Assembly: GCF_001428545.1 (NCBI RefSeq)
Contig: NZ_LMHZ01000002.1
Span: 1,662 to 65,661, forward strand
Direction of reading: 5' to 3'
DNA: 64,000 nucleotides
Origin: Noviherbaspirillum sp. Root189
GTDB taxonomy: Bacteria; Pseudomonadota; Gammaproteobacteria; Burkholderiales; Burkholderiaceae_D
Shown: positions 1 through 64,000 of the stretch, one piece after another
How the letters are laid out: each line of letters opens with the position of its first letter
Numbering within the stretch: position 1 is the first letter of the stretch
Notes under the pieces: generated by a model
What the model saw: the letters and a program-made list of their open reading frames with translations, nothing else
Told to the model about the DNA's origin: nothing
The model's database searches: none
Translations under genes and position numbers: made by a program

Positions 1-357
1 ACTGACGTAACGCCAGACTGAACGCGTGTGGTCAATTTTCTCCTATCGAATCGACCAACGTAGATAGCACAGCGTGGATAGTCTGCTGGCAATCGCATCT
101 TAAGTGACAATGGCAGCTTCCGCTCGAAGAGCCGACTGTCGAGAAACGGGCTCGAACGGCAGCAATGAGTCGGGTGCGGTCGTTTCGAACTATGAGGCCG
201 ATGGCAAGAAGGCAGCGCAAAGCCGCCACTCAAAGGATGAGCGTATGATGATCTCGAAGAGGTACGAATGCTTGGCGAACTTAAACATGCTTGCCGGCTC
301 AGGGGATTGACAAGACACACGAGCGTTCTTGAACTCCTGCTTTAATCGAGGTAAATC
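1..357. other. No confident gene; short spurious frames only
   Basis: Frames on both strands (up to 68 codons) have no recognisable domain and no convincing ribosome binding site. The stretch may be the tail of a region that begins outside the window. The only clear signal is the GAGGTAA just before the next gene at 358. Confidence 0.4.
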
Positions 358-603
358 ATGACAAAAGATGGACGTCCATCACTCCAAGGGTTCGAAGCAC
401 TCCGTACGCGGTTTCAAGAGCAGTCGCGCAAAGCCCAAGCTTATTACACGATCATGCACAAAATGCGGGAAATTGTAGGCAGCGATGACGCTGCCAGCGA
501 ATGGATGAATGAACCATTACCGAAATTTGATGGCAAGACCGCTGCCCAGCTGGTTAGTGACGGCCGTACGGACGATTTACTTTCTTATATTGATTCAATG
601 TAA
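358..603 (+). CDS. Small DUF2384-like (MbcA/ParS/Xre antitoxin C-domain) protein
   Basis: An 81-residue protein preceded by a good GAGGTAA ribosome binding site. Its second half (about residues 38-81: a GSDDAASEWM stretch, a PLPKFDGKTAAQLV stretch and a terminal LLSYID) follows the pattern of the DUF2384 toxin-binding domain of Xre/MbcA/ParS antitoxins: a helix with A..W(L/M), then P...F.G.(T/P)..L(L/V). The usual N-terminal HTH of these antitoxins is absent, and no RES-domain toxin lies next to it, so it is either an orphan antitoxin fragment or a stand-alone small regulator. Family assignment is by eye; expression is plausible from the ribosome binding site. Confidence 0.6.
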   Translation: MTKDGRPSLQGFEALRTRFQEQSRKAQAYYTIMHKMREIVGSDDAASEWMNEPLPKFDGKTAAQLVSDGRTDDLLSYIDSM

Positions 604-772
604 TCTGTTTCCTCTGGCTATCTCCGATTGTGGGCGAAGCTGCGTAAAGTAAAAGCATGGATTTGATCGAAGTAGAGCACAGCAAATATGTCGTACTGCT
701 GGTGGCAGGAAAGTTCGTTTTTACACAGCCTTGGCGGTATGCGGACATTCATCGATACGAATGGAGTTCACC

Positions 773-1054
773 ATGGAGATGAAAAGGATCAATGCCGGGA
801 AACTACGTGCTATCGGGTACGACCCGCGTGAACGCGTCCTGCGGGTCGAATTCGATGATGCAAGTGCGATTGATTATTCAGGTGTCGGAACAGAGATCTG
901 GCGCAGATTATCAACGTCCGGTTCGCCCTGGAGTTATTACCGTGACAACATAGAAGAAGAATTTTCCGGTCGTCGAGGCACCGTCCAAAATAAAGGGCAA
1001 TCTCAGCAACTGAATGACCTGTTCAAAGCGTCCAACGACGACACCGATACGTAG
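773..1054 (+). CDS. KTSC domain protein
   Basis: A 93-residue protein. The frame is open from a TTG at 731, but the ATG at 773 has GGAG six bases upstream and begins where the similarity begins. Residues about 6-65 fit the KTSC domain: a basic IGYDPRERVLRVEF strand, a D(Y)S.V aromatic position, then an IWRRLSTSGSPWSYYRDNI segment corresponding to the A.S.G.Y....I. motif. KTSC domains occur alone or fused to lysyl-tRNA synthetase- and nuclease-like proteins, and their role is not established. The C-terminal 25 residues are polar and probably disordered. Confidence 0.65.
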   Translation: MEMKRINAGKLRAIGYDPRERVLRVEFDDASAIDYSGVGTEIWRRLSTSGSPWSYYRDNIEEEFSGRRGTVQNKGQSQQLNDLFKASNDDTDT

Positions 1055-1235
1055 GCTATGCCGGCGTACTGCCACTGAATTGCCCCTGCTTCCGTAGACA
1101 TACGTTCGAGGGCGGCTCTGTTGCCGGAAGCAGTCGATCTCGCAAGGCATAATCGCGGGCCAAGAGCGGCCAAGAGCGAACAGCCACGTGGTGCTAAACT
1201 CAGGCGATTCACACTTCAAAAACTGCTGACTAGAT

Positions 1236-1592
1236 ATGAAGAGTAGTTCAAAAGGCGGCCTTGTGTATTCCACTGATGGCGGGCGCATGTGCCCTGAATG
1301 CCGACGACCTCTCTCGGAGTGCAGCTGTAGGCCCAAGGCCGTGCCCATAGGCGATGGTGTGGTACGCGTGTCGCGCCAGACCAAGGGTCGAGGTGGGAAG
1401 AGCGTAACGCTTATCAAGGGGCTAGCGCTCGATCCTGCTGCACTGGCTTTGCTGGGCAAGCAGTTGCGCGCGGCATGCGGTTCTGGCGGAACAGTGAAGG
1501 ATGGTGTAATTGAAGTGCAGGGAGACCACTGCGAGCAGATCATGACAGAGCTTAAAAAGCATGGTCATAAGGCCAAGCGTATTGGTGGCTAA
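1236..1592 (+). CDS. yciH: eIF1/SUI1-family translation factor (YciH-like)
   Basis: A 118-residue protein, close to the roughly 108-residue E. coli YciH. The N-terminus has a small Cys cluster (CPECRRPLSECSC, residues 19-31) common in proteobacterial members. The SUI1 fold covers about residues 43-116, with RVSRQTKGRGGKSVTLIKGL, the AACGSGGTVKDGVIEVQGDH core and the C-terminal KKHGHKAKRIGG. The GSGG(T) loop and the final K..G are family signatures. SUI1 proteins bind the small ribosomal subunit; bacterial YciH is non-essential and is thought to affect initiation fidelity or the stress response. It appears to be a single-gene unit here. Confidence 0.9.
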   Translation: MKSSSKGGLVYSTDGGRMCPECRRPLSECSCRPKAVPIGDGVVRVSRQTKGRGGKSVTLIKGLALDPAALALLGKQLRAACGSGGTVKDGVIEVQGDHCEQIMTELKKHGHKAKRIGG

Positions 1593-1884
1593 CCTTGAAA
1601 TCTCGAATGCGCGCAATTGGCGATAGATGCAACCGCTACTGCTACGCGCCATTGAAGCGAGACGTTGAATGTCCATTTTCTACAGAGCCGACCGGCAGCA
1701 AAGGGGGGCATCCTGCGCTTCCGCTTTGCGCAAACGATGTCTCGACTGTGGTGCCGCTCACAATGGATATCCTTTAGGTGCATGCCGGCCAATGGCAGCT
1801 ATCCGCGTACCAGGTAAATCTTTAGCATACAAGTCCGGCATGCTTTGGAGCGTTTTTCCAGGGATTTCCCATTCGGCGCGCCTC

Positions 1885-2523
1885 TCAGCGCGGGTAGGTG
1901 AAGCCGGTGCGAATATCCATCGGTACCAGACGGCTGCCCTCGCGCACCATTAGCCGCTGGGGCGGTTCGTCGCCTGCCAGTGCGCGCGGCGTGACGGACA
2001 GTCCTTCGCCCTTGCGCAACAGCGGATCGCAGCGTTCGTAAACGTTCCGGCAGCCCGTGGCATTAAGGAGCGCCTGCACTACCGGCACCTTCCATAGGTC
2101 GACACCACCGGCATTGAACTGGCAAACCAGATAGCCTGCGATGCCCCCATAGCTGTGTACCAAGAGACCTGACAAGCCGTCCTTGTCGCCATCGATCAGT
2201 TGGACCAGCGCCTGCGGATCGGCGCTGCGCAGCGCATCGGCGCGGAGAAGTACGCCAGCCTGTACGCGCCGCTTTATCATCGCGTGGTCAACCGGCTCGT
2301 CCTCGCGCAACGTCCAGACACGGGCGGCGATTTGCGATTTGGCGTTATAGGCCGCGCGGGCCAGGAACTGGTGAGCCGACGATTGCACGATCGCCGTGGC
2401 GCCCGGTTTGTTGCGCTCCTGGGGCTTGCCGTCGACCTTGTCGACGGCGGAGGCGTAAATCCACGGGTTGCCGGAAAGCAGGCCTTTTTCCTTACCCTGT
2501 TTGATGGTGATGATGAGCATACG
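1885..2523 (-). pseudogene. rlmI: Truncated rlmI-like 23S rRNA methyltransferase remnant
   Basis: The minus-strand frame from the ATG at 2523 reads as the first half of RlmI/YccW (class I SAM-dependent 23S rRNA m5C methyltransferase): the N-terminal PUA-like domain (KQG.EK.LLSGNPWIYASAVDKVDGKP, then FLARAAYNAKSQIAARVW) and the start of the central domain (LIDGDKDGLSGLLV, GCRNVYERCD). It stops after a degraded DIRTGFTYPR, where the intact enzyme has the conserved GxxTGF(Y/F)LDQR followed by the whole Rossmann methyltransferase domain. About 210 residues remain of a usual 390-400, so the SAM-binding and catalytic parts are missing. An intact copy presumably exists elsewhere in the genome. Confidence 0.75.
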
Positions 2524-2681
2524 CGCTTTCGTTTTGAGGAACGGGATGATACAGCAATCCGCCGGCCGCCCCTGTCGCTGCATACTGCTCCTAAAGTGAT
2601 TTGTTTGGAAGCCTTAACTTGTCAAAGAGCGATCATCGGTATAGCACCTGCGGCGTAGGCGGATTAGCACCGCGCGATGCG

Positions 2682-3227
2682 CTACGAGGTCAGCCCGCGA
2701 AGCAGGCTGCTATCGGTCGCAATCGGCGCGTCGGCCAATCCCGGCGCAGCCTCGAGAGCCGGCGGAAGCGAAGGACTTGTTGCTTCAAGCGCGGGCGCTG
2801 CGTCCTCCCAGTCCTGGCCCCAGCGCGTTGCTGCAATCGCTTTGGCACCGGGGTGGGTGAGCCTGGCCTTGAGTTCAGGAAGGCGGCGCTTCTCAATACG
2901 CCTGTCTGCAGCGAGCAAGATGTCCACGATCTGCCACCGGTCGGCGAAAGCGAAGCTGAGCAACTGGTCGGTTGGCGTGTCGATGTACTCGCGCAATAAA
3001 CTCGATATCGACGACACGTCCGTGTCATAAGGGTAGTACGTGGCGTTTTCGCCAAATTCACGCGGGTAATTCCAGATCACGTCTTTGCCCAGCGTGCACC
3101 AATAGCGGGGCAGGTCGGTACTGCCACTGACCGATGCCATGCGGTACGCGCGGCACTGGATCTGCAGACGCAGCCCCTCGGCAAAAAGTTTGCTGACCTC
3201 GCGCTGGAGTTTGCTCCATGGTTTCAC
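2682..3227 (-). CDS. Hypothetical protein, GTG start
   Basis: A 181-residue soluble protein. The frame is open further upstream, but the GTG at 3227 has a strong GGAGGCG eight bases before it and begins the conserved-looking core (VKPWSKLQREVSKLF). The core (residues 1-120) contains STDLPRYWCTLGKDVIWNYP, which resembles small proteobacterial proteins of the SF0329 type; I am not certain of this assignment. The last 60 residues are Ala/Pro-rich and probably flexible. No catalytic motif, signal peptide or membrane segment is visible. Confidence 0.65.
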   Translation of the reverse strand: MKPWSKLQREVSKLFAEGLRLQIQCRAYRMASVSGSTDLPRYWCTLGKDVIWNYPREFGENATYYPYDTDVSSISSLLREYIDTPTDQLLSFAFADRWQIVDILLAADRRIEKRRLPELKARLTHPGAKAIAATRWGQDWEDAAPALEATSPSLPPALEAAPGLADAPIATDSSLLRGLTS

Positions 3228-3398
3228 ATCCGCCTCCGATTTACTAAGCTGCGAACATGATAACCGCTGGTGTCGCAATGCCCCGACTCAGGGACATTGA
3301 AGGCTTGGGTGACACAGGACGTTCTCCAATCGGTGCAATCTACCGAGTCAGTTCAGCGACTGCCGAAGGTAGTCGCAGGAAGGCAGGTTCAAGTATTG

Positions 3399-3881
3399 TT
3401 ACTTCTTCTCCGGCATGGCCGACGAGTGATGACTTGTAATTAGCCATGTCGATCCATTCCAGGTATATGTATAGGTATAGCGGGCACTAACTACCGCTCC
3501 CGTTCTAGCGAAAGTAAATGTATATAGCCCGGCATCAACGGCAGAATTGCATCCCAAATACATACTGCGCAGGTCAATCTTTCCAGAAGGGCGATCGGCT
3601 AGAAAGTGATGAAAGTAGTCTTCCTTCTCTGCAACTGTGAGGCGAGGCTTGTCCGATACTGTAGGAAGAAGAATTGACCGCTCTGCATAATTGGTCGCCA
3701 CCTTGTGCGGGTCACCTGTCTGCAGTGATTGATTCCATCGATCAAACAACGCTGCAATTTCTTGCTCTGATGTGATCTTGCACGCTTCGGTGCGCGATAC
3801 CTGTGTATTGTTTGGCGTGCCTTGTTTCGTGGCGCATCCAGTAAGCGCGAACGCCACGACAACCAAGCTAAACAGTTTCAT
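3399..3881 (-). CDS. SnoaL/SgcJ-like lipoprotein
   Basis: A 160-residue protein. The ATG at 3881 has GGAG upstream and starts a lipoprotein signal (KLFSLVVVAFALTGCATK, lipobox LTGC). The mature part fits the NTF2-like fold of the SgcJ/EcaC and CaMKII-association families: an initial helix with E.EIAALFDRWNQSLQTGDPHKVA, then YAERSILLPTVSDKPR, DYFHHFL and a final strand pair ending in WLITSHHSSAMP. Such proteins bind small ligands or act as cofactor-free isomerases; no specific substrate can be assigned. It stands alone and is transcribed away from the ridA operon. Confidence 0.75.
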   Translation of the reverse strand: MKLFSLVVVAFALTGCATKQGTPNNTQVSRTEACKITSEQEIAALFDRWNQSLQTGDPHKVATNYAERSILLPTVSDKPRLTVAEKEDYFHHFLADRPSGKIDLRSMYLGCNSAVDAGLYTFTFARTGAVVSARYTYTYTWNGSTWLITSHHSSAMPEKK

Positions 3882-4255
3882 GGTAGAACTCCTTCGGCCG
3901 AGGATTGACAGGTAAGGCACAACCGGGACTTATTATGGACACTAAAACGACCATGAATAGTGACAATTAAGCTACGCAGCAAAAGCGGCGATACCTAATA
4001 CAAAGTACGCTGTTATGCGGAAATTGCAAAAGCAATATTAACTAGATTGCACTACTGACCGTTGTTTACTAGCGGTGGTTTGTTGAACTAGGAAAAACAG
4101 AAGAAATTAAAAATAGGACTTACGCAAAAAGTCACTGATTGTGAAAAATGACGTAACCCAAAGCGGGTGAAAAATCTGTAAATTGCGAGTCATGACGATG
4201 ACCCTCTCGACGCAACCACGCCGGACCACAGTCCTGTCCTAGGCATATTTAGAGC
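3882..4255. other. Intergenic, no gene seen
   Basis: An AT-rich stretch between two divergent units. It contains the string TAGGACTTACGCAAAA near 4113, which resembles ends of some insertion sequences, but no matching second end or transposase frame is present. No terminator is obvious. Confidence 0.3.
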
Positions 4256-4286
4256 TTGACCTAGTGTGCGCTCTAGCATGTTTAAT
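4256..4286 (+). promoter_or_regulatory. MerR-type promoter/operator with 19-bp spacer
   Basis: TTGACC (4256-4261) and TTTAAT (4281-4286) are separated by 19 bp, the overlong spacer typical of MerR-family targets. The spacer is largely filled by an imperfect dyad, CTAGTGTGCGCTCTAG (4261-4276), of the kind bound by AdhR/NmlR-type MerR regulators. It lies 40 bp before the ridA-like gene, whose operon ends with a MerR gene at 5135, so autoregulation is likely. Confidence 0.75.
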
Positions 4287-4326
4287 CCTCATTGTTACCG
4301 TATTCATCTCAAATGAGGAGAGCAAC

Positions 4327-4752
4327 ATGAGCACGCCCGCCGTTATATTCCACAGCGCTGAAACGCTGCCGCCACCAATCGGATACTCACATGTCGTAGA
4401 AGTACGGCGCGGCAAGCTTGTGTTGATTTCCGGACAAGTGGCACGCGACGCATCGGGTTCCCTAGTCGGGAAGGACAACTTCCGCATGCAGCTCGAAACG
4501 GTATTCGCCAATCTGGACCTTGCTGTTAGAGCGGCAGGTGGGAGCTTTAAGGATGTCGTTAAACTCAACTACTACTGCGTTGAAAGAGTACCGCCGGGCG
4601 AGCTCCAGACGGTCATCGAAGTGCGTGACCGATACGTCAATACCTCAGCCCCGCCTGCATCGACCTTTGTCGTTGTAAATCGTTTGGTGCACCGGGAATG
4701 GCTCGTAGAAGTGGAAGCTACTGCCGTAATAGCCGAGGAGAATCCGCAATGA
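4327..4752 (+). CDS. RidA/YjgF/Rid-family protein
   Basis: A 141-residue protein, with GAGGAG seven bases before the ATG. Rid-family features are the GYSHVVEVRRGKLVLISGQVARD strand, the long helix FANLDLAVRAAGGSFKDVVKLNYYCV, and a C-terminal LVHREWLVEVEATAVI with a conserved E near the end. RidA hydrolyses reactive enamine/imine intermediates, but the canonical IRARV arginine region is changed here (VIEVRDRYVNTSAPPASTFVVV keeps R.R.), so it may belong to another Rid subgroup with a different substrate. It is the first gene of a three-gene MerR-controlled operon and overlaps the next gene by four bases (ATGA). Confidence 0.85.
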   Translation: MSTPAVIFHSAETLPPPIGYSHVVEVRRGKLVLISGQVARDASGSLVGKDNFRMQLETVFANLDLAVRAAGGSFKDVVKLNYYCVERVPPGELQTVIEVRDRYVNTSAPPASTFVVVNRLVHREWLVEVEATAVIAEENPQ

Positions 4753-5090
4753 GACTTATTGCCATCATGGGGCGCTTCGAATTTGCACCGCACGACATTG
4801 ACGCAGCCATCACGGCCGCAGCAGCGATGGCTTCGCAAACCCGCCGCGAATCTGGTTGCCTCTCCTATACTTTCGGCGTGGACATTGAACAGCCGGAATG
4901 CCTTATCCTTTCTGAGCTTTGGCTCGATGGCGCGGCGCTCGAAGCACACTTCGAAACGGCACATATGGCTGCTTTCCGACTGCAGTTGCGTAAGCTAAGA
5001 GTCGTTGAAGTGAAAGCTAGCCGATTCGCTATTTCGGACATGCGCGACATGTTTCCAGGCAATGCCTCCGCTGCCGCGAACGCAACTTGA
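4749..5090 (+). CDS. Antibiotic biosynthesis monooxygenase (ABM) family protein
   Basis: A 113-residue protein starting at the ATG that overlaps the ridA stop, which indicates translational coupling. The ABM dimeric ferredoxin-like fold is evident: an opening strand (RLIAIMGRFEFAP), helix TAAAAMASQTRRESGCLSYTF (the E.GC..Y motif), the strand PECLILSELWLDGAALEAHFETAHM and the following helix. Relatives (YgiN-type quinol monooxygenases, heme or polyketide oxygenases) act on quinones or phenols. With a Rid protein and a MerR activator it probably detoxifies a reactive carbonyl or quinone; the substrate is inferred, not known. Confidence 0.8.
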   Translation: MRLIAIMGRFEFAPHDIDAAITAAAAMASQTRRESGCLSYTFGVDIEQPECLILSELWLDGAALEAHFETAHMAAFRLQLRKLRVVEVKASRFAISDMRDMFPGNASAAANAT

Positions 5091-5134
5091 GCCCGTATGA
5101 GATTATCAAACCGACTTCAACTACGAGGTAAACC

Positions 5135-5653
5135 ATGCCGCGACGATCCACTTCATTGCCCAACACAAAAACCACACTTGCTTCGCATGCCAACCGCAGG
5201 CTCCGCATTGGTGAACTCGCCGCGCGGAGTGGCCGCACGGTACATGCACTACGCTATTATGAGTCCCGTGGATTGTTGCCTTTCGTCACACGTGATGCTC
5301 AAGGTAGGCGCTCGTATCACGAACAGCATATTCAGTGGCTGATGTTCCTCGACCGCCTGCAGCGCACGGGTATGTCCTTGAGCGAGATGCAGGAGTATGC
5401 TGGCCTGGTTATCCTTGGCAGACAAAGCATTCCCCAACGCCAAAGTCTGTTGCAAACTCATCTGGATGTCGTTGAGCGTGAAATGGAGGATATTAAGCAA
5501 AGCCAGCGCCTACTGAGGGATAAGATCGAGTTCTATAAGATATGGCATTCAACGGGCCAACGTCCCAGTGACATTTGGATGGAATCACTCGCCACCGAAT
5601 CGACACGAAGGAGTCAACGCGAGCGTTCATCCAAACACTTACGCGCCCGTTGA
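5135..5653 (+). CDS. MerR-family transcriptional regulator
   Basis: A 172-residue protein with a GAGGTAA ribosome binding site. The winged HTH (about residues 22-90: RIGELAARSGRTVHALRYYESRGLLPFVTRDAQGRRSYHEQHIQWLMFLDRLQRTGMSLSEMQEYAGL) is canonical MerR, followed by a dimerisation coiled coil (VVEREMEDIKQSQRLLRDKIEFY). The whole protein has no cysteine, so it is not a thiol- or metal-liganding MerR such as CueR. It probably controls the operon from the dyad at 4261-4276. It is the last gene of the ridA/ABM/merR operon. Confidence 0.9.
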   Translation: MPRRSTSLPNTKTTLASHANRRLRIGELAARSGRTVHALRYYESRGLLPFVTRDAQGRRSYHEQHIQWLMFLDRLQRTGMSLSEMQEYAGLVILGRQSIPQRQSLLQTHLDVVEREMEDIKQSQRLLRDKIEFYKIWHSTGQRPSDIWMESLATESTRRSQRERSSKHLRAR

Positions 5654-5857
5654 TCGGAAGTCGAACAAATGGTTGCATCTTCAGGAGGCTGGCGGGGACG
5701 ATGCATATCCCTGCTTCGCAATGGCAGATAAGATCAGCAATGAGTAGAGGAATATCGACTTCCAGGGTGGCGCTGAAATACTCTTCCTGTTAAAGCTGAG
5801 ATATATTGGCCTGCATGAACAACTAACCGGCGATTGCACTTCGTCCTTGAAAACGTC

Positions 5858-6289
5858 ATGGAATACGATTCTCAAAACCCCTTTGCACGAATTTTGCGTG
5901 GCGAGTTGCCATCCATCAGCGTGTACGAAGACGACCTCACTATCGCGATCATGGACATCATGCCGCAAGCCGATGGACACGTTCTCATTCTGACAAAAGA
6001 GCCGGCAGCCGAAATCTTTGATCTCTCTGCCCACGGTGCTGCCGCATGTATCCGGACCACTCAACGAGTAGCAACGGCGGTAAAGGCTGCGTTAAACCCG
6101 CCTGGCATTGTGATTGGCCAATTCAATGGAAAGGCAGCGGGTCAGACCGTGCCGCATGTTCATTTTCATGTGGTTCCAAGATGGGAAGGCGATTCACTAA
6201 AGCCACATGGTGCAATTCCCGCAGACCCCGACCAGCTTCGCGCGATCTCCGCCCGGATTATCGCCGCCTTGCCAAGGGAAGGCGTTTGA
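5858..6289 (+). CDS. HIT-family nucleotide hydrolase/transferase
   Basis: A 143-residue protein. The ATG at 5858 was chosen over an upstream in-frame TTG (5834) because the HIT core begins immediately (CDS starts MEYDSQNPFARILRGELPS). The HIT signature HVHFHVVPR lies near residue 100, with the central His as nucleophile. HINT/Fhit-type enzymes hydrolyse AMP-lysine, AMP-NH2 or Ap(n)A bonds; the exact subfamily cannot be told. The 3' end overlaps the decayed tail of the antisense TlpA-like remnant. Confidence 0.88.
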   Translation: MEYDSQNPFARILRGELPSISVYEDDLTIAIMDIMPQADGHVLILTKEPAAEIFDLSAHGAAACIRTTQRVATAVKAALNPPGIVIGQFNGKAAGQTVPHVHFHVVPRWEGDSLKPHGAIPADPDQLRAISARIIAALPREGV

Positions 6290-6592
6290 CGACTGCATTG
6301 CCACAGTATTGCCTGACCGCGCACGTATCCATCACCTCAAGGCTGGCAACGTAGGAAGGTGCTGTTTCGAGGCTTGCCCGGGAAAGTTCGCCTACTCGCT
6401 CGCCTTGGTTAGCGAAAACGAAGACCACAGTATTGTGCGTCTTCTGCGCCTCCTGAAGTACTGGCATCTCGCCGCGGCACGGCGCGCACCATTTCTGGCC
6501 TTCGCGCGAAGCGCGTTTGTTAATGATTTGAAAGAGAATGCACCTTGCGGTTGTGGGAAGCTAATCAAAAAGAATGCAGCAAGAACCGTCAT
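6258..6592 (-). pseudogene. Frameshifted TlpA/thioredoxin-like remnant
   Basis: The minus-strand ATG at 6592 starts a signal-like segment (TVLAAFFLISFPQPQG) and continues in one frame to about 6500. The thioredoxin active site then appears in a shifted frame: WCAPCRGEMPVLQEAQK followed by VVFVFANQGE, which is the signature of TlpA-type periplasmic thiol-disulfide reductases. The remaining C-terminal part is scrambled (a distorted equivalent of the cis-Pro region) and ends at 6258 inside the HIT gene. The gene is therefore broken by at least one frameshift. Its position next to copper genes fits the known association of TlpA/Scs-type thiol proteins with copper tolerance. Confidence 0.65.
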
Positions 6593-6599
6593 CAAGGCA

Positions 6600-6630
6600 T
6601 TGACCTTCACCTCGTTGGAAGCTGGATGAT
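6600..6630 (+). promoter_or_regulatory. CueR-type operator/promoter, upstream copy
   Basis: TTGACC at 6600-6605 and GATGAT at 6625-6630 are 19 bp apart, with the interrupted dyad ACCTTCAC..TTGGAAG between them, as in CueR targets. It overlaps the 5' end of the antisense TlpA-like remnant. It is a weaker match than the copy at 6794. Confidence 0.5.
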
Positions 6631-6793
6631 ACAGGCATCGATAATCCATTTCGGCGCCCGTAATGTCCGTTTCCACTCTTCAAGCAGCGCCGGTGGACAG
6701 GCGACAACAGACTGGCGGCGTGGCCATTTAAAGCGGGCTTCATTGATACACACTGCGCAGTCCGGCACTGATGAATTGGGAGCAATAAAAGCC

Positions 6794-6824
6794 TTGACCT
6801 TCCCACATTGGAAAGGTCTACAGT
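6794..6824 (+). promoter_or_regulatory. CueR-type operator/promoter of copZ-copA
   Basis: TTGACC (6794-6799), a 19-bp spacer containing the dyad ACCTTCC...GGAAAGGT, and TACAGT (6819-6824). This is the standard CueR/MerR copper-promoter layout, 29 bp before the copZ start. No cueR gene lies in this window. Confidence 0.8.
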
Positions 6825-6852
6825 GAAATGAAGATCAATACAGGAGGTAAAA

Positions 6853-7062
6853 ATGGTCGAAATTCACGTGGAAAAAATGACCTGTGGAGGCTGTGCAAGT
6901 CGGGTGACTAAAGCGGTACTGTCACAGGATGAAGATGCAAAGGTCAATGTCGACCTGAAGACCAGGCGGATTTATGTAACCTCAACGTCCGAGGTCTCAG
7001 ACTTGGTACAGGCAATATCGCGCGCCGGTTATTCGGCCAAGGTGGCCGATGAGGCCGCTTAA
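6853..7062 (+). CDS. copZ: CopZ-like copper chaperone (HMA domain)
   Basis: A 69-residue single heavy-metal-associated domain preceded by a very strong AGGAGGT. The metal-binding loop is MTCGGC (Cys11, Cys14), within the beta-alpha-beta-beta-alpha-beta pattern VEIHVEKM...[30 protein letters not shown]. It delivers Cu(I) in the cytoplasm to the P-type ATPase encoded next. It is the first gene after the CueR-type promoter, with a 47-bp gap to copA. Confidence 0.92.
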
Positions 7063-7109
7063 CGGGGCCCTGCTGCTGCAGGAATAAATGCCCGTCAGGT
7101 GGAGGAGTC

Positions 7110-9479
7110 ATGGAACATCGAAAGCACGAAAAGCACGATCACCATAATCACCAACACGCGCATACCGGGCATGACGCAACGCCTGCTTCTGCGGAAAAGC
7201 CCTTCATCGACCCGGTCTGCGGAATGAAAGTTGCCGCCCATCCCGAGAAGACCTTCACCCATAATGGTCTCTCCTACCATTTCTGCAGCGCGCGCTGCAT
7301 GGAAAAGTTTCGAGCGAATCCGGAGACTTACTTAAAGCCGAAAGAAAACTCACGGGCGGATACGTCGGTGCCTGAAGGGACGATGTATACCTGTCCGATG
7401 CATCCCGAAATTCAGGAACCAAAACCAGGCAACTGCCCGAAGTGCGGGATGGCCCTTGAGCCCATGATGCCTTCGCTTGGGGAGGAGGAGAATCCAGAAC
7501 TGGTCGATTTTCGTCGCCGCTTCTGGTGGACATTGCCGCTCACGTTTATCGTGACCGCCCTGGCAATGTTTAGCCATCAGATATTCCCGCAGGGGGTACC
7601 GGGTCAAAACTGGATGGAACTGGTTCTAAGCACGCCGGTTGTGCTGTACGCCGGCTGGCCATTCTTTGTCCGGTGGGCGCAATCCATCATCCATCGCAGC
7701 CCCAACATGTGGACGCTGATTGGCACCGGCACGGGCGCGGCGTATGGCTACAGCCTGGTCGCAACGATCGCTCCCGAACTGTTTCCTTCCGTATTTCAGA
7801 TGCATGGCCGCGTCGGCGTGTATTACGAAGCCGCAGCGGTAATCATCTCATTAACCCTTCTCGGCCAGATTCTCGAACTAAGGGCGCGGTCGCAGACTTC
7901 CGCTGCCATCAAATCACTTCTCGGGCTCGCGCCAAAGACCGCCCGCCGATTAAAGAATGACGGCACAGAGGAAGATGTGTCGCTGACCCATGTCCATGTC
8001 GGGGATGTGCTCCGGGTACGACCGGGCGAAAAAGTGCCGGTCGATGGCGAGGTGCTCGAAGGAGAAAGCGCACTCGACGAGTCCATGCTGACCGGGGAAC
8101 CCGTTCCGGTCACCAAGCGCGCTGGAGACAAGCTTATCGGTGCCACCATGAACACCAGTGGCAGCCTCGTGATGCGGGCTGAGAAAGTCGGTTCCCAAAC
8201 CATGCTTTCCCAGATCGTGCAGATGGTGGCGAACGCGCAGCGCTCTCGTGCGCCGATGCAGCGGCTTGCTGACGTGGTCGCCGCCTACTTTGTTGTGGTA
8301 GTCGTCACCATTGCCGCCTTGACCTTGCTTGGATGGGGCGTTTTTGGTCCCGAGCCAGGCTGGGTGTATGGTTTCGTCAATGCCGTCGCGGTGCTCATCA
8401 TTGCTTGCCCTTGTGCCTTGGGGCTCGCTACCCCCATGTCGATTATGGCGGCAACCGGCCGCGCGGCGACGCAAGGAATACTTTTCCGCGACGCCGCGGC
8501 TATCGAATCCATGCGCAAAATCGACACGCTCATTGTCGATAAGACTGGCACCCTGACCGAAGGCAAGCCTGCCTTCGACCGTGCGATCGCCGCACCAGGG
8601 TTGACTGAAAAGGATGTGCTTCAGCTGGCGGCAAGCATCGATCAGGGCAGTGAACACCCGCTGGCTCATGCCATCGTCGCGGAGGCTCGGAAACGCGGCA
8701 TCACGCTGTACAAGCCGGAGACGTTTGAGTCGTCGAGCGGGATCGGCGTACGAGGCGTGGTTACGGGAAGGCGAATTGCGCTCGGCAATACCGCACTGAT
8801 GGACCGCGAGAATGTTGACTGGAATTTACTTGTACGCGAAGCGGAAGACCTGCGCGCCGAGGGGGCGAGCGTGATGTATCTGGCTGCGGATAGCCAGTTA
8901 GTCGGTCTGCTGGCGGTTTCCGATCCGATCAAAAGTACGACGCCGGAAGCACTGCTGACCTTGAAAGAAGCCGGACTCAATGTGGTCATGGCGACAGGCG
9001 ACGGCGTAACTACCGCCAGGTCGGTGGCGAAACATTTAGGCATCCCGGAAGTGTATGGTGAAGTAAAACCGCAGGACAAGCTCGACCTTGTCGAGCGTTT
9101 CCAGAGAGAAGGGAAGATTGTCGCCATGGCCGGCGACGGCATCAACGATGCGCCTGCGCTGGCAAAATCCAATGTCGGTATCGCCATGGGAACCGGTACC
9201 GACGTCGCCATCAACAGCGCGCATGTCACCCTGGTAAAGGGAGACTTGCGTGCCATTGCTCAGGCTCGAATGCTCTCCGTCGACACCGTGCGCAACATGC
9301 GCCAAAACCTTGGCTTTGCGTTCGTATACAACGCCTTGGGAATCCCGCTGGCGGCCGGCCTGCTGTATCCGTTCACTGGACAGCTTTTGTCGCCAATGAT
9401 TGCGGCGCTGGCGATGAGTCTAAGTTCAGTTTCGGTCATCACGAATGCGCTTCGCCTGCGCAGAACAAGTAGAGGGTAA
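7110..9479 (+). CDS. copA: Copper-translocating P1B-type ATPase with YHS and heavy-metal-binding N-terminus
   Basis: A 789-residue inner-membrane Cu(I) exporter. The N-terminus is unusual: a His-rich stretch (residues 2-21), a YHS domain (about 32-76, DPVCGMK..., FCSARC) and a YTCPMHPEI...[11 protein letters not shown] heavy-metal-binding domain (93-119) replace the common CXXC HMA domains. The P-type core has the CPC transmembrane metal site (near 432), the TGEP actuator motif, the phosphorylated DKTGT (near 477), the HP motif (SEHPLA) and GDGINDAP (near 674). It is co-transcribed with CopZ, which supplies the missing HMA function. This architecture is typical of CopA/SilP-type ATPases of environmental proteobacteria. 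Confidence 0.95.
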
Positions 9480-9599
9480 GACCGGCCTTTGCATGATTTG
9501 AGACTGGACCAGAATGCGAAACATGTATGGTTGGGTCTTATGCTCTTTTTTATTGCGTCGTGTCATCACGTTCCACGATGCAATGCATACAATTTGAGT

Positions 9600-10661
9600 A
9601 TGCCCTTTTTCATCATCGCAATATGTACCTCAGTCCTGACAGTTGCCACGCTGCTGCCTTTGTCGCGCTCATCACGGTGGTGGATACGCGACCTGGATTT
9701 TCCGCGTTTGCAAATTGTCGGTTCCGGCATCGCCCTCCTCCTTGCGCAAGCAGCCTTGCTGGATTTCTCGGCGTTCGGCGTCAAGGTAATTGTTGCGATT
9801 ACCATCTGCTGCGTTCTATATCAGGCCTGGTGGATACTTCCTTATACACGCCCCTTTCCCAATGAAGTGAAGTTGTTTGCCGGCGAGGAACCAAGAGAAT
9901 GTATTCGTATTCTGTCCGCGAACGTTCTCCAGTCAAATCGCAATGCCGCTGCTCTCCTTTCGTTGATACGGCACTATCAACCTGATATTTTCGTGACGCT
10001 CGAGTCAAATGGATGGTGGGAGAAGCAGCTTGATGCGCTGGAAAGCAACTATCCCTATTCCATCAAATGTCCGCTTGAAAATCTGTACGGCATGCACGTT
10101 TATTCAAAGCTGCGCCTGGAAAATAGCACCACGCAGTTTCTGGTCCAGCCGGATATTCCCTCCATGCATACCGTGACAGTTCTCCCTTCTGGAAAGAAGG
10201 TGCAAATGCACTTCCTGCATCCGACGCCCCCGAGCCCTACTGAAAACGAGGTGTCGACAGAACGTGATGCGGAACTCCTCATCGTGGCTAAACGTGTGGC
10301 TGGCCTTGATCATCCGACGATTGTTGCGGGCGATTTGAATGATGTCGCGTGGTCAACGACGACCAGGCTTTTTCGAAAGATCAGCGGATTGCTTGACCCC
10401 CGTGTCGGACGCGGCATGTTCAACACCTTTCATGCCAGCTACTGGTTTCTGCGCTGGCCGCTGGATCATCTTTTTCACAGCCGCCATTTCACTCTGTCAT
10501 TCATCAAACGGCTGCCGGCGTTTGGCTCGGATCATTTCCCCGTGCTGGTGGAACTGGTCTACGACGCTGCCACGGGCGTAGATCAGCAAGGGCTTGAGGC
10601 AAGCGTATCGGATGAAGTGGAGGCCGAAGAAAAAATCGCTGAGGAGTCAGGGAAAGCATAG
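9600..10661 (+). CDS. Membrane-anchored endonuclease/exonuclease/phosphatase-family protein
   Basis: About 353 residues from the ATG at 9600; the frame extends to a TTG at 9489, and neither start has a clear ribosome binding site. Two or three N-terminal membrane segments (FFIIAICTSVLTVATLL; IVGSGIALLLAQAALL; VIVAITICCVLY) are followed by an EEP fold: RILSANVLQSNRNAAALL, FVTLESNGWW (catalytic E), HPTPPSP, GDLNDVAW and the terminal GSDHFPVLVEL with the catalytic DH. Such proteins are phosphodiesterases acting on lipids or nucleic acids at the periplasmic face; the substrate is unknown. It follows copA by 120 bp and may be read through from it. Confidence 0.82.
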   Translation: MPFFIIAICTSVLTVATLLPLSRSSRWWIRDLDFPRLQIVGSGIALLLAQAALLDFSAFGVKVIVAITICCVLYQAWWILPYTRPFPNEVKLFAGEEPRECIRILSANVLQSNRNAAALLSLIRHYQPDIFVTLESNGWWEKQLDALESNYPYSIKCPLENLYGMHVYSKLRLENSTTQFLVQPDIPSMHTVTVLPSGKKVQMHFLHPTPPSPTENEVSTERDAELLIVAKRVAGLDHPTIVAGDLNDVAWSTTTRLFRKISGLLDPRVGRGMFNTFHASYWFLRWPLDHLFHSRHFTLSFIKRLPAFGSDHFPVLVELVYDAATGVDQQGLEASVSDEVEAEEKIAEESGKA

Positions 10662-10691
10662 CCAGCGTGCTGTGGGTGAATATGCCTGAGC

Positions 10692-11114
10692 TTATTCGGA
10701 AGGTAACAAGTCCGGGTTCCACACTACCTCCCACAGATGTTGATCGGGATCGCGGAAGTAACCGGCGTAGCCGCCCCAGAATGTTTCCTGGGGCGGCTTG
10801 ACAATGAACGCACCTGCTCGTTCCGCATCGCGCATGACTTGATCGACTTCGTCCCGCGTTGACACGTTGTGACCAATGCTGAACTGGAGAGCACCTGTCT
10901 GACCGGCCGCGATACCGGAATCATTAGCCATACTCTGGCGCGGCCAAAGCGCCAGTTTTAACCCGGCCTGCAGGTCGAAGAAGGCAACCGCTCCGTTCTC
11001 GAACTGCGTGCCGATGATGCCTTCGGTCGGCAATCCCAGCCCGTCTCGGTAAAAGCGTACTGCCTTCTCCAGATTTTCTACCGCAAGCGTAATGACGGAA
11101 ATGCGTGGTTTCAT
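10692..11114 (-). CDS. VOC-family (glyoxalase/bleomycin-resistance fold) protein
   Basis: A 140-residue protein with the duplicated beta-alpha-beta-beta-beta fold: ISVITLAVENLEKAVRFYRDGLGLPTEG at the start, and FWGGYAGYFRDPDQHLWEVVWNP at the end with the conserved DPDQ(H/N)LWE. The middle AERAGAFIVKPPQETFWG is typical of YPL-/glyoxalase-like VOC members. Metal ligands are plausible (H and E positions), but the reaction cannot be named. An AraC-family remnant lies upstream on the same strand. Confidence 0.88.
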   Translation of the reverse strand: MKPRISVITLAVENLEKAVRFYRDGLGLPTEGIIGTQFENGAVAFFDLQAGLKLALWPRQSMANDSGIAAGQTGALQFSIGHNVSTRDEVDQVMRDAERAGAFIVKPPQETFWGGYAGYFRDPDQHLWEVVWNPDLLPSE

Positions 11115-11189
11115 AATAAAACTCCTGTCGAAGCATGGCGTGCCGGCAATGCATGATGTGCACGCCTCACACTCTATGCGAAATAAACC

Positions 11190-11430
11190 TCATGGGGATT
11201 GCGATTGGATTTGCAATTGGTTTTGCGTTTGCCGATACTGCCCCGGCCTCATGCCAAACATGCGCGAGAACGCGTGGCTGAACGCAGCTCCCGACTGGTA
11301 TCTTACCGCTTCGCCAATCGCCACGACCAGACGTGCGTCGCGTACCGACCATTTCGTTGCCTACGCCATGCGGGTTTTCATTAACATGTCGCCCGGACTG
11401 GTCCGACGCGCCGGATACGGAATTCGGCCT
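11190..11430 (-). pseudogene. AraC-family regulator, C-terminal remnant
   Basis: The minus strand reads the second HTH of an AraC regulator, VVAIGEAVRYQSGAAFSHAFSRMFGMRPGQYRQ, ending at a stop at 11190-11192. Upstream of it the frame is interrupted by a stop (after SPGDMLMKTRMA, the degraded equivalent of SP..YL...RM), and nothing further N-terminal is recognisable. Only about 70-80 residues of the usual 250-300 survive. It lies just upstream of the VOC gene, which it may once have controlled. Confidence 0.6.
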
Positions 11431-11578
11431 CTTCTACTGAGTCGTCTGGCTGATTGCTTATGCTTAATGGAAATCCTGGTTATCAATCCGGATCTGTTAT
11501 AGATTTAGTGATTCAAAGCTTGTGCCATTCGTGTTTTCAAACATGGCGAAGCCTCATACATTTCTACCGATTGCACTC

Positions 11579-12901
11579 ATGGATCGTCATTACCCTTACT
11601 CTTTTCTTGCCGTAATTTTCCTTCCAGTGACTGTTGCCGCGGCTCCCGTTTCTGTCATCAGCTGGCAAGGCACGACCGAGATCGCGACAGGGCCTGGCGA
11701 AAAGGGGCCGTGGGAGCAAAACAATTCCCGCTACAACTATGTTGACGATCCAACGGTAAGCATTGATCAGCGCGGTAACGTGGCCTTGGCCTGGGTCGAC
11801 CAGACGCGCAAGGATGTCCTGTTCCAGCGGCTATCACCGGATGGCAGCAAGCAGCTTGCCGGACCGGTAAACGTGTCGCGCAGTCCGGGCACCTTTTCCT
11901 GGATTCCACGGATGGCGCGTGCCACGGAATCGCCGGAACGCATCTATGTTCTCTGGCAGGAAATTATTTTCTCGGGCGGCTCGCACGGCGGCGACATGCT
12001 GTTCGCTCGCTCCGAGGACAACGGCGCGACATTCTCCGAACCTCTCAACCTTTCCCGTTCTATGGGCGGTGACGGCAAGGGGCGGATCAATGCCAAGGTC
12101 TGGCATAACGGAAGCTACGATCTGGTTGCGGGACCGGATGGCACGCTTTATACAACGTGGACCGAGTACGACGGAGCATTGTGGTTTAGTCGCTCGACCG
12201 ACGGTGGGAAGAGCTTTTCACCGCCGCAACTTGTCGGCGACGGCAAGAACGCCGCACCCACACGTGCACCGTCGCTTGCGCTGGGCAGCGACCGCAGGAT
12301 CTACCTCGCATGGACCACGGGCGAGAACGACAACGCGGATATACACGTGGCAAGCTCTGTCGACGGTGGAATGACGTTCGGCGCACCGGAGATCGTCGCT
12401 CCGGGCAAGGGCTACTCGGACGCCCCCAAACTTGCCGCTTCACCGGACGGGATGCTTCACCTTGTGTATTCCCAGAGCAGGGGCGGTCCCTTCGACCAGT
12501 ATCAGGTTATGTATACGCGGTCGGCCGACGGGAGAAAGTTTGATGCACCTCGCGTGCTTTCGATCCCGTTGCCGAAGGGTGTGGAAAGTGCAGCCTATTC
12601 GTCATTCAGTATTGATGCTGCCGGCCGGCTATATGTCGTGTACGAATTGTTCCCCGATTACCGGGAACGGCCTCGCGGACTTGGCTTCAGCGTTTCCATT
12701 GACAACGGCAAGAGTTTTACCGCGCCGGCGCTAGTGCCTGGGAGCCGCGACCCAAGCGGGGGAGCGAACGGCAGCCATCAGGGACTGATGATGAACAAGC
12801 TTGCGGTGAATCGCGACGGGAACATAGGCATTGTCAACAGCAGCCTTCTGCAAGGTAAGAAAAGCCGTGTGTGGCTGATCCAGGGAAAAATTTCGGGTTG
12901 A
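11579..12901 (+). CDS. Secreted Asp-box (BNR repeat, sialidase-fold) protein
   Basis: A 440-residue protein from the ATG at 11579, the start that gives a proper signal peptide (DRHYPYSFLAVIFLPVTVAAAP); in-frame starts exist at 11522 and 11543. Four Asp-box motifs mark a six-bladed propeller: SEDNGATF, STDGGKSF, SVDGGMTF and SIDNGKSF, each followed by a blade with A(Y/W) strands such as RIYLAWTTGENDNADIHVASS. The Arg triad of true sialidases cannot be confirmed by eye, so exo-sialidase activity should not be assumed. It is probably periplasmic or secreted and binds or processes glycans. Confidence 0.8.
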   Translation: MDRHYPYSFLAVIFLPVTVAAAPVSVISWQGTTEIATGPGEKGPWEQNNSRYNYVDDPTVSIDQRGNVALAWVDQTRKDVLFQRLSPDGSKQLAGPVNVSRSPGTFSWIPRMARATESPERIYVLWQEIIFSGGSHGGDMLFARSEDNGATFSEPLNLSRSMGGDGKGRINAKVWHNGSYDLVAGPDGTLYTTWTEYDGALWFSRSTDGGKSFSPPQLVGDGKNAAPTRAPSLALGSDRRIYLAWTTGENDNADIHVASSVDGGMTFGAPEIVAPGKGYSDAPKLAASPDGMLHLVYSQSRGGPFDQYQVMYTRSADGRKFDAPRVLSIPLPKGVESAAYSSFSIDAAGRLYVVYELFPDYRERPRGLGFSVSIDNGKSFTAPALVPGSRDPSGGANGSHQGLMMNKLAVNRDGNIGIVNSSLLQGKKSRVWLIQGKISG

Positions 12902-13105
12902 CTGCGGCATCTCTCTCTTTTCCGGAGTAGCTGCTCACGGTCCTGCTTCGGACGAAAAATCACCTCTGCTGGATAGGCTGCAGGCGGCTGCACTTGCTTT
13001 GACGTACGGTTGGGGAGTTGTGCTAGCTCGTGATTTGCTGACAAGGCTCGTCGACAGTTTTCGTTACAGGCAAATTCGTATGCTGCCTGGTGAGGCCGGC
13101 CAATA

Positions 13106-13360
13106 GTGTTCAACGGCGGACCAGTCAGGTCGAAAACGCTAGATGAATACCAAAACGTCGTCGCCAGCCGCAAATCTCCAAAGGATCTGGAAGAGCCTTT
13201 CCTGATGAAGCCGGTGACCGTCGCGGTGATCCACAACATCGCGTTTGTGAAGGCGCATTGCCCGATGCTTGGGTTTAACTATGTCGATTATTTGTCCTTT
13301 GTCCATACCGAAGGGACATGGCATATCGTCAGCAAAATGTTTACGGACGTACCGCTTTGA
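13106..13360 (+). pseudogene. Lumazine-binding/NTF2-like protein, 5'-truncated remnant
   Basis: The frame (first possible start a GTG at 13106) reads the C-terminal two thirds of a putative lumazine-binding (NTF2-like) protein: VRSKTLDEYQNVVASR, VAVIHNIAFVKAHCPMLGFNYVDYLSFVHTEGTWHIVSKMF, where the DYLS(F/L)....G.W.IV.K(M/V)F ending is the family signature. The first 40 or so residues (the active helix and catalytic-site loop) are not present in any frame just upstream. It is probably non-functional, although a short product could still be made. Confidence 0.55.
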
Positions 13361-13496
13361 GACCCTGCCGGCGCAGCCCCGCAGTCAAAAATGCCGGCTG
13401 CTGTATCGGGTAGAATGAAAATTCTTCAGCTGTACAACCGGGCCGCGTCACGAGAGTAATCCGGCACGCGTGACGAGCCCCTACCGAGGATGTGTC

Positions 13497-14450
13497 ATGC
13501 CACTTCGTCTGCCGCCACTTTCTTCCCTCCGTTTTTTTGAAGCGGCTGGCAGGCACCAGAGTTTCAAGCTGGCCGCAGCGGAATTGAATGTGACGCCGAG
13601 CGCCGTGAGCCATGGCATCGTCAGCCTGGAGCAAGCTCTCGGCGTCGAACTGTTCACCCGTGAACCACGCGGGCTTTCTTTGACGCCGGAGGGAGCGGAT
13701 TATCTGCTCTACATCGCCGAAGCATTTTCCCTGATTGCGACCGGGACGCAACGCCTGCCCAATCGTCGCGCACACCAGACCATTGCCGTTAGTTGCGCGC
13801 CGACGCTCGCGTCTCGCTGGCTGCTGCCGCGTCTGCATGGCTTTCGTCAGCGCTGGCCTAACATCAGCGTGACCGTCGATACGTCACGCCAGCAGGTTGG
13901 CTTTCCGGTCGATGGATTCGACTTTGCGATACGCATGAGTCGGGCGCCGGTTGCCGGTGCGGCATGGAACCGTTTGTTTGGGGAGAAGCTGGTTCCCGTG
14001 TGTAGCTCTTCCTATCGAGCTGCCCTGCTTGAGGGGGCAGGAAAGCCGGACTTGCGGCGGGCGACGCTGATCCATGTCAATCCGGCGAGCGAGGACTGGC
14101 AGACGTGGCTGGAAGGCGCCGGGATGGAAGGCATCGCCCTGTCCGGCGGATTGCGTGTCGATACCATCCAGCTTGCGTTCGAGGCAGCGGCGGCCGGCCT
14201 CGGCGTTGCCCTGGGCCGGCGGCCGCTGGTGGATCCCGATCTCGAATCAGGTGCCCTGGTTGAGGTTGGCCTGGATCCGATTCCGGCACGCACCGCGTAT
14301 TGGCTGGTGAGTTCGCAAGGCGCCGATCATCGGCCCGACCTCGCGGGCTTCAAGCAATGGCTGCTCAGGGAGGCGGGCACACTCCGGGAAACCCCGCAGC
14401 CGTCCGACCCGATTGCACCGGAGCGCCACGCGGGCGCCGCCCGGAACTGA
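13497..14450 (+). CDS. LysR-family transcriptional regulator (GcvA-like)
   Basis: A 317-residue protein; the ATG at 13497 has GAGGA upstream. The N-terminal HTH (residues 6-65: LPPLSSLRFFEAAGRHQSFKLAAAELNVTPSAVSHGIVSLEQALGVELF) is of the GcvA/AmpR type, followed by a periplasmic-binding-like effector domain (TIAVSCAPTLASRWLLPRL to the end). The C-terminal 30 residues are an unusual Pro/Ala/Arg extension. It is followed at 134 bp by an MFS transporter on the same strand, which it may regulate; no effector can be named. Confidence 0.9.
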   Translation: MPLRLPPLSSLRFFEAAGRHQSFKLAAAELNVTPSAVSHGIVSLEQALGVELFTREPRGLSLTPEGADYLLYIAEAFSLIATGTQRLPNRRAHQTIAVSCAPTLASRWLLPRLHGFRQRWPNISVTVDTSRQQVGFPVDGFDFAIRMSRAPVAGAAWNRLFGEKLVPVCSSSYRAALLEGAGKPDLRRATLIHVNPASEDWQTWLEGAGMEGIALSGGLRVDTIQLAFEAAAAGLGVALGRRPLVDPDLESGALVEVGLDPIPARTAYWLVSSQGADHRPDLAGFKQWLLREAGTLRETPQPSDPIAPERHAGAARN

Positions 14451-14583
14451 TTCGTTCTGCTACAGCGCATCGTCGCGTACCCGCGCTGCGTCGGACAGGT
14501 GAAGCCAGTTCACCTGTGATCAAACACTTTTCGTTTGCTGCATCAGCATCCCGCTGCCAACATTGTCCCAGGAGGACAACACT

Positions 14584-15852
14584 ATGTCGGCAGGCACCAC
14601 CACTTATTTTGCGGCACTGAAAAACAGAACAACGCTCATCATCATCGCCGGCGCACTCATCCTGAGCGCCGCCATGGGAATCCGGCAAACCTTCGGCTTG
14701 TTCATCGGGCCGTTTTCGTTTGATCGCGGAATGCCGGTGTCGCTGATTGCGTTTGCGATCGCCCTCCATAATCTTGTGTGGGGATTTGCGCAGCCGTTTG
14801 CCGGCGCTGCCGCGGATCGCTATGGATCCGCCCCGGTCGTTGGGTTTGGCGCCATTACATTTGCCTGCGGCCTGGCACTTGCATCTATTGCGCAATCGGG
14901 CACAGTCCTCGTGATCGGCATGGGACTGCTGGTCGGTATCGGCATCAGTTGCACCAGCTTTGGCGTGGTACTCAGCGCCGTGGGTCGCGTCGCATCCGCT
15001 GAAAAGCGGAGCATGGCAATGGGCCTGGCCAGCGCGGGCGGATCGCTGGGGCAGTTCCTGCTGGTTCCGCTGACGCAGACCACACGAGAAATGATCGGTG
15101 TGCCGGGTTCGCTGCTCGTGCTCGGAGGACTGATCCTCGCCATCGCACCACTCGGCATTCTTCTTGATCGCCGCGAGACTGGAAGCACGGTGTCCAAGGA
15201 GGTGTTACCGGCCGCCGATTCCCTTACTTTTTCGTTGAAGGAAGTCTTGCTGCTGGCAAGCAGGCATCGCGGCTATCTGCTGCTGACACTGGGCTTTTTC
15301 ACCTGCGGCTTTCAGCTCGCATTCATCGCAACGCACCTGCCCGGCTATCTGTTCCTGTGCCACATGCCGACGGGCCTTGGCGCGACCGCACTGGCGCTGA
15401 TCGGTCTTTTTAATATGGTGGGGACCTGGGCATGCGGCTGGCTTGGCGGGCGCATCCGCCAGCAAACCGTGCTCGGATGGCTTTACCTGATCCGCGGCGT
15501 CGTCATTGCAGCGTTCTTTCTTCTGCCGAAATCGACGGCATCGGTTGTCATCTTCGCCGCCGTGATGGGCCTGACCTGGCTGGGCACCGTGCCATTGACG
15601 AGCGGACTGGTGGCCAAGCTGTTTGGCGTCCGGCATCTCGGCACCTTGTTTGGCATCTGTTTTCTCAGTCACCAGATCGGTTCCTTCCTGGGTGCCTGGC
15701 TCGGCGGTTTTGTGTTCGACCTGACAGGTTCGTATACCTGGATATGGGCAGCGACTGCTGCGGCAGGATTGTTCGCTGCCATGCTGCATTTCCCCATTGA
15801 CGACACGGCCGTGCACACTCGCGACATCAATGGGAAACCTGCAAGTGCATGA
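14584..15852 (+). CDS. MFS transporter
   Basis: A 422-residue protein; the ATG at 14584 has an AGGAGG upstream. It has twelve predicted membrane segments: an opening TTLIIIAGALILSAAMGIRQTFGLFIGPF, a FAQPFAGAAADRYGSAPVVGFG segment with the conserved D(R)YG loop between helices 2 and 3, and a central hydrophilic loop (about 195-225). GIRQTFGLF is typical of a family of proteobacterial MFS carriers annotated as YbfB-like or oxalate/formate-like. The substrate is unknown. It follows the LysR gene and converges with the alcohol dehydrogenase at 20 bp. Confidence 0.9.
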   Translation: MSAGTTTYFAALKNRTTLIIIAGALILSAAMGIRQTFGLFIGPFSFDRGMPVSLIAFAIALHNLVWGFAQPFAGAAADRYGSAPVVGFGAITFACGLALASIAQSGTVLVIGMGLLVGIGISCTSFGVVLSAVGRVASAEKRSMAMGLASAGGSLGQFLLVPLTQTTREMIGVPGSLLVLGGLILAIAPLGILLDRRETGSTVSKEVLPAADSLTFSLKEVLLLASRHRGYLLLTLGFFTCGFQLAFIATHLPGYLFLCHMPTGLGATALALIGLFNMVGTWACGWLGGRIRQQTVLGWLYLIRGVVIAAFFLLPKSTASVVIFAAVMGLTWLGTVPLTSGLVAKLFGVRHLGTLFGICFLSHQIGSFLGAWLGGFVFDLTGSYTWIWAATAAAGLFAAMLHFPIDDTAVHTRDINGKPASA

Positions 15853-15872
15853 AAGATGAAACAGAAAACGTA

Positions 15873-16982
15873 TCAGGAAAAGACAATCACGCCGCGTGCA
15901 TTGATGCCCGAGCTCAGGTCCGCGAATGCCTGCGGCGCTTCGTCGATCGTATACGTCCTGGTGATCAATTCATCCAGCTTGAGATGATGCGTGTTGTACA
16001 GGCGAAGCAGACGCGGAAAATCTTCGCGCGGACGCGCTGATCCGAAGTAGCTGCCGGTCAGCGTCTTTTCACCGAAGGTCAGCGATGCGGTGCGAATCGA
16101 CGTCATGTCCTTGAGCCCGGCAACGCCGACGACCACGGCGGTTCCGCCCTTGCCGAGCACGCCGTAAGCTTGCGCTGCAATCTCCCCCGATCCGACGCAT
16201 TCAAATGCATAGTCAGCGCCGCCCTGCGTCAAGGCATTGATTGCCTTGACCACGTTGTCGGTACTCTTTGCATTGACGACATGGGTTGCGCCAAATTCGC
16301 GGGCCATGTCCAGCTTCCTGTCGGAAGTGTCGACCGCAACAATCATCGCCGCCCCGGAGATCACACAACCCTGGATCACATTCAGGCCGACACCGCCGCA
16401 ACCAAAAACGACGGCGACCGTGCCCGGCGACACCTTGGCGGTGTTGATCGCGGCGCCCACCCCGGTCATCACGCCACAACCGACCAGCGCGGCTTTTTCC
16501 AGCGGTACGGCGGCGTCGATCTTGACGACATTGTCCATGTGCAGCGTTGCGTACTCCGACATCACGCCGCATCCGGAAAAAACGCTCAAGGGATTTCCTG
16601 CAAGGTCGCTTGTCCGGACAGTGCCATCCGGCAGTGTCATGGTGGCTTTTCCGGCCTGGTCGCACAGTTGCGGACGTCCTGTCTGGCAATAGCGGCACTT
16701 GCCGCACATGCTGACAAAGGAACTCAAGACATGATCGCCCACCTTGTATTCATCGACGCCTTCACCGAGCGCGACGATCACGCCCGCGCCTTCATGACCG
16801 AGAACGAGCGGAGGCGGAAAAGGAATGGTCCCGTTGGTCGCCGACAGGTCGCTGTGGCAGACACCGCAAGCCGCCAGCTTGATCATGACTTCACCACGTC
16901 GGGGAGCGTCGACAAGAATGTCTTCCACCACCACAGGCTGGTCCTTTTCCCGCCAGACAACGGCACGTGATTTTTGTTGCAT
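15873..16982 (-). CDS. Zn-dependent alcohol dehydrogenase (class III-like MDR)
   Basis: A 369-residue protein; the ATG at 16982 has GAGGAG seven bases upstream. The catalytic zinc site is GVCHSD (Cys plus His/Asp) and GHEGAG; the structural zinc has CGKCRYCQTGRPQLC. The NAD-binding GCGGVGLNVIQG lies near residue 195. The sequence is close to the NDMA-dependent/aryl-alcohol and AdhC group of the medium-chain dehydrogenase superfamily. It oxidises an alcohol with NAD(P)+; the substrate is unspecified. It stands alone between the MFS gene and the GGDEF-EAL gene. Confidence 0.9.
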   Translation of the reverse strand: MQQKSRAVVWREKDQPVVVEDILVDAPRRGEVMIKLAACGVCHSDLSATNGTIPFPPPLVLGHEGAGVIVALGEGVDEYKVGDHVLSSFVSMCGKCRYCQTGRPQLCDQAGKATMTLPDGTVRTSDLAGNPLSVFSGCGVMSEYATLHMDNVVKIDAAVPLEKAALVGCGVMTGVGAAINTAKVSPGTVAVVFGCGGVGLNVIQGCVISGAAMIVAVDTSDRKLDMAREFGATHVVNAKSTDNVVKAINALTQGGADYAFECVGSGEIAAQAYGVLGKGGTAVVVGVAGLKDMTSIRTASLTFGEKTLTGSYFGSARPREDFPRLLRLYNTHHLKLDELITRTYTIDEAPQAFADLSSGINARGVIVFS

Positions 16983-17079
16983 AGGGCTCCTCGCTTTATT
17001 TGACTGAATTTGACTGAAAAATGGGTCAACCGGGATAGCGAAACTTACCATGTCGGCGTTTTATCATGCCTTGGGCTGT

Positions 17080-19809
17080 TCAGGTAGGCATTGCAAGAAT
17101 TTTTCGGAACAGGTCAGCCTGGTTGGCGGTTGGTGCAAGTGGTTTTGCCACAAGAAATCCTTGTATTTCGTCGCACCCCATGTGGCGAAGAATAGTGAGC
17201 TGCTCCTTTTTTTCGACTCCTTCGGCAACGACACGCATGCCCAGCGCATGTGCCATCGTGATAATCGCTTCAAAGAACACGTTGCCCTGGTCGGTCTTCC
17301 CGAGCTGGGTGGTAAAGGCGCGATCAACTTTGAGCACATCAAAATCGAGTTGCTGAAGCTTGGCAAGGGATGAATAGCCGGTCCCAAAGTCGTCAACCAG
17401 CAGCGCCATCCCCTGGTTGCGCATTTCGCATAATGCGGTCGTTACGTCTTCACTGTCTTCCATCATTGCAGCCTCGGTCAACTCGACCTCGACCAGGCGC
17501 GGATCGATGCCGTAGCGGCTGATCGTGCGCTGAAATACCTTGGAGATATTGGCCTCATTGAATTGACGGGATGAAACGTTGACCGATACCGGCACGACGT
17601 ATTTTCCTTGCGCTGCCCAATAGGCGATCTGAGCGCAGACCTTTTCAATGACGAGCTCCCCGAGTTGAACAACCAGGCCCGATTCTTCGGCCAGGTCGAT
17701 GAAATCAATTGGCGTCAGCAGGCCTTCCGACGGATGGACCCAGCGTACCAGGGCTTCCAGGCTGGACGTTTGTCCGGTAACCAGTTCAATGCGTGGTTGG
17801 TAGTACAGGACGAACTGATCGCGCTCGATGCCATGCCGGAGTTCGCTTTCTCTGTGAAGACGCGCACGCAAGGCATCGAAAAATGATGCATCGAAGAAGC
17901 GGTAGGTACGCTTGCCAGCCGTCTTGGCGGAGTACATGGCGATGTCCGCATGCTCCAGCAGACTTCCCGCATCGGTGGCATCGCCGGGATAGATGCTGAT
18001 GCCGATGGACGTCCCGATAGTGGCCGTGCCTTCCTGCAGGCGAAAACCCTTATTGAAGCCTTGCAGCACGCGTTCCGCCACATGCGCGGCATCGTCCTCG
18101 GTGACGATGTTCTCAACGATGACCAGGAATTCGTCACCGCCCAGACGCACTACCTTGTCATGTGGACGCACAGCCTCCTTGAGGCGACGTGCCGCAATGC
18201 GCAATACCTCGTCGCCGGCGGCGTGCCCCATGGTGTCGTTGACCTTCTTGAATCCGTCCAGATCGATAAACAGCACGCCCAGCTTTTTGCCGCTGCTTGA
18301 TGTCTGCGTAACCGCATCGGGAAGAAACGATTGCACCCACAAGCGATTCGGCAATCCGGTCAGCACATCTTCGTTGCCGCGACGCTCCAGTTCGCGCACA
18401 TGCGACTTCTCCTTCGAAATGTCGCGCATGGTGATGGCAAGATTGCCTTCCGCATAGACAGCCTTCAGATAGACGCAGCGGTGTAGCGATTCATCCCTCG
18501 ACATCAGCTCCAGTTCTCCTTCGAATTCGCCGTTGTCGATGGCTTGCATCAGCGCCTGATACGCGCGGCGAAAACTGACAGGATCATGCAGGTAGGATAT
18601 CTTGGCGCCAATGAATTCTTCCTGCCGCAGCTGAAACAAGGCGGCACCGCGCCGGTTACAGTCCATCGCTTCGAAATCGACAATGCGTCCCGACTCGTCA
18701 GTGATTGGCCGTGCAATATAGAATCCTTCGCTGCCTGCCTCGGTGGCGATCCGATAGGTCGATTGCGCCATCTCCAGCTGACGTTTACGGGTGGCCATCC
18801 GCAACGCGACGAGTGCCGCGGCGCAAGACAGGAGCAGCACCACAAACGTCAGGCTGACGGCCGTCTTGATCAGACTGGTACGGCGTTGCCCGTACGGCGC
18901 CATGAATGTTTGCTCGTCCAGCGCAGTCAGGGCAATCAAGTCATAACCTGTCAGTTTTTGCCATCCCACATAGCGACTGCGGCCATCCCTGAACATCGTG
19001 TTCCGAGGAAAATACCTGCTGTCTGCCGGTGTGCTGAAGTCAAGCGCCGCCGGAATCGGGTTGGTTGCAGGATCGTAGACGGTGGCACCGGTGCGCGCAG
19101 CGCGAACCAGGCCATCGGTACCAACTGCCCCGATGAAGCCATGTTCCCCGAGCGTCACCGTGTCGTAATTTGCCGTGAGGAATTCAAGCTTCACAGTGAG
19201 CAGTACCACACCGTCGAATGTGCCTGACCGCGACGTTAAGCGGCGAGAAAACTGGATGACCGCATTGCCTGTTGAACGTCCCCATGTTGGCAGGCCCATG
19301 AACAAGAAGTCGCGCGGTGCGGTGACATGTGCCAGATAATAAGGGCGATCGCTTACATCGGGGCTGGTACGTTCCACGTTTGGGCCGAAGGTACTCGTCA
19401 GGCGCATGCCGTCCCGGCTGACAATGCTGACATTGAACGGCGCCGCTTCAGGAAATACGCCTCGGGTCTTATAGTCTTCAAGGCGAAGATTGCCTTCGGT
19501 ATTTTCCCACTGTAACTTCAGCACCATCAATAACTGGTCAATGGTGTCCAGCGTCCGGGCAAGATGGCCCGCATAACCTCTGGCAAGAATGCCTGCTTCG
19601 ATCAATGCGGAATTTTCAGCCTGGCGTCTTTCCGCAGAGAGCATCGACAACAGCGATACCCAGCCCACCGCGACGACGACGATCCCTATTCCCAGCCAGA
19701 TAACGGGGATATACAAGAGTCGCGACACAGCGCCTGTCCGGCTTCGCAATTGCCCGAGCCGCGATGACTCGCCGTTGACGTCTTCCGAGGATGTTATAGG
19801 CTTGTCCAT
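17080..19809 (-). CDS. Cache-like/PAS sensor GGDEF-EAL protein
   Basis: About 909 residues from the ATG at 19809. Membrane segments near 31-54 and 313-338 enclose a periplasmic double-Cache-like sensor (SLIEAGILARGYAGHLARTLDTIDQLL; RMTSTFGPNVERTSPDVSDRPYYLAH; later a dCache core). A PAS domain (about 350-470) precedes GGDEF (LGGDEFLVI near 555, intact) and EAL (SLEALVRW near 683; LTEAAMMEDSED, LVDDFGTGYSSL, intact). All catalytic motifs are present, so both diguanylate cyclase and c-di-GMP phosphodiesterase activities are possible. It senses a periplasmic ligand and adjusts c-di-GMP; the signal is unknown. Confidence 0.92.
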   Translation of the reverse strand: MDKPITSSEDVNGESSRLGQLRSRTGAVSRLLYIPVIWLGIGIVVVAVGWVSLLSMLSAERRQAENSALIEAGILARGYAGHLARTLDTIDQLLMVLKLQWENTEGNLRLEDYKTRGVFPEAAPFNVSIVSRDGMRLTSTFGPNVERTSPDVSDRPYYLAHVTAPRDFLFMGLPTWGRSTGNAVIQFSRRLTSRSGTFDGVVLLTVKLEFLTANYDTVTLGEHGFIGAVGTDGLVRAARTGATVYDPATNPIPAALDFSTPADSRYFPRNTMFRDGRSRYVGWQKLTGYDLIALTALDEQTFMAPYGQRRTSLIKTAVSLTFVVLLLSCAAALVALRMATRKRQLEMAQSTYRIATEAGSEGFYIARPITDESGRIVDFEAMDCNRRGAALFQLRQEEFIGAKISYLHDPVSFRRAYQALMQAIDNGEFEGELELMSRDESLHRCVYLKAVYAEGNLAITMRDISKEKSHVRELERRGNEDVLTGLPNRLWVQSFLPDAVTQTSSSGKKLGVLFIDLDGFKKVNDTMGHAAGDEVLRIAARRLKEAVRPHDKVVRLGGDEFLVIVENIVTEDDAAHVAERVLQGFNKGFRLQEGTATIGTSIGISIYPGDATDAGSLLEHADIAMYSAKTAGKRTYRFFDASFFDALRARLHRESELRHGIERDQFVLYYQPRIELVTGQTSSLEALVRWVHPSEGLLTPIDFIDLAEESGLVVQLGELVIEKVCAQIAYWAAQGKYVVPVSVNVSSRQFNEANISKVFQRTISRYGIDPRLVEVELTEAAMMEDSEDVTTALCEMRNQGMALLVDDFGTGYSSLAKLQQLDFDVLKVDRAFTTQLGKTDQGNVFFEAIITMAHALGMRVVAEGVEKKEQLTILRHMGCDEIQGFLVAKPLAPTANQADLFRKILAMPT

Positions 19810-20103
19810 GAGCTGCTGCAACGGGCATGTCGCTGGGCCATGTTGAAGGGCAATCACAAAAGCATAGGCTTAATTGCCGCTGCATTTTTGCGAAACGTTA
19901 AGCATGCCGTGTGCGCCAAAGTCTTATGGCTATTGGTCGAAACGCGAGTTCCGTGGCCTCCGCAGTGGATTCCGTGGTAAGCCCGGCCCCTGGGTTTTCC
20001 GCTTTGCCAAAATGGCACCCATGACTCACACGATAATTTGATGAACTAACGCAACATTCTTGCAGCTGTTGTTTCCTTTTGCTTGACCTGCTACGAGGCG
20101 GGA

Positions 20104-22218
20104 TCACGTCATGCTGGCAGAAGCAGCGTTTGCGGCGTGATCAGCAATGTCATCCGTATGGTTACCCGGCGGCGCATTCAATAGTTGAATGAAATCCGCG
20201 CCGAGCATGGGCTTGGCCAGCAGGAAGCCCTGTGTCTGGTCGCATCGCAGTTCCTGCAACATTTCCAGCTGCGCATGGGTTTCGACGCCTTCGGCAACGA
20301 CTTCCATGTCCAGCGCATGGGCGAGGCCGATGATGGCGGACACGATCGATATGCCATTCTTATCGCCTGCGGCAAGAGTCTGGACAAATGCCCGGTCGAT
20401 TTTCATCTGATGGACGCCGAACTCCTGAAGATGGCTCAGGCTGGAGTAACCGGTACCGAAATCATCAATGGCGAGATTGAAGCCCGCTTCTTTCAGCTTG
20501 TCTACGGTCTTGCGAGTCTCTTCAGCGTTTTCCATTGCGACCGATTCGGTAATTTCAAACATAAGCAATGCGGGTACGATGCCGTAACGTTCGGTCACAC
20601 CAAGGATGTCCTCCACCAGCGATGGAGAGCGAAGCTGGATCTGGGACAGGTTGACCGCAATGCGAACAATCTGCAGGCCTTCGGCCTGCCACGCATTGAG
20701 CTGCCGGCATACTTCCTCGATCACCCACTGCCCGACCCGAATGATTTGCCCCGATCGTTCAGCAATAGGAATGAATTCCACAGGCGACACCATGCCAAGC
20801 TCGGGATGCCGCCAGCGCAGCAAGGCCTCGGCGCCGAGGATGATGCGGTCAACGCACGTAAATTTGGGTTGATAGTGGAGGAAGAACTGGCCATCCTTCA
20901 TCGCCGATACCAGGCTTTGCTGAATCGTGATATTGCGCAGCGTCGCCGCATTCATGCTGCGTTCATAGAAACGGTAGTTGTTGCGTCCGCTGGACTTGAC
21001 TTCGTACATTGCCGCATCGGCGCGGCTGAGCAGTTCATCCACGTTGTCACCATCACGCGGGTAGATGCTGATGCCGATGCTGGGCGAGATAGGCATACGG
21101 ACGCCCGGCAGTTCAAAGTCATTTCGAAAGCTCGCCAGCACCTTTTCGGCAATGTGCGCGGCGGCCTCGATATCTGGAATGTCTTCCACCAGCAGGATAA
21201 ATTCGTCCCCGCCAAAACGGGCGACGATGTCATGCTTGCGAACGACGCTTCTCAAACGCTGGGCCAGGTCTTTCAACACTGCGTCGCCGCTGCTGTGCCC
21301 AAACGAATCATTGATTGCCTTGAACCCATCCAGGTCGATGAAATACACGGCGAAGCGCTTCTCGCCCGTGGACGAAGAAGCAATCGCCACTTCCATGCGC
21401 TCAACAAGGAAGGTGCGGTTGGGCAAACCGGTCAGGGCGTCATGGGTGGCCTGGTGCTGAAGCCGCTCCACAAAACGATTGGTGCGTGATTCGAGACGCG
21501 CATCGAGCACGGAGAGAACGACGGTGATGGCCAGAATGCTCAGCGTCGCGCCGCCGACGGACACCGCCAGCCAGCTTGCGCTGATGTCGGAAGCAGCACG
21601 ACAGATCGAGTCCGCCGGAAACTTCGCCGCAGCCATGCCGGTGTAATGCATGCCGGTAATGGCCAGGCCCATCAGCAGCGCCGCCCCGAAACGTCTTAAC
21701 CACAGCCTGCCCGGTTGGGCCCCGCGTAACGCATTTGCCATCCATAAGGCGGCGATCGACGCGACGATGGCAATGATCACCGACGCAATCAGGATGGTCA
21801 TCGTATATTCAATCTCGGGTTCCATCCGCATGGCTGCCATCCCGGTGTAGTGCATCGAGGCGATGCCTAATCCCATGATGACGCCGCTGAACATCAACCG
21901 CCGGAAAGAGAGATCGCGACGCGTGACCAGATTCAGGGCAAAGTAGGAAACCGAAGCGGCGATCAGCAGCGAATAAAAAGTGATGGCCGGGTCATATCCC
22001 AATGGAATGGGCAATGAATAGGACAACATGCCGACAAAGTGCATCGACCATACACCCAGGCCCATCGCAATCGCGCCGCCAATTAACCAGTAGCTGCGAT
22101 AAGTGGTTTTGCCCAGCGTCGCAATACGCCCCACCAGATCCAGCGTGGTGTAGGAGGCAATCGTGGCGATGAACAAAGAAGCGATGACAAGCGGATAACT
22201 ATAGGAGCCTTGCAACAT
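20104..22218 (-). CDS. MHYT-sensor GGDEF-EAL protein
   Basis: A 704-residue protein. The N-terminal seven-helix MHYT sensor (1-240) carries three metal-site motifs: SMHFVGM, SMHYTGM and GMHYTGM. These domains are proposed to bind copper and sense O2, CO or NO. GGDEF is intact (FGGDEFILL near 334), preceded by a cytoplasmic linker, and EAL is intact (GAEALLRW near 461; ITESVAMENAEE; IDDFGTGYSSLSHL). Same strand and adjacent to the Cache-type GGDEF-EAL gene, with a gap of about 300 bp, so they are probably separate units. Its copper-type sensor sits on the same replicon as copA, but a functional link is speculative. Confidence 0.94.
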   Translation of the reverse strand: MLQGSYSYPLVIASLFIATIASYTTLDLVGRIATLGKTTYRSYWLIGGAIAMGLGVWSMHFVGMLSYSLPIPLGYDPAITFYSLLIAASVSYFALNLVTRRDLSFRRLMFSGVIMGLGIASMHYTGMAAMRMEPEIEYTMTILIASVIIAIVASIAALWMANALRGAQPGRLWLRRFGAALLMGLAITGMHYTGMAAAKFPADSICRAASDISASWLAVSVGGATLSILAITVVLSVLDARLESRTNRFVERLQHQATHDALTGLPNRTFLVERMEVAIASSSTGEKRFAVYFIDLDGFKAINDSFGHSSGDAVLKDLAQRLRSVVRKHDIVARFGGDEFILLVEDIPDIEAAAHIAEKVLASFRNDFELPGVRMPISPSIGISIYPRDGDNVDELLSRADAAMYEVKSSGRNNYRFYERSMNAATLRNITIQQSLVSAMKDGQFFLHYQPKFTCVDRIILGAEALLRWRHPELGMVSPVEFIPIAERSGQIIRVGQWVIEEVCRQLNAWQAEGLQIVRIAVNLSQIQLRSPSLVEDILGVTERYGIVPALLMFEITESVAMENAEETRKTVDKLKEAGFNLAIDDFGTGYSSLSHLQEFGVHQMKIDRAFVQTLAAGDKNGISIVSAIIGLAHALDMEVVAEGVETHAQLEMLQELRCDQTQGFLLAKPMLGADFIQLLNAPPGNHTDDIADHAANAASASMT

Positions 22219-22649
22219 GACATGTCGCCCGCCTGATGCGGACGTCCGAAATTAGGTTCGACAGATTGACGGCGCGGGTCGACATACGGCGTCATACGGT
22301 AGGTAATACGCGGCATGATCGGGGCACGCAGGTGGCGACCATGCTTCGTCGATGAGAAAAACCCATCGATTAGCTGGGCGGGATGAAACCTATTGGGCGA
22401 TGCAAGCAATGTGGAGACCGGTATTTGGAACGCCGGTTGGTCGACAGGTGCTGTTCGTCACACGCGCACGCGAGAAATTGTCAGAACGGCATATTTGAGG
22501 GCGTCCTGAGCGTGCGCAATATTGCCGCAACGCATCATGAAGGATATCTTAATTCGGCGCGACTTGCTGGTGGAAAGACAAATTCTGAGCGCCGCGCAAC
22601 AGCTGGGGATGCACTGAGGATGCAATAACGTATGCCAGTGGCACATAAA
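22219..22649. other. Intergenic, promoter region of the MHYT gene
   Basis: About 430 bp with no supportable frame. It separates the MHYT gene (start 22218) from the terminator at 22650. No operator that I recognise. Confidence 0.3.
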
Positions 22650-22680
22650 AACAAAAGGCCCCGCAGGGCCTTTTGTTTTT
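22650..22680. terminator. Rho-independent terminator (bidirectional)
   Basis: A perfect stem ACAAAAGGCC / GGCCTTTTGT with a short loop (CCGCA), flanked by A-runs on one side and T-runs on the other, so it can act in both directions. It lies directly downstream of the minus-strand lipase-like gene (ends at 22699). Confidence 0.85.
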
Positions 22681-22698
22681 TTACTGAGAAACAGTCAA

Positions 22699-24018
22699 CT
22701 ACTTGAGCGCATCAAACACGGCGCGTGCGGCAGCATGGCAGAACGGCGGCTCGTAGACACCGTGGTAATTACCGTAGTAGGTCGCAAATGCCGCACTGGT
22801 CGGATCGGTCGGTGCCCTGCCACCGACGCCAAAGGCCGCCTGCACCTGCGGATCGACGTCGGCCGATGTCACGTTCGTCAGGCCACGGCTGCTGAAGTCG
22901 GCTTGCGCCACATCCCGATGCACGGCAGGCGGCACGGTTGGATCACCCGCACCTCCGCAGAGCAGCGTACGCGCCTTCGGGTTCCAGCCCAGCAGGTCGT
23001 TACGCTTCGCAGCCTGGAACAGCGCATTGTTCGGGTTGGTCTGCGAATCGGTAATGAAGGCCGGCTGGAATACCGCATCGCGCGCCTGATTGGGCGTCAC
23101 ACCCGGACCGCCGGGCAAGGTGCCGGAAGTTACCAGGGTGGTGTAGTTCAGCGTCGGGGACGGCAACAGGTTTTCAATGTAACTTGCATAAGGCGCCTTG
23201 AAAGCCTGGTTGACATTGCTGTAGACGTTGCCATAAGCCTTCTGCCATGAAGTGACCAGATAAGGCACAAAAAACTGATAGCCTGCAATGGCATCGGTCA
23301 GCTTGAACGAGCCGGACAAATTGTAGGGACCCGCGAGGTGCGCACCGGCGACAACACCAATTTCACCCGACAGGTCGCGCTCGATCGCACGCTGTGCGGC
23401 GAACGACGAGTGACCGCCCTGCGAATAACCGGCGAGCATCACCTTGCCCGACAGGTTGATGTTGCGCGATGAGGCAGTCCTGCGCGCGGCACGGATGGAA
23501 TCGATGACGGAACTGGCCTCGGAATCGGCGTGCAGGTAGGGATGGTACGAATAGGTCGATTTTGCGAAGCCGAGATAGTCGGTTGCGACCACGGCGTAGC
23601 CCTGCGCCGCATACATTGCCATCAGCAGGAAGGTTTCCGAATCGTTCGGATTTGCCAGGGTGCGCGGTTTTTGCACATCGGTTCCCTTGGCATAGGCTAC
23701 CAGCGGCAGGCTGTTGCTGGCGCAGGTGCCTGCCGGAACCAGCATGACGCCTGAAGAATTGGTTTCCTCCTGATTAACACCCACGGTGGCATAGTTGAGC
23801 GAGATGACCTGTACATCGCATTTAGCCTTGCCGGAAATCGGCTGCAGGCCGGATGACGCGGTACCGGCATCGACTTGCGCGGCAGTGACCGTCGCCAGAA
23901 GTTGCGGCGCCTCGAGCAGGGTGCCGCGATTATCTCCGTTATCGCTGCCGCCACAAGCGGTAAGCATGACTGCGCCGAGCAGTGTCAGCCCGACGGTATG
24001 CCTTGATGTGATCTTCAT
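22699..24018 (-). CDS. Secreted alpha/beta-hydrolase lipoprotein (lipase-like)
   Basis: A 439-residue protein with a lipoprotein signal (VGLTLLGAVMLTACGGSD, Cys22). The alpha/beta-hydrolase core has the nucleophile elbow GYSQGG (residues near 195), an aspartate region and a C-terminal H in GNYHGVYEPPFCHAA. It resembles the secretory lipase/LIP family (Candida-type) and related bacterial esterases. It probably hydrolyses extracellular lipids or esters from the outer membrane or periplasm. It has its own terminator at 22650. Confidence 0.85.
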   Translation of the reverse strand: MKITSRHTVGLTLLGAVMLTACGGSDNGDNRGTLLEAPQLLATVTAAQVDAGTASSGLQPISGKAKCDVQVISLNYATVGVNQEETNSSGVMLVPAGTCASNSLPLVAYAKGTDVQKPRTLANPNDSETFLLMAMYAAQGYAVVATDYLGFAKSTYSYHPYLHADSEASSVIDSIRAARRTASSRNINLSGKVMLAGYSQGGHSSFAAQRAIERDLSGEIGVVAGAHLAGPYNLSGSFKLTDAIAGYQFFVPYLVTSWQKAYGNVYSNVNQAFKAPYASYIENLLPSPTLNYTTLVTSGTLPGGPGVTPNQARDAVFQPAFITDSQTNPNNALFQAAKRNDLLGWNPKARTLLCGGAGDPTVPPAVHRDVAQADFSSRGLTNVTSADVDPQVQAAFGVGGRAPTDPTSAAFATYYGNYHGVYEPPFCHAAARAVFDALK

Positions 24019-24498
24019 TGATTGTTGTCTCCAGTAATTTTAAAACCTGCGGCGCTTATTGCTCCGGCAGGCGTCTTCTGCAGTACTATCCGTGCTATCC
24101 GGTGCAGGCGTGTCCGAATCCGGATGGACATCGGGTGCTACGGCAGTGTTGAATCCTGCCTTAAGCTCGAACGCCATCTGTTCCGCCAAGCAGAATTGGA
24201 TTTTGTTCTTGTAAATATCATATAACGCGGAAATAGCTGTGTAACGAATTCAAGCGAAAAATTTTGCTCGAAACCGCGCCGAAATGATCAAACTCAACCT
24301 GGAAATTTTTTACGTGGCCGTTTTGGACCGATGCCAAGTTGGCGGCTTCATTGCAGCAGCGCTGATGCATGCTTGAAACTCCCATGTCGGTACACCGTCA
24401 AATGCCACGCGGCGCGGCGCGCTGCTGTTATCAATAATTTAATAGTTTGCCGGCTGGCCGGGATTTTCCGGGAACGCGCGCGATTTGTAGGAAGGTAG
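24019..24498. other. Intergenic, AT-richer, no gene seen
   Basis: A 480-bp divergent promoter region between the lipoprotein gene and the following plus-strand gene. AT-rich strings near 24200-24260 and 24430-24450 may hold promoters. I see no conserved operator and no small gene. Confidence 0.3.
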
Positions 24499-25215
24499 AT
24501 GAAGCGGAAAAAAACTGTCGATCCCAATCAGCTTGAGCTTGCTCTTTTATTTAGTCCTGACACTGAGCGTCGGCACGAAACAGATGCAGTAACAAGGCCA
24601 GCCGCTCCGCATTCGCCTGTTTCAATACCAGTACGGGCGAACCATACGTTGGCGGAACAGGCGTTGCCACCGGCATCAGAAGGTGTACCCGAATCCAAGT
24701 TTCAGCCTGAGCCTGGGCCCGAGTTTGAAGCGGCATCGGAAGAAGCCTTACAGGCGGTGATCCAGGAGCCACGGCTGTGGTCCGAGAGCGGATGGACTGC
24801 GCGGGTCACGATGAATGACAATAGCGACGGCTGGGCGGTCGAGATGACGATGGATGGTGATGCCGGCCCGTCTCTGGTTATGCCTTGGCCCAAGGAACGC
24901 GGCAGCGACGAGCCCAAGCCGCTCGATGTAACGGCCGTTGCCACATTGATTAAAAATGCTGCCGCAGAACGCCGCAAGCACGAGAAACAGTTGCACGCCA
25001 TGCTGCACAAAAGCGTCAAGGTGGCGACCCGCTCCGCCATGGTCACAGTGGCACTCGACATCAGTCCCGACGAAGACAATGCGACTGCAACGCTGACTGC
25101 TTATGATGAGTTCGCGGTGCAGCTAGCACAAGTCCGCGTTGCACCGACGTTCAAGTTAAACAAGGCGTCGGCCGCCAAGTGGATCGATAGTCAGTTCCGG
25201 CGACCTGAACGATAG
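24499..25215 (+). CDS. Hypothetical protein
   Basis: A 238-residue soluble protein; GAAGG precedes the ATG. The first 85 residues are polar and Pro/Glu-rich and probably disordered. Residues about 85-238 look like a folded domain: VIQEPRLWSESGWTARVTMNDNSDGWAVEMTMDGDAGPSLVMPWP, a helical stretch LIKNAAAERRKHEKQLHAMLHKSV, then a strand-rich tail VTVALDISPDEDNATATLTAYDEFAVQLAQVRVAPTF. I do not recognise a family. It converges with the TbpB-like gene (10 bp). Confidence 0.7.
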   Translation: MKRKKTVDPNQLELALLFSPDTERRHETDAVTRPAAPHSPVSIPVRANHTLAEQALPPASEGVPESKFQPEPGPEFEAASEEALQAVIQEPRLWSESGWTARVTMNDNSDGWAVEMTMDGDAGPSLVMPWPKERGSDEPKPLDVTAVATLIKNAAAERRKHEKQLHAMLHKSVKVATRSAMVTVALDISPDEDNATATLTAYDEFAVQLAQVRVAPTFKLNKASAAKWIDSQFRRPER

Positions 25216-25225
25216 TCGTATCTTC

Positions 25226-26587
25226 TTATGGCTTGCGCCCGAGAAAACCGCCCGTGATCGTGGCCCCCGTCTGGGCATCGGAAAGCTGAAATGCGCCGGC
25301 GATTTCCATGGGTCCTACACCTTCCGTACCCCCGGTGACGACCGGGCCGAAAAACCGTGCACTGACCCCGCCGGTCAGTGTGCCGGCAGTGGCCGTACCC
25401 GTCGCATAGTTGGCGACATTGCTGTTCGCCGCCCCGGCCGTGATGTTCGTCCCGATGGCCACCGGAACCGGCACGACCGGTTCGGTATCGGACACTGAAT
25501 TTCCGATGATGACCTGCAGCTGGCGTGTCACAAAATTGGCAACGACCGTAGCGGTGCCACGGAAAGGGACGGGATCGCTCTGGCCGTTGGGCGTGTACCA
25601 GCCGACGACCATTGCAGCATAGCCGGCGGCACCCGCCACCGGAACTGCGGCGGGATCGGTCACCGCACCAAACGCGACGACACCGCGCCGAATCTTGTTG
25701 TGTTCGACGCCGCCGCCCCATTCGGCAATGTCCACCGTATCCTGGGACACCCAGGTAGCCAGATTGGCGACATGATAATTCCAGGTGGAGATACTGCGAT
25801 ATCCCTTGGTGCCGGCATTCGGAAGTCCGATGCCGCCATCGCCACCGGGAAAGGCAACGGCAGTGCCGTTGGGTTCCTGCGCTGCTCCCGCGCGGATGTC
25901 GCCGTCACTATGCAGGCGGCTCGCAATCGACAGATCGCTGATCGCACCTCCCTGTCGCCAATCGCCCAGCGCGACTTTCAGCCCGGTTGACTCTGACGTC
26001 GGACACGGCTGACCGGCCGGGCAGCGCATCGGCTCAGCACGTGGAAAGTAACGATTGTTGGCATAGTTGGCCTGCGTTCCGTTTGCGCCCTTTAGCGCAA
26101 AGTCGAAGAAATTAAAGTTCGCCGGAGGCGGCAGCGGAACATCCGTGACGGTTCCATTGGCTGCCAATTGCGTACGTCCCTGTGTCGTCCCGAAATTTTC
26201 GATGATCGGCGGACGCTCCGTCCTGCCATCCCAGCTTAGCCCAAGCTTGCTTAGCAACAGTACAGGCGCCGAGGGAATGGCATTGGCATCCTTGGCCAGC
26301 CTGACTTCAGCCAGACCGCCGGTAGCCGGCGCCAGCCCTGTCGCGCCGGTAAGGTTGGGATTGTTAGGTGCAAGATCGCTGGTAGAGTGCCCATATACCT
26401 GTACCCCTGAACTGGTGAGCGTCACGCCGTTATCGATGCGCAGGACACTGTTGCCACTGCATTGGTATGTCGCTCCTTCCGGGCATGTCATGACGGTGGA
26501 ACCGGTTACGGGATTAATGATGGCTTGCGCTGATACCGAACCTGCGGTTGCCATCAGGCATGCAAAGCCGACACGCCGTCCGAACAT
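25226..26587 (-). CDS. Secreted protein with C-terminal TbpB-like/Slam-type beta-barrel domain
   Basis: About 453 residues if started at the ATG at 26587 (signal RRVGFACLMATAGSVSAQA); the frame continues to 26644. There is no lipobox cysteine. The N-terminal 250 residues are unfamiliar. The last 110 residues (VVANFVTRQLQVIIG, ATAGTLTGGVSARFFGPVVT...GPMEIAGAFQLSDAQTGATITGGFLGRK) follow the transferrin-binding-protein/factor-H-binding-protein barrel pattern, where F.G....EIAG.F......GGF.G.K is a hallmark. Such barrels are displayed or exported by Slam proteins in Neisseria and others. No Slam or TonB partner is adjacent. It may be a surface or soluble ligand-binding (for example heme or metal) protein. 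Confidence 0.65.
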   Translation of the reverse strand: MFGRRVGFACLMATAGSVSAQAIINPVTGSTVMTCPEGATYQCSGNSVLRIDNGVTLTSSGVQVYGHSTSDLAPNNPNLTGATGLAPATGGLAEVRLAKDANAIPSAPVLLLSKLGLSWDGRTERPPIIENFGTTQGRTQLAANGTVTDVPLPPPANFNFFDFALKGANGTQANYANNRYFPRAEPMRCPAGQPCPTSESTGLKVALGDWRQGGAISDLSIASRLHSDGDIRAGAAQEPNGTAVAFPGGDGGIGLPNAGTKGYRSISTWNYHVANLATWVSQDTVDIAEWGGGVEHNKIRRGVVAFGAVTDPAAVPVAGAAGYAAMVVGWYTPNGQSDPVPFRGTATVVANFVTRQLQVIIGNSVSDTEPVVPVPVAIGTNITAGAANSNVANYATGTATAGTLTGGVSARFFGPVVTGGTEGVGPMEIAGAFQLSDAQTGATITGGFLGRKP

Positions 26588-26917
26588 GACGATATGCTTG
26601 CCATGCCTGCCAATAAAAAGGAATGGTAAGTTGATTTCTTTCATTGCTGACGGTTTTCCATAGAGAGAGGAACCTGCACAACGTTAAAGGAAGCAGTTGT
26701 GACGCGGCTCTGCGGTCGCCGGGCAATTGTCCAGCATAGGACAGCGTAGTGAATCGCCTTTGAGTTGAAGGCTAAAGTGGCACGGGCTTGAGGTGGCTCA
26801 ACGAGCCGGCACGCAGGCGTGCCTTGCCGAAATAATGCGATTTTCCGACTGGACTATGGATGGATGTTGCCGCCGACAATGCATAGGCGATGACGACATC
26901 GCCTATGCGTCGTACGA

Positions 26918-28093
26918 TCAACCACGCAGTTCGTCGACCTTGATGGTAGTGGTCTTGGTCGCCCCTCTGCTCCATAGCTCGGCATTGACCGTCGAGCCTG
27001 GCTTGGTGCCGCCGATCAGGCGGGCCAGATCAGCCGTCGTCTGTACCGGCTGGCCGTTGAGCGAAGTAATCACATCACCTGGCCGGATGCCGGCCCTGTC
27101 CGCCGGACCGCCATTCTGTATCGCGGCCACCAGCGCGCCCTTGGCTTCCTTGAGTCCCAGCGACGTGGCGATGTCATACGTCAGTTCCTGTAACTGCACG
27201 CCGATGCGTCCGCGCGAAACCCTTCCAGTTGCACGCAGCTGGTCCGAGATGCCGATCGCAATATCAATCGGAATGGCAAACGAGATGCCCATGTAGCCGC
27301 CAGTCTGGCTATAGATTTGCGAATTGATGCCGACCACTTCACCCCGTGTACTGAACAGCGGCCCGCCCGAGTTGCCGGGGTTGACCGCGACGTCGGTTTG
27401 TATGAAGGGCACATAACTTCCATTGGGCAGCATGCGGCCTTTGGCGCTGACCACGCCAACGGTGACACTGTTATCGAAGCCGAATGGTGCGCCAATCGCC
27501 GCGACCCATTCTCCGGGTTCCAGCCTGCCTGGATCGCCTATCGTTACGACCGGCAGCCCGGTTGCGTCGATCTTCAGTAGTGCTACGTCGGTATAGGGAT
27601 CTGCACCGATGACCTTCGCCTTGTATTCGCGTTTACTGGTCAGCTTGACAGTGACTTCATCGGTCTCCGAGATGACATGCGCGTTGGTCAGCACATAACC
27701 ATCCTGGCTGATGATGAAGCCCGAACCAAGGCTGCCGGCAGGCGCTTCGCCGGCATCCGGCTGCCCGCCGAAACGGCGGAAGAATTCACGCAAGGGATGA
27801 CCTTCCGGCAGTGCCGCCGCGTTGCCCTGGTTGCGTGAAAGCCGGACTGCGCTGATGTTGACCACACCGGGGCCTTGCTGCTTGACTAGGTTGACAAAGC
27901 TTGGCAGTTCGACGCCGGAGCCGGTGGCCGGCGTCGCGACGCTGCCCGCTGCTCCCTGCGCGGGTGCCGGTGCTTTCTGAGCCTGGGCCGGCGCTTGTGG
28001 CGGTGCGTCGTCATTCGATTTCGAGCAGGCGGCGAGCAGCAATGCGAGCGCCACCAACGTGGGTTTAAAACTGGCGTGTGACCGGGTCATCAT
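26918..28093 (-). CDS. DegP/DegQ-like (S1C) serine protease, lipoprotein, one PDZ domain
   Basis: A 391-residue protein. The signal has a lipobox ALLLAACSK (Cys23), unusual for HtrA proteins, which are usually soluble periplasmic. Residues 24-60 are a Pro/Ala linker. The trypsin-like domain has the triad His139 (LTNAHVI), Asp169 (YTDVALLK) and Ser242 (NPGNSGGPLF). One PDZ domain follows (about 290-385: GALVAAIQNGGPADRAGIRPGDVITSLNGQPV), whereas DegP/DegQ have two. It therefore resembles DegS-type architecture, but is lipid-anchored. It is probably an envelope quality-control protease. Confidence 0.9.
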   Translation of the reverse strand: MMTRSHASFKPTLVALALLLAACSKSNDDAPPQAPAQAQKAPAPAQGAAGSVATPATGSGVELPSFVNLVKQQGPGVVNISAVRLSRNQGNAAALPEGHPLREFFRRFGGQPDAGEAPAGSLGSGFIISQDGYVLTNAHVISETDEVTVKLTSKREYKAKVIGADPYTDVALLKIDATGLPVVTIGDPGRLEPGEWVAAIGAPFGFDNSVTVGVVSAKGRMLPNGSYVPFIQTDVAVNPGNSGGPLFSTRGEVVGINSQIYSQTGGYMGISFAIPIDIAIGISDQLRATGRVSRGRIGVQLQELTYDIATSLGLKEAKGALVAAIQNGGPADRAGIRPGDVITSLNGQPVQTTADLARLIGGTKPGSTVNAELWSRGATKTTTIKVDELRG

Positions 28094-28314
28094 TATTCTT
28101 CTCCATCATGCGGACTTGTGAACAGGAATGTTAACGCTAATGGCAGCATTGCTCACTGCACCAGTACTACAAAATAAAAATACTGGCGCGCATTGCTTCA
28201 CCCGCAATCAAGTTTCATGCCGGGTCAATACATTCCCTCGGCAGCAACGGCATCATTCCTATGGGATTTTTATTAGATCGATGCATACCAGCAAATGGAG
28301 GCATGGGTATGGGC

Positions 28315-28526
28315 ATGAACAGATTTGCCGAAAGCTTGGTAATTGTTACTGGCGATGGCGATGGCGTCCTAGCCTGATGCGCAGCAATATGACGGATGAC
28401 ATGTTTGCCGATCCCGCCATGATGACAAATTTTCGTGAGTGGATTCCGCTTGCGCGTGGCGATGCGTGCTTCATCAACGGCGTCAATCTGCCGATCGATG
28501 GTATAGCGATGCTCGGATTACTGTAG
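28315..28526 (+). pseudogene. Short-chain dehydrogenase (SDR) remnant
   Basis: At 28315 an ATG starts NRFAESLVIVTGDGDGV, the degraded Rossmann start (VIVTG.GDG.G) of an SDR, and stops after 20 codons. In another frame 28400-28526 reads a C-terminal end typical of SDRs (PLARGDACFINGVNLPIDGI, equivalent to the conserved FINGxNLPVDGG). The middle 180 or so residues, including the YxxxK catalytic centre, have been deleted. A non-functional gene scar. Confidence 0.6.
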
Positions 28527-28558
28527 AAAAACGCGCGGCGGCCAATGGCCGCCGCGCG
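28527..28558 (-). terminator. Rho-independent terminator of the 28589 gene
   Basis: On the minus strand a perfect GC-rich hairpin (arms CGCGCGGCGGCC / GGCCGCCGCGCG, 3-base loop) is followed by a run of five T, directly after the gene ending at 28589. Confidence 0.85.
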
Positions 28559-28588
28559 GTGCAATGTTAATCTTACGGGCTATAAGAT

Positions 28589-29110
28589 TTATCGTTTTTC
28601 CGCCATCTTGCCAAGCGCAACGCTAAGCGCCACGCCGCCCAGCGTCTTGCCGAGTTCGGGATCTTCGGCATACAGGCTACTCATCCTGTCGATCACCGAC
28701 GGGTTCTCCTGTGCCGCTTCATACGCAAGCTGTTCGACCAGTGAAGATTGCAGCCGTCCTGCAAGCTCGGAATCGACCAGTCCGGTGGTCTCGGGATGAT
28801 CCGGTGCGGCAGGCAAGACGCCGTTATCGATCAGCGGCCGTGCGGCAGCGGGGCCGGCTGCATCAAGCAGTTCTTTCAGCATGCCGGCGCGCTGGCGTGA
28901 ATCGCCGCGTTCGAACGATTCACCGACCATCTGCCCGAAAGACGGCGTCTGGTCCGAGTGGATCGCTTCCGACAATCCATGCGTTAGTGTTTCGGATGGT
29001 ACTTGTTGCGCCACCTCAACGAAGTCCTGTTCAACCTTTTGCACAGAACGTACACCGGTTTCGGCTGCGTATTGTTGCAGCAGCGCGCTGACATCGTTTT
29101 CTCGACTCAT
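28589..29110 (-). CDS. Hypothetical protein (helical)
   Basis: A 173-residue soluble, helix-rich protein with the ATG at 29110 and its own terminator just downstream. It reads SRENDVSALLQQYAAETG, then a Gln/Ser-rich SETLTHGLSEAIHSDQTPSFGQMVGESFERGDSRQRAGML, and a C-terminal helical VIDRMSSLYAEDPELGKTLGGVALSVALGKMAEK. It resembles DUF937/YidB-type small proteins in its repeated G..L.DSF-like pattern, but I would not assign it. No signal peptide. Confidence 0.7.
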   Translation of the reverse strand: MSRENDVSALLQQYAAETGVRSVQKVEQDFVEVAQQVPSETLTHGLSEAIHSDQTPSFGQMVGESFERGDSRQRAGMLKELLDAAGPAAARPLIDNGVLPAAPDHPETTGLVDSELAGRLQSSLVEQLAYEAAQENPSVIDRMSSLYAEDPELGKTLGGVALSVALGKMAEKR

Positions 29111-29242
29111 CGTATCTCCTTTAAAAACGGCAACCGCAAGCGCAGATACCGAGGTATCAGGTCAATTTATCGCCGCTTAGTTCGCCACGTTGTTTGACGC
29201 AGATCGAATTCCGCAAGTTGTTTCCTGTAGCGAAAGTTGCGC

Positions 29243-30466
29243 TCAGATTCCTTTAGGATCTGCGGGTTCACGTGCTTCGTTCAGCCGTACCAGCTCGCTG
29301 ACATCGGGCTGACTGGTTTCCACCGGGGCCAGCTGATCGGCATCGAGCTGATGCGAAAACGAATCCACCGAATCGAGACGATGATGCCGATCTTCGGCCA
29401 GGGTCGGCCCGCTCTGTATGTACAAGGTCATCAGTTGCGCAAGATCGGTGAGGACCGAGATATGTGTGCGTTCGTAGCCATGTGACGCATCGCCGCCAAA
29501 GCACAGGAGCGCGGTGCGTACGTCATGTCCCGCATTGACCGCGGCGCTGGCGTCTGAATGATAGAAACGGAAGACATCGCGGTTGCTGTGAATGCCATGC
29601 TGTTCGCAGAGCTTGAGCAGGCGGCGCGTCAGGTGATAGTCATGCGGTCCCGCGGAGTCCATCAGCGGAATCGTGACGCCGCGCTCTTTCGCGCCCTGCC
29701 CGGCTGCGACCGGACCGATGTCGACGCCGATCACCTCGCTGACATCGCTCTGGATGACGGCACGCGCGCCGGAGCCGACTTCCTCGGTAAGCGTGAAGAC
29801 AACATGGCAATCCATGGGCACCGGCACCCTGGAATCGACCACGGCTTTTACCGCGGCAAGTACCGCCGCAACGCCCGCCTTGTCATCGAGGTGGCGTGAG
29901 ACGATGTAGCCGTTCTCCAGCATCTCGGGATTGGCATCGAAGGCGACAAAATCACCGATCTGGATTCGCAGCGCGTCCACGTCTGCAGAGGTCTCGATGT
30001 CTTCGTCGAGCCGCAATTCGAGCTGATCCCAGCTGACCGGCTGCGTGTCGATCTGTTCGTTGTACACGTGTCCCGATGCGAACAAGGGCAACACCGAGCC
30101 GCGATAGCGACTGGTTTCGGTAAACACCGTGACGCGACCGCCTTCCGCCCAGCGGCTTGACCAGGTGCCGACCGGTGTCAGCGCCAATCTGCCGTTGGGC
30201 TTGATCTCGCGCACCATCGCGCCCAGCGTATCCAGATGTGAAACGATCGCACAGGCCGGGCTGGAGAGGCGGCGTTCCTGCATATTCCGGCGCAGCACCG
30301 CGCGAATCGTGCCACGCCGGGTCAGTTCGTAGGGCACACCTATCGCGTCGAGCGTCGCCCCGGTGTAATGCACGATTTCATCGGTCAGGCCTGCCGGGCT
30401 CGGAATATGGAGCAGTTCGAGCAGTGTCGTCTTCAGGAAATCGATGTCGATTGTCAACTTGTGCAT
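29243..30466 (-). CDS. M42-family peptidase of the NAGGN osmoprotectant system
   Basis: A 407-residue binuclear-metal aminopeptidase-like protein of the kind consistently found in NAGGN clusters. M42-type features: FLKTTLLELLHIPSPAGLTDEIVHYTG, metal-site stretches CAIVSHLDTLGAMV (H-x-D), SRHLDDKAGVAAVLAAV (D-D-K), FTLTEEVGSGA (E-E) and VGVDIGP near 260. It follows the synthetase gene by six bases, so all three genes are probably one operon. Its exact role in NAGGN turnover (breakdown or maturation) is not established. Ends in a polar tail without known function. Confidence 0.9.
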   Translation of the reverse strand: MHKLTIDIDFLKTTLLELLHIPSPAGLTDEIVHYTGATLDAIGVPYELTRRGTIRAVLRRNMQERRLSSPACAIVSHLDTLGAMVREIKPNGRLALTPVGTWSSRWAEGGRVTVFTETSRYRGSVLPLFASGHVYNEQIDTQPVSWDQLELRLDEDIETSADVDALRIQIGDFVAFDANPEMLENGYIVSRHLDDKAGVAAVLAAVKAVVDSRVPVPMDCHVVFTLTEEVGSGARAVIQSDVSEVIGVDIGPVAAGQGAKERGVTIPLMDSAGPHDYHLTRRLLKLCEQHGIHSNRDVFRFYHSDASAAVNAGHDVRTALLCFGGDASHGYERTHISVLTDLAQLMTLYIQSGPTLAEDRHHRLDSVDSFSHQLDADQLAPVETSQPDVSELVRLNEAREPADPKGI

Positions 30467-30472
30467 GACGCC

Positions 30473-32227
30473 TCACGCATGGGCGGTGGTGAATGGAAAC
30501 AGCAGATCGACGAAGCGCTGCGCGGTCGGTTGCGGATCATGATTGGCCAGGCCAGGCCGTTCATTGGCTTCGATAATCACGTATTCCTCGGAGCTCGGTT
30601 CCGGTACCAGGAAGTCGAGACCGACGACCGGTATGCGCAACGCGCGGGCCGCGGTTTCGGCAACATCGCGCAGCATGGGATGCAACTCCGCGGTGACGTC
30701 ATGAATGGTGCCGCCGGTATGCAGGTTGGCGGTTTTGCGTACCTTCAATGCACGCCCTGATTCGAGGACGGAGTCGTAGCTGAGACCTTGGCCGGCAAGG
30801 CAACGCTCGGTTTCACTATCGATCGGGATCTTGCTTTCGCCGCCGGTTGCCGCAGCACGGCGTGCGCTCTGTCGCTCGATCAGCTGAAGAATGGACGAGG
30901 TGCCATCGCCGACGATTTCAGCGGGCCGGCGAATTGCCGCCGCCACCACCTTGTAGCCGATGACGACGACGCGTAAATCCTGTCCGGAGCAAAACTCTTC
31001 AATGATGACGTGGCCGCCTTCCTGTGCGGCGCGATCGATCGCTTCGACCAGGTGATCTTCGGTGCGGACATCGACGCTGATGCCTTTGCCCTGTTCGCCC
31101 AGCGCCGGCTTGACGACGACCGATCCGCATTCACGCAGGAAGGCGGCATTCGCCTCCGGGTCGCCCGCAACCTGCTGGCGCGGTACGCGCAGGCCGATCG
31201 ACGAAAGGCGGCGCGAGGTCAGCACCTTGTCCTGGCACCAGGTCATTGCAACCCCGCCGGTCAGCTCTGTCAGCGATTCACGACAAAGCATTTCATGTCC
31301 GGCGTAGCGCAGCTTGAAGATACCGGCAGGCGCGTCGATCACTTCAACGCTGATGCCACGTCGGCGGGCTTCGTCCACGATCAAGCGGGCATAGGGGTTG
31401 AGTCCGCCAAAGTCGGTGGTTTCGACGAACAGCTTTTCATTGATGGCATTCTTGTTCTTGACGACAAAACCGGGTACCTGTTCAAAGCCTAGCTTCTGGT
31501 ACAGGCCAATGGCGGCTTCATTGTCATGCAACACCGACAGCTCGAGGAACTTGCGTCCGCGTGCTGCGTAGTAAGCGATCAGAAAGTTCACCAGGGCGCG
31601 GCCAGCGCCTGCCAGACCAGTCTGCGGATCGACCGCGAGACACCAGAGGCTGCTGCCATGCTCTGCGTCGCCGAAAGCTTCGTAGTGATCCACGCCCATC
31701 GCCGAGCCGATGATGTCGCCGGTACGCTCGTCTTCGGCGACGAGGAACACCACCGCTTCCGAATGCCGCTGCTTCCAGACGATGCGCGGGTCGACCGGCA
31801 CCATGCCGCGCATGCTGTACAGGCGATTGATGGCGGCGATGTCGGCGCGTGTCGTCAAGGGGCGGATCACCACGCCGGGTGGCGGCGCTTCGATTGGCGT
31901 GTCATCCAGCCGGCGCCGGAAAATCACCGAAGGGTCGAGAAACAATGCGGACGGCGCTTCCGCCAGGACCAGCTGCGGCGATTCGACGTGCAAGGCAATG
32001 TCACGCTTGCCGGGAGCCTCTTGCTGCAATGCCTGGGCCAGCGCCTGGGGCGATTCAAAGGCCGGGCCATACAGCAGGCGGCCCCAGCCGCATTCCAGTG
32101 TTGCGTTGGACGGAACCTGCAAGCGGGACTGGTCGGCAAGCTCCGGTGTGTCGTTGAACAGGTTCGGCGTTGCCGCGTTATGTCCTTGTCCTTCCTGGAT
32201 AGACGGATCGTGTTGAAGTGCGCTCAT
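30473..32227 (-). CDS. ngg: N-acetylglutaminylglutamine synthetase (GNAT + ATP-grasp)
   Basis: A 584-residue fusion; the ATG at 32227 was chosen over an upstream in-frame ATG (32293) because the latter lies in a non-conserved region. The N-terminal half has a GNAT domain (about 110-290: VIRPLTTRADIAAINRLYSMRG, GLAGAGRALVNFLIAYYAARGRKFLELSVLHDNEAAIGLYQKLGF). The C-terminal half is an ATP-grasp ligase (about 320-580: GSVVVKPALGEQGKGISVDV, VIIEEFCSGQDLRVVVIGYKVVAAAIRRPAEIVGDG, PVVGLDFLVPEP, ANERPGL). In the known pathway it makes N-acetyl-Gln-Gln for the dipeptide osmolyte NAGGN, followed by the amidotransferase next upstream. Confidence 0.93.
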   Translation of the reverse strand: MSALQHDPSIQEGQGHNAATPNLFNDTPELADQSRLQVPSNATLECGWGRLLYGPAFESPQALAQALQQEAPGKRDIALHVESPQLVLAEAPSALFLDPSVIFRRRLDDTPIEAPPPGVVIRPLTTRADIAAINRLYSMRGMVPVDPRIVWKQRHSEAVVFLVAEDERTGDIIGSAMGVDHYEAFGDAEHGSSLWCLAVDPQTGLAGAGRALVNFLIAYYAARGRKFLELSVLHDNEAAIGLYQKLGFEQVPGFVVKNKNAINEKLFVETTDFGGLNPYARLIVDEARRRGISVEVIDAPAGIFKLRYAGHEMLCRESLTELTGGVAMTWCQDKVLTSRRLSSIGLRVPRQQVAGDPEANAAFLRECGSVVVKPALGEQGKGISVDVRTEDHLVEAIDRAAQEGGHVIIEEFCSGQDLRVVVIGYKVVAAAIRRPAEIVGDGTSSILQLIERQSARRAAATGGESKIPIDSETERCLAGQGLSYDSVLESGRALKVRKTANLHTGGTIHDVTAELHPMLRDVAETAARALRIPVVGLDFLVPEPSSEEYVIIEANERPGLANHDPQPTAQRFVDLLFPFTTAHA

Positions 32228-32311
32228 TGGAGACTTTCTGTCAAATGTTGGGTATGCGTTGACCCGCATGCGCCTATGCCTTGGCACGCGCACGGTGGGG
32301 AGCCGTTCCGC

Positions 32312-34093
32312 TCACAGTCCATGCGACTGCAGCCAGGCTTCCAGCAAGGCGATCTGCCATACCTTGGAGCCGCGCAAGGTCGTAATGTGGCTGTCGGGTT
32401 CCTGCAGCATGCGGTCGACCACGTCGCGCCTGAACAGGCCGCGATTGCGTGCCGCCTGTGAATCGAGTGTGTCGCGGACAAAATGCAGGAAATTGCCGCG
32501 CAGGTATTTCAGCGCGGGAACCGGAAAATAACCTTTGGGACGGTCAATGACTTCGGCCGGAATCACGGAGCGGGCTGCTTCCTTCAGCACGTACTTGCCG
32601 CCATTGGCGATCTTGTGCTGTGCCGGAATGCGCGCGGCAAGTTCGACCAGTTCATGATCGAGGAAGGGCACACGTGCTTCGAGGCCGAAAGCCATCGTCA
32701 TGTTGTCGACGCGCTTGACCGGATCATCTACCAGCATCACCGTGGTATCGAGACGCATCGCGCGGTCGATCACGCTGTCGGCTCCGGGGCGTGCAAAGTG
32801 GGATGCAACAAATTGGCCGCTGGCATCATCGAGCTTGAGATTGGGACTGAGCAGTCCCAGCAATTCGTCGTGGGTGCGATCAAAGAACACACGGCGATAG
32901 GCATCCACGCCTTTGGACGGATCGCCGACATCGGTCAGCGGCGGATACCAGTGATAGCCGCCGAACACTTCGTCGGCACCCTGCCCGCTCTGGACCACGC
33001 GGCTGTGGCGTGAAACCGCTTGCGACAGCAGGTAGAAGGCGACGCAGTCATGGCTGACCATCGGCTCCGCCATGGCGTTGATGGTATCGGGCAATGCGCT
33101 CAGGAGATCACTTGCCGGAATATGCAACTTTTCATGCACGGTGCCGTAATGCTGTGCGATCAGGTCGGAATAATGAAACTCGTCGCCGGCCTCGCTATCG
33201 ACAGCTTCGAATCCGATGGAATAGGTGCGCAGGCCGGTGGTGCCGGCTTCCGCCAGCAGGCCGGTGATCAGGCTGGAATCGAGTCCGCCGGATAACAGGA
33301 CACCGACAGGCACGTCGGATACCAGCCGACGCTTGACCGACAGGCGCAGTGCACTGAGCACTTCCGATTTCCAGTCGTCGAAGCTGCGCTTTTCGTCGTC
33401 CTCGCTGCGGGTAAAGTCGAGACGCCACCATTCCTTGATGTTGCAGTCACCGTCAGGATGCACCGTCATGTAGCTGCCCGGCGGCAGCTTGCGTACGCCA
33501 CGCAGGATCGTATGCGGTGCCGGTACCACCGCATGGAAACTCATGTAGAAATGCAAGGCCTGCATGTCTAGCGCGGTATCGACGCCACCCGCCTTGAGCA
33601 GTGCCGGCAAGGCGGAGGCAAAGCGCATGCGGTTGGCATCGCTGGTGTAGTACAACGGCTTGATGCCGAGGCGGTCGCGCGCCAGATAGGTGATGCCGCT
33701 TTCACGTTCCCATAGCGCAAACGCAAACATGCCGTAAAAACGGTCCAGCGCCTTGGGCCCCCAGGCATGCCATGCCTTGATGATGACTTCGGTGTCGCCG
33801 GTCGACACAAACTGATAACCGGCGCCTTTGAGTTCTTCACGTAATTCGTGATGGTTGTAAATCGCACCGTTGAACACGATGCCCATGCCCAGCATGTTGT
33901 CGATAAACGGCTGATGGGCTCGCTGGCTCAAGTCCATGATGCTGAGCCGGCGATGACCGAAGCAGCGCGTGCCAAGGCTGAACAAGCCTTCGCCGTTGGG
34001 GCCGCGTCGTGACTGTGCTTCCGTCATGTCAACGACCGCGCGTATATCGGCTAAATTGTTATCGAAACGTATTTCTCCGGCGATACCGCACAT
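32312..34093 (-). CDS. asnO: N-acetylglutaminylglutamine amidotransferase (asparagine-synthase-like)
   Basis: A 593-residue protein; the ATG at 34093 was chosen because it places the catalytic Cys2 at the N-terminus (MCGIAGEIRF), with AGGAG upstream, although the frame is open to 34234. The class II glutaminase domain (2-190: RRGPNGEGLF, GHRRLSIMDLS, GIVFNGAIYNH) is joined to an AsnB-type synthetase (240-580: VGVLLSGGLDSSLIT, the pyrophosphate loop). It transfers amide nitrogen to the C-terminus of N-acetyl-Gln-Gln, giving NAGGN. First gene of the three-gene cluster. Confidence 0.93.
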   Translation of the reverse strand: MCGIAGEIRFDNNLADIRAVVDMTEAQSRRGPNGEGLFSLGTRCFGHRRLSIMDLSQRAHQPFIDNMLGMGIVFNGAIYNHHELREELKGAGYQFVSTGDTEVIIKAWHAWGPKALDRFYGMFAFALWERESGITYLARDRLGIKPLYYTSDANRMRFASALPALLKAGGVDTALDMQALHFYMSFHAVVPAPHTILRGVRKLPPGSYMTVHPDGDCNIKEWWRLDFTRSEDDEKRSFDDWKSEVLSALRLSVKRRLVSDVPVGVLLSGGLDSSLITGLLAEAGTTGLRTYSIGFEAVDSEAGDEFHYSDLIAQHYGTVHEKLHIPASDLLSALPDTINAMAEPMVSHDCVAFYLLSQAVSRHSRVVQSGQGADEVFGGYHWYPPLTDVGDPSKGVDAYRRVFFDRTHDELLGLLSPNLKLDDASGQFVASHFARPGADSVIDRAMRLDTTVMLVDDPVKRVDNMTMAFGLEARVPFLDHELVELAARIPAQHKIANGGKYVLKEAARSVIPAEVIDRPKGYFPVPALKYLRGNFLHFVRDTLDSQAARNRGLFRRDVVDRMLQEPDSHITTLRGSKVWQIALLEAWLQSHGL

Positions 34094-34501
34094 AGAGGAG
34101 GGACTCCTGATATGGAAGTGAATGGATGGGGTGGGGTTATCGAAGAAATCTTCGGTGATGTCGCCGCGGCATGACGGCAAGAAATCGCTGAGCAGTGTCA
34201 TTTGGTAGCCGTACACTATGGTATTCACCGGCACCGGACGTTACTCTTCTCCTATGCGCTTGCGGCAGGAGCACCTCATCGTGCCCGCACCCCTACAAGT
34301 TCAAAAAGTTAACGATGTAGAGGCAAAAAAGCGCTGTTGGTTCCTGACAAATTAGCAACGACCATGCATAACGGGAAATTCCATGCTCGCAGGAAAGCGT
34401 CACCGATCTTTATTTGATGCAAATAAAAACCGGGAACGATAGCCCCGCGAAAAGCTCCACCGGCTGCCTCGAATGGCATACGATATTGAGAAAGAACCGG
34501 G
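34094..34501. other. Divergent promoter region (NAGGN cluster / metallopeptidase)
   Basis: About 400 bp between divergent genes, so it should hold both promoters. I see no conserved operator and no small gene. NAGGN clusters are induced by osmotic stress in other bacteria, and the response element is not obvious here. Confidence 0.35.
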
Positions 34502-35566
34502 ATGAAAACGTTTCACTGCGACAAGTGCGGGCAGCAGGTTTTTTTTGAGAACGTGCGTTGTGAAAACTGTGGCGGCATGCTCGGTTATCAGCCTGAACAT
34601 CGCGCGATCAGCACCTTCGAACCCGCTGGTGAAGGCGTATGGCGCAGCCTCAACCCGGCTAACGCGGGCCTGCTGTACAAGCAGTGCATCAACTATGCGC
34701 GCGAGGATGTGTGCAACTGGATGCTGGCTGCGGATGCGCCGGATGCACTGTGCGCATCCTGCCAGCTAACGCATATCATTCCTGCATTGTCGTCGGAAAA
34801 GAACCGCCTGTACTGGAAACGGCTGGAGGCGGCAAAGCGTCGCCTGTTGTATTCATTATGGGATCTGCATCTGCAGCCCACGCCGAAGCGAGATGATCCC
34901 GATACCGGCCTCGCGTTCGAGTTTCTGGAAGACATGCCGGACAAGCGGGTGATGACCGGCCATGCGAACGGACTTATCACCCTGAATATCGCCGAAGCCG
35001 ACCCCGCCCATCGCGAACGCACCCGTGAACAAATGGGTGAGCCGTATCGCACCTTGCTCGGACACTTCCGCCATGAAAGCGGGCATTACTATTTCGACCG
35101 GCTGATTGTCGGTACGGAATGGGTGGAACCCTATCGCGCCTTGTTTGGCGACGAACGCGAGGACTATGGCGAGGCCTTGCAAAGGCATTACCGGAATGGC
35201 GCGCCACCCGACTGGGAACAGCGCTACATCAGCAGCTACGCCAGTTCGCACCCCTGGGAAGACTGGGCGGAAACCTGGGCGCACTACCTGCACATGGTGG
35301 ACACGCTGGACACCGCTTATGCGTGCGGGATGATGCTCAAGCCCAAGAAGCCGGATGAACCAGCGCTACGCATCGAAGAGCATCCGGTGCGCAGCAATGC
35401 GTTTGATGACATCATCCGGGAATGGTTTGCCCTGACCTATGTGCTCAACAGTCTCAATCGCAGCGTGGGCATGCCGGACCCGTATCCATTCACGCTGTCA
35501 ACACCGGTGATCGACAAGTTGCGCTTCGTTCATGAAGTCGTGCGCGGCATGTCGCCGGCCTCCTGA
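34502..35566 (+). CDS. Zinc metallopeptidase with zinc-ribbon (DUF2248-type)
   Basis: A 354-residue soluble protein. An N-terminal zinc-ribbon (CDKCGQQVFFENVRCENCG, Cys6, 9, 20, 23) is followed by a predominantly helical domain with an HESGH motif (residues 191-195, in LGHFRHESGHYYFDRL) and downstream E/W residues (DWAETWAHYLHMVD) that complete a gluzincin-like site. These proteins were long annotated as hypothetical and are now called putative zinc-binding metallopeptidases; no substrate is known. Divergent from the NAGGN cluster and convergent with the transglutaminase gene. Confidence 0.85.
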   Translation: MKTFHCDKCGQQVFFENVRCENCGGMLGYQPEHRAISTFEPAGEGVWRSLNPANAGLLYKQCINYAREDVCNWMLAADAPDALCASCQLTHIIPALSSEKNRLYWKRLEAAKRRLLYSLWDLHLQPTPKRDDPDTGLAFEFLEDMPDKRVMTGHANGLITLNIAEADPAHRERTREQMGEPYRTLLGHFRHESGHYYFDRLIVGTEWVEPYRALFGDEREDYGEALQRHYRNGAPPDWEQRYISSYASSHPWEDWAETWAHYLHMVDTLDTAYACGMMLKPKKPDEPALRIEEHPVRSNAFDDIIREWFALTYVLNSLNRSVGMPDPYPFTLSTPVIDKLRFVHEVVRGMSPAS

Positions 35567-35604
35567 ACGTCACTTGCTCACTGTTCTTATTTCACTCTCC
35601 GGTG

Positions 35605-36528
35605 TCAGGCTGGCATGAGCTTGATCGCACTGCCGTCGTTGCCTCGCACCACGGTCACGGCATCTCCCGGCTGTTCGCCGGTACCGGTGACCTCATACGC
35701 CCAGACCTGAAGGTCGACCAGCCGCGCATTGCCATAGATGGTGGCAAAGGCCGCATCGACTGCATCCATGCCGTGGGCAATCTTGATGCGAGCCGGATGG
35801 GGTTTGTTATGCCGCGGATCGAAGACATGCCATTGCCCGCCGAAATAGACTTCGCAATAGGCATGAAAGTCGACACCGATGTCGGCTTCCGGCACGCCGA
35901 AATAGGGCATGTGTCCAGCCACATAGCGTGCCGGCATGTCGAGCGCGCGGCACAAGGCAATCATGACATGCGCGAAGTCGCGACACACACCGTAGCGGCG
36001 TCCGATCACATCGCACGCGGAAAGGAGCGCGCTTCCCGATCCATACCGGTATTCGATGTTCCGGTAAGTCCATTCGCAAATCGCCTGCGCCAGTTCGGCG
36101 CCATCGGTAATGTGGCCGAATTCGGATGCGGCAAAACCGGCGAGCCTGTCTGATTCGCAATAGCGGCTGGCAAAGGTATACCGCAGTGCGTCAGCCGGGA
36201 GTTGCGCGACCGGTGTGCGTGAAGTCGCTGCAGGCTTGCCGCCATGGGGCTGCGACGAGACCAGGAAGAGTGCATCGTGCCGGAAACGGGTGGTTCCCGG
36301 CAGCAGTGTGGTCCGGACAACGGCATTGCCATGGCTGTCGCCGAGCTCCTCCAGTGGCAACACCGAAGAGGTGTCCATCAATTCCTGCAGCACCGTCTGC
36401 TCCGGACCGCGTCGCGGCCGGATAAGCAACAACAGGCTGATTGCTTCGCTTGCCTCATACGTCAGCACGCAACCGGTCCTCACCAGCATCATGCCGGGCG
36501 GTGGGCTTGGAAGATCGGATACGTGCAT
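35605..36528 (-). CDS. Transglutaminase-like cysteine peptidase
   Basis: A 307-residue protein from the ATG at 36528. The N-terminal beta-rich part (YEASEAISLLLLIRP) is the bacterial transglutaminase N-domain; the catalytic triad is Cys182 (RYGVCRDFAHVMIALCRALDMPARYV), His222 (DFHAYCEVYF) and Asp237 (WHVFDPRH). Relatives are often encoded near ATP-grasp or circularly permuted peptide ligases (alpha-E proteins); here the neighbours are the NAGGN cluster and a zinc peptidase. It probably cleaves amide bonds; the substrate is not known. Confidence 0.88.
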   Translation of the reverse strand: MHVSDLPSPPPGMMLVRTGCVLTYEASEAISLLLLIRPRRGPEQTVLQELMDTSSVLPLEELGDSHGNAVVRTTLLPGTTRFRHDALFLVSSQPHGGKPAATSRTPVAQLPADALRYTFASRYCESDRLAGFAASEFGHITDGAELAQAICEWTYRNIEYRYGSGSALLSACDVIGRRYGVCRDFAHVMIALCRALDMPARYVAGHMPYFGVPEADIGVDFHAYCEVYFGGQWHVFDPRHNKPHPARIKIAHGMDAVDAAFATIYGNARLVDLQVWAYEVTGTGEQPGDAVTVVRGNDGSAIKLMPA

Positions 36529-37046
36529 GTTGTGTTTAATCTGGAAAGTAGAGTGTGATGGAGCCAAGCCCGCAGGTGGTGCGATAACACTGATGCGTTT
36601 TCAACGCACAAGCCATCATATGACCTGAAGATTCCCGTTTTGTTTAAGTTGCTCACCTTGAGCACATAGAAGTGCATCAAGGAGCGTTCGTATTGCATAC
36701 ACTTTCCTTAGTTCGTCGTAGCCGGTGACCGAATCCAATCGGGCGCCGCACCATACCGTTGCGTTTGGCGCGGGGCTGGTGCACTTGCCACAAACTTGCC
36801 ACAATACGGTGCAGGCGTGCACTGAAAGGGGAATTTATGCTCGCGCACATGGTCATTATCTGTAGTGCATCCACGATTGCCCCCCCTTGCTCGCATTCCT
36901 TACCAAGCCGGTTGACCATGAAGATGACCGAACGCCCGTCCACGCGGACCCAGCAAGCAACGGGGTTCGCCGCAGATATTTTGTCGCGTCCGATGATCCA
37001 GGTTTGCCTAATTACGTGCAGTGGACTTGATCCCAGCCACGGTAAC
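36529..37046. other. Intergenic with an untitled minus-strand frame
   Basis: About 520 bp. The minus strand has a frame (36677-37126) that contains VACWVRVDGRSVIFMVNRLGKECEQGGAIVDALQIM and looks partly protein-like, but it has no clear start or family and overlaps the helicase gene end. I did not annotate it as a gene. Confidence 0.3.
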
Positions 37047-39077
37047 TCAGGCAACGCGCTTGCCTGAGCGCCGACGCAGCGCGGCATTCTGCGATTGCAA
37101 CATCTTGTCGATTGTCTCCGATGCATCGCGTGCCCGCTCCTGCGCCTCCTCTCCTTGCGGGAAGAATTCCGGGCAGCGATAGCTCAGCCATGCGTAGGCG
37201 GAATATAGCTTGCAGTCGTCTTCGACTTCCTGCAGGTTGCGCCGGCTCTCCATTCTTTCCAGTGCCTGCAGCTTGCTTTCCTGCCGGCGTGCCAGCGCCC
37301 TCGCCCAGCGCTGCCATGCTTCGTGCAGGATGGGGATGCGAGAGGAAATGGGGACTAGCGAAAGCGTGAATTTGTCTTCGAGCGACAGCGGCAAGGTATC
37401 CAGCCACAGCGCCCGTTCAGACTGGTCTTCGGTGATACGCGGTGTGAAAAAGCCATCCGGCACATCAATGTTGTGCGCAAAGCGCCGCAGCAATTTGGAC
37501 AGTGACTGTTCTCCCGTTACCGAGGCAATCCGGTTCAGGTGTTCGAGCGTGGGTGCGACGGAAAATCCCAATGGCGGTACCGGCGGCACTTTTTCCTGCA
37601 GCAGCGAACGGATGACGTAATGCGTCTGTTCGTCATAGCCGGCAACGAAACCTTCTTCATGCACGCCGAAGCGTCCGGCCCGCCCGGCAATCTGCTTGAC
37701 CAGCGCAGCGCTGAGTTCTTCTTCCTCGATACCGTTGTATTTGATGGCGGTCGTCATCACCACACGCTCGATCGGAAGGTTCAACCCCATCGCGATTGCA
37801 TCGGTGGCGACCACGATGTCAGCCGATCCATCGCGGAAGCGGGCCGCCTGCGCGCGCCGGACTTCGGGAGAGAGATTGCCATAGACCGTCGATACCGATA
37901 AGCCGATCTCGGTGATCAGGTCGCGCCACATCAGCACATCTCTGCGCGAGAAGGCGATGACCGCATCGCCCTTGCGCAGGTTTCGCAGCTTGCGAACGGC
38001 GGTGGCTTCCATGGTGAGCGGCGCCTTGCGCTTGAGCAGGCGTATCTCCAGTGGACAATCAAGCCGCTGAGCCAGGGCTTCGATCGCGCGCCGCGCTTCC
38101 GGCGCACCGACCAGGTAGACGGTTGTCGCCGGCGCGCCGCAGACGGCGGCGGTCCAGGCGGCGCCACGATCCCGATCGGCCAGCATCTGGATTTCATCGA
38201 TCACCGCCACATCGACACGGGTGTTGGTGTCCAGCATTTCAACCGTGCTCGAAGTATGGGTGGCGCCCTCGACGAGACGACGCTCTTCGCCGGTGACGAG
38301 ATTGACTTTCAGCGGTTCACCATCGCGTTCGGCGGCTGCGAGTCGCTCGTAGTTTTCCAGCGCGAGCAAGCGTAGCGGCGCCAGATACACGCCGGTCTTC
38401 GCGCGTGCCAATGCCTCCATCGCTTCATGGGTCTTGCCGGAATTGGTCGGCCCCAGCACGGCGATGATACGCCGCGGCAGGCGCCGCGCAAGCTCAAAGG
38501 ATTCCGGATATTCCGCGAGGTTGATGCTCTCCCGCGTGCGGGCCGCATGGCGCTCTTCCTGCTGCCGCTCAATCGCGTGTTCCAGCCTTTGCCCTATCCG
38601 GTCGAACACGTGGTCGAACGGCACGGCGCTTTCCTTGGTTTCGAGAACATGCAGGAACGGCATCGGATCAAGACCATAATCGCGCGCTTCACTGCCCAGG
38701 CGTGCGACGAAGCGACATACTTCCTGATGCAGTTTTTCCCGTGCCTGCGTATGCACGCGTTCCCGGACCAGTTGCAATTGCTTGTCCGGCCCCATGTTGC
38801 GCCACTTGCTGGTCTTTGCCAGCACACCATCACCGGGCACGAGATCATAGGGCACGTTTAGACCATCAGCTTCGGCGACACCTGTGTATCGCACCATGAC
38901 CCGCCCTTCCAGCTTGACCAGTTCCGCGCCGACCGATTGCACATGCCGCTCCGCCGCCAGGGGATGCGCTGGCTGGTCTGTCGGCGTTGCCTCCTGTGAC
39001 TCTTGTGGCTGTTGTGGCTCTTGTTCCTCTTGTTCCTCTTGTGAATGGTGCAGTTGAGGGTTATCGGTTTCGGTCAT
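37047..39077 (-). CDS. Suv3-type superfamily 2 RNA helicase
   Basis: A 676-residue protein from the ATG at 39077; the frame begins at 39113 and neither start has a clear ribosome binding site. Residues 1-45 are Gln/Glu-rich and disordered. It matches the Suv3 family of Ski2-like helicases: Walker A GPTNSGKT (209-216), DEIQM (near 286), the FSRRDVLM(W)RDLI and DIVVATDAIAMGLNLP motifs of domain 2, then KQIAGRAGRFG and a C-terminal SUV3-type region. Eukaryotic Suv3 unwinds RNA in mitochondrial degradosomes; bacterial members are sparsely distributed, so this may be a horizontally acquired RNA-decay factor. Confidence 0.88.
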   Translation of the reverse strand: MTETDNPQLHHSQEEQEEQEPQQPQESQEATPTDQPAHPLAAERHVQSVGAELVKLEGRVMVRYTGVAEADGLNVPYDLVPGDGVLAKTSKWRNMGPDKQLQLVRERVHTQAREKLHQEVCRFVARLGSEARDYGLDPMPFLHVLETKESAVPFDHVFDRIGQRLEHAIERQQEERHAARTRESINLAEYPESFELARRLPRRIIAVLGPTNSGKTHEAMEALARAKTGVYLAPLRLLALENYERLAAAERDGEPLKVNLVTGEERRLVEGATHTSSTVEMLDTNTRVDVAVIDEIQMLADRDRGAAWTAAVCGAPATTVYLVGAPEARRAIEALAQRLDCPLEIRLLKRKAPLTMEATAVRKLRNLRKGDAVIAFSRRDVLMWRDLITEIGLSVSTVYGNLSPEVRRAQAARFRDGSADIVVATDAIAMGLNLPIERVVMTTAIKYNGIEEEELSAALVKQIAGRAGRFGVHEEGFVAGYDEQTHYVIRSLLQEKVPPVPPLGFSVAPTLEHLNRIASVTGEQSLSKLLRRFAHNIDVPDGFFTPRITEDQSERALWLDTLPLSLEDKFTLSLVPISSRIPILHEAWQRWARALARRQESKLQALERMESRRNLQEVEDDCKLYSAYAWLSYRCPEFFPQGEEAQERARDASETIDKMLQSQNAALRRRSGKRVA

Positions 39078-39347
39078 GGAGATGATGGGGTCTGGATCGC
39101 GCTGGATTGGCATGGCAAAAGGGCTTGGTTTTTATAGGATACGGCGATCGGCAACGGGTTCCGTGCGAGGCACCGTCATGCTGTTTTGTGAGGCGCGAGA
39201 GCGGCAAACATGCGCAAGCATACCCTGTTGCAAACCCAAGGCGCGCAACATTGCACCGGCGCGCCCGTTGCGTGCCGTTTCGGCACATCGGCACCACCTG
39301 CCCCTCCGGTGCCAGGCCGTTGATTGAGGTCAGTCTCAGTTCATCTC

Positions 39348-39473
39348 ATACCAATCCCAACCTGTAACGTAACGAATGAGATCGATGGATTTTTTTGACT
39401 GGCAAGGCGCAGGAGGAGTCAATAGCGGGCTATTGACGACGAGTGATGGTGCGTTATGGGTTGGGATTGGTAT
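39348..39473. repeat. MITE-like repeat, copy A (126 bp)
   Basis: Perfect terminal inverted repeats ATACCAATCCCAACC / GGTTGGGATTGGTAT at the two ends. The inside matches copy B at 43178 over 98 bases with one difference, then lacks 32 bases present there. No transposase frame. The stop codon of the minus-strand gene at 39473 overlaps its right edge. Confidence 0.9.
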
Positions 39474-39889
39474 CAGGTCGATAGCGGCCGCTTCGACGCC
39501 GGATAGCGGATGTTGACCCAGTTGACCTTTTCGCCGGAATCGAGAAGAACCGTTCCGAACGGTTCAGAATGCGGGAATTCGTTTCTCACGCGTTCGTAAG
39601 CTTCGCGTGCCGCATACGGGTTTTGCGCATACATTGCAAACGATCCGAAGACCCAAGACTGATACATTCCTCGCGGTAAGGGGCGCATGGCTGCTGATGA
39701 AAGGAGACTGATTGAATCTCGTATTCTGCGCTTTACAAGGACGTGGTTCGGTATGGTGGCGAACACAACAGGGATAAATTTTGGCCTTTCCTTGCGATAT
39801 ATCCGGAGGCCACGGATGTTTCCTGCCGATGAAACGGTGCGCTGGTAATCGTATCCAGGAATACCTCGTCGGCGAGATTGCCGGCGCAT
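39473..39889 (-). CDS. Hypothetical protein (possible remnant)
   Basis: The minus-strand frame of 138 codons ends at a TGA that shares bases with the repeat edge. The C-terminal half (MYQSWVFGSFAMYAQNPYAAREAYERVRNEFPHSEPFGTVLLDSGEKVNWVNIRYP) reads like a real protein, while the Arg-rich first half does not. The original gene may have been longer and truncated by the repeat, or the frame may be short from the ATG near 39684. No family recognised. Confidence 0.35.
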   Translation of the reverse strand: MRRQSRRRGIPGYDYQRTVSSAGNIRGLRIYRKERPKFIPVVFATIPNHVLVKRRIRDSISLLSSAAMRPLPRGMYQSWVFGSFAMYAQNPYAAREAYERVRNEFPHSEPFGTVLLDSGEKVNWVNIRYPASKRPLST

Positions 39890-39922
39890 AAAAAAACCCG
39901 CGAACCTTGCAGTACGCGGGTT
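39889..39922 (-). terminator. Rho-independent terminator of the M16C peptidase gene
   Basis: On the minus strand the stem AACCCGCG / CGCGGGTT (12-base loop) is followed by a run of seven T. It lies 128 bp downstream of the peptidase gene end at 40050, on the same strand. Confidence 0.75.
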
Positions 39923-40049
39923 AAATCCAATTCAAGAAGAGTTGGAGGAGACAAGGCAAGATTAATGCATCGCATCAAGTATGTCTGCTTTCCATTAGTG
40001 ATAGCCGACATTCATGGCACGGATATGTGCGGTTTGCCTGCTAGTTGCT

Positions 40050-42908
40050 TCAACCTGCCAGCGCTGCCAGCTCGATGACTTCCAGTCCGGCCAGCGGCTG
40101 CGTCGGGTTGCCGACAAAAGCGGCACGGCTATATGGCTTGTCTTGCAGCCACGTTGCCGCAACCTGCTTCAGGCGATCGGCCGTGCAGCGCAGAACACCT
40201 TCCCGATATTGTTGGCGCATCTGTTCAGAAATCCCTTGCTGTTGTTGCTCCCAGGTCCACATGACGTTCCCGTAGGGTGAGCGCGGCCGGTCGAGATGCT
40301 GGATGACGCAGATAATCGCTTCTTCGATGTTTTCCTGCTTCAGTTCCGCGCTCGACACCCAGGCGATCGCACGCTCAAAGTCCTGGTAGGTGGCGGCCAG
40401 GCGCGGGTCGCGATACGAAGTCATGGAGAACGTGCCGGTGGCTGGCGAGTAAAAAGCATTGCCACCGTACGCGCCGCCTTCTTCGCGTAGTGCCTGATGC
40501 AGAACGATATTCGTTAGCAGTTCACCAAGCACGGATAAGGCGGCCGCGTCGGGGTGGTCCAGTGTCGGTCCCGGCCAGACTGCGAAACAGTGATTCACCT
40601 GGGCATCTGCGTGAACGGCGGCGTTTGCGACGGAAACAGGCACTGCCGGGGCTTCATCGCCCGCCGTGCGGGTAAGCCTCTCCTCACCCTGCGGTACGTG
40701 CAGCAGTTGTGCCAGCGCATGGGCATCGGCTTCATCGCCGGCAACGAATTGCATCGATGGCGAGGCAATGATGCTGGCATGCACGTCGGCAAGCCGTGAC
40801 GCAATCTCTTTCAGACCTTGTTCGGACTCTAGCTTCTCATGCAGCATGCGGAAGAAGGCGAGTGACGAGACGCCTTTCACCTGATCTTCGAAACGGCGCA
40901 GCGGCGACAAGGCCGCGGCCGCGGTATAGCGGGCGTAATCGTCGCCTTCATCGGCAAGGCCGTCGCGAATATCTTGTACCTTGCTGTCGATCAGGAAGGC
41001 AAGACGGTCCAGTTCGTCAAAGCGTGGCGACCTGATCGATTCGGACAGTACTTCGGCAATCGCGCGCTGCTCTTCGCGCAAACCTTTCGCATAATAATCG
41101 GCATGGATGCGCAGCGTCCTGTCATCCTGGGCTTGCGACACCTGAAGATTGATGTCGAAGAATGGCACCTTCTTATGCCGCCAGGCATCGGTTTCCTCAT
41201 AAGTGCGCCCTGCTACGCCGAGTTCCGGCACCACTTCGACGTAAAGCTGCAACCAGGGCCATGCCTCTTCAGGCAGATGCGTAATGTTGTACAACACACG
41301 TGCGTACGTAATGCCGTTCGAAGCAATCGGCGTGATGACCGTTCCAGTGTGGTTTGCGGGAAGCGGATAGGCAGCTGGCGACGTCGCGCTGACATCGCTG
41401 GGATGGATGCGCGGAAGCAAGTCGTTATTGACCGGCTGCCGTTGACGTTCGAGCAGGGCAACGGATTCCGCACGGATGCGCTCCTTTTCGCTTTCCGGCA
41501 AGGTTGCCTGCAGCGTGGCGAGACGTTCTTCTTCGATTTGCTTGCGCTTCTGGAAGTAGTCCGGATCGGGCAGGACGCTGGAATCGAGGCGTGTCGTATT
41601 GGCGAGCAGTTCCTTCACCAAGCCCTTGAAGAATGCCGGGTCGGCGATGTCTTCCTGCATCTGCTGCAGAACGTCTTCACTGTCGAACGCATTCATGATG
41701 TCGCCGCCATACATTTCGTGTGGCATGGCGCGTAGCAAGCACTTGAGCAGGTGCGGTGTCGAGCCACCGCTGATTTCACGCTGATGAAAACGGATATCGC
41801 GCAGCGTGGCCTGCAATACATCCGGCGAAACGCCTTCCTTCGCAGTTTGTTCCAATGCCTGCCAGATACGGTCTCGTGCCTTGCCAACCTGTGCCTTGGT
41901 CAATCCTTCCATGCCGAGGTGGAACACCATCTGGCGTCCGCCGGCGTCGGTACCGTTCAAGGCTGACGGGCGGCCAAAGCCTGCCGACTCCATGGCGCGC
42001 ATCAGCGGCGCCGCCGAGTTACCGAGCAGACCACCCTCCAGCAGTTCCGCTCGGTAATAGGCAACGGGATCCACCGACTCGCCCATCAGCCAGGCAATCT
42101 GTACGCCATGGTCACGGCTGGGAATCTGCAGTTCCGCGGTTTCCGGCGCGGTCCAGGTGCCAGCCAACTCAGGCAGCAATCGCGGGCTGCGTCCGGACAG
42201 ACGTGACAGCACACGCTCTTCAATAAGCGCCTGCACTTCGCGTGGATCGACGCCACCCGCGGTCATGAAAACCGCCTGCGAAGGATGGTAATGCGATGCG
42301 TGAAACTCTTTGAGTGCCGTGTGCGTGAGCGAAGGAATATCAAGCGGGTCGCCGCCGGATTCGACCGCGTAGGTGGTACCTCGCATAAGGCGGGCGGCGA
42401 TTCCACTATCCAGCGCGCGTACCGGATCAGCGAATGCGCCTTTCATTTCGTTAAATACAATGCCTTGGTAGGCGAGCTTGCCGTCTTCCAGCGCGAGGCG
42501 CCAGCCTTCCTGCAGAAAATCGAGATAATCGAGCCGTGGGAAAAACGCGGCGTCGAGATACACGTCAAGCAAGTTGAAAAAATCTGTCTTGTCGGTACTT
42601 GCGAAGGGATACACGGTTTTATCCGCATACGTCATCGCGTTCATGAAATGCGCGATGGAGCGCCGCGACATGGCGAAAAACGGATCCCGAACCGGGTATC
42701 GGTCACTGCCGCAGAGCGCAAGATGCTCCAGAATGTGAGCGCGGCCGTCGCTGACATCGGGTACGGTAGGAAAACCGACCAGGAAAACCATCTCTGCGTC
42801 GTTGGTGGCAAGGTGAATATGCCGGGCGCCCGTCGCGCTGTCCTCGTACTCCTGTACTTCGGCCTGCATGGCGGGAATGTGTCTGCTGCGCAGCGTTTCA
42901 AATGTCAT
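40050..42908 (-). CDS. M16C metallopeptidase (PreP/falcilysin-like)
   Basis: A 952-residue two-lobed inverzincin. The inverted zinc motif is HILEH (His58, Glu61, His62), followed by the third ligand region (GIVFNEMKGAF, near 150). Length and the FPTVPDVSDGRAHILEHLALCGSDRYPVRDPFF opening fit the M16C group, which includes the presequence protease PreP and degrades unstructured peptides. It is probably cytoplasmic, as no signal peptide is seen. It has its own terminator at 39889 and no operon partner. Confidence 0.9.
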   Translation of the reverse strand: MTFETLRSRHIPAMQAEVQEYEDSATGARHIHLATNDAEMVFLVGFPTVPDVSDGRAHILEHLALCGSDRYPVRDPFFAMSRRSIAHFMNAMTYADKTVYPFASTDKTDFFNLLDVYLDAAFFPRLDYLDFLQEGWRLALEDGKLAYQGIVFNEMKGAFADPVRALDSGIAARLMRGTTYAVESGGDPLDIPSLTHTALKEFHASHYHPSQAVFMTAGGVDPREVQALIEERVLSRLSGRSPRLLPELAGTWTAPETAELQIPSRDHGVQIAWLMGESVDPVAYYRAELLEGGLLGNSAAPLMRAMESAGFGRPSALNGTDAGGRQMVFHLGMEGLTKAQVGKARDRIWQALEQTAKEGVSPDVLQATLRDIRFHQREISGGSTPHLLKCLLRAMPHEMYGGDIMNAFDSEDVLQQMQEDIADPAFFKGLVKELLANTTRLDSSVLPDPDYFQKRKQIEEERLATLQATLPESEKERIRAESVALLERQRQPVNNDLLPRIHPSDVSATSPAAYPLPANHTGTVITPIASNGITYARVLYNITHLPEEAWPWLQLYVEVVPELGVAGRTYEETDAWRHKKVPFFDINLQVSQAQDDRTLRIHADYYAKGLREEQRAIAEVLSESIRSPRFDELDRLAFLIDSKVQDIRDGLADEGDDYARYTAAAALSPLRRFEDQVKGVSSLAFFRMLHEKLESEQGLKEIASRLADVHASIIASPSMQFVAGDEADAHALAQLLHVPQGEERLTRTAGDEAPAVPVSVANAAVHADAQVNHCFAVWPGPTLDHPDAAALSVLGELLTNIVLHQALREEGGAYGGNAFYSPATGTFSMTSYRDPRLAATYQDFERAIAWVSSAELKQENIEEAIICVIQHLDRPRSPYGNVMWTWEQQQQGISEQMRQQYREGVLRCTADRLKQVAATWLQDKPYSRAAFVGNPTQPLAGLEVIELAALAG

Positions 42909-43177
42909 GATGAAAGCGGGTTACTAGCATGGGGATATTAGGCACATGCTATCGATGAAAGTGACAGCATATAGCTACGGGGAATGAAGCACATCTCTAG
43001 GTTGCGCTTATTTGAACAAATTCAAGCCAACTACGACTTTGCTGGCATTAAACGCCTGAGCATGGCAGCGCTATGGAAGTCGAGCCACGTTCCGAACTAA
43101 CCGCCATTTTATCGTGTTCCGACTTGTCAGGAATTGCGGCAGACATTCGCTTCTCGTCTGGAGATGCTGGCCGACTG

Positions 43178-43335
43178 ATACCAATCCCAACCTGTAACGT
43201 AACGAATGAGATTGATGGATTTTTTTGACTGGCAAGGCGCAGGAGGAGTCAATAGCGGGCTATTGACGACGAGTGCAACGCCGGCAGGCGAAAAAAGACG
43301 CGATCTCATGGTGCGTTATGGGTTGGGATTGGTAT
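43178..43335. repeat. MITE-like repeat, copy B (158 bp)
   Basis: Same terminal inverted repeats as copy A (ATACCAATCCCAACC at the left, GGTTGGGATTGGTAT at the right). It carries an extra 32-bp segment (CAACGCCGGCAGGCGAAAAA at its start). It lies 23 bp from the stop of the broken integrase gene. Confidence 0.92.
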
Positions 43336-43358
43336 GACATGTCGCCAGACTACGGTGA

Positions 43359-45362
43359 TCAGGGCTCAAGGCGCCGGTCGGCCTCAGCATATCGTAGCCA
43401 GTCCGTACTTGCCGCCGCCAATTTTTTGGCCGATGCACTGTCGTCGATAACATCGGCACAATCCGCGAAAAAGGCCTTGAGCTGATCGTATAAGGTACCG
43501 GGTGCAATACCCTCTTTGGGATCAACAGTTTTTCGGTAAGGCGCGGACCAAGGAGCCTGTTTGCCAATATCGACGGCCTTCCCAAGCAGATGTGCACCCC
43601 TGTTATCAGGATGCAGCGGATCGGCATGCAAGCCGCGCGACTGAAGGTAAGCTTTCAGCAGGTCGATCAGGCTATTGTCAAGCGCGAGATATTTGATTCG
43701 CTGCTTAGGACCGCCTCGCACCTTTACACGCCATGTTACTGGTGCGTCCTTTCCCTGCTCTGATTCTGTAATGCATTGCAGGTCGTCGACGCGCAGGGTT
43801 ACCGCCTCTGAAAGGCGTAGCGACGTCGCTTCAATGAGCCGCAAGCCAAACTGGAGGCGGCGGTTTGCTGATGTGTCGGGCAGTGCGGAAAGCCGGTCGT
43901 GCAGAAATCGCCATTGATCACGACTCAACCGGCGTTGAATCTGTTGCGTTCGCGCTTCGCTGGCGGCCGAGGTAAGTCTGGCGCCACTCCAGGGGTTATG
44001 GTGCAAGTAGCCCGTATCGACCAGAAAACTGAACAGGCTTTTCAAAACTGTTGCAGCGTGTCGGCGCGCAGCGGCCGAAAGTGGGCCTTCGAAAGGGCGC
44101 CACAATGGGCTCCATTTTCCGCGGCCTCTTGGGCCACACCATACGTCGGTGGGCTTCGGATCACCTAGAAATTGCAGATAGGCGTCGCAGTCTTCCGCCA
44201 TCATGGAGGACAGGGCCATTTTCCTCTGAACGACAGCCCATAAAAGCAGGCGTTCGGCTTCCTTCAAGTAAGCCCGCTGGGTATGCGTGAGCGGCACGCT
44301 CTTGCCGTTCGACGTATCTGCAGCGTCTGCATGGTGAATCTCGGCAGCCCTGCCCTGGTGCTCCGCTTGCCTTGCAGCGCCTCCTTTTGCACCTATCCAA
44401 GCGTGTACCGCAGCGAGATCATGGTCCGCGGTAATCCTGCACTCTGCTTGCGGCAAGCGATTGTGGCCGTTTCGTCCGTCCAATGCAGCCGGGATGATCA
44501 ATTTTTCCAAAGGAACGATTGCGGTGGTCGGTGCGACAATCCCGGCCAGCTCCGTCGGCTGAAGTGCGTTGCGGCGTTTCAGAACATGCTCACCAATGGA
44601 CAATCCGAGTGTGGCTTCATGCGCGCGCAACCATGAAACGATACGTTCAGCCTTGCCTTGGCCGATCGCGCGAACCGACGCTGCCCAGCGATAGCCAATG
44701 CCATTCATTCTGTCGGCCAGCTGTCGTAAAGTGTCAATGCCGGATTTTTCAAGATGCGCCGCGAGATCTGGATTCAGCCAGGTTGCAATAGGGTCGTCAG
44801 GCTGAGGTGGTTGCACCGCCAGTTCTTCCAGCCAACGGATAGCGTCGAGTTGACGGACGATCAGCCGCCGGCGTCGCGACTGGTTCGGTTGAACATTACC
44901 GTAGCGACTTTGATAGTGTTCGATCTGTTCCGCCTGTGAAAAATCTTCCAGTCCGTGTTCAGCTGCAAAATCTTCCAGCGATGGAATTTTTACGGCTTTG
45001 TCATCAATGACGTTTGCGTCGATCTGGATCAGCCTGGCGATGCCATGACGTTCGCTACGGCGGGCAGCAGCGGCAAATTCGTCACGGATCCATTGAATGG
45101 TGCGGCGGACGTTACGGATATCGTCATGTTCGCCTTCCATGCGCAGGTAGCGATTCCAGCTATCGCGTGTGTCGAGTCCTTGAACGACTGCCCGCATGAA
45201 CGCGAAATGTCCCATGTGCAGCCGGCGGGCTCCTGGCAGTTGTGCCTGTGCTGCAGGCGAGAGTTTGCGCGGTGGTATGGCGCTGGTTTCGCTGAAGGGA
45301 TCGGGCAGGACAGGAGAGGATGGCATAGAAGCTGGCAATGGATGACTAAGTGCGGGACGCAT
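43359..45362 (-). pseudogene. Tyrosine recombinase lacking its catalytic C-terminus
   Basis: A 667-residue frame, start ATG at 45362. It resembles the large plasmid/chromid-associated phage-integrase proteins with an N-terminal DUF3701-type region (SRYGNVQPNQSRRRRLIVRQLDAIRWLEELA, then a helix-hairpin region), a SAM-like core-binding domain (RAYLKEAERLLLWAVVQRKMALSSM) and the start of the catalytic domain (Arg in EATSLRLSEAVTLRVDDL; KVRGG..K). The end is degenerate: where HxLRHTH is expected it reads TDWLRYAEADRRLEP and stops, so the second His/Arg and the Tyr nucleophile are gone. A MITE-like repeat lies just downstream. Strand exchange activity is not expected. Confidence 0.7.
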
Positions 45363-45496
45363 GACGTCGCGTTATTATCATTGATCGTAAAAAATGTTGC
45401 AAGTAGACAGGTTTGGTAGGCCTCTTCATCGGTTTTCCTTTAGTTTCAACAACTTAACGGCCGATTATTAGGTTTTTGGGAGGTCAGTCCCTAGCC

Positions 45497-45634
45497 CTAT
45501 ACCGTTGCCTTAACTGATGGGGAGCGTTATGAGAGCAAGGCGCAAGAGGAGCCAGTAATCCTGCGATTGACGGGCAACCCAAGGGCAGAGAAAGATGCGA
45601 TGTCATCTTGCGTTATGGATTGGGACTGGTGTAA
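45497..45634. repeat. MITE-like repeat, diverged copy C
   Basis: A degenerate relative of copies A and B: CTATACCGTTGCC at the left edge, GCAAGGCGCAAGAGGAG internally, GATGCGATGTCATCTTGCGTTATGGATTGGG toward the right, matching the same order of segments in copy B. Terminal repeats are eroded. Confidence 0.7.
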
Positions 45635-45747
45635 GGCATCACGTGATAGCAAGTCCGCTCTGTTTTCGGCATTGAAATTTATCTATATCTGCCAATATTC
45701 CTACGTTAGCTGCGACGCCGACCGACAGATGAGCGGCGCGAATCTAT

Positions 45748-46017
45748 GGTGAGAACTTTTGGGAGCGCCGCACTCATGCACCTGGAATGGGACTCAGTAG
45801 TCAGGTGAGAACTTTTGGGTAGCATCCGGGAATGCAAGTCTTGCCTTTTGGGATCTTGACAAGCTTGTACGGTACAACTGCAAGCCCTTGATTCACATAT
45901 ATTTGTATTAATAGATATCGACTACCACACGTGGTCTTCGAGAAAAATCGAATAAATAAAAGCTTTTTAGTTGGGAGGACGTGGTCTGCCTTCTAGGAAA
46001 GGTGAGAGGTTTTGGGA
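45748..46017 (+). repeat. Iteron cluster 1 (three copies)
   Basis: 17-bp repeats of consensus GGTGAGAACTTTTGGGA at 45748-45764 (exact), 45804-45820 (last base differs) and 46001-46017 (GGTGAGAGGTTTTGGGA). They match the iterons on the other side of parAB at 49872-50045. Confidence 0.85.
45865..45877. promoter_or_regulatory. parS candidate 1
   Basis: TTGTACGGTACAA, a 13-bp palindrome with 6-bp arms. One of five in the 1.6 kb downstream of parB. Confidence 0.7.
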
Positions 46018-47133
46018 GCATGTTCCTTCGATCATTTTTTTCCATCACAGAGTATTGATGAATGGTGAACGGGTTGGATACAGGTTTAGATTTGCTTACG
46101 AAGCGCTTTGACGGGCACGTTGCGGCACTTTCTGCTCGGCGGCCTGTAATCTGCTCTGTCTCGTGTGAGTGGGTATGGAAAAGGTGATCTGCTCACGGAC
46201 TACATCACCGCTTCACATTTGAAGTGTCCGACGTGGATGCTGGAGCGGTTTCGGTCTGACTGGCCGATTGAATCCGAGGCGTATTGCCTGGGAAACAAGG
46301 CGCGGTGACGCGTCCTATCGGGGCTACGGCAAGGTGTCGCAACGCCGTGCCGCTGGCAATCCCGTCCGGCATCGACGGTACAGTCAGGCGGAAATTGCTC
46401 TAGGGTTTGGATCAAGTGCTTCGTCCAGGTGCTTCAACGCATCTCACTTTCGAACTACTTTGACTCCAGTACAAAAGCAAACCTGCCACAGTGATTACCG
46501 AAAGCAATTTAAGTCGTAGCGAACAAGCTCTAGCATGGCTTTATCCGCTACCGACTTCGGGCAGCTTGCAAGTACGCCTCTTCTAAGCGCGAGGCGGTCC
46601 TATCGGGTACAACGAAGAAAGATGCTTGAAGCGTGCAGCTTGTTGCCGGTGTTCTGGAATGGCGATCGCTTGGTATGCACGGCGGCACGGCGTATGAATG
46701 CCATGCAAGCGAGGATATTCACTTCCCGAAACACCAGCTATCCTTGCGTGCATGTGCCGTACGTACCCAAGCGATGAAACAACAGTATTGGAACTGCATT
46801 GAGCGGTATGTATTTGCGAACAGGCGCTTTGCCCTAAAAAGTCTATCCTTAAGATTTATTCGAGATTTGCTTCGCTTGCTTCTATGTTCGCTTGCCGTCT
46901 CCAGACGTTGCGTCTGCCGCTTTCATGCGTGCTTTTTAATCTGACGGCACTGAGGATCATGAAAGTTTAATTTTGATAGCTCTAGAGATTGTAGATATAC
47001 ATTGAAATGCGTATCAGAAATCCAGCCGTTTTGCCTGTTATGGTTTTGAAGTAATGCGTTTTTCCGGGAAGGAGTTCTGGTGCATCTTCTATGATCGGTG
47101 GAGATCAATGCACATTGCAGTTCCGAATGATTT

Positions 47134-47150
47134 GGTGAGAAGATTTGGGA
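47134..47150 (+). repeat. Isolated degenerate iteron
   Basis: GGTGAGAAGATTTGGGA, two mismatches from the iteron consensus, lying between parS candidates. Confidence 0.6.
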
Positions 47151-47175
47151 TGACTTTGCTTATCTTCCTGCGGAC

Positions 47176-47188
47176 TTGTACTGTACAA
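47176..47188. promoter_or_regulatory. parS candidate 2
   Basis: TTGTACTGTACAA, the same 6-bp arms with a different central base. Confidence 0.7.
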
Positions 47189-47292
47189 GGATCATCATGC
47201 CGCAATGGAATTAATGTCCACCATAGGACAACAGTCAGCTGGCGACTAAGTATTGGTGAACTATAGTATTTGCGCCGAAGACCTAGCCAGAG

Positions 47293-47305
47293 TTGTACAG
47301 TACAA
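47293..47305. promoter_or_regulatory. parS candidate 3
   Basis: TTGTACAGTACAA. It is followed 12 bp later by candidate 4, making a close pair. Confidence 0.75.
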
Positions 47306-47317
47306 GATCACGTAAAT

Positions 47318-47330
47318 TTGTACGGTACAA
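47318..47330. promoter_or_regulatory. parS candidate 4
   Basis: TTGTACGGTACAA, 25 bp centre-to-centre from candidate 3, so the two lie on nearby helical faces. Confidence 0.75.
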
Positions 47331-47418
47331 GTCGGCTCTGCTAGTCCCCGTACTGTCGTGAGAGGGAAATAACAACGCCTTTGTAATACACATCAGCTAA
47401 TCAAAATAACAGGCGAAA

Positions 47419-47447
47419 AAAAGGAGTTGTACGGTACAACTCCTTTT
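47419..47447. promoter_or_regulatory. parS candidate 5 inside a 29-bp perfect palindrome / parB terminator
   Basis: The 13-bp core TTGTACGGTACAA (47427-47439) is extended to arms of 14 bp (AAAAGGAGTTGTAC and its complement) around one central G. It sits 20 bp after the parB stop codon and has A/T runs on its flanks, so it could also fold in RNA as a transcription terminator. Confidence 0.75.
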
Positions 47448-47466
47448 GTCTCATCGAGCAAAGTAG

Positions 47467-48441
47467 TTAGGATGAAAACATCGTCCGGATATAGGCCCTC
47501 AGTGCTTCGGGCATATCTCCCTTGAGCACACCCTTCGAAAACTGCACCGTGATACGTCCACCCGCATTCGATATTCTCGCTACCAATTTTCCATCGACAA
47601 CAACTTCTTCAACATTTGGGCCATTCCCAACTTGCCCGCATAACAATTCAAAGACCTCTTTTGGCGCCTGTGCCATCTCCCGGTTCTCGGCAAGTTCTTT
47701 TGCGCGCGCGAGAACACCTTCCGGATCACTTTGAAGTGCATCGTTGAGTGTCTTCGCCCAGCGATACTGCAAATCCAGTGGAGACGGAAAAGCCCGCACG
47801 ACCGCTTCAGGCAAGTCGGCAAGACGAAGCGCTTTACTTAAATTGCCGGGATCGACTCCAACTTCCTTAGCTAACTGATCCTGTGAAGAAAATAGTTGTT
47901 CATTCAACGCACGGCGATACATGACACCTTGTTCCCAAGGAGACAAGTCAGCACGGGTGCGGTTTTCCCTATCCATCTCTTTGAACAGGTCCTGATCGCT
48001 AACCTCTTCCACCAGCGCTAGTACCGGCAACCCTAATTCCTGACATGCACGGTGACGCCGATGTCCAAATACAACCTCATACTGCTCAACTTGCCCCTTC
48101 ACAGGACGCACTTTGATCGGTTGAACATTTCCGCCAGCTTCCGCAATCTCAAGCTTTAGCGCCTTGAACCCGACGAGATCATAGCTGCGGACATCGCGGT
48201 TCGCCCATTTCGAAGGAATAATCTTGTCCGCATCAAGAAGCTTTACCGGCAGGACACCTTCAAATTCTTTTAGCCGAGCTTCAAGGACTGCCAGCTTCTC
48301 ATTGCTTTCCTTCATGAGAGAGTTCACCATCAACATTTGGCCAGGTCCGGTGCGCAACGGGGATGCACCCGTTCCACTGTCGGTTTTCCCCGGTACGAGA
48401 AGCCCCTCCGTCTTCTTCGCCAAACGATCCTTAATCGACAT
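47467..48441 (-). CDS. parB: ParB-family centromere-binding protein
   Basis: A 324-residue protein. The N-terminal CTPase-type domain has the GHRRHRAC motif (126-133), preceded by IKVRPVKGQVEQYEVVF, and the ENRTRADLSPWEQG box (159-172). The central HTH lies near 185-212 (SSQDQLAKEVGVDPGNLSKALRLADLP). The C-terminal dimerisation domain covers the last 60 residues. ParB binds parS and spreads on DNA as a CTP-dependent clamp; the likely sites are the TTGTACNGTACAA palindromes downstream. The ATG lies ten bases after the parA stop, so the two genes form one operon. Confidence 0.95.
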   Translation of the reverse strand: MSIKDRLAKKTEGLLVPGKTDSGTGASPLRTGPGQMLMVNSLMKESNEKLAVLEARLKEFEGVLPVKLLDADKIIPSKWANRDVRSYDLVGFKALKLEIAEAGGNVQPIKVRPVKGQVEQYEVVFGHRRHRACQELGLPVLALVEEVSDQDLFKEMDRENRTRADLSPWEQGVMYRRALNEQLFSSQDQLAKEVGVDPGNLSKALRLADLPEAVVRAFPSPLDLQYRWAKTLNDALQSDPEGVLARAKELAENREMAQAPKEVFELLCGQVGNGPNVEEVVVDGKLVARISNAGGRITVQFSKGVLKGDMPEALRAYIRTMFSS

Positions 48442-48451
48442 CTCCGCCTCC

Positions 48452-49633
48452 TTAAGCTAACTGGGACATCCAGGAATTCCGGATCGACACTTCTACAAGG
48501 TCGTTCACTCTGTCATAGGCGTCACGCGCCCGGCTGTAAGTTTTCATGCTGCCGTCGTAACGGCTAATGTCATACACCGTGCCAAACTCCGCGGAACTTG
48601 ATGATGTAACTGCGGTTTTCGGAATCTCCACGGGTAAAACCTTTTCAGCGTACGTAGCCGAAATCCACGATCGCACCACATCACTCGCAACATCCGACGA
48701 ATCGACACGCGCTAGTAACACATGGATAAAATCGAATGTCTTGCTAATTCCAGCACTTTCGACCAGGTTAGACGCCAGATCACTGAATAAACTCCAAAAC
48801 TGTGCCGAGCTCGCGAAGTCCAAGGCATTCGGTGGCAGCGGGACCATCAAACCGTCCGCCGCCATGAATGCATTGATCGTCACATATGACAACGAGGGGG
48901 GAGTATCGATAATGATAATGTCGTAATCATCCCGGACATCTTCGAGGCCAAGATTCAATACGTCCCAGAACTGAAACTCGGGGTCTTTCATTTGGCGTGA
49001 AGGCAGCACAAACTCTGCGGAAAACAAACTTGCTGATGCCGCGACCAGATCGATTCCATCCCAATACGTCGACTGAATAGAAGGTCGAATTGACGTTGTG
49101 TCACCATACACGAGCGGTGCGATCGTCTGCTCCTCCGACACTTCGGTATCCGGCATGATGCCGAACAGCGTAGTGAGCGAGCCCTGTGGATCCGCATCGA
49201 CAACTAAGACTTTATGCCCGCGCAAGCTCAACCCCTGTGCCATCACCATTGCGGTAGTTGTCTTGCTCACGCCACCTTTGAAGTTCCCCACTGCAAGCGT
49301 GATTGCGCGCGCGCCTTCGGGGCGTAAGTAGCCTGCTCTGTATTGTTGAACCCAAACACGAGCTTCCTTTAGCGAAAACTCCCGTCGCGAGCCTTTGTCA
49401 TTCAGCTGGCCGGCCGGCAGATCGCCTTTGCTGATACGATAAGCGACTTGTCCCTTGTCAATTCCGCACAGACTAGCCAGTTGCGTCAGCGAAAATACCG
49501 GCGGGTTCTTGTTGGCGTTTGGCGCCAGCATCCTGGATCGGATCTGATTCACCATCTGAGCCGCGCGCTCAGCTTGATCCACAATGTCGCTTATATGTAT
49601 CTTCTGCGGATTCGTAACCGTCGGTGCGATCAT
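48452..49633 (-). CDS. parA: ParA-family partition ATPase with N-terminal HTH
   Basis: A 393-residue type Ia ParA. A winged-helix-like DNA-binding domain (about 45-105: FSLTQLASLCGIDKGQVAYRISKGDLPAGQLNDKGSRREFSLKEARVWVQQYR) precedes the deviant Walker A KGGVSKTTT (119-127); the DADPQGSLT motif and the IIIDTPPSLSYVTINA Walker B region follow. Such long ParA proteins (P1 ParA, SopA type) repress their own operon by their N-terminal domain. The operator candidates are the ATTTTACG-type repeats just upstream. It works with ParB to segregate this replicon. Confidence 0.95.
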   Translation of the reverse strand: MIAPTVTNPQKIHISDIVDQAERAAQMVNQIRSRMLAPNANKNPPVFSLTQLASLCGIDKGQVAYRISKGDLPAGQLNDKGSRREFSLKEARVWVQQYRAGYLRPEGARAITLAVGNFKGGVSKTTTAMVMAQGLSLRGHKVLVVDADPQGSLTTLFGIMPDTEVSEEQTIAPLVYGDTTSIRPSIQSTYWDGIDLVAASASLFSAEFVLPSRQMKDPEFQFWDVLNLGLEDVRDDYDIIIIDTPPSLSYVTINAFMAADGLMVPLPPNALDFASSAQFWSLFSDLASNLVESAGISKTFDFIHVLLARVDSSDVASDVVRSWISATYAEKVLPVEIPKTAVTSSSSAEFGTVYDISRYDGSMKTYSRARDAYDRVNDLVEVSIRNSWMSQLA

Positions 49634-49664
49634 AGTTTTCCCGTAAGTTTCAAAGTAATTCAGT

Positions 49665-49740
49665 ATTTTACGTTATAGACCTATTTCTCGGTAACCACAA
49701 ATTTTGCGGAAATGCTTATTTTTTTCAGAATCCGTAAAAT
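49665..49740. promoter_or_regulatory. Candidate parA operator repeats
   Basis: Within 110 bp upstream of parA: ATTTTACG (49665-49672), ATTTTGCG (49701-49708) and the inverted CGTAAAAT (49733-49740). This is a spaced direct and inverted array, as expected for autorepression by a type Ia ParA. Assignment is by position and symmetry only. Confidence 0.45.
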
Positions 49741-49779
49741 TTCTCAGGTTTACATAGCGTTTTCGCCTTCCAGTCGGCA

Positions 49780-50080
49780 GACGCCGCTAAAAGAATATGA
49801 AAATCCTATAACTTCTATAACATCTAAAGGATGAGATTTTCTATTTATAATCAATAGCTTATAGAGGTTTAGGTGAGAACATTTGGTTGCGTTGGTGAGA
49901 GGTTTTGGGACAATAGGTGAAAGGCCTTGGGATGTAAGGTGAGTAGTTTTGGGAGCTGAGGTGAGTGGATATGGGCATGCCCCTGGAAACAGTCATCCAT
50001 CAGATATGTCGGTTATGGAAAATCTTTCGGTGAGAACTTTTGGGAGCAAAAGGAAGAGCGGACGCATACTGTTCTCACCT
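49780..50080. other. Replication origin: AT-rich segment plus iteron cluster 2
   Basis: An AT-rich run (49790-49870, possible unwinding element) is followed by six direct iterons: 49872-49888, 49894-49910, 49916-49932, 49938-49954, 49960-49976 and 50029-50045, the first five exactly 22 bp apart, so on the same helical face. The last is an exact GGTGAGAACTTTTGGGA. An inverted half-iteron (GTTCTCACCT, 50071-50080) follows, near the rep promoter and suitable for initiator autorepression. A classical DnaA box was not found by eye. Confidence 0.85.
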
Positions 50081-50176
50081 TGCGTCTTGAAACAATCTCA
50101 GAACTGAGTGAAGGTGAGTTTGCTTTTCATTTCGACTCACTATAGACTTCGGTAAACAGTACAACCAGTTAACATC

Positions 50177-51583
50177 ATGGCGGAGACCGCAAGCCCACCG
50201 AAGCGAAGTCGTAGCAGCAGCAAGCCTGCTGAGCATGATTATCTGCTGCGCAAACCCGTCAACACGCTCGCGATCGTCCCCAAGTCAGAAAAGATTACTG
50301 TTACCGCCCGCAAAATTTATAACGTCATGCTGCAGTACGCACAGCGGCAAGGCGTCGAGAAAGAGCGCTATCGCGCGCGGCTTTCCGAAATTGCGATCGG
50401 TATCGATTTCAATTCCAATAACACGGAAGTCATTAAGCAATACTTTCGGCAAATGGCCACCACCGGTGTCGAATGGCAATCACCGACCACAGGTGAAGGC
50501 GCGCGCTGGAGCATTTCGGCGCTGATCGCCCATGCCGATTTGATCCAGCGTGGTAACGAGTTGACCCTTGAGTGGAGTTACGCTCCCAACATCAAGCAAG
50601 AATTGCTCGACCCTCAGCGCTTCGCCAAAATGTCGCTGCAAGTACTGGCAGCGCTTAATACGATGGCATCGCTCGTGCTTTATGAGATCTGCTGCCGTTA
50701 TGCCGACAATCCTGGTGGATTGACCGCGCGGCAGGCTTGGGCCTGGTGGCGCCCCGTACTCACCGGAGCACCCGACAGTCCCGCGAGCGCCTATCAGGAA
50801 TACAAGATCTTCAATCGCGATGTCGTAAAGAAGGCGGTCAAGAAGGTCAATGAAGTCACCGACCTCGAAATCGAACTGATCGAACACAAGAGCGGACGTT
50901 CGGTACAGGACCTGCAGTTCAAGGTGCGCCGCAAGCATCCGCAACTCGGCCTTGCGGAGCGACCGATCGAGCCGGTCGATCTCAAGACCATTGGTAATAT
51001 CATCCGTGTCGGCATCCCTCAGGACCGTGCGGAAAAGCTGCTGTTGCGCTATGGCGCCAAGGCGGTCGACGAAGCCATTGCGGTGATGCACGAGCGCCAT
51101 CGACGTACCAACATGGAACCGGTCCGCACCCCCGAAAAATACCTGACCGCCATCCTGCAGTCCGGCCAGTTTGGTGCTGAAAAGCCGGCCGCTGCTCCAG
51201 TGCGTAAAACTTACGACACCAAGGCTGAGCGCATGAAGCTCATCGAGCAATTCATGGCGATGAAGCGAGCCCAACTCAACGAAATGTTCCAGGAAATGCC
51301 GGAGGCCGATCAGGCTGAATGGATCGCTCGTTTCGAGCGCGAAGCCTTGCCGGTATCCGGTGCCATCCGCAAGGCTTTCCAGGGTAAGGGCATTGCCAGC
51401 CAGATCGTGCGACCGGTGTTCCTGAAATTCCTTGGCAATGCCGTTTGGGAAGATGGATGGGAAAAGCCGTCCGATTATGAACTGACCGATCTTGCGATCC
51501 GGATGAAAAACGAACAGCAAGTGTTGGCAGACCAGCGTTATCCCAACAAGGGTCGAGTCGATCTGGGGGGCATCAAGGGCTGA
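50177..51583 (+). CDS. repB: Rep_3/RepB-type replication initiator protein
   Basis: A 468-residue protein. The N-terminal half (about 22-260) has the twin winged-helix initiator fold: LLRKPVNTLAIVPKSEKITVTARKIYNVMLQYAQRQ, then LVLYEICCRYADNPGG and the basic helix region. The C-terminal 200 residues are longer than in typical Rep_3 proteins (about 300 residues) and resemble extensions in Burkholderiales megaplasmid initiators. It is divergent from parA across the iterons that it should bind. A weak promoter (TTTGCT at 50119 and TATAGA at 50141, 16-bp spacer) lies upstream, and there is no clear ribosome binding site. Confidence 0.9.
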   Translation: MAETASPPKRSRSSSKPAEHDYLLRKPVNTLAIVPKSEKITVTARKIYNVMLQYAQRQGVEKERYRARLSEIAIGIDFNSNNTEVIKQYFRQMATTGVEWQSPTTGEGARWSISALIAHADLIQRGNELTLEWSYAPNIKQELLDPQRFAKMSLQVLAALNTMASLVLYEICCRYADNPGGLTARQAWAWWRPVLTGAPDSPASAYQEYKIFNRDVVKKAVKKVNEVTDLEIELIEHKSGRSVQDLQFKVRRKHPQLGLAERPIEPVDLKTIGNIIRVGIPQDRAEKLLLRYGAKAVDEAIAVMHERHRRTNMEPVRTPEKYLTAILQSGQFGAEKPAAAPVRKTYDTKAERMKLIEQFMAMKRAQLNEMFQEMPEADQAEWIARFEREALPVSGAIRKAFQGKGIASQIVRPVFLKFLGNAVWEDGWEKPSDYELTDLAIRMKNEQQVLADQRYPNKGRVDLGGIKG

Positions 51584-51619
51584 TGTCTTGCTTCACCGCT
51601 GCTTCATGGTAGGATTCGT

Positions 51620-51706
51620 TCCACGCTAGGGGTCCCGGAGCTAACTGTCTTCGGGTGAGAAAAACCCTCCGTACCTGATCTGGATAATGCCAGCGTAGGG
51701 AAGCGC
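51620..51706 (+). ncRNA. TPP riboswitch (THI element)
   Basis: The conserved strings of the thiamin pyrophosphate riboswitch are present in order: GGGGTCCCGGAG, GGTGAGAAAAACCCTCCG, GTACCTGATCTGGATAATGC and CAGCGTAGGGAAGCG; the CTGATCTGGATAATGCCAGCG block is nearly invariant in this class. It lies 62 bp before the receptor start, a normal distance for translational or terminator-type control in proteobacteria. Confidence 0.95.
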
Positions 51707-51767
51707 AAAGACACATTACTTTGTTTGCTCCGTCGCTGGCTCCGTATTGACTGCGACCGAACCAAAC

Positions 51768-53927
51768 ATGTCCACACCGACCGCCCGCTTCCCCCTTCTT
51801 GTTCTTTCGGCTGTGCAAGCCCTGGCTGTTCCGCTCGCCGCGCGCGCCCAGCAATCCGATACCGTGCTGCCGCCCGTCTCGGTGTCGGCACCGCGTGTTG
51901 CCGGCGACAACGCCGCTGTATCGGCGATTGGCAGCTTTGGCCAGCTACCGTTGCAAGAAACGCCTGCGTCCATTACCGTCATCACCAATGAGCAGATGCA
52001 TGAACGCGGAATTCGCCAGACCACCGACATTACCCGGCTCGATGCCAGCGTCAACGAATCCTACAATGCGGTCGGGTACGCAGAACAATTCTCCATCCGG
52101 GGCTTCGCCCTCGACAACACGGCAAGCTATCGCAAGGATGGACTTGAAATCTCCGCCGACGCATCGGTAGCGCTGGAAAACAAGGAGCGCATCGAAATAC
52201 TGAAAGGCCTTGCCGGCCTGCAGGCAGGAATCGCCACGCCGGGCGGCATTCTTAATTATGTTACCAAGCGTCCGACCAACGATCCTCTGCGTTCGGTGAT
52301 CGTCGAAGCGCGCGAGCGTGGCACGCTGTATGGCGCAGTTGACCTTGGAGGCCGCTCCGACGACAAGCGCTTTGGCTATCGCATCAACGCCGCCGCCGAA
52401 AAGCTCCGCTCCTATGTGCGCGGCGCCGATGGCGAACGCGAATTTGTCTCGGGCGCATTCGACTGGAGACTGACGCCGCAGGCTTTGCTGCAACTTGACA
52501 TCGATTACCAGCACAAGTCGCAGCTCACTGCGCCCGGTTTCCAGTTAATCAACGGAACCGATTTGCCGACCGGCGTATCGGCGCGCACCATGCTCAACAA
52601 CCAGCCGTGGAGCAGGCCGGTGAAAACCGACAGCGCGAACGTCGGTTTGCGTTTTGAGTACCAACTCAATCCGGACTGGACAACCTCTGTCGCGGTCAAT
52701 CGCAATACCTTGCGGCGCGACGACTTTGCGGCCTTTCCTTTTGGATGCGCCAGTGCCGGGATCTTCTCGGGGTTTTGTGCAAACGGCGACTATGACGTCT
52801 ACGATTATCAAAGCGAAAATGAAAGAAAATCCCTGCTTGCCACGCAGGCCATGATCCAGGGAAATTTCGTGGCCGGCACCATGCGGCATGAACTGGCCGC
52901 TGGCGTTTCCGGGCTGCGTCGTCGAGAAAAATTCGGCGACTGCGTCTACGGTAGCGTTGATTGCCTGGGAAGTGCACCGAATGGGACCAGTAATCTCTAT
53001 GCGCCCGTTGCGGTGCCTGCTTCGGCAATATCAACCGGGCCAGTCTTGCTGAGGCGTAGCGACGATGAGCGCTCCGTATTTGTGCGCGACGTCATGTCAC
53101 TCAACGACGCACTGAAATTGCATGCGGGCGCGCGTTACGTCCGCATCGATCGCAATCAGTTTGACGAAAACGGCAACGCAAGAAGTGCCTTCGACAAGGG
53201 TTTTTTGCTTCCCAATGTCGCGCTGGTATATAGCCCGAATAAGACGCTCAGTATCTACGGATCCTTCGCTGAAGGTCTCGAGCATGGCGGGATTCCCGCA
53301 AACTTTACTAACAACGCTAACCAGGCGCTTGATCCGGCTAAATCCTATCAGGTTGAATTTGGTACAAAAGCGCGTCTTGTCGATGGTTGGAATTTGACCG
53401 CGGCTGTTTTCCGGATCCGGAAACCGCTTGAATTCCTGAACGCGTCCAATACCTACGTGCGCCAGGGCGAAGCCGAGCATCAGGGCATCGAACTTGGCCT
53501 GCAAGGCCAGGCGACACGCAACCTCGCCCTGGGTGCAAGCATGACCGCCCTGCACAGTCGTCAGGAAAACACCGGAGACCCGACACTGGACGGCAAACGC
53601 GTCACCAATGTCCCTAAGCTCAAGTCGGTTGTCTATGCCGATTACACTATCTCCAACCTCTCCGGACTGTCCCTGAACGGTAGCTGGCAATACGCGTCGA
53701 ACAAGGCCTTTAGTCCGGACAATAGCGTAACGGTCCCTGGCTATCACACGTTCAACGTCGGCGCACGCTACCTCACGCGGGTAGCGGGAATGTCCACGAC
53801 GATCCGCTTCGGCATCGATAACGTGACGGACAGGTTCTACTGGCGTGACGTTACCCAGTCACTCGGCGGTTATCTCTTTCCTGGTGCGCCCCGCACCTTC
53901 AGGCTGTCAGCCCAGTTCGATTTCTAG
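51768..53927 (+). CDS. TonB-dependent outer membrane receptor (TPP-regulated)
   Basis: A 719-residue protein from the ATG at 51768 (signal: TPTARFPLLVLSAVQALAVPLAARAQQ). A plug domain (about 45-180: LPLQETPASITVITNEQM, FSIRGF, LAGLQAGIATPGGILNYVTKRPTN) precedes a 22-strand barrel ending in the aromatic FRLSAQFDF. The general look is of the siderophore-receptor type. The TPP riboswitch upstream indicates thiamin-repressed expression, and similar TPP-controlled receptors are known in proteobacteria, so thiamin or a precursor is the probable substrate. It is convergent with the kinase gene, only 12 bp away. Confidence 0.92.
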   Translation: MSTPTARFPLLVLSAVQALAVPLAARAQQSDTVLPPVSVSAPRVAGDNAAVSAIGSFGQLPLQETPASITVITNEQMHERGIRQTTDITRLDASVNESYNAVGYAEQFSIRGFALDNTASYRKDGLEISADASVALENKERIEILKGLAGLQAGIATPGGILNYVTKRPTNDPLRSVIVEARERGTLYGAVDLGGRSDDKRFGYRINAAAEKLRSYVRGADGEREFVSGAFDWRLTPQALLQLDIDYQHKSQLTAPGFQLINGTDLPTGVSARTMLNNQPWSRPVKTDSANVGLRFEYQLNPDWTTSVAVNRNTLRRDDFAAFPFGCASAGIFSGFCANGDYDVYDYQSENERKSLLATQAMIQGNFVAGTMRHELAAGVSGLRRREKFGDCVYGSVDCLGSAPNGTSNLYAPVAVPASAISTGPVLLRRSDDERSVFVRDVMSLNDALKLHAGARYVRIDRNQFDENGNARSAFDKGFLLPNVALVYSPNKTLSIYGSFAEGLEHGGIPANFTNNANQALDPAKSYQVEFGTKARLVDGWNLTAAVFRIRKPLEFLNASNTYVRQGEAEHQGIELGLQGQATRNLALGASMTALHSRQENTGDPTLDGKRVTNVPKLKSVVYADYTISNLSGLSLNGSWQYASNKAFSPDNSVTVPGYHTFNVGARYLTRVAGMSTTIRFGIDNVTDRFYWRDVTQSLGGYLFPGAPRTFRLSAQFDF

Positions 53928-53939
53928 ATCGAAATCCGC

Positions 53940-54467
53940 TCAAGCGTCTTGAAGGGGATGCAGTAGTCGTGTCACCTGCTGCATCCTTTCCTGGTCCGTA
54001 CCCTGCACCAGGGTGTAAGGGGTTTTGAGTTGCGCCAGCGCTTCCAGCAGTTTTTCGTGCAGGTGCTGGCGCACCTCTTCTGATTCCCGCTGCAAACCAT
54101 CCGCAACCCAAGGGGTATCCGGCGCCGTCACCAGGGTCAGGTGATAGCGTCGGTCACGCGCCATCATCGCAAGTTGAGGATCGACACGTCCCCAATAAAA
54201 GCAACTGTAGAGTGCGGTCATCAAGGGCGTCGTATCGCAAAACAGAAACGTGCCGGCGAACCCGGCCGCCACGTCTTCGCGCTCTATTTGTGTACGGGCA
54301 ATCACGATCTGCTCTTCCTCGCGCGGCGTGCGGCCTTGCAACTCGACGAATTCACGTAAATATTCCGGCACCCAAATGCTACAGTAATGCTGCGCAAGCG
54401 CCGCTGCGAGCGTGGACTTGCCGGTGGACTCGGCGCCAAGAATGGCAATGCGAAGGGGCGGCTTCAT
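53940..54467 (-). CDS. NadR-like P-loop kinase
   Basis: A 175-residue protein. The P-loop GAESTGKST lies at residues 11-19, followed by HYCSIWVPEYLREFVELQGR, FLFCDTTPLMTALYSCFYWG and VTAPDTPWVADGLQR, as in the ribosylnicotinamide kinase domain of NadR (AAA_28). There is no NMN adenylyltransferase domain. It follows the PnuC-family transporter by 33 bp on the same strand. Given the TPP-controlled receptor next door, it could phosphorylate thiamin rather than nicotinamide riboside; that choice is an inference. Confidence 0.82.
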   Translation of the reverse strand: MKPPLRIAILGAESTGKSTLAAALAQHYCSIWVPEYLREFVELQGRTPREEEQIVIARTQIEREDVAAGFAGTFLFCDTTPLMTALYSCFYWGRVDPQLAMMARDRRYHLTLVTAPDTPWVADGLQRESEEVRQHLHEKLLEALAQLKTPYTLVQGTDQERMQQVTRLLHPLQDA

Positions 54468-54500
54468 GGATTGCAGTGCGTATCCATCGTCTCTATCGCG

Positions 54501-55100
54501 TCACACTACTGCCACATCGGGCCGGCGGTTCCAGGCACGCAGGCCGACGCAGGCAAGCACGACAAACAAGGCATACAAGACGGCCGTCAGCATCAGGTCC
54601 TTGTACACATACAAACCGACATAGAGCAGATCGACAACAATCCACACATGCCAGTTCTCGACCTTTTTTCGCGCAAGCAGCAACTGCCCGACCAGACTGC
54701 CCGCAGTGAGAAAGCCATCGATATACGGGACGTCGGTATCCGTGTAGGACTTGAGAAATAGCGAGAGCAGCACGAACCCAACGGCCCATGCCGCGAGCGC
54801 CCACCAGCGACCCGCCACGGTCAGACGCGAGACCCGCAAGCCAGTGCCGGTTCCCCGGCCTCGCAGCCATTGATACCAGCCCCAGGCGGAAGTCGCGATG
54901 AACACCCATTGCAAGCCCATGTCGCCATACAAGCGAGCGCCATAGAACACGACGGCATAGGTCGCCGACGACGCGATGGCGAACAGCCATGCCCAGTGAA
55001 CCAGGCGGATGTCGAGGACTACGGTCAACATGGCGAGCAGGAAGGACACCAGTTCCAGCGGCGTTGTGGAAAAAACGGGCAACACTATGGGATCGTTCAT
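54501..55100 (-). CDS. pnuC: PnuC-family vitamin transporter (possibly PnuT, thiamin)
   Basis: A 199-residue inner-membrane protein with about seven membrane segments: LELVSFLLAMLTVVLDIRLVHWAWLFAIASSATYAVVFYGA, QWVFIATSAWGWYQWLRG (the WGWYQW family motif), WWALAAWAVGFVLLSLFL and later ones. PnuC proteins import nicotinamide riboside by facilitated diffusion with metabolic trapping by a kinase; the PnuT subfamily moves thiamin and is usually under a TPP riboswitch. The neighbouring riboswitch lies on the other strand, and no riboswitch was found upstream of this gene, so the substrate is uncertain. Confidence 0.88.
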   Translation of the reverse strand: MNDPIVLPVFSTTPLELVSFLLAMLTVVLDIRLVHWAWLFAIASSATYAVVFYGARLYGDMGLQWVFIATSAWGWYQWLRGRGTGTGLRVSRLTVAGRWWALAAWAVGFVLLSLFLKSYTDTDVPYIDGFLTAGSLVGQLLLARKKVENWHVWIVVDLLYVGLYVYKDLMLTAVLYALFVVLACVGLRAWNRRPDVAVV

Positions 55101-55391
55101 GCAGCAGCAGGGTATCGGTATGGGTTTTCCATCGGCGTCCGCCCGGATGGATAAAGGGCTTCGTATATTAAACGATAGTAGTCACCAGTGCGCCGTGACA
55201 AAGATGTGAACACGGCATTTCGTGGACCCGCGCACTGCAAACCCAGGCATGACGGAATAACAATGTAAGCCTGAAATTACTGCGGCCAATCTTAATCTAC
55301 AGCAAAGCCGCTACGGAAAGATGATTTAAGATAGATCAATTGTGTACTGAGGCGCCGAGCCGGCAGGATAGCGCTCAAATTGTTCAACCCT

Positions 55392-55856
55392 ATGGCTACA
55401 ACACCCAATTCACCCCTTCACGCCCTGATTGTTGAAGACAATTGCGATCTCGCCCGCTTGTTCGGCGATCTGCTCGAAGTCCTCGGCTGTACTGTTCAGA
55501 TTGAATGGAATGCGGCAACTGGATTGCGCTCGGCCTTCGAGAATCCGCCCGACCTGGTGTTCTGCGATCTGACCATGCCGGGTGAAAAAAATGGCTTTGA
55601 CGTGGCCCGCGAGATCCGGTCCAACCCCCAACTCGACCAGACCTGGCTGATTGCCGTGACTGGATACGATACGCCCGAAACGCATACCCGCGCCCGCGAA
55701 GCCGGATTCGATCGCGTATTTTCCAAGCCCGTGAAGTTTGCGCAGATCCAGGCGGTACTCGAAGATGTGCGGCGGGCCGATCGCCACCTTGCTGCCCCGG
55801 GTTCCATGGGCACATCACTACCGTCGGCACCGACCGACCTGAAACCTCTCAACTGA
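55392..55856 (+). CDS. Single-domain response regulator
   Basis: A 154-residue REC domain (start ATG 55392; a TTG start at 55380 is possible). Acid cluster EDN near residue 16, phosphoacceptor Asp in LVFCDLTMPG, switch Thr in IAVTGYD, and Lys in VFSKPV. No output domain, only a short Pro-rich tail. It lies 87 bp before the hybrid kinase and may work in the same phosphorelay. Confidence 0.9.
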   Translation: MATTPNSPLHALIVEDNCDLARLFGDLLEVLGCTVQIEWNAATGLRSAFENPPDLVFCDLTMPGEKNGFDVAREIRSNPQLDQTWLIAVTGYDTPETHTRAREAGFDRVFSKPVKFAQIQAVLEDVRRADRHLAAPGSMGTSLPSAPTDLKPLN

Positions 55857-55943
55857 GAAGCAGGCCTGCCTATACTGTAGAGGGATGACCGCTCTGCGAC
55901 AGAGCCGTTTGCCTTTACAAGGCGATCTCGAGCACGCCGAAAC

Positions 55944-57584
55944 ATGACCGTAGAAAACACCGCGCCCAATGTCATGCTGATCGACGATCAGCATCTCGCC
56001 GAAGACCTGATCAGGCACATGCTGCATGACCAGCCCGATATCCAGCTGCATTATTCGTCACGCGCGGAAGATGCGCTTGAAATCGCGCTCGATCTGTCAC
56101 CGACCGTGGTGCTGGTCGACCTCAGGATGCCAACGGTCGATGGCCTTGGTGTTACGCGAAGTCTGCGCTCACATCCGTTGACCCAGAAAATTCCAGTCGT
56201 GCTGCTGTCGTCGGAAGATGATGCCGAGATCAAAGCTCAGGCATTTGCCGAGGGAGCCAACGACTACATGGTTAAATGGCCCGACAAGCGCGAGCTGGTC
56301 GCGCGCCTCCGGTATCACTCCAGTGCCTATATCGCGCACCGGCAACGCGACGACGCATTCCTGTCATTGCACAAGAGCAAGCAGGAACTGCTGTTACGTA
56401 CGCAGGAACTCGCGCAAAGCCAGGCCGCGTTGCATCAGGCGCAAAAAATGGAAGCGGTCGGCCAGCTTACCGGCGGCGTTGCCCACGATTTCAACAACGT
56501 CCTGCAAGTCATCAACGGCAACCTCGAATTGCTCAGGCTGCTGACCGAAGGCAACCCGGCGGCGCAAAGCCGGATCGCCGCGGCATCGGTCGGCGTTGAT
56601 CGCGGTGCGAAGCTGGCCGCGCACCTCCTCGCTTTTGCGCGGCGTCAGCCACTGCAGTCGGTGATCGTCAATGCCGGCGACTTGTTGCGCGGCATGGATG
56701 AACTCCTGCGCCGCTCCATCGGTGACCTCACTACCGTAAAGACGGAGATCGCCGACGACTTGTGGAATACGATGGCCGATCCCAGCCAGCTGGAAAATGT
56801 CATCCTGAACCTGGCGATTAACGCGCGCGACGCCATGGACGGCGGCGGCACGCTGACACTCCGGGCAGTCAATGCGGGCCCCGATCGACATACCGGCGAA
56901 CAGCCTGACACTAATCGCGGCCGCTTTGTCCTGATTGAAGTGGCCGATACGGGCGTCGGCATGCCGCCGGAAGTCCTGGAACGCGCCTTCGAACCATTTT
57001 TCACCACCAAGCCGGCCGGGCAGGGTACCGGCCTCGGACTCAGCATGGCTTACGGTTTTGTCAAGCAGAGTGGCGGGCATATCCGCCTTGAAAGCGAGCC
57101 GGGTTGCGGTACGTCGGTCAAGATTTTCCTTCCGGGCGTCGACGGCGATGCAGTGAGTGGCGATGAGTCGGCAGCCGGACCGATTTTCGGCGGTATTGAA
57201 ACCATCCTGGTGGTCGAAGACGAAGCCGATGTCAGGGCCACGACCGTCGAACTGCTGACCAATCTGGGTTATATGACCCTGCAAGCGGAAGATGCCCTGT
57301 CCGCCCTTGCCATCATTGAAAGCGGTGCGCACGTTGACCTGCTGTTTACCGATGTCGTGATGCCGGGGTCCCTGCGCAGTGCGGAATTTGCCGACAAGGC
57401 ACGAACTCTGCTGCCTGAGCTGCAGGTCTTGTTTACGTCCGGATATTCAGAAGGTATTCTGGCCCATGGCGGCAGGGTCGACCCGCGGGTGAGCCTGTTG
57501 CGCAAGCCTTATAGCGCAGATGCCCTGTCGCAGAAAATCAGGCACCTGCTGCGCCGCAGGGAACGCAAGGCGCTACTGCAATAG
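55944..57584 (+). CDS. Hybrid histidine kinase (REC-HisKA-HATPase-REC)
   Basis: A 546-residue soluble protein. REC1 (9-125; Asp in VVLVDLRMP), a short coiled linker ([26 protein letters not shown]), the HisKA motif [13 protein letters not shown] (His near 178), HATPase with N-box [11 protein letters not shown]1 DTGVGM and G2 [12 protein letters not shown], and a C-terminal REC2 (Asp in [11 protein letters not shown]). No membrane segment or sensor domain, so input must come from the N-terminal receiver, for example phosphorylation from another kinase. In the same transcriptional direction as the preceding response regulator. Confidence 0.93.
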
Positions 57585-57669
57585 CGCAATACGTCATCGA
57601 GAATCAATACGATCATCAGAGCGCCAGCGGCGTCACAAGATCCGCTGACTGCCGCCGGATCGTATCGGA

Positions 57670-58125
57670 TCAGGACTTGCGTACGTAACGTGCCGAGCCA
57701 GGCGGCGGTTCGTTCAGCACTGCCCAAAAGATGCCGAGGTCGGAAATGGCGCGGACGAATTCCTGGAAGTCGACTGGCTTTACGACATACGCATTCACGC
57801 CTAATTCATAACTGCGCAGCAGATCCTGCTCTTCCTTGGAAGAGGTCAGCATCACCACCGGAGAACTCTTGAGACTGGGTGTCGAACGAATGTGACGCAG
57901 CACCTCGAGTCCGTCAACCTTCGGTAACTTCAGGTCAAGAAGAATGACCGCGGGATTGCCGGCAGGCCGGCTGACAAAGGCGCCCTGGCCATTCAGGTAG
58001 TCGAGCGCTTCTGCGCCGTCCCGCACCACGATCACTTCGTTGGCGAGCTGACTTTTCTCCAGTGCGATCAGGGTCAGTTCCAGATCATTGGGATTATCTT
58101 CGACAAGAAGAATCGGCTTTAACAT
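57670..58125 (-). CDS. Rcp1-like response regulator of the phytochrome operon
   Basis: A 151-residue REC protein with the long form typical of phytochrome partners: acidic ED near 8, a basic insert (LANEVIVVRDGAEALDYLNGQG), phosphoacceptor Asp in ILLDLKLPKVDG, switch T/S in VVMLTSS and Lys in VVKPVDF. The stop-to-start spacing with the phytochrome gene is eight bases, so they are one transcript. It receives phosphate from BphP and lacks an output domain, so it probably signals by protein contact. Confidence 0.93.
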   Translation of the reverse strand: MLKPILLVEDNPNDLELTLIALEKSQLANEVIVVRDGAEALDYLNGQGAFVSRPAGNPAVILLDLKLPKVDGLEVLRHIRSTPSLKSSPVVMLTSSKEEQDLLRSYELGVNAYVVKPVDFQEFVRAISDLGIFWAVLNEPPPGSARYVRKS

Positions 58126-58133
58126 GCAGGCCT

Positions 58134-60386
58134 CTAATCGAGAGCGATGGTTTTAGGGATGGAGAACGAAAATGTCGCGCCTTGGTCCACGGTACCGTCG
58201 GCCCAGACGCTGCCGCCATGGCGCTCAATGATGCGGCGCACATTGGCAAGGCCGATGCCAGTGCCCTGGAAATCTTCCATGCGATGCAGACGCTGGAACA
58301 CGCCGAACAATTTATGCACGTACTCCATGTTGAAGCCCACACCGTTGTCCGCTACGCGAAAGATATGTTCATCGTCGCGGCTTTCAGCGCTCACACGAAT
58401 GATCGCATGTGCCCGAGGCCGCGTGTACTTTACCGCATTCGACAACAAGTTGTACACGGCGAGCTGGAGGAAGTTCGGATCGGCCTGGATGACTGGCAGC
58501 GGGTCAATCTGCCACTCTATCTGCCGGTCCCCGGTCTCCAGTGACAGCTTGTCTTTTGCCGCGTTGACGAGTTCCGCCATGCTGACGTCATAAGGCCGCA
58601 GGGAAGCGCGTCCCATTTGCGAAAAGCTCAGCAGATCATCGACCAGCTTTCCGGCAAAGCGCGCTGAATCCTTGATGTTTTTCAGGAATCGCACGCGCCG
58701 CTCAGGGGCGTCATTGCCTTCGAATTCCAGTAGCAGATCACTGAAGCCAACGATATGACGCAGCGGTGCGCGCAGGTCATGCGATACGGAATACGAGAAT
58801 GCTTCCAGTTCCTTGTTGGCGCGTCCGAGTTCTTCGGCAAGCTCAGCCATCTGTTCGGCACGTTCGAGGACGATGCCCAGCAGGGCGGACCGGAACTCGG
58901 ACGCCATCTCGATCTCGCTCGCGCGCCACGGCATGCTGGTCCCGACGACGGTTTCGCGCCAGATCTCAAAACTCATGCGTGGCGTGAGCGGATTCACCGG
59001 CGCACCGGACGTGGACTTCAGGTGCGGGTTGCCCGCCCAATCCACCGTATGAATGACTTCCGGCCGGAACCAGATCAGGTAGTGATTGTGAATGCGCGAT
59101 ATCGGGATGGCGAGTACGCCGCTGGCATTCCGCTTGAGCGCTGCGCCTGGCGGATACTCTGTGCTGAGACTATCGGTGTGAAACAGGTCGCCGTGCGCGT
59201 GCGTGCTCATCCATCCGATCAAGTCGCGAATCGCCGCTTCGTCCGGGGCATCACCGAAACGCACGATACGATCTTCAAAAGAAAGAGCCGCGCCGGAGGC
59301 GCTGGCAAAACCCAACAGCTCGGGCGCGATCGACTTGATATTGTCGACGAAGTCCGGACCCTGCGTCAGCCCCGCCAGCATGGTCACCACCATGCGCCGC
59401 AATTCGAGACGGTAATGATATTCATCGCCTTCCTCGCGCGACGCGACGCTCAGCGCCAGAATCTGCGCCAGCTGCTCGCATGCAGCGCGCACTTCGAACG
59501 GCACGAAACAGGGCTCCGCGTTATGACAGGAAATCAATCCCCACAGCTTGCCCTTGACCACGATCGACATGGACATCGAGGCCAGCGTGCCCATGTTGCG
59601 CATGTACTGCAAATGGACGGGTGAAACGCTGCGCAACGCGGCAAAGCTCAGGTCGGTCGGTTGGCCGTTCAATGGATTGTTTTCGGGATGCAACCTGGCA
59701 GGCGCATAGTTGGCGTTCGGGATCAGGCGGACGCGACTGGCCAGGTAAAGTTCGCGTGCCTGACGTGGTATGTCAGAAGCCGGAAAACGCTGGCCAAGGT
59801 AGGAATGGTAGTCGGGCTCGCGCGCCTCCGCGACCACATGCCCATGTCCGTCCTCATCGAAGCGATATACCAGCACGCGGCCGAAGCCGGTCACCCGCTT
59901 GACTTCTGCGGCGGCGAGACTGCTGATCGAGGCCACCGTATCCGAGTCGTGCAACTGCGACATGAAGTTGCCGATCAGCGAGTACAGTAGGCGGAAATTG
60001 GCCGGGACCTTGCTTGCGACTGCTTCGAACTCGAGTATCGTCAAGCCGTCCCGCACGTGGGCCAGCACCTCGAAGTATCCACCATGGGATACTTCGATGG
60101 CGCCAAGATACGCCGGCTGTTCAGCGATCCGTTGATGGTTTATTTCTGAGCAAATATGCGAGGCTGCTTCTTCACCGATGAGTTCCGCCAGACCAAGATC
60201 CAGCACCCTGTCGAGCGGCGTACCGGTAAAGGCTGCGATATTGTCGCTGACCTGAATGACCTGAAGATTGTCGCTGGCGATGGCGACCAGAAAACCATGC
60301 GGCTGGATACTGCCTGGAATGCGGATGGGCTCCCTGTCGCATGACGTCAGGTCGACAGGAAGCGAATCAATGCTTGTTCTATCCAT
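58134..60386 (-). CDS. bphP: Bacteriophytochrome histidine kinase
   Basis: A 750-residue protein from the ATG at 60386, the start that places the chromophore Cys near the N-terminus: Cys16 in LTSCDREPIRIPGSIQPHG, as in bacteriophytochromes that bind biliverdin. The PAS-GAF-PHY photosensory module follows (FPASDIPRQAREL with the conserved PASDIP Asp; SPVHLQYMRNMG His). Then HisKA (SYSVSHDLRAPLRHI) and HATPase (GTGIGLANVRRIIERHGG). It overlaps the heme oxygenase stop by eight bases. It senses red/far-red light and phosphorylates the adjacent Rcp1-like regulator. Confidence 0.95.
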   Translation of the reverse strand: MDRTSIDSLPVDLTSCDREPIRIPGSIQPHGFLVAIASDNLQVIQVSDNIAAFTGTPLDRVLDLGLAELIGEEAASHICSEINHQRIAEQPAYLGAIEVSHGGYFEVLAHVRDGLTILEFEAVASKVPANFRLLYSLIGNFMSQLHDSDTVASISSLAAAEVKRVTGFGRVLVYRFDEDGHGHVVAEAREPDYHSYLGQRFPASDIPRQARELYLASRVRLIPNANYAPARLHPENNPLNGQPTDLSFAALRSVSPVHLQYMRNMGTLASMSMSIVVKGKLWGLISCHNAEPCFVPFEVRAACEQLAQILALSVASREEGDEYHYRLELRRMVVTMLAGLTQGPDFVDNIKSIAPELLGFASASGAALSFEDRIVRFGDAPDEAAIRDLIGWMSTHAHGDLFHTDSLSTEYPPGAALKRNASGVLAIPISRIHNHYLIWFRPEVIHTVDWAGNPHLKSTSGAPVNPLTPRMSFEIWRETVVGTSMPWRASEIEMASEFRSALLGIVLERAEQMAELAEELGRANKELEAFSYSVSHDLRAPLRHIVGFSDLLLEFEGNDAPERRVRFLKNIKDSARFAGKLVDDLLSFSQMGRASLRPYDVSMAELVNAAKDKLSLETGDRQIEWQIDPLPVIQADPNFLQLAVYNLLSNAVKYTRPRAHAIIRVSAESRDDEHIFRVADNGVGFNMEYVHKLFGVFQRLHRMEDFQGTGIGLANVRRIIERHGGSVWADGTVDQGATFSFSIPKTIALD

Positions 60387-61041
60387 GTACTCTGCCAAAC
60401 AAAAATGAAACGTCGCCGGCGTTTGCGGCAACATCGCGGGGATCTTGTAGAGTTTCGCGCGCCAGCCGGCGCGCCGCGAACCAGTCCGCCAGTGAAGTGA
60501 ACGCCTCTCTCGCTGCCGATGCCGCGACACGATGTGCCTCATCCGTCGTGAGGTAATGCTCCACACAATCGGTGAAAACGCGCCATCGTTTCGCGTTCTG
60601 GTCGCCATAGCCTTCGAGCCAGCGCGGTGACCATGGATGCAGACCGGGAGCAAGCGCCCGGCTCAGTACCTTGGTTCCCAGTTGCGCACCTTCTATCACA
60701 TAAGCAACACCGAACCGGGCCGGCAGCGCGGCGAGGTCGGGTGTAAATCCTGCCACCGGGATAGCCTGAATTGCATGACTGCTCCTGCCGCCCGCACGCA
60801 AATCCGTATCGATCCATGCAAGCTTGTCGGCACGTTCGCGCGCTTCCATTTCTGCCGGCCATGGCGCATTCCATAATGCTGCTTCAAACGACGCCATCCA
60901 TCCGCGCAAGTCCTCGAGATACGCAAGGTATTCGCGCTTGCCGGCCCCGGGCCGGTTGATGGTCAGCGATTGTTCGAGCTGCTGGTGTACGTCGCCGGTC
61001 GCCTGTCGCAAAGCTTCCAGCGCGGCAGAAGTTTTTTTCAT
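60379..61041 (-). CDS. bphO: Biliverdin-forming heme oxygenase
   Basis: A 220-residue protein from the ATG at 61041. It matches the BphO family: the N-terminal helix SAALEALRQATGDVHQQLEQSL with the proximal heme His19, a GWMASFEAALWNAPWPAEM segment, and the GVAYVIEGAQLGTKVL distal helix (Gly-rich, as in heme oxygenases). It cleaves heme to biliverdin, the chromophore of the phytochrome encoded by the overlapping next gene. First gene of bphO-bphP-rcp. The operon diverges from the DUF3182 operon across about 240 bp. Confidence 0.93.
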   Translation of the reverse strand: MKKTSAALEALRQATGDVHQQLEQSLTINRPGAGKREYLAYLEDLRGWMASFEAALWNAPWPAEMEARERADKLAWIDTDLRAGGRSSHAIQAIPVAGFTPDLAALPARFGVAYVIEGAQLGTKVLSRALAPGLHPWSPRWLEGYGDQNAKRWRVFTDCVEHYLTTDEAHRVAASAAREAFTSLADWFAARRLARETLQDPRDVAANAGDVSFLFGRVHG

Positions 61042-61282
61042 GCAATCCTGAATTGAATTGAACGGTAAGCGCCATGTCTGGCGTAATGCGGGCCGGACCT
61101 GCGATGCCGCCAATTTGAAGCGCACATTGTACTATCGAAGCGAAGCCGCATCACGCAAGGACACAGACCGGATTTCCATGCCCATATGCAAGCCGGGGTT
61201 GCGGCAAGCTTCTTGCTTTTTCATGCTTGCATCAAGCCAGCGCAATGATCAGGAACCGATAAAGGCAGAAGGGGCGGAAGGT

Positions 61283-62461
61283 ATGGAAAAGATATTTCCG
61301 GATAGTGTTCAGCAGCTTACGTCTTCCAGTGCCGGGCAACGTGTTTCACATGATGCCGTGGTGATTCTTTCGGGAAAAGCCACCGGCGAATGCGCCTCGC
61401 ATGAACGCGCCTCGCATGCGGAGATTGCACGCCGCCTAGCCGCGATCAAGGGATGCGAATACGCTGGCGAATTCAACGCGGAAACACGGCATCGTGGCCG
61501 TCTGTATTTCGTCCCTAGCGATACGCTGGTCGGTGGTGTCGGTGGTGTCGGCGCCGAGGAATTGCACATCCATGCTGAACAGGACTTGTTTGGCGGCGTT
61601 GTACCCCACGGCTTCGTCGCGACCAAGACCATCACGCATGGCTTGCCCGGACCATTTTCCACTGCGCCGGACGGATGGTCGTCCAGTTTTGCACGCAGGG
61701 TCAAGGAAGTCGTGCTGCCTGGTTATTCTGCATTCGATCTGCATTGCGCACGCGATGCCGGAACGCGCTTGCTGGCATGCGGGGCAGTTCGCGTCAAGAA
61801 GTCCAGCGGGGTCGGCGGCCTGGGCCAATGGGTGGTTGGCAATGCGCATGAACTCGACGATCTGCTGTATTCACTGCATGCTGACAATGCGATCCGGGAT
61901 GGCATCGTTCTCGAATGCAACCTGAGTGACGTCACGACACTTAGTGTGGGACAGGTGAAGGTGGACGAACTTGTCGCTACCTACTATGGCGTGCAAAAAC
62001 TGACCCGTAATAATCGCGGCGAAGAGGTGTACGGCGGTTCCACGCTCACTGTGGCACGTGGTGGTTTCGATGCGCTGCTGGCGCTTGGTCTCACACCCGA
62101 TCTGGGTACCGCGGTATCCCAGGCCTGCGCTTATCACAACGCAGCCATGTCCTGTTTCCCGCGGTTGTTTGCATCGCGCTGCAATTACGATATTGCCCAG
62201 GGTAGGGATGAGCACGGGCAGTGGCGCTCCGGCGTGCTGGAGCAATCGTGGCGGGTCGGCGGCGCCAGCGGTGCGGAGATTGCCGCGCTGGAAGCCTTCC
62301 ATGCGGATCCCGCGTTAAACGTCGTCAGGGCTTCCACAGTGGAACTGTATGGCGCCGATGTCGAACTGCCAGACAATGTGGTGATCTATTTTCATGGGCA
62401 CGATGAAAAGGTGGGCCCAATTCTGAAATATGCACGACTAGAGGACTATGCCCATACATAA
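61283..62461 (+). CDS. DUF3182 family protein (ATP-grasp-like)
   Basis: A 392-residue protein; the ATG at 61283 has GGAAGG upstream and starts the conserved part, whereas the frame extends to 61058. It matches the DUF3182 family, predicted to be ATP-grasp-like: HIHAEQDLFGGVVPHGFVATKTITHGLPG, a DLHCARDAGTRLLACGAVRVKKSSGVGGLGQWVV block with K..S.GVGG, DDLLYSLHADNAIRDGIVLECNLSDV and TYYGVQKLTRNNRGEEVYGGSTL. Ligase function is inferred and unproven. It overlaps the next gene by 14 bases, indicating a coupled operon. Confidence 0.82.
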   Translation: MEKIFPDSVQQLTSSSAGQRVSHDAVVILSGKATGECASHERASHAEIARRLAAIKGCEYAGEFNAETRHRGRLYFVPSDTLVGGVGGVGAEELHIHAEQDLFGGVVPHGFVATKTITHGLPGPFSTAPDGWSSSFARRVKEVVLPGYSAFDLHCARDAGTRLLACGAVRVKKSSGVGGLGQWVVGNAHELDDLLYSLHADNAIRDGIVLECNLSDVTTLSVGQVKVDELVATYYGVQKLTRNNRGEEVYGGSTLTVARGGFDALLALGLTPDLGTAVSQACAYHNAAMSCFPRLFASRCNYDIAQGRDEHGQWRSGVLEQSWRVGGASGAEIAALEAFHADPALNVVRASTVELYGADVELPDNVVIYFHGHDEKVGPILKYARLEDYAHT

Positions 62462-63257
62462 CGACAACATCAAAATAGAGGTGGACGGCGAAACGATCGA
62501 CGGCACGCTGGTCACACCGGGACGGAAAATGCCAGCCGTGCTGTTTGTCCACGGCTGGGGCGGAAGCCAGGAACAGTATCTCGCGCGCGCGCGTGAAATC
62601 GCGGCGCTCGGATGTGTCTGCCTGACCTTCGATCTGCGCGGACATGCAGAAACCCTGCCGCAGCAGGATACGGTGTCACGCGAAAACAACTTGCATGACG
62701 TGCTGGCCGCCTACGATACGCTGGTCTCGCAGCGTGGCGTCGATCCCTCCTCGGTAGCCGTGGTGGGCAGCAGTTATGGTGGTTACCTTGCAGCCATACT
62801 GACCTCGATGCGGCCTGTAAAGTGGCTTGCACTGCGCGTCCCCGCCCTCTACCGCGACAGCAATTGGGAAATGCCGAAACGTCAGCTGCACAACGGGCAG
62901 GATCTTGGCGAATATCGGCAGAGCCAGGTGCCGGCGGAGGAGAACAGGGCGCTGCGCGCATGCTCGGACTTTCGTGGCGATGTACTGGTGGTCGAATCCG
63001 AACGCGACACGATCATTCCGCGTGCGGTCATTACCAGCTACCTGGAAGCGTGTACCGAACCGCGATCAATGACTTATCGCGTGATCAAAGGTGCGGACCA
63101 TGGTTTATCCGAAGAAAGTTTTCAGCGGGCCTACACGGCACTACTGGTCAGCTGGATGACCGAGATGATCTTCGGTTCCCGTGAGGATGGCAACGCGAGT
63201 TCCGTAGTAACCATGCCTGAGAGCACGCTTCCCGAGGCCCCACCTACACCAGGTTGA
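62448..63257 (+). CDS. Alpha/beta hydrolase
   Basis: A 269-residue cytoplasmic alpha/beta-hydrolase. HGWGGS oxyanion region near residue 35, nucleophile elbow GSSYGG (near 107), Asp in SERDTII and the catalytic His in GADHGLS (near 220). Similar to dienelactone-hydrolase and acyl-peptidase-like esterases. It overlaps the DUF3182 gene, so the two probably act in the same pathway. Substrate unknown. Confidence 0.9.
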   Translation: MPIHNDNIKIEVDGETIDGTLVTPGRKMPAVLFVHGWGGSQEQYLARAREIAALGCVCLTFDLRGHAETLPQQDTVSRENNLHDVLAAYDTLVSQRGVDPSSVAVVGSSYGGYLAAILTSMRPVKWLALRVPALYRDSNWEMPKRQLHNGQDLGEYRQSQVPAEENRALRACSDFRGDVLVVESERDTIIPRAVITSYLEACTEPRSMTYRVIKGADHGLSEESFQRAYTALLVSWMTEMIFGSREDGNASSVVTMPESTLPEAPPTPG

Positions 63258-63463
63258 AAACCAGCAAGGTGTTTGATCTTCCGCAGATCAATCGCGGATT
63301 TCCTTCATCGGGCCACAACGCCTATAGGCTTTCGTGTCCAATCAGCTGCGCCAGGAATCCAAGAATGGCGATGAACGGCGATAACATGCAGGAGAAGAAA
63401 ACGCAGTTCAGTTGTTTCTTGTGTCTTCATTCAATATCAACAGGATCAACAGGAGAACCCATA

Positions 63464-63889
63464 ATGAAACGCACGGCATCGGCATCATGGAGTGGCGGCC
63501 TGAAGGACGGCAAAGGCAGCATTTCTACCCAGAGCGGCATACTCGACAATACACGTTACGGCTTTGCTTCGCGTTTTGAAGAAGGGCCCGGAACCAACCC
63601 GGAAGAATTGATTGCGGCCGCGCACGCGGGATGTTTCACCATGGCCTTGTCCGCACAATTGGGTGAGGCCGGTATTACCGCAGAAAACCTCACGACCAAG
63701 GCGGCCGTCACGCTCGACAAGGTGGAAGGCGGCTTTGCGATTACGGCGGTGCACCTTGATCTGGTTGCGCGCATTCCCGGCGGCGATCAGAAAGCGTTTG
63801 AAGAGGCTGCGAACAAGGCCAAGGCCGGATGCCCGGTATCCAAGGTGCTGAACGCAACCATTACGCTCGACGCGAAACTGGAAACCTAG
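63464..63889 (+). CDS. OsmC-family peroxidase/stress protein
   Basis: A 141-residue protein; the ATG at 63464 has AGGAG upstream and matches family starts. OsmC signature: [46 protein letters not shown] with the peroxidatic Cys (near 58), and the second Cys in [12 protein letters not shown] near 125. These proteins reduce organic hydroperoxides with dithiol reductants. It follows the hydrolase by 206 bp and may share its operon. Confidence 0.92.
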
Positions 63890-63966
63890 ACTTGCGGTAA
63901 GAGTACGGTGGCGTACTTTGCTGGCCTTACCGTTGGCCCGTTATACAGGCCTGGCAGATACGAAAA

Positions 63967-63996
63967 AACGCCGGAAGCGACTACGCTTCCGGCGTT
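63967..63996 (-). terminator. Rho-independent terminator of a gene beyond the window end
   Basis: A perfect stem AACGCCGGAAGCG / CGCTTCCGGCGTT with a 4-base loop. On the minus strand it is followed by six T, so it mainly serves a minus-strand gene located past the end; it may also help to end the OsmC transcript. Confidence 0.8.
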
Positions 63997-64000
63997 CATC

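What the first reader, a model, noticed from the sequence alone, without database searches (positions are those of the whole stretch)
45748..51583. Split iteron origin around parAB, with five parS candidates
Iterons of one consensus (GGTGAGAACTTTTGGGA) occur both downstream of parB (45748-46017, 47134) and in the parA-rep divergent region (49872-50045, five of them 22 bp apart). Five TTGTACNGTACAA palindromes lie only in the parB-distal block. This indicates that the window spans a functional replication and partition region of a secondary replicon. Iterons at a distance could serve copy control by handcuffing.
Basis: partly seen in the sequence, partly recalled or inferred. Interest (0 to 1): 0.7.

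Follow-up and report, generated by a model that had tools for sequence, protein, structure and literature searches.

The report
Second-chromosome origin with coded centromeres
This is the replication origin and centromere of a second chromosome in a soil bacterium; comparison with relatives suggests that one amino acid of its segregation protein is matched to one base of the centromere, which may explain how related DNA molecules in one cell are told apart.

Summary
In detail: eight iterons within 3 mismatches of the consensus (0.09 expected), in two blocks on either side of parAB, and five exact TTGTACNGTACAA palindromes. The genus is Noviherbaspirillum. The locus is the replication-partition region of a secondary replicon, in 11 of 15 genus genomes; in near-closed G010 that replicon is 1.69 Mb with rRNA operons and a GC-skew minimum 56-80 kb from the locus. 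The palindromes are very probably its parS: 36 of 38 copies in 15 genomes lie here. Iterons beyond parB recur in 12 of 13 genus-type loci, all 34 on one strand, but in only 3 of 74 others. Handcuffing or titration is plausible, unproven. Wider result: relatives of this ParB have odd-centred palindromes (repeated odd in 94 of 127 loci, repeated even in 4), and helix residue 200 covaries with one half-site base (Asn-T, Asp-G, Leu/Gln/Trp and others-A). A rule written after the first loci fitted 59 of 59 later loci that it covered. In distant ParBs it failed in one of three and did not apply in two. No binding was tested.

The parts
43359..45362 (-). 667-aa DUF3701 tyrosine-recombinase-like gene bordering the distal block
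   Evidence: PF12482 and weak XerC/D matches; a homologue (32-65% identical) beyond parB in 9 of the 12 other genus-type loci
45748..45764 (+). distal iteron 1
   Evidence: exact consensus
45804..45820 (+). distal iteron 2
   Evidence: 1 mismatch
45865..45877 (.). parS 5 (TTGTACGGTACAA)
46001..46017 (+). distal iteron 3
   Evidence: 2 mismatches
47134..47150 (+). distal iteron 4
   Evidence: 2 mismatches
47176..47188 (.). parS 4
47293..47305 (.). parS 3
47318..47330 (.). parS 2
47427..47439 (.). parS 1, inside the terminator-like hairpin that follows parB
   Evidence: fold of 47405-47466 minus strand -18.8 kcal/mol, z -4.29
47467..48441 (-). parB (324 aa); recognition helix 198-208 with N200 and K203
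   Evidence: PF02195 and TIGR00180 over cut-off, TIGR03454 below its cut-off; AlphaFold2 block means pLDDT 91 and 93 for residues 191-210
48452..49633 (-). parA (393 aa)
   Evidence: PF13614 over cut-off; TIGR03453 244 bits, below its cut-off
49807..49856 (.). most AT-rich 50 bp of the parA-rep gap (80% AT), candidate unwinding element
49872..49975 (+). five proximal iterons at 22-bp period (49872, 49894, 49916, 49938, 49960)
50029..50045 (+). sixth proximal iteron
   Evidence: exact consensus
50070..50079 (-). inverted half-iteron (CTCACC core) between iterons and rep, candidate Rep operator
   Evidence: CTCACC in this gap in 6 of 11 genus loci
50177..51583 (+). rep (468 aa), Rep_3 family initiator
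   Evidence: PF01051 and PF21205 over cut-off; 403 plasmid records hold a relative, all <60% identical

Best explanation
The locus is the origin and centromere of a Noviherbaspirillum secondary chromosome. Rep binds the 22-bp-phased proximal iterons and opens the adjacent AT-rich stretch (inferred from family knowledge). ParB reads TTGTAC-N-GTACAA as parS, N200 of its recognition helix being matched to the T next to the central AC and K203 to the G beside it (inferred from covariation), and loads there so that ParA can separate sister replicons (inferred). The iterons beyond parB, lying among the parS sites, are a conserved second set of likely Rep sites that most probably restrain initiation by binding or pairing Rep (handcuffing or titration), possibly relieved when ParB spreads over them (inferred; about 0.5 for a restraining role). 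The confidence figure is for origin plus cognate parS.
For: Rep and Par domains. Locus in 11 of 15 genus genomes, each time on another contig than dnaA. In G010 it is on a 1.69-Mb replicon where 40 samples (800 kb) give a cumulative GC-skew minimum at the 465-kb sample, locus at 424-429 kb, and a maximum at the 1.18-Mb sample, with two 16S-23S operons pointing away from the locus. Palindromes: 36 of 38 in 15 genomes are at the locus, none in the 4 genomes without it; the pattern read backwards has 2 hits. Iteron pattern: 59 of 62 hits at the locus; read backwards 5 hits. Distal iterons in 12 of 13 genus-type loci, 34 of 34 on the strand of the proximal ones. ParB: residue 200 explains all of the weighted entropy of base N3 over 105 loci, the next of 319 columns 0.57; rule right in 59 of 59 covered later loci of 67; the window's N200/K203 with T/G agrees.
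Against: No binding, copy-number or segregation data. No exact TTWTNCACA DnaA box in the parA-rep gap of 11 genus loci (one-mismatch 9-mers in 7 of 11), unlike many Rep_3 origins (recalled). Iterons are not closer to parS than chance (15 of 34 within 80 bp; 2775 of 5000 random placements do as well), so a composite iteron-parS unit is not supported. In G010 the skew changes sign 56-80 kb to the right of the locus, not at it, and only 47% of the replicon was sampled; skew inside the window runs against the expected direction. G002:C3 is noisy. The window's own replicon is a 146-kb draft contig.
Confidence: 0.85

Rival explanations
1. The distal iterons belong to the origin proper: the functional origin spans both blocks, with looping across parAB needed for initiation.
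For: Same consensus and same strand in both blocks, in 12 of 13 genus-type loci.
Against: Only the proximal block has regular 22-bp phasing beside an AT-rich stretch; distal spacing varies between species; 71 of 74 loci outside the genus with an upstream repeat family have fewer than two copies within 2.5 kb beyond parB.
Confidence: 0.2
2. The distal iterons are relics of a duplication or a captured older origin and do nothing now.
For: Irregular spacing, position turnover, and a dispersed repeat of about 165 bp lying in the block.
Against: Motif and orientation persist although positions have moved (34 of 34 on one strand) and ParBs have diverged to 55-80% identity.
Confidence: 0.2
3. The palindromes are operators of another regulator, or transcription terminators, not parS.
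For: The first one sits in a terminator-like hairpin with arms of 12-16 bp in 9 of 13 genus-type loci; the two off-locus copies overlap a CTGT-N8-ACAG box that resembles a LexA site (seen in the letters; motif recalled).
Against: Other copies have arms of 6-12 bp; sites occur only in genomes with this ParB and in the wider family their bases covary with ParB helix residues.
Confidence: 0.04
4. The residue-200/base relation is shared ancestry, not recognition.
For: Sequences are related; on supported branches only 3-4 independent pairs are available per test, which cannot reach significance. Same-arm pairs within one genome are fewer than expected but not significantly so (2 of 45 against 5.1; 490 of 5000 shuffles as low). 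In distant ParBs with repeated odd sites the rule is wrong in one and does not apply in two.
Against: Base N3 changes at least 13 times on a tree built without the helix. By normalised mutual information the best columns for N3, N4 and N5 all lie in the helix. The rule fits 51 of 51 covered later loci (of 59) whose ParB is <70% identical to every earlier one. The closest pair with different N3, 61% identical, has Asn with T and Asp with G (L176, L149).
Confidence: 0.15

Closest known systems
Burkholderia cenocepacia chromosomes c2 and c3 (PMC4948915: abstract and section 6 read; supplement with its iteron table not available)
   Same: Plasmid-like rep gene, 19-21-bp iterons, parAB and parS together on a secondary chromosome. 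In a c2-type record (CP091013) the iterons share the core GGTGAG-N4-TTYGGG.
   Different: Rep is 36% identical. That record repeats an even palindrome with arm GTTTATGC, and its one iteron far from the array is on the opposite strand.
Bsr partition systems of Burkholderiales (PMC5450999: abstract, introduction and results read)
   Same: ParABS of secondary replicons in the same order, with palindromic, replicon-specific parS.
   Different: Bsr parS are 16-bp even palindromes with a central CG; here the centre is a single base.
KorB and its operator OB of plasmid RK2 (PMC11790492 and PMC5016525: passages read)
   Same: ParB fold and an odd-centred palindrome: the OB oligo in print holds TTTAGC-G-GCTAAA, and locus L163 (ParB 38% identical to the window's) has the same 13-mer.
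   Different: KorB specificity is reported to lie outside its HTH; here covariation points to the recognition helix.
ParB/Noc specificity switch (PMC7383237: passages read)
   Same: A few residues at the DNA interface set the choice of site.
   Different: Three of their four residues (173, 179, 184 of Caulobacter ParB) align with window 198, 204 and 209 (my reading of the alignment), not with 200 and 203; the fourth, 201, was not mapped. Their sites are even 16-mers.
Vibrio cholerae chromosome II, ParB2 and 39-mers (PMC3688505: abstract and outline read)
   Same: Inhibitory initiator sites near a centromere that ParB can cover.
   Different: RctB and 39-mers, not Rep_3 iterons; no such effect was tested here.
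F and P1 plasmids, incC and incA (recalled, no call)
   Same: Iterons split into an origin set and a control set, beside parABS.
   Different: There the control set lies between rep and the par genes; here it is beyond parB, among the parS sites.

Membership tests
Rep_3 iteron replicon | Rep with Rep3_N and Rep3_C winged-helix domains | tested here: met
   PF01051 37.8 bits, PF21205 43.1 bits, over cut-offs
Rep_3 iteron replicon | Directly repeated iterons beside an AT-rich stretch upstream of rep | tested here: met
Rep_3 iteron replicon | DnaA boxes at the origin (common, not defining; recalled) | tested here: not met
   no exact TTWTNCACA in the parA-rep gap of 11 genus loci; one-mismatch 9-mers in 7 of 11
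Rep_3 iteron replicon | Rep binds the iterons | not testable with these tools
   -
Type I ParABS | ParA Walker ATPase and ParB with N-terminal and HTH domains | tested here: met
Type I ParABS | Clustered palindromic parS near parAB, specific to the replicon | tested here: met
Type I ParABS | ParB binds parS and ParA moves it | not testable with these tools
Bsr partition family | 16-bp even palindrome with central CG | tested here: not met
   13-bp odd palindrome; repeated odd in 27 of 37 and 67 of 90 relatives, repeated even in 0 and 4
KorB-like ParB | Odd-centred operator | tested here: met
KorB-like ParB | Specificity from residues outside the HTH | tested here: inconclusive
   covariation is in the recognition helix, but this is indirect
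Secondary chromosome (chromid) | Plasmid-type replication and partition genes | tested here: met
Secondary chromosome (chromid) | Base composition within about 1% of the main chromosome | tested here: met
   relative G010 only: 57.1% against 57.8% GC in samples of 800 and 400 kb
Secondary chromosome (chromid) | Carries core genes | tested here: met
   relative G010 only: two 16S-23S operons on C2; not shown for the window's own genome

The most novel reading that the evidence does not exclude
A family of plasmid and chromid ParB proteins carries a readable lock-and-key code: odd palindromic centromeres, mostly with an AC-N-GT centre, where helix residue 200 reads the next base (Asn-T, Asp-G, non-polar or Gln-A) and residue 203 the one after (Lys-G), so that centromere identity, and hence which replicons can coexist, can be predicted from the protein sequence and changed by single substitutions.
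Probability: 0.65. Interest if true: 0.8.

Novelty: new variant of a known kind. Interest (0 to 1): 0.62.

Why it matters
How sister partition systems in one cell avoid cross-talk is a standing question for multi-replicon bacteria. Here 23 different repeated half-site arms were found in one ParB family, and a one-residue to one-base relation predicted the base in later loci, so the question becomes testable by point swaps in vitro. For the locus itself, it documents a second chromosome, with rRNA operons in one relative, in a genus for which my one search of the held library (Noviherbaspirillum with chromid) listed no paper, and a conserved second set of likely initiator sites among its centromeres, a natural place to look for coupling of replication to segregation.

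Tried and rejected
Iteron and parS as one composite unit: rejected, proximity no better than random placement. Off-locus iterons on the main chromosome as a licensing site like crtS: not supported; 3 of 62 pattern hits lie outside the locus, one each in G003, G008 and G012; whether they are related to each other was not tested. DnaA-dependent origin: no exact boxes in the gap. Off-locus palindromes as extra parS: the two sites (G000:C5, G009:C21) share 25 identical bases and overlap a LexA-like box, so probably not. Extension of the code to distant ParBs: of 21 class-level loci examined, 3 had genuine repeated odd palindromes, with residue 200 S, D and R and N3 A, C and A: rule not applicable, wrong, not applicable; 3 had repeated even palindromes; repeats reported in two loci were runs of N and were dropped. 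SopB: its equivalent of residue 200 aligns as Ile, so the code is not claimed for it. Within-genome difference of arms: trend only; one of the two same-arm pairs lies on one contig (G485:C2). Loci without an assigned palindrome: 10 of 140. Exceptions to the rule: L153 (Tyr, TAAGAC), L184 (His, ATACAT) and one plasmid present twice (L146, L219; Asn, TTGCAC, single copy). Ala and Met (and, from single sites, Val) with base A were added after the later loci were seen; Trp was noted as a special case with A; without Trp 47 of 47 covered loci fit. For the second base (N4) two variable N-terminal columns (44 and 40) reach fractions of 0.68, a little above residue 203 (0.66), though their normalised scores are lower; Lys203 with G held in 36 of 38 and 61 of 67 repeated loci. 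In one search the upstream repeat family was found blindly and in some loci outside the genus may be coding sequence, not iterons, so 3 of 74 is a rough figure. Some plasmids occur twice among the 127 loci.
Full report
What is there. The window is bases 1662-65661 of contig C2 (146,371 bp) of a 6.15-Mb, 90-contig genome. The genus is Noviherbaspirillum: 7 of the 10 named loci bear that name, with Rep 75-91% identical (the other three are metagenome bins, 68-74%), and contigs of the same lengths belong to genomes listed as same genus. The region reads, left to right: a DUF3701 tyrosine-recombinase gene (43359-45362, minus), a 2-kb stretch with four iterons and five palindromes, parB and parA (minus), a 543-bp gap with six iterons, and rep (plus). 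The counts are far above chance: 8 iterons against 0.09 expected, and 5 exact palindromes where matches with up to 2 mismatches are expected 0.92 times.

Secondary replicon. Rep relatives of 75% identity or more are in 10 of 14 other genus genomes, so in 11 of 15 with the window's own; of the other four, two have no match and two only a 29-31% relative. DnaA is on another contig in each of the 11, though most are drafts. In the assemblies of 3-4 contigs the locus lies on contigs of 1,692,174, 1,034,233 and 727,115 bp. For G010:C2, 40 samples of 20 kb (800 of 1,692 kb) give the lowest cumulative skew at the sample 465-485 kb, the next sample (508 kb) being strongly positive, and the highest at the 1.18-Mb sample; the locus is at 424-429 kb, so the switch is 56-80 kb to its right. 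As a rough control, 20 samples of the dnaA contig G010:C1 have their lowest value at the 165-kb sample, dnaA being at 215 kb, but the dip is shallow. G006:C2 has a local minimum at the sample holding the locus; G002:C3, with 10 samples, is noisy. Two 16S-23S operons on G010:C2 point away from the locus if the replicon is circular, and sampled GC is 57.1% against 57.8% for C1. This fits a second chromosome. Skew inside the window runs opposite to the expected sign, so the window alone would not have shown it.

Conservation of the layout. The order rep, iterons, parA, parB, parS and distal iterons recurs in the genus. With the pattern GGTGA-N7-TGGG, distal iterons occur in 12 of 13 genus-type loci (window, 10 genus genomes, 2 bins; the bin L036 has none), all 34 on the strand of the proximal ones, while their positions range from 76 to 2,484 bp beyond the parB match. 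In a separate scan of 89 loci, 87 had an upstream repeat family and 14 had two or more copies within 2.5 kb beyond parB: 11 of 13 genus-type loci and 3 of 74 others (L149, L234, L239); shuffled consensuses gave 0.15 loci. The distal block is therefore a maintained feature of the lineage. A second set of initiator sites in cis usually lowers initiation (handcuffing or titration, general knowledge), and the V. cholerae precedent (PMC3688505, abstract) shows that ParB can cover inhibitory initiator sites, but neither was tested here, and the iterons are not closer to parS than chance.

parS. The palindrome is found 38 times in 15 genomes, 36 times at this locus and never in the four genomes without it; the pattern read backwards has 2 hits. 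The other two copies share 25 identical bases and overlap a LexA-like box. The first parS lies 26-38 bp or less after the parB stop, and in 9 of 13 genus-type loci in a terminator-like hairpin with arms of 12-16 bp and T-rich tail; the window's fold has z -4.29. One site may thus serve as centromere and as parAB terminator.

A wider ParB family. Around 37 ParB homologues 31-61% identical to the window's, a blind search found a repeated odd-centred palindrome in 27 and a repeated even one in none; first-order simulations expect 0.15 and 0.25 loci. In 90 further loci it found 67 and 4, with 0.9 and 1.0 expected. Of all 140 loci, 105 have a repeated arm, 25 a single site chosen by its AC-S-GT centre, and 10 none. 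Of the 105 repeated arms 87 end in AC and 16 in CC. Single sites were selected with the centre fixed, so they say nothing about the centre.

The code. For AC arms, residue 200 against the base next to AC: T with Asn 46 (one gap), G with Asp 17 and Tyr 1, A with Leu 23, Gln 10, Ala 9, Met 2, Val 1, C with Asn 2; the 16 CC arms have Trp and A. In a scan of 319 columns over the 105 repeated loci, weighted at 70% identity (69 effective), residue 200 explains 1.00 of the entropy of that base, the next column 0.57; for the following base residues 197 and 203 have the best normalised scores (fractions 0.82, 0.66), then 202 and 199 for the next. All lie in, or next to the start of, the predicted recognition helix 198-208. 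The first rule (Asn-T, Asp-G, Leu/Gln-A, Trp noted apart) was written. Of 67 later loci with repeated arms it covers 59, and all 59 fit; 55 of 55 covered (of 63) when ParBs 90% or more identical to earlier ones are left out, 51 of 51 (of 59) at 70%. In the first set 36 of 38 repeated loci fit. The base changes at least 13 times on a tree made without the helix, but supported independent pairs are few: 4 of 4, 3 of 4 and 3 of 3 agree for T, G and A, and on average 2.4 of 3 for Lys203, none significant. The rule does not carry to distant ParBs or to SopB.

Literature. Searches for the palindrome strings, for Noviherbaspirillum with chromid and for ParB-parS specificity or covariation listed no description of this parS family or code that I could see. 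Most subscription papers are not held, including a 2012 Bsr paper (recalled). One paper on Polaromonas plasmids (PMC6015842, passages) gives putative parS sites, among them for the plasmid of L181, in a supplement that I could not read, so single sites of this kind may be in print. Other papers were read in part only, as stated under Closest known systems.

Verdict. The locus is a new variant of a known kind: a Rep_3/ParABS second-chromosome origin with a second iteron set among its centromeres. The more interesting lead is the ParB-parS relation, which is inferred from covariation and awaits a binding test.

Noticed in passing
51618-55100: TPP riboswitch directly after rep, followed by a TonB-dependent receptor, a NadR-like kinase and a PnuC-type transporter: a likely thiamine-uptake cluster. 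The three genes also lie beside rep in L038, L040 and L041; the riboswitch was not sought there.
   Followed up: partly
46237-46406: A dispersed repeat of about 165 bp inside the distal block: 6 places in the own genome and matches in at least 5 sampled stretches of G010.
   Followed up: partly
39888-39953: Match to the Rfam family Betaproteobacteria toxic small RNA.
   Followed up: no
43359-45362: A tyrosine-recombinase or phage-integrase gene is annotated within about 3 kb beyond parB in 16 of the 23 annotated plasmid loci with a homologous ParB: possibly a backbone gene for multimer resolution.
   Followed up: partly
G000:C46:20048-21289: A second Rep of the family, 29% identical, with one stop inside, in the own genome; a similar distant Rep is on G010:C3 (1.45 Mb), which suggests a further replicon type in the genus.
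   Followed up: no
L016 (G014:C17): In a genus genome without this replicon a distant Rep lies on the 5.1-Mb contig that also carries dnaA, perhaps an integrated or fused replicon.
   Followed up: no
50177-51583: Rep has about 210 residues beyond its two Pfam domains, and no solved relative was found by phmmer.
   Followed up: no
L039 6254-6823: G002 carries a second, partial Rep copy downstream of rep.
   Followed up: no
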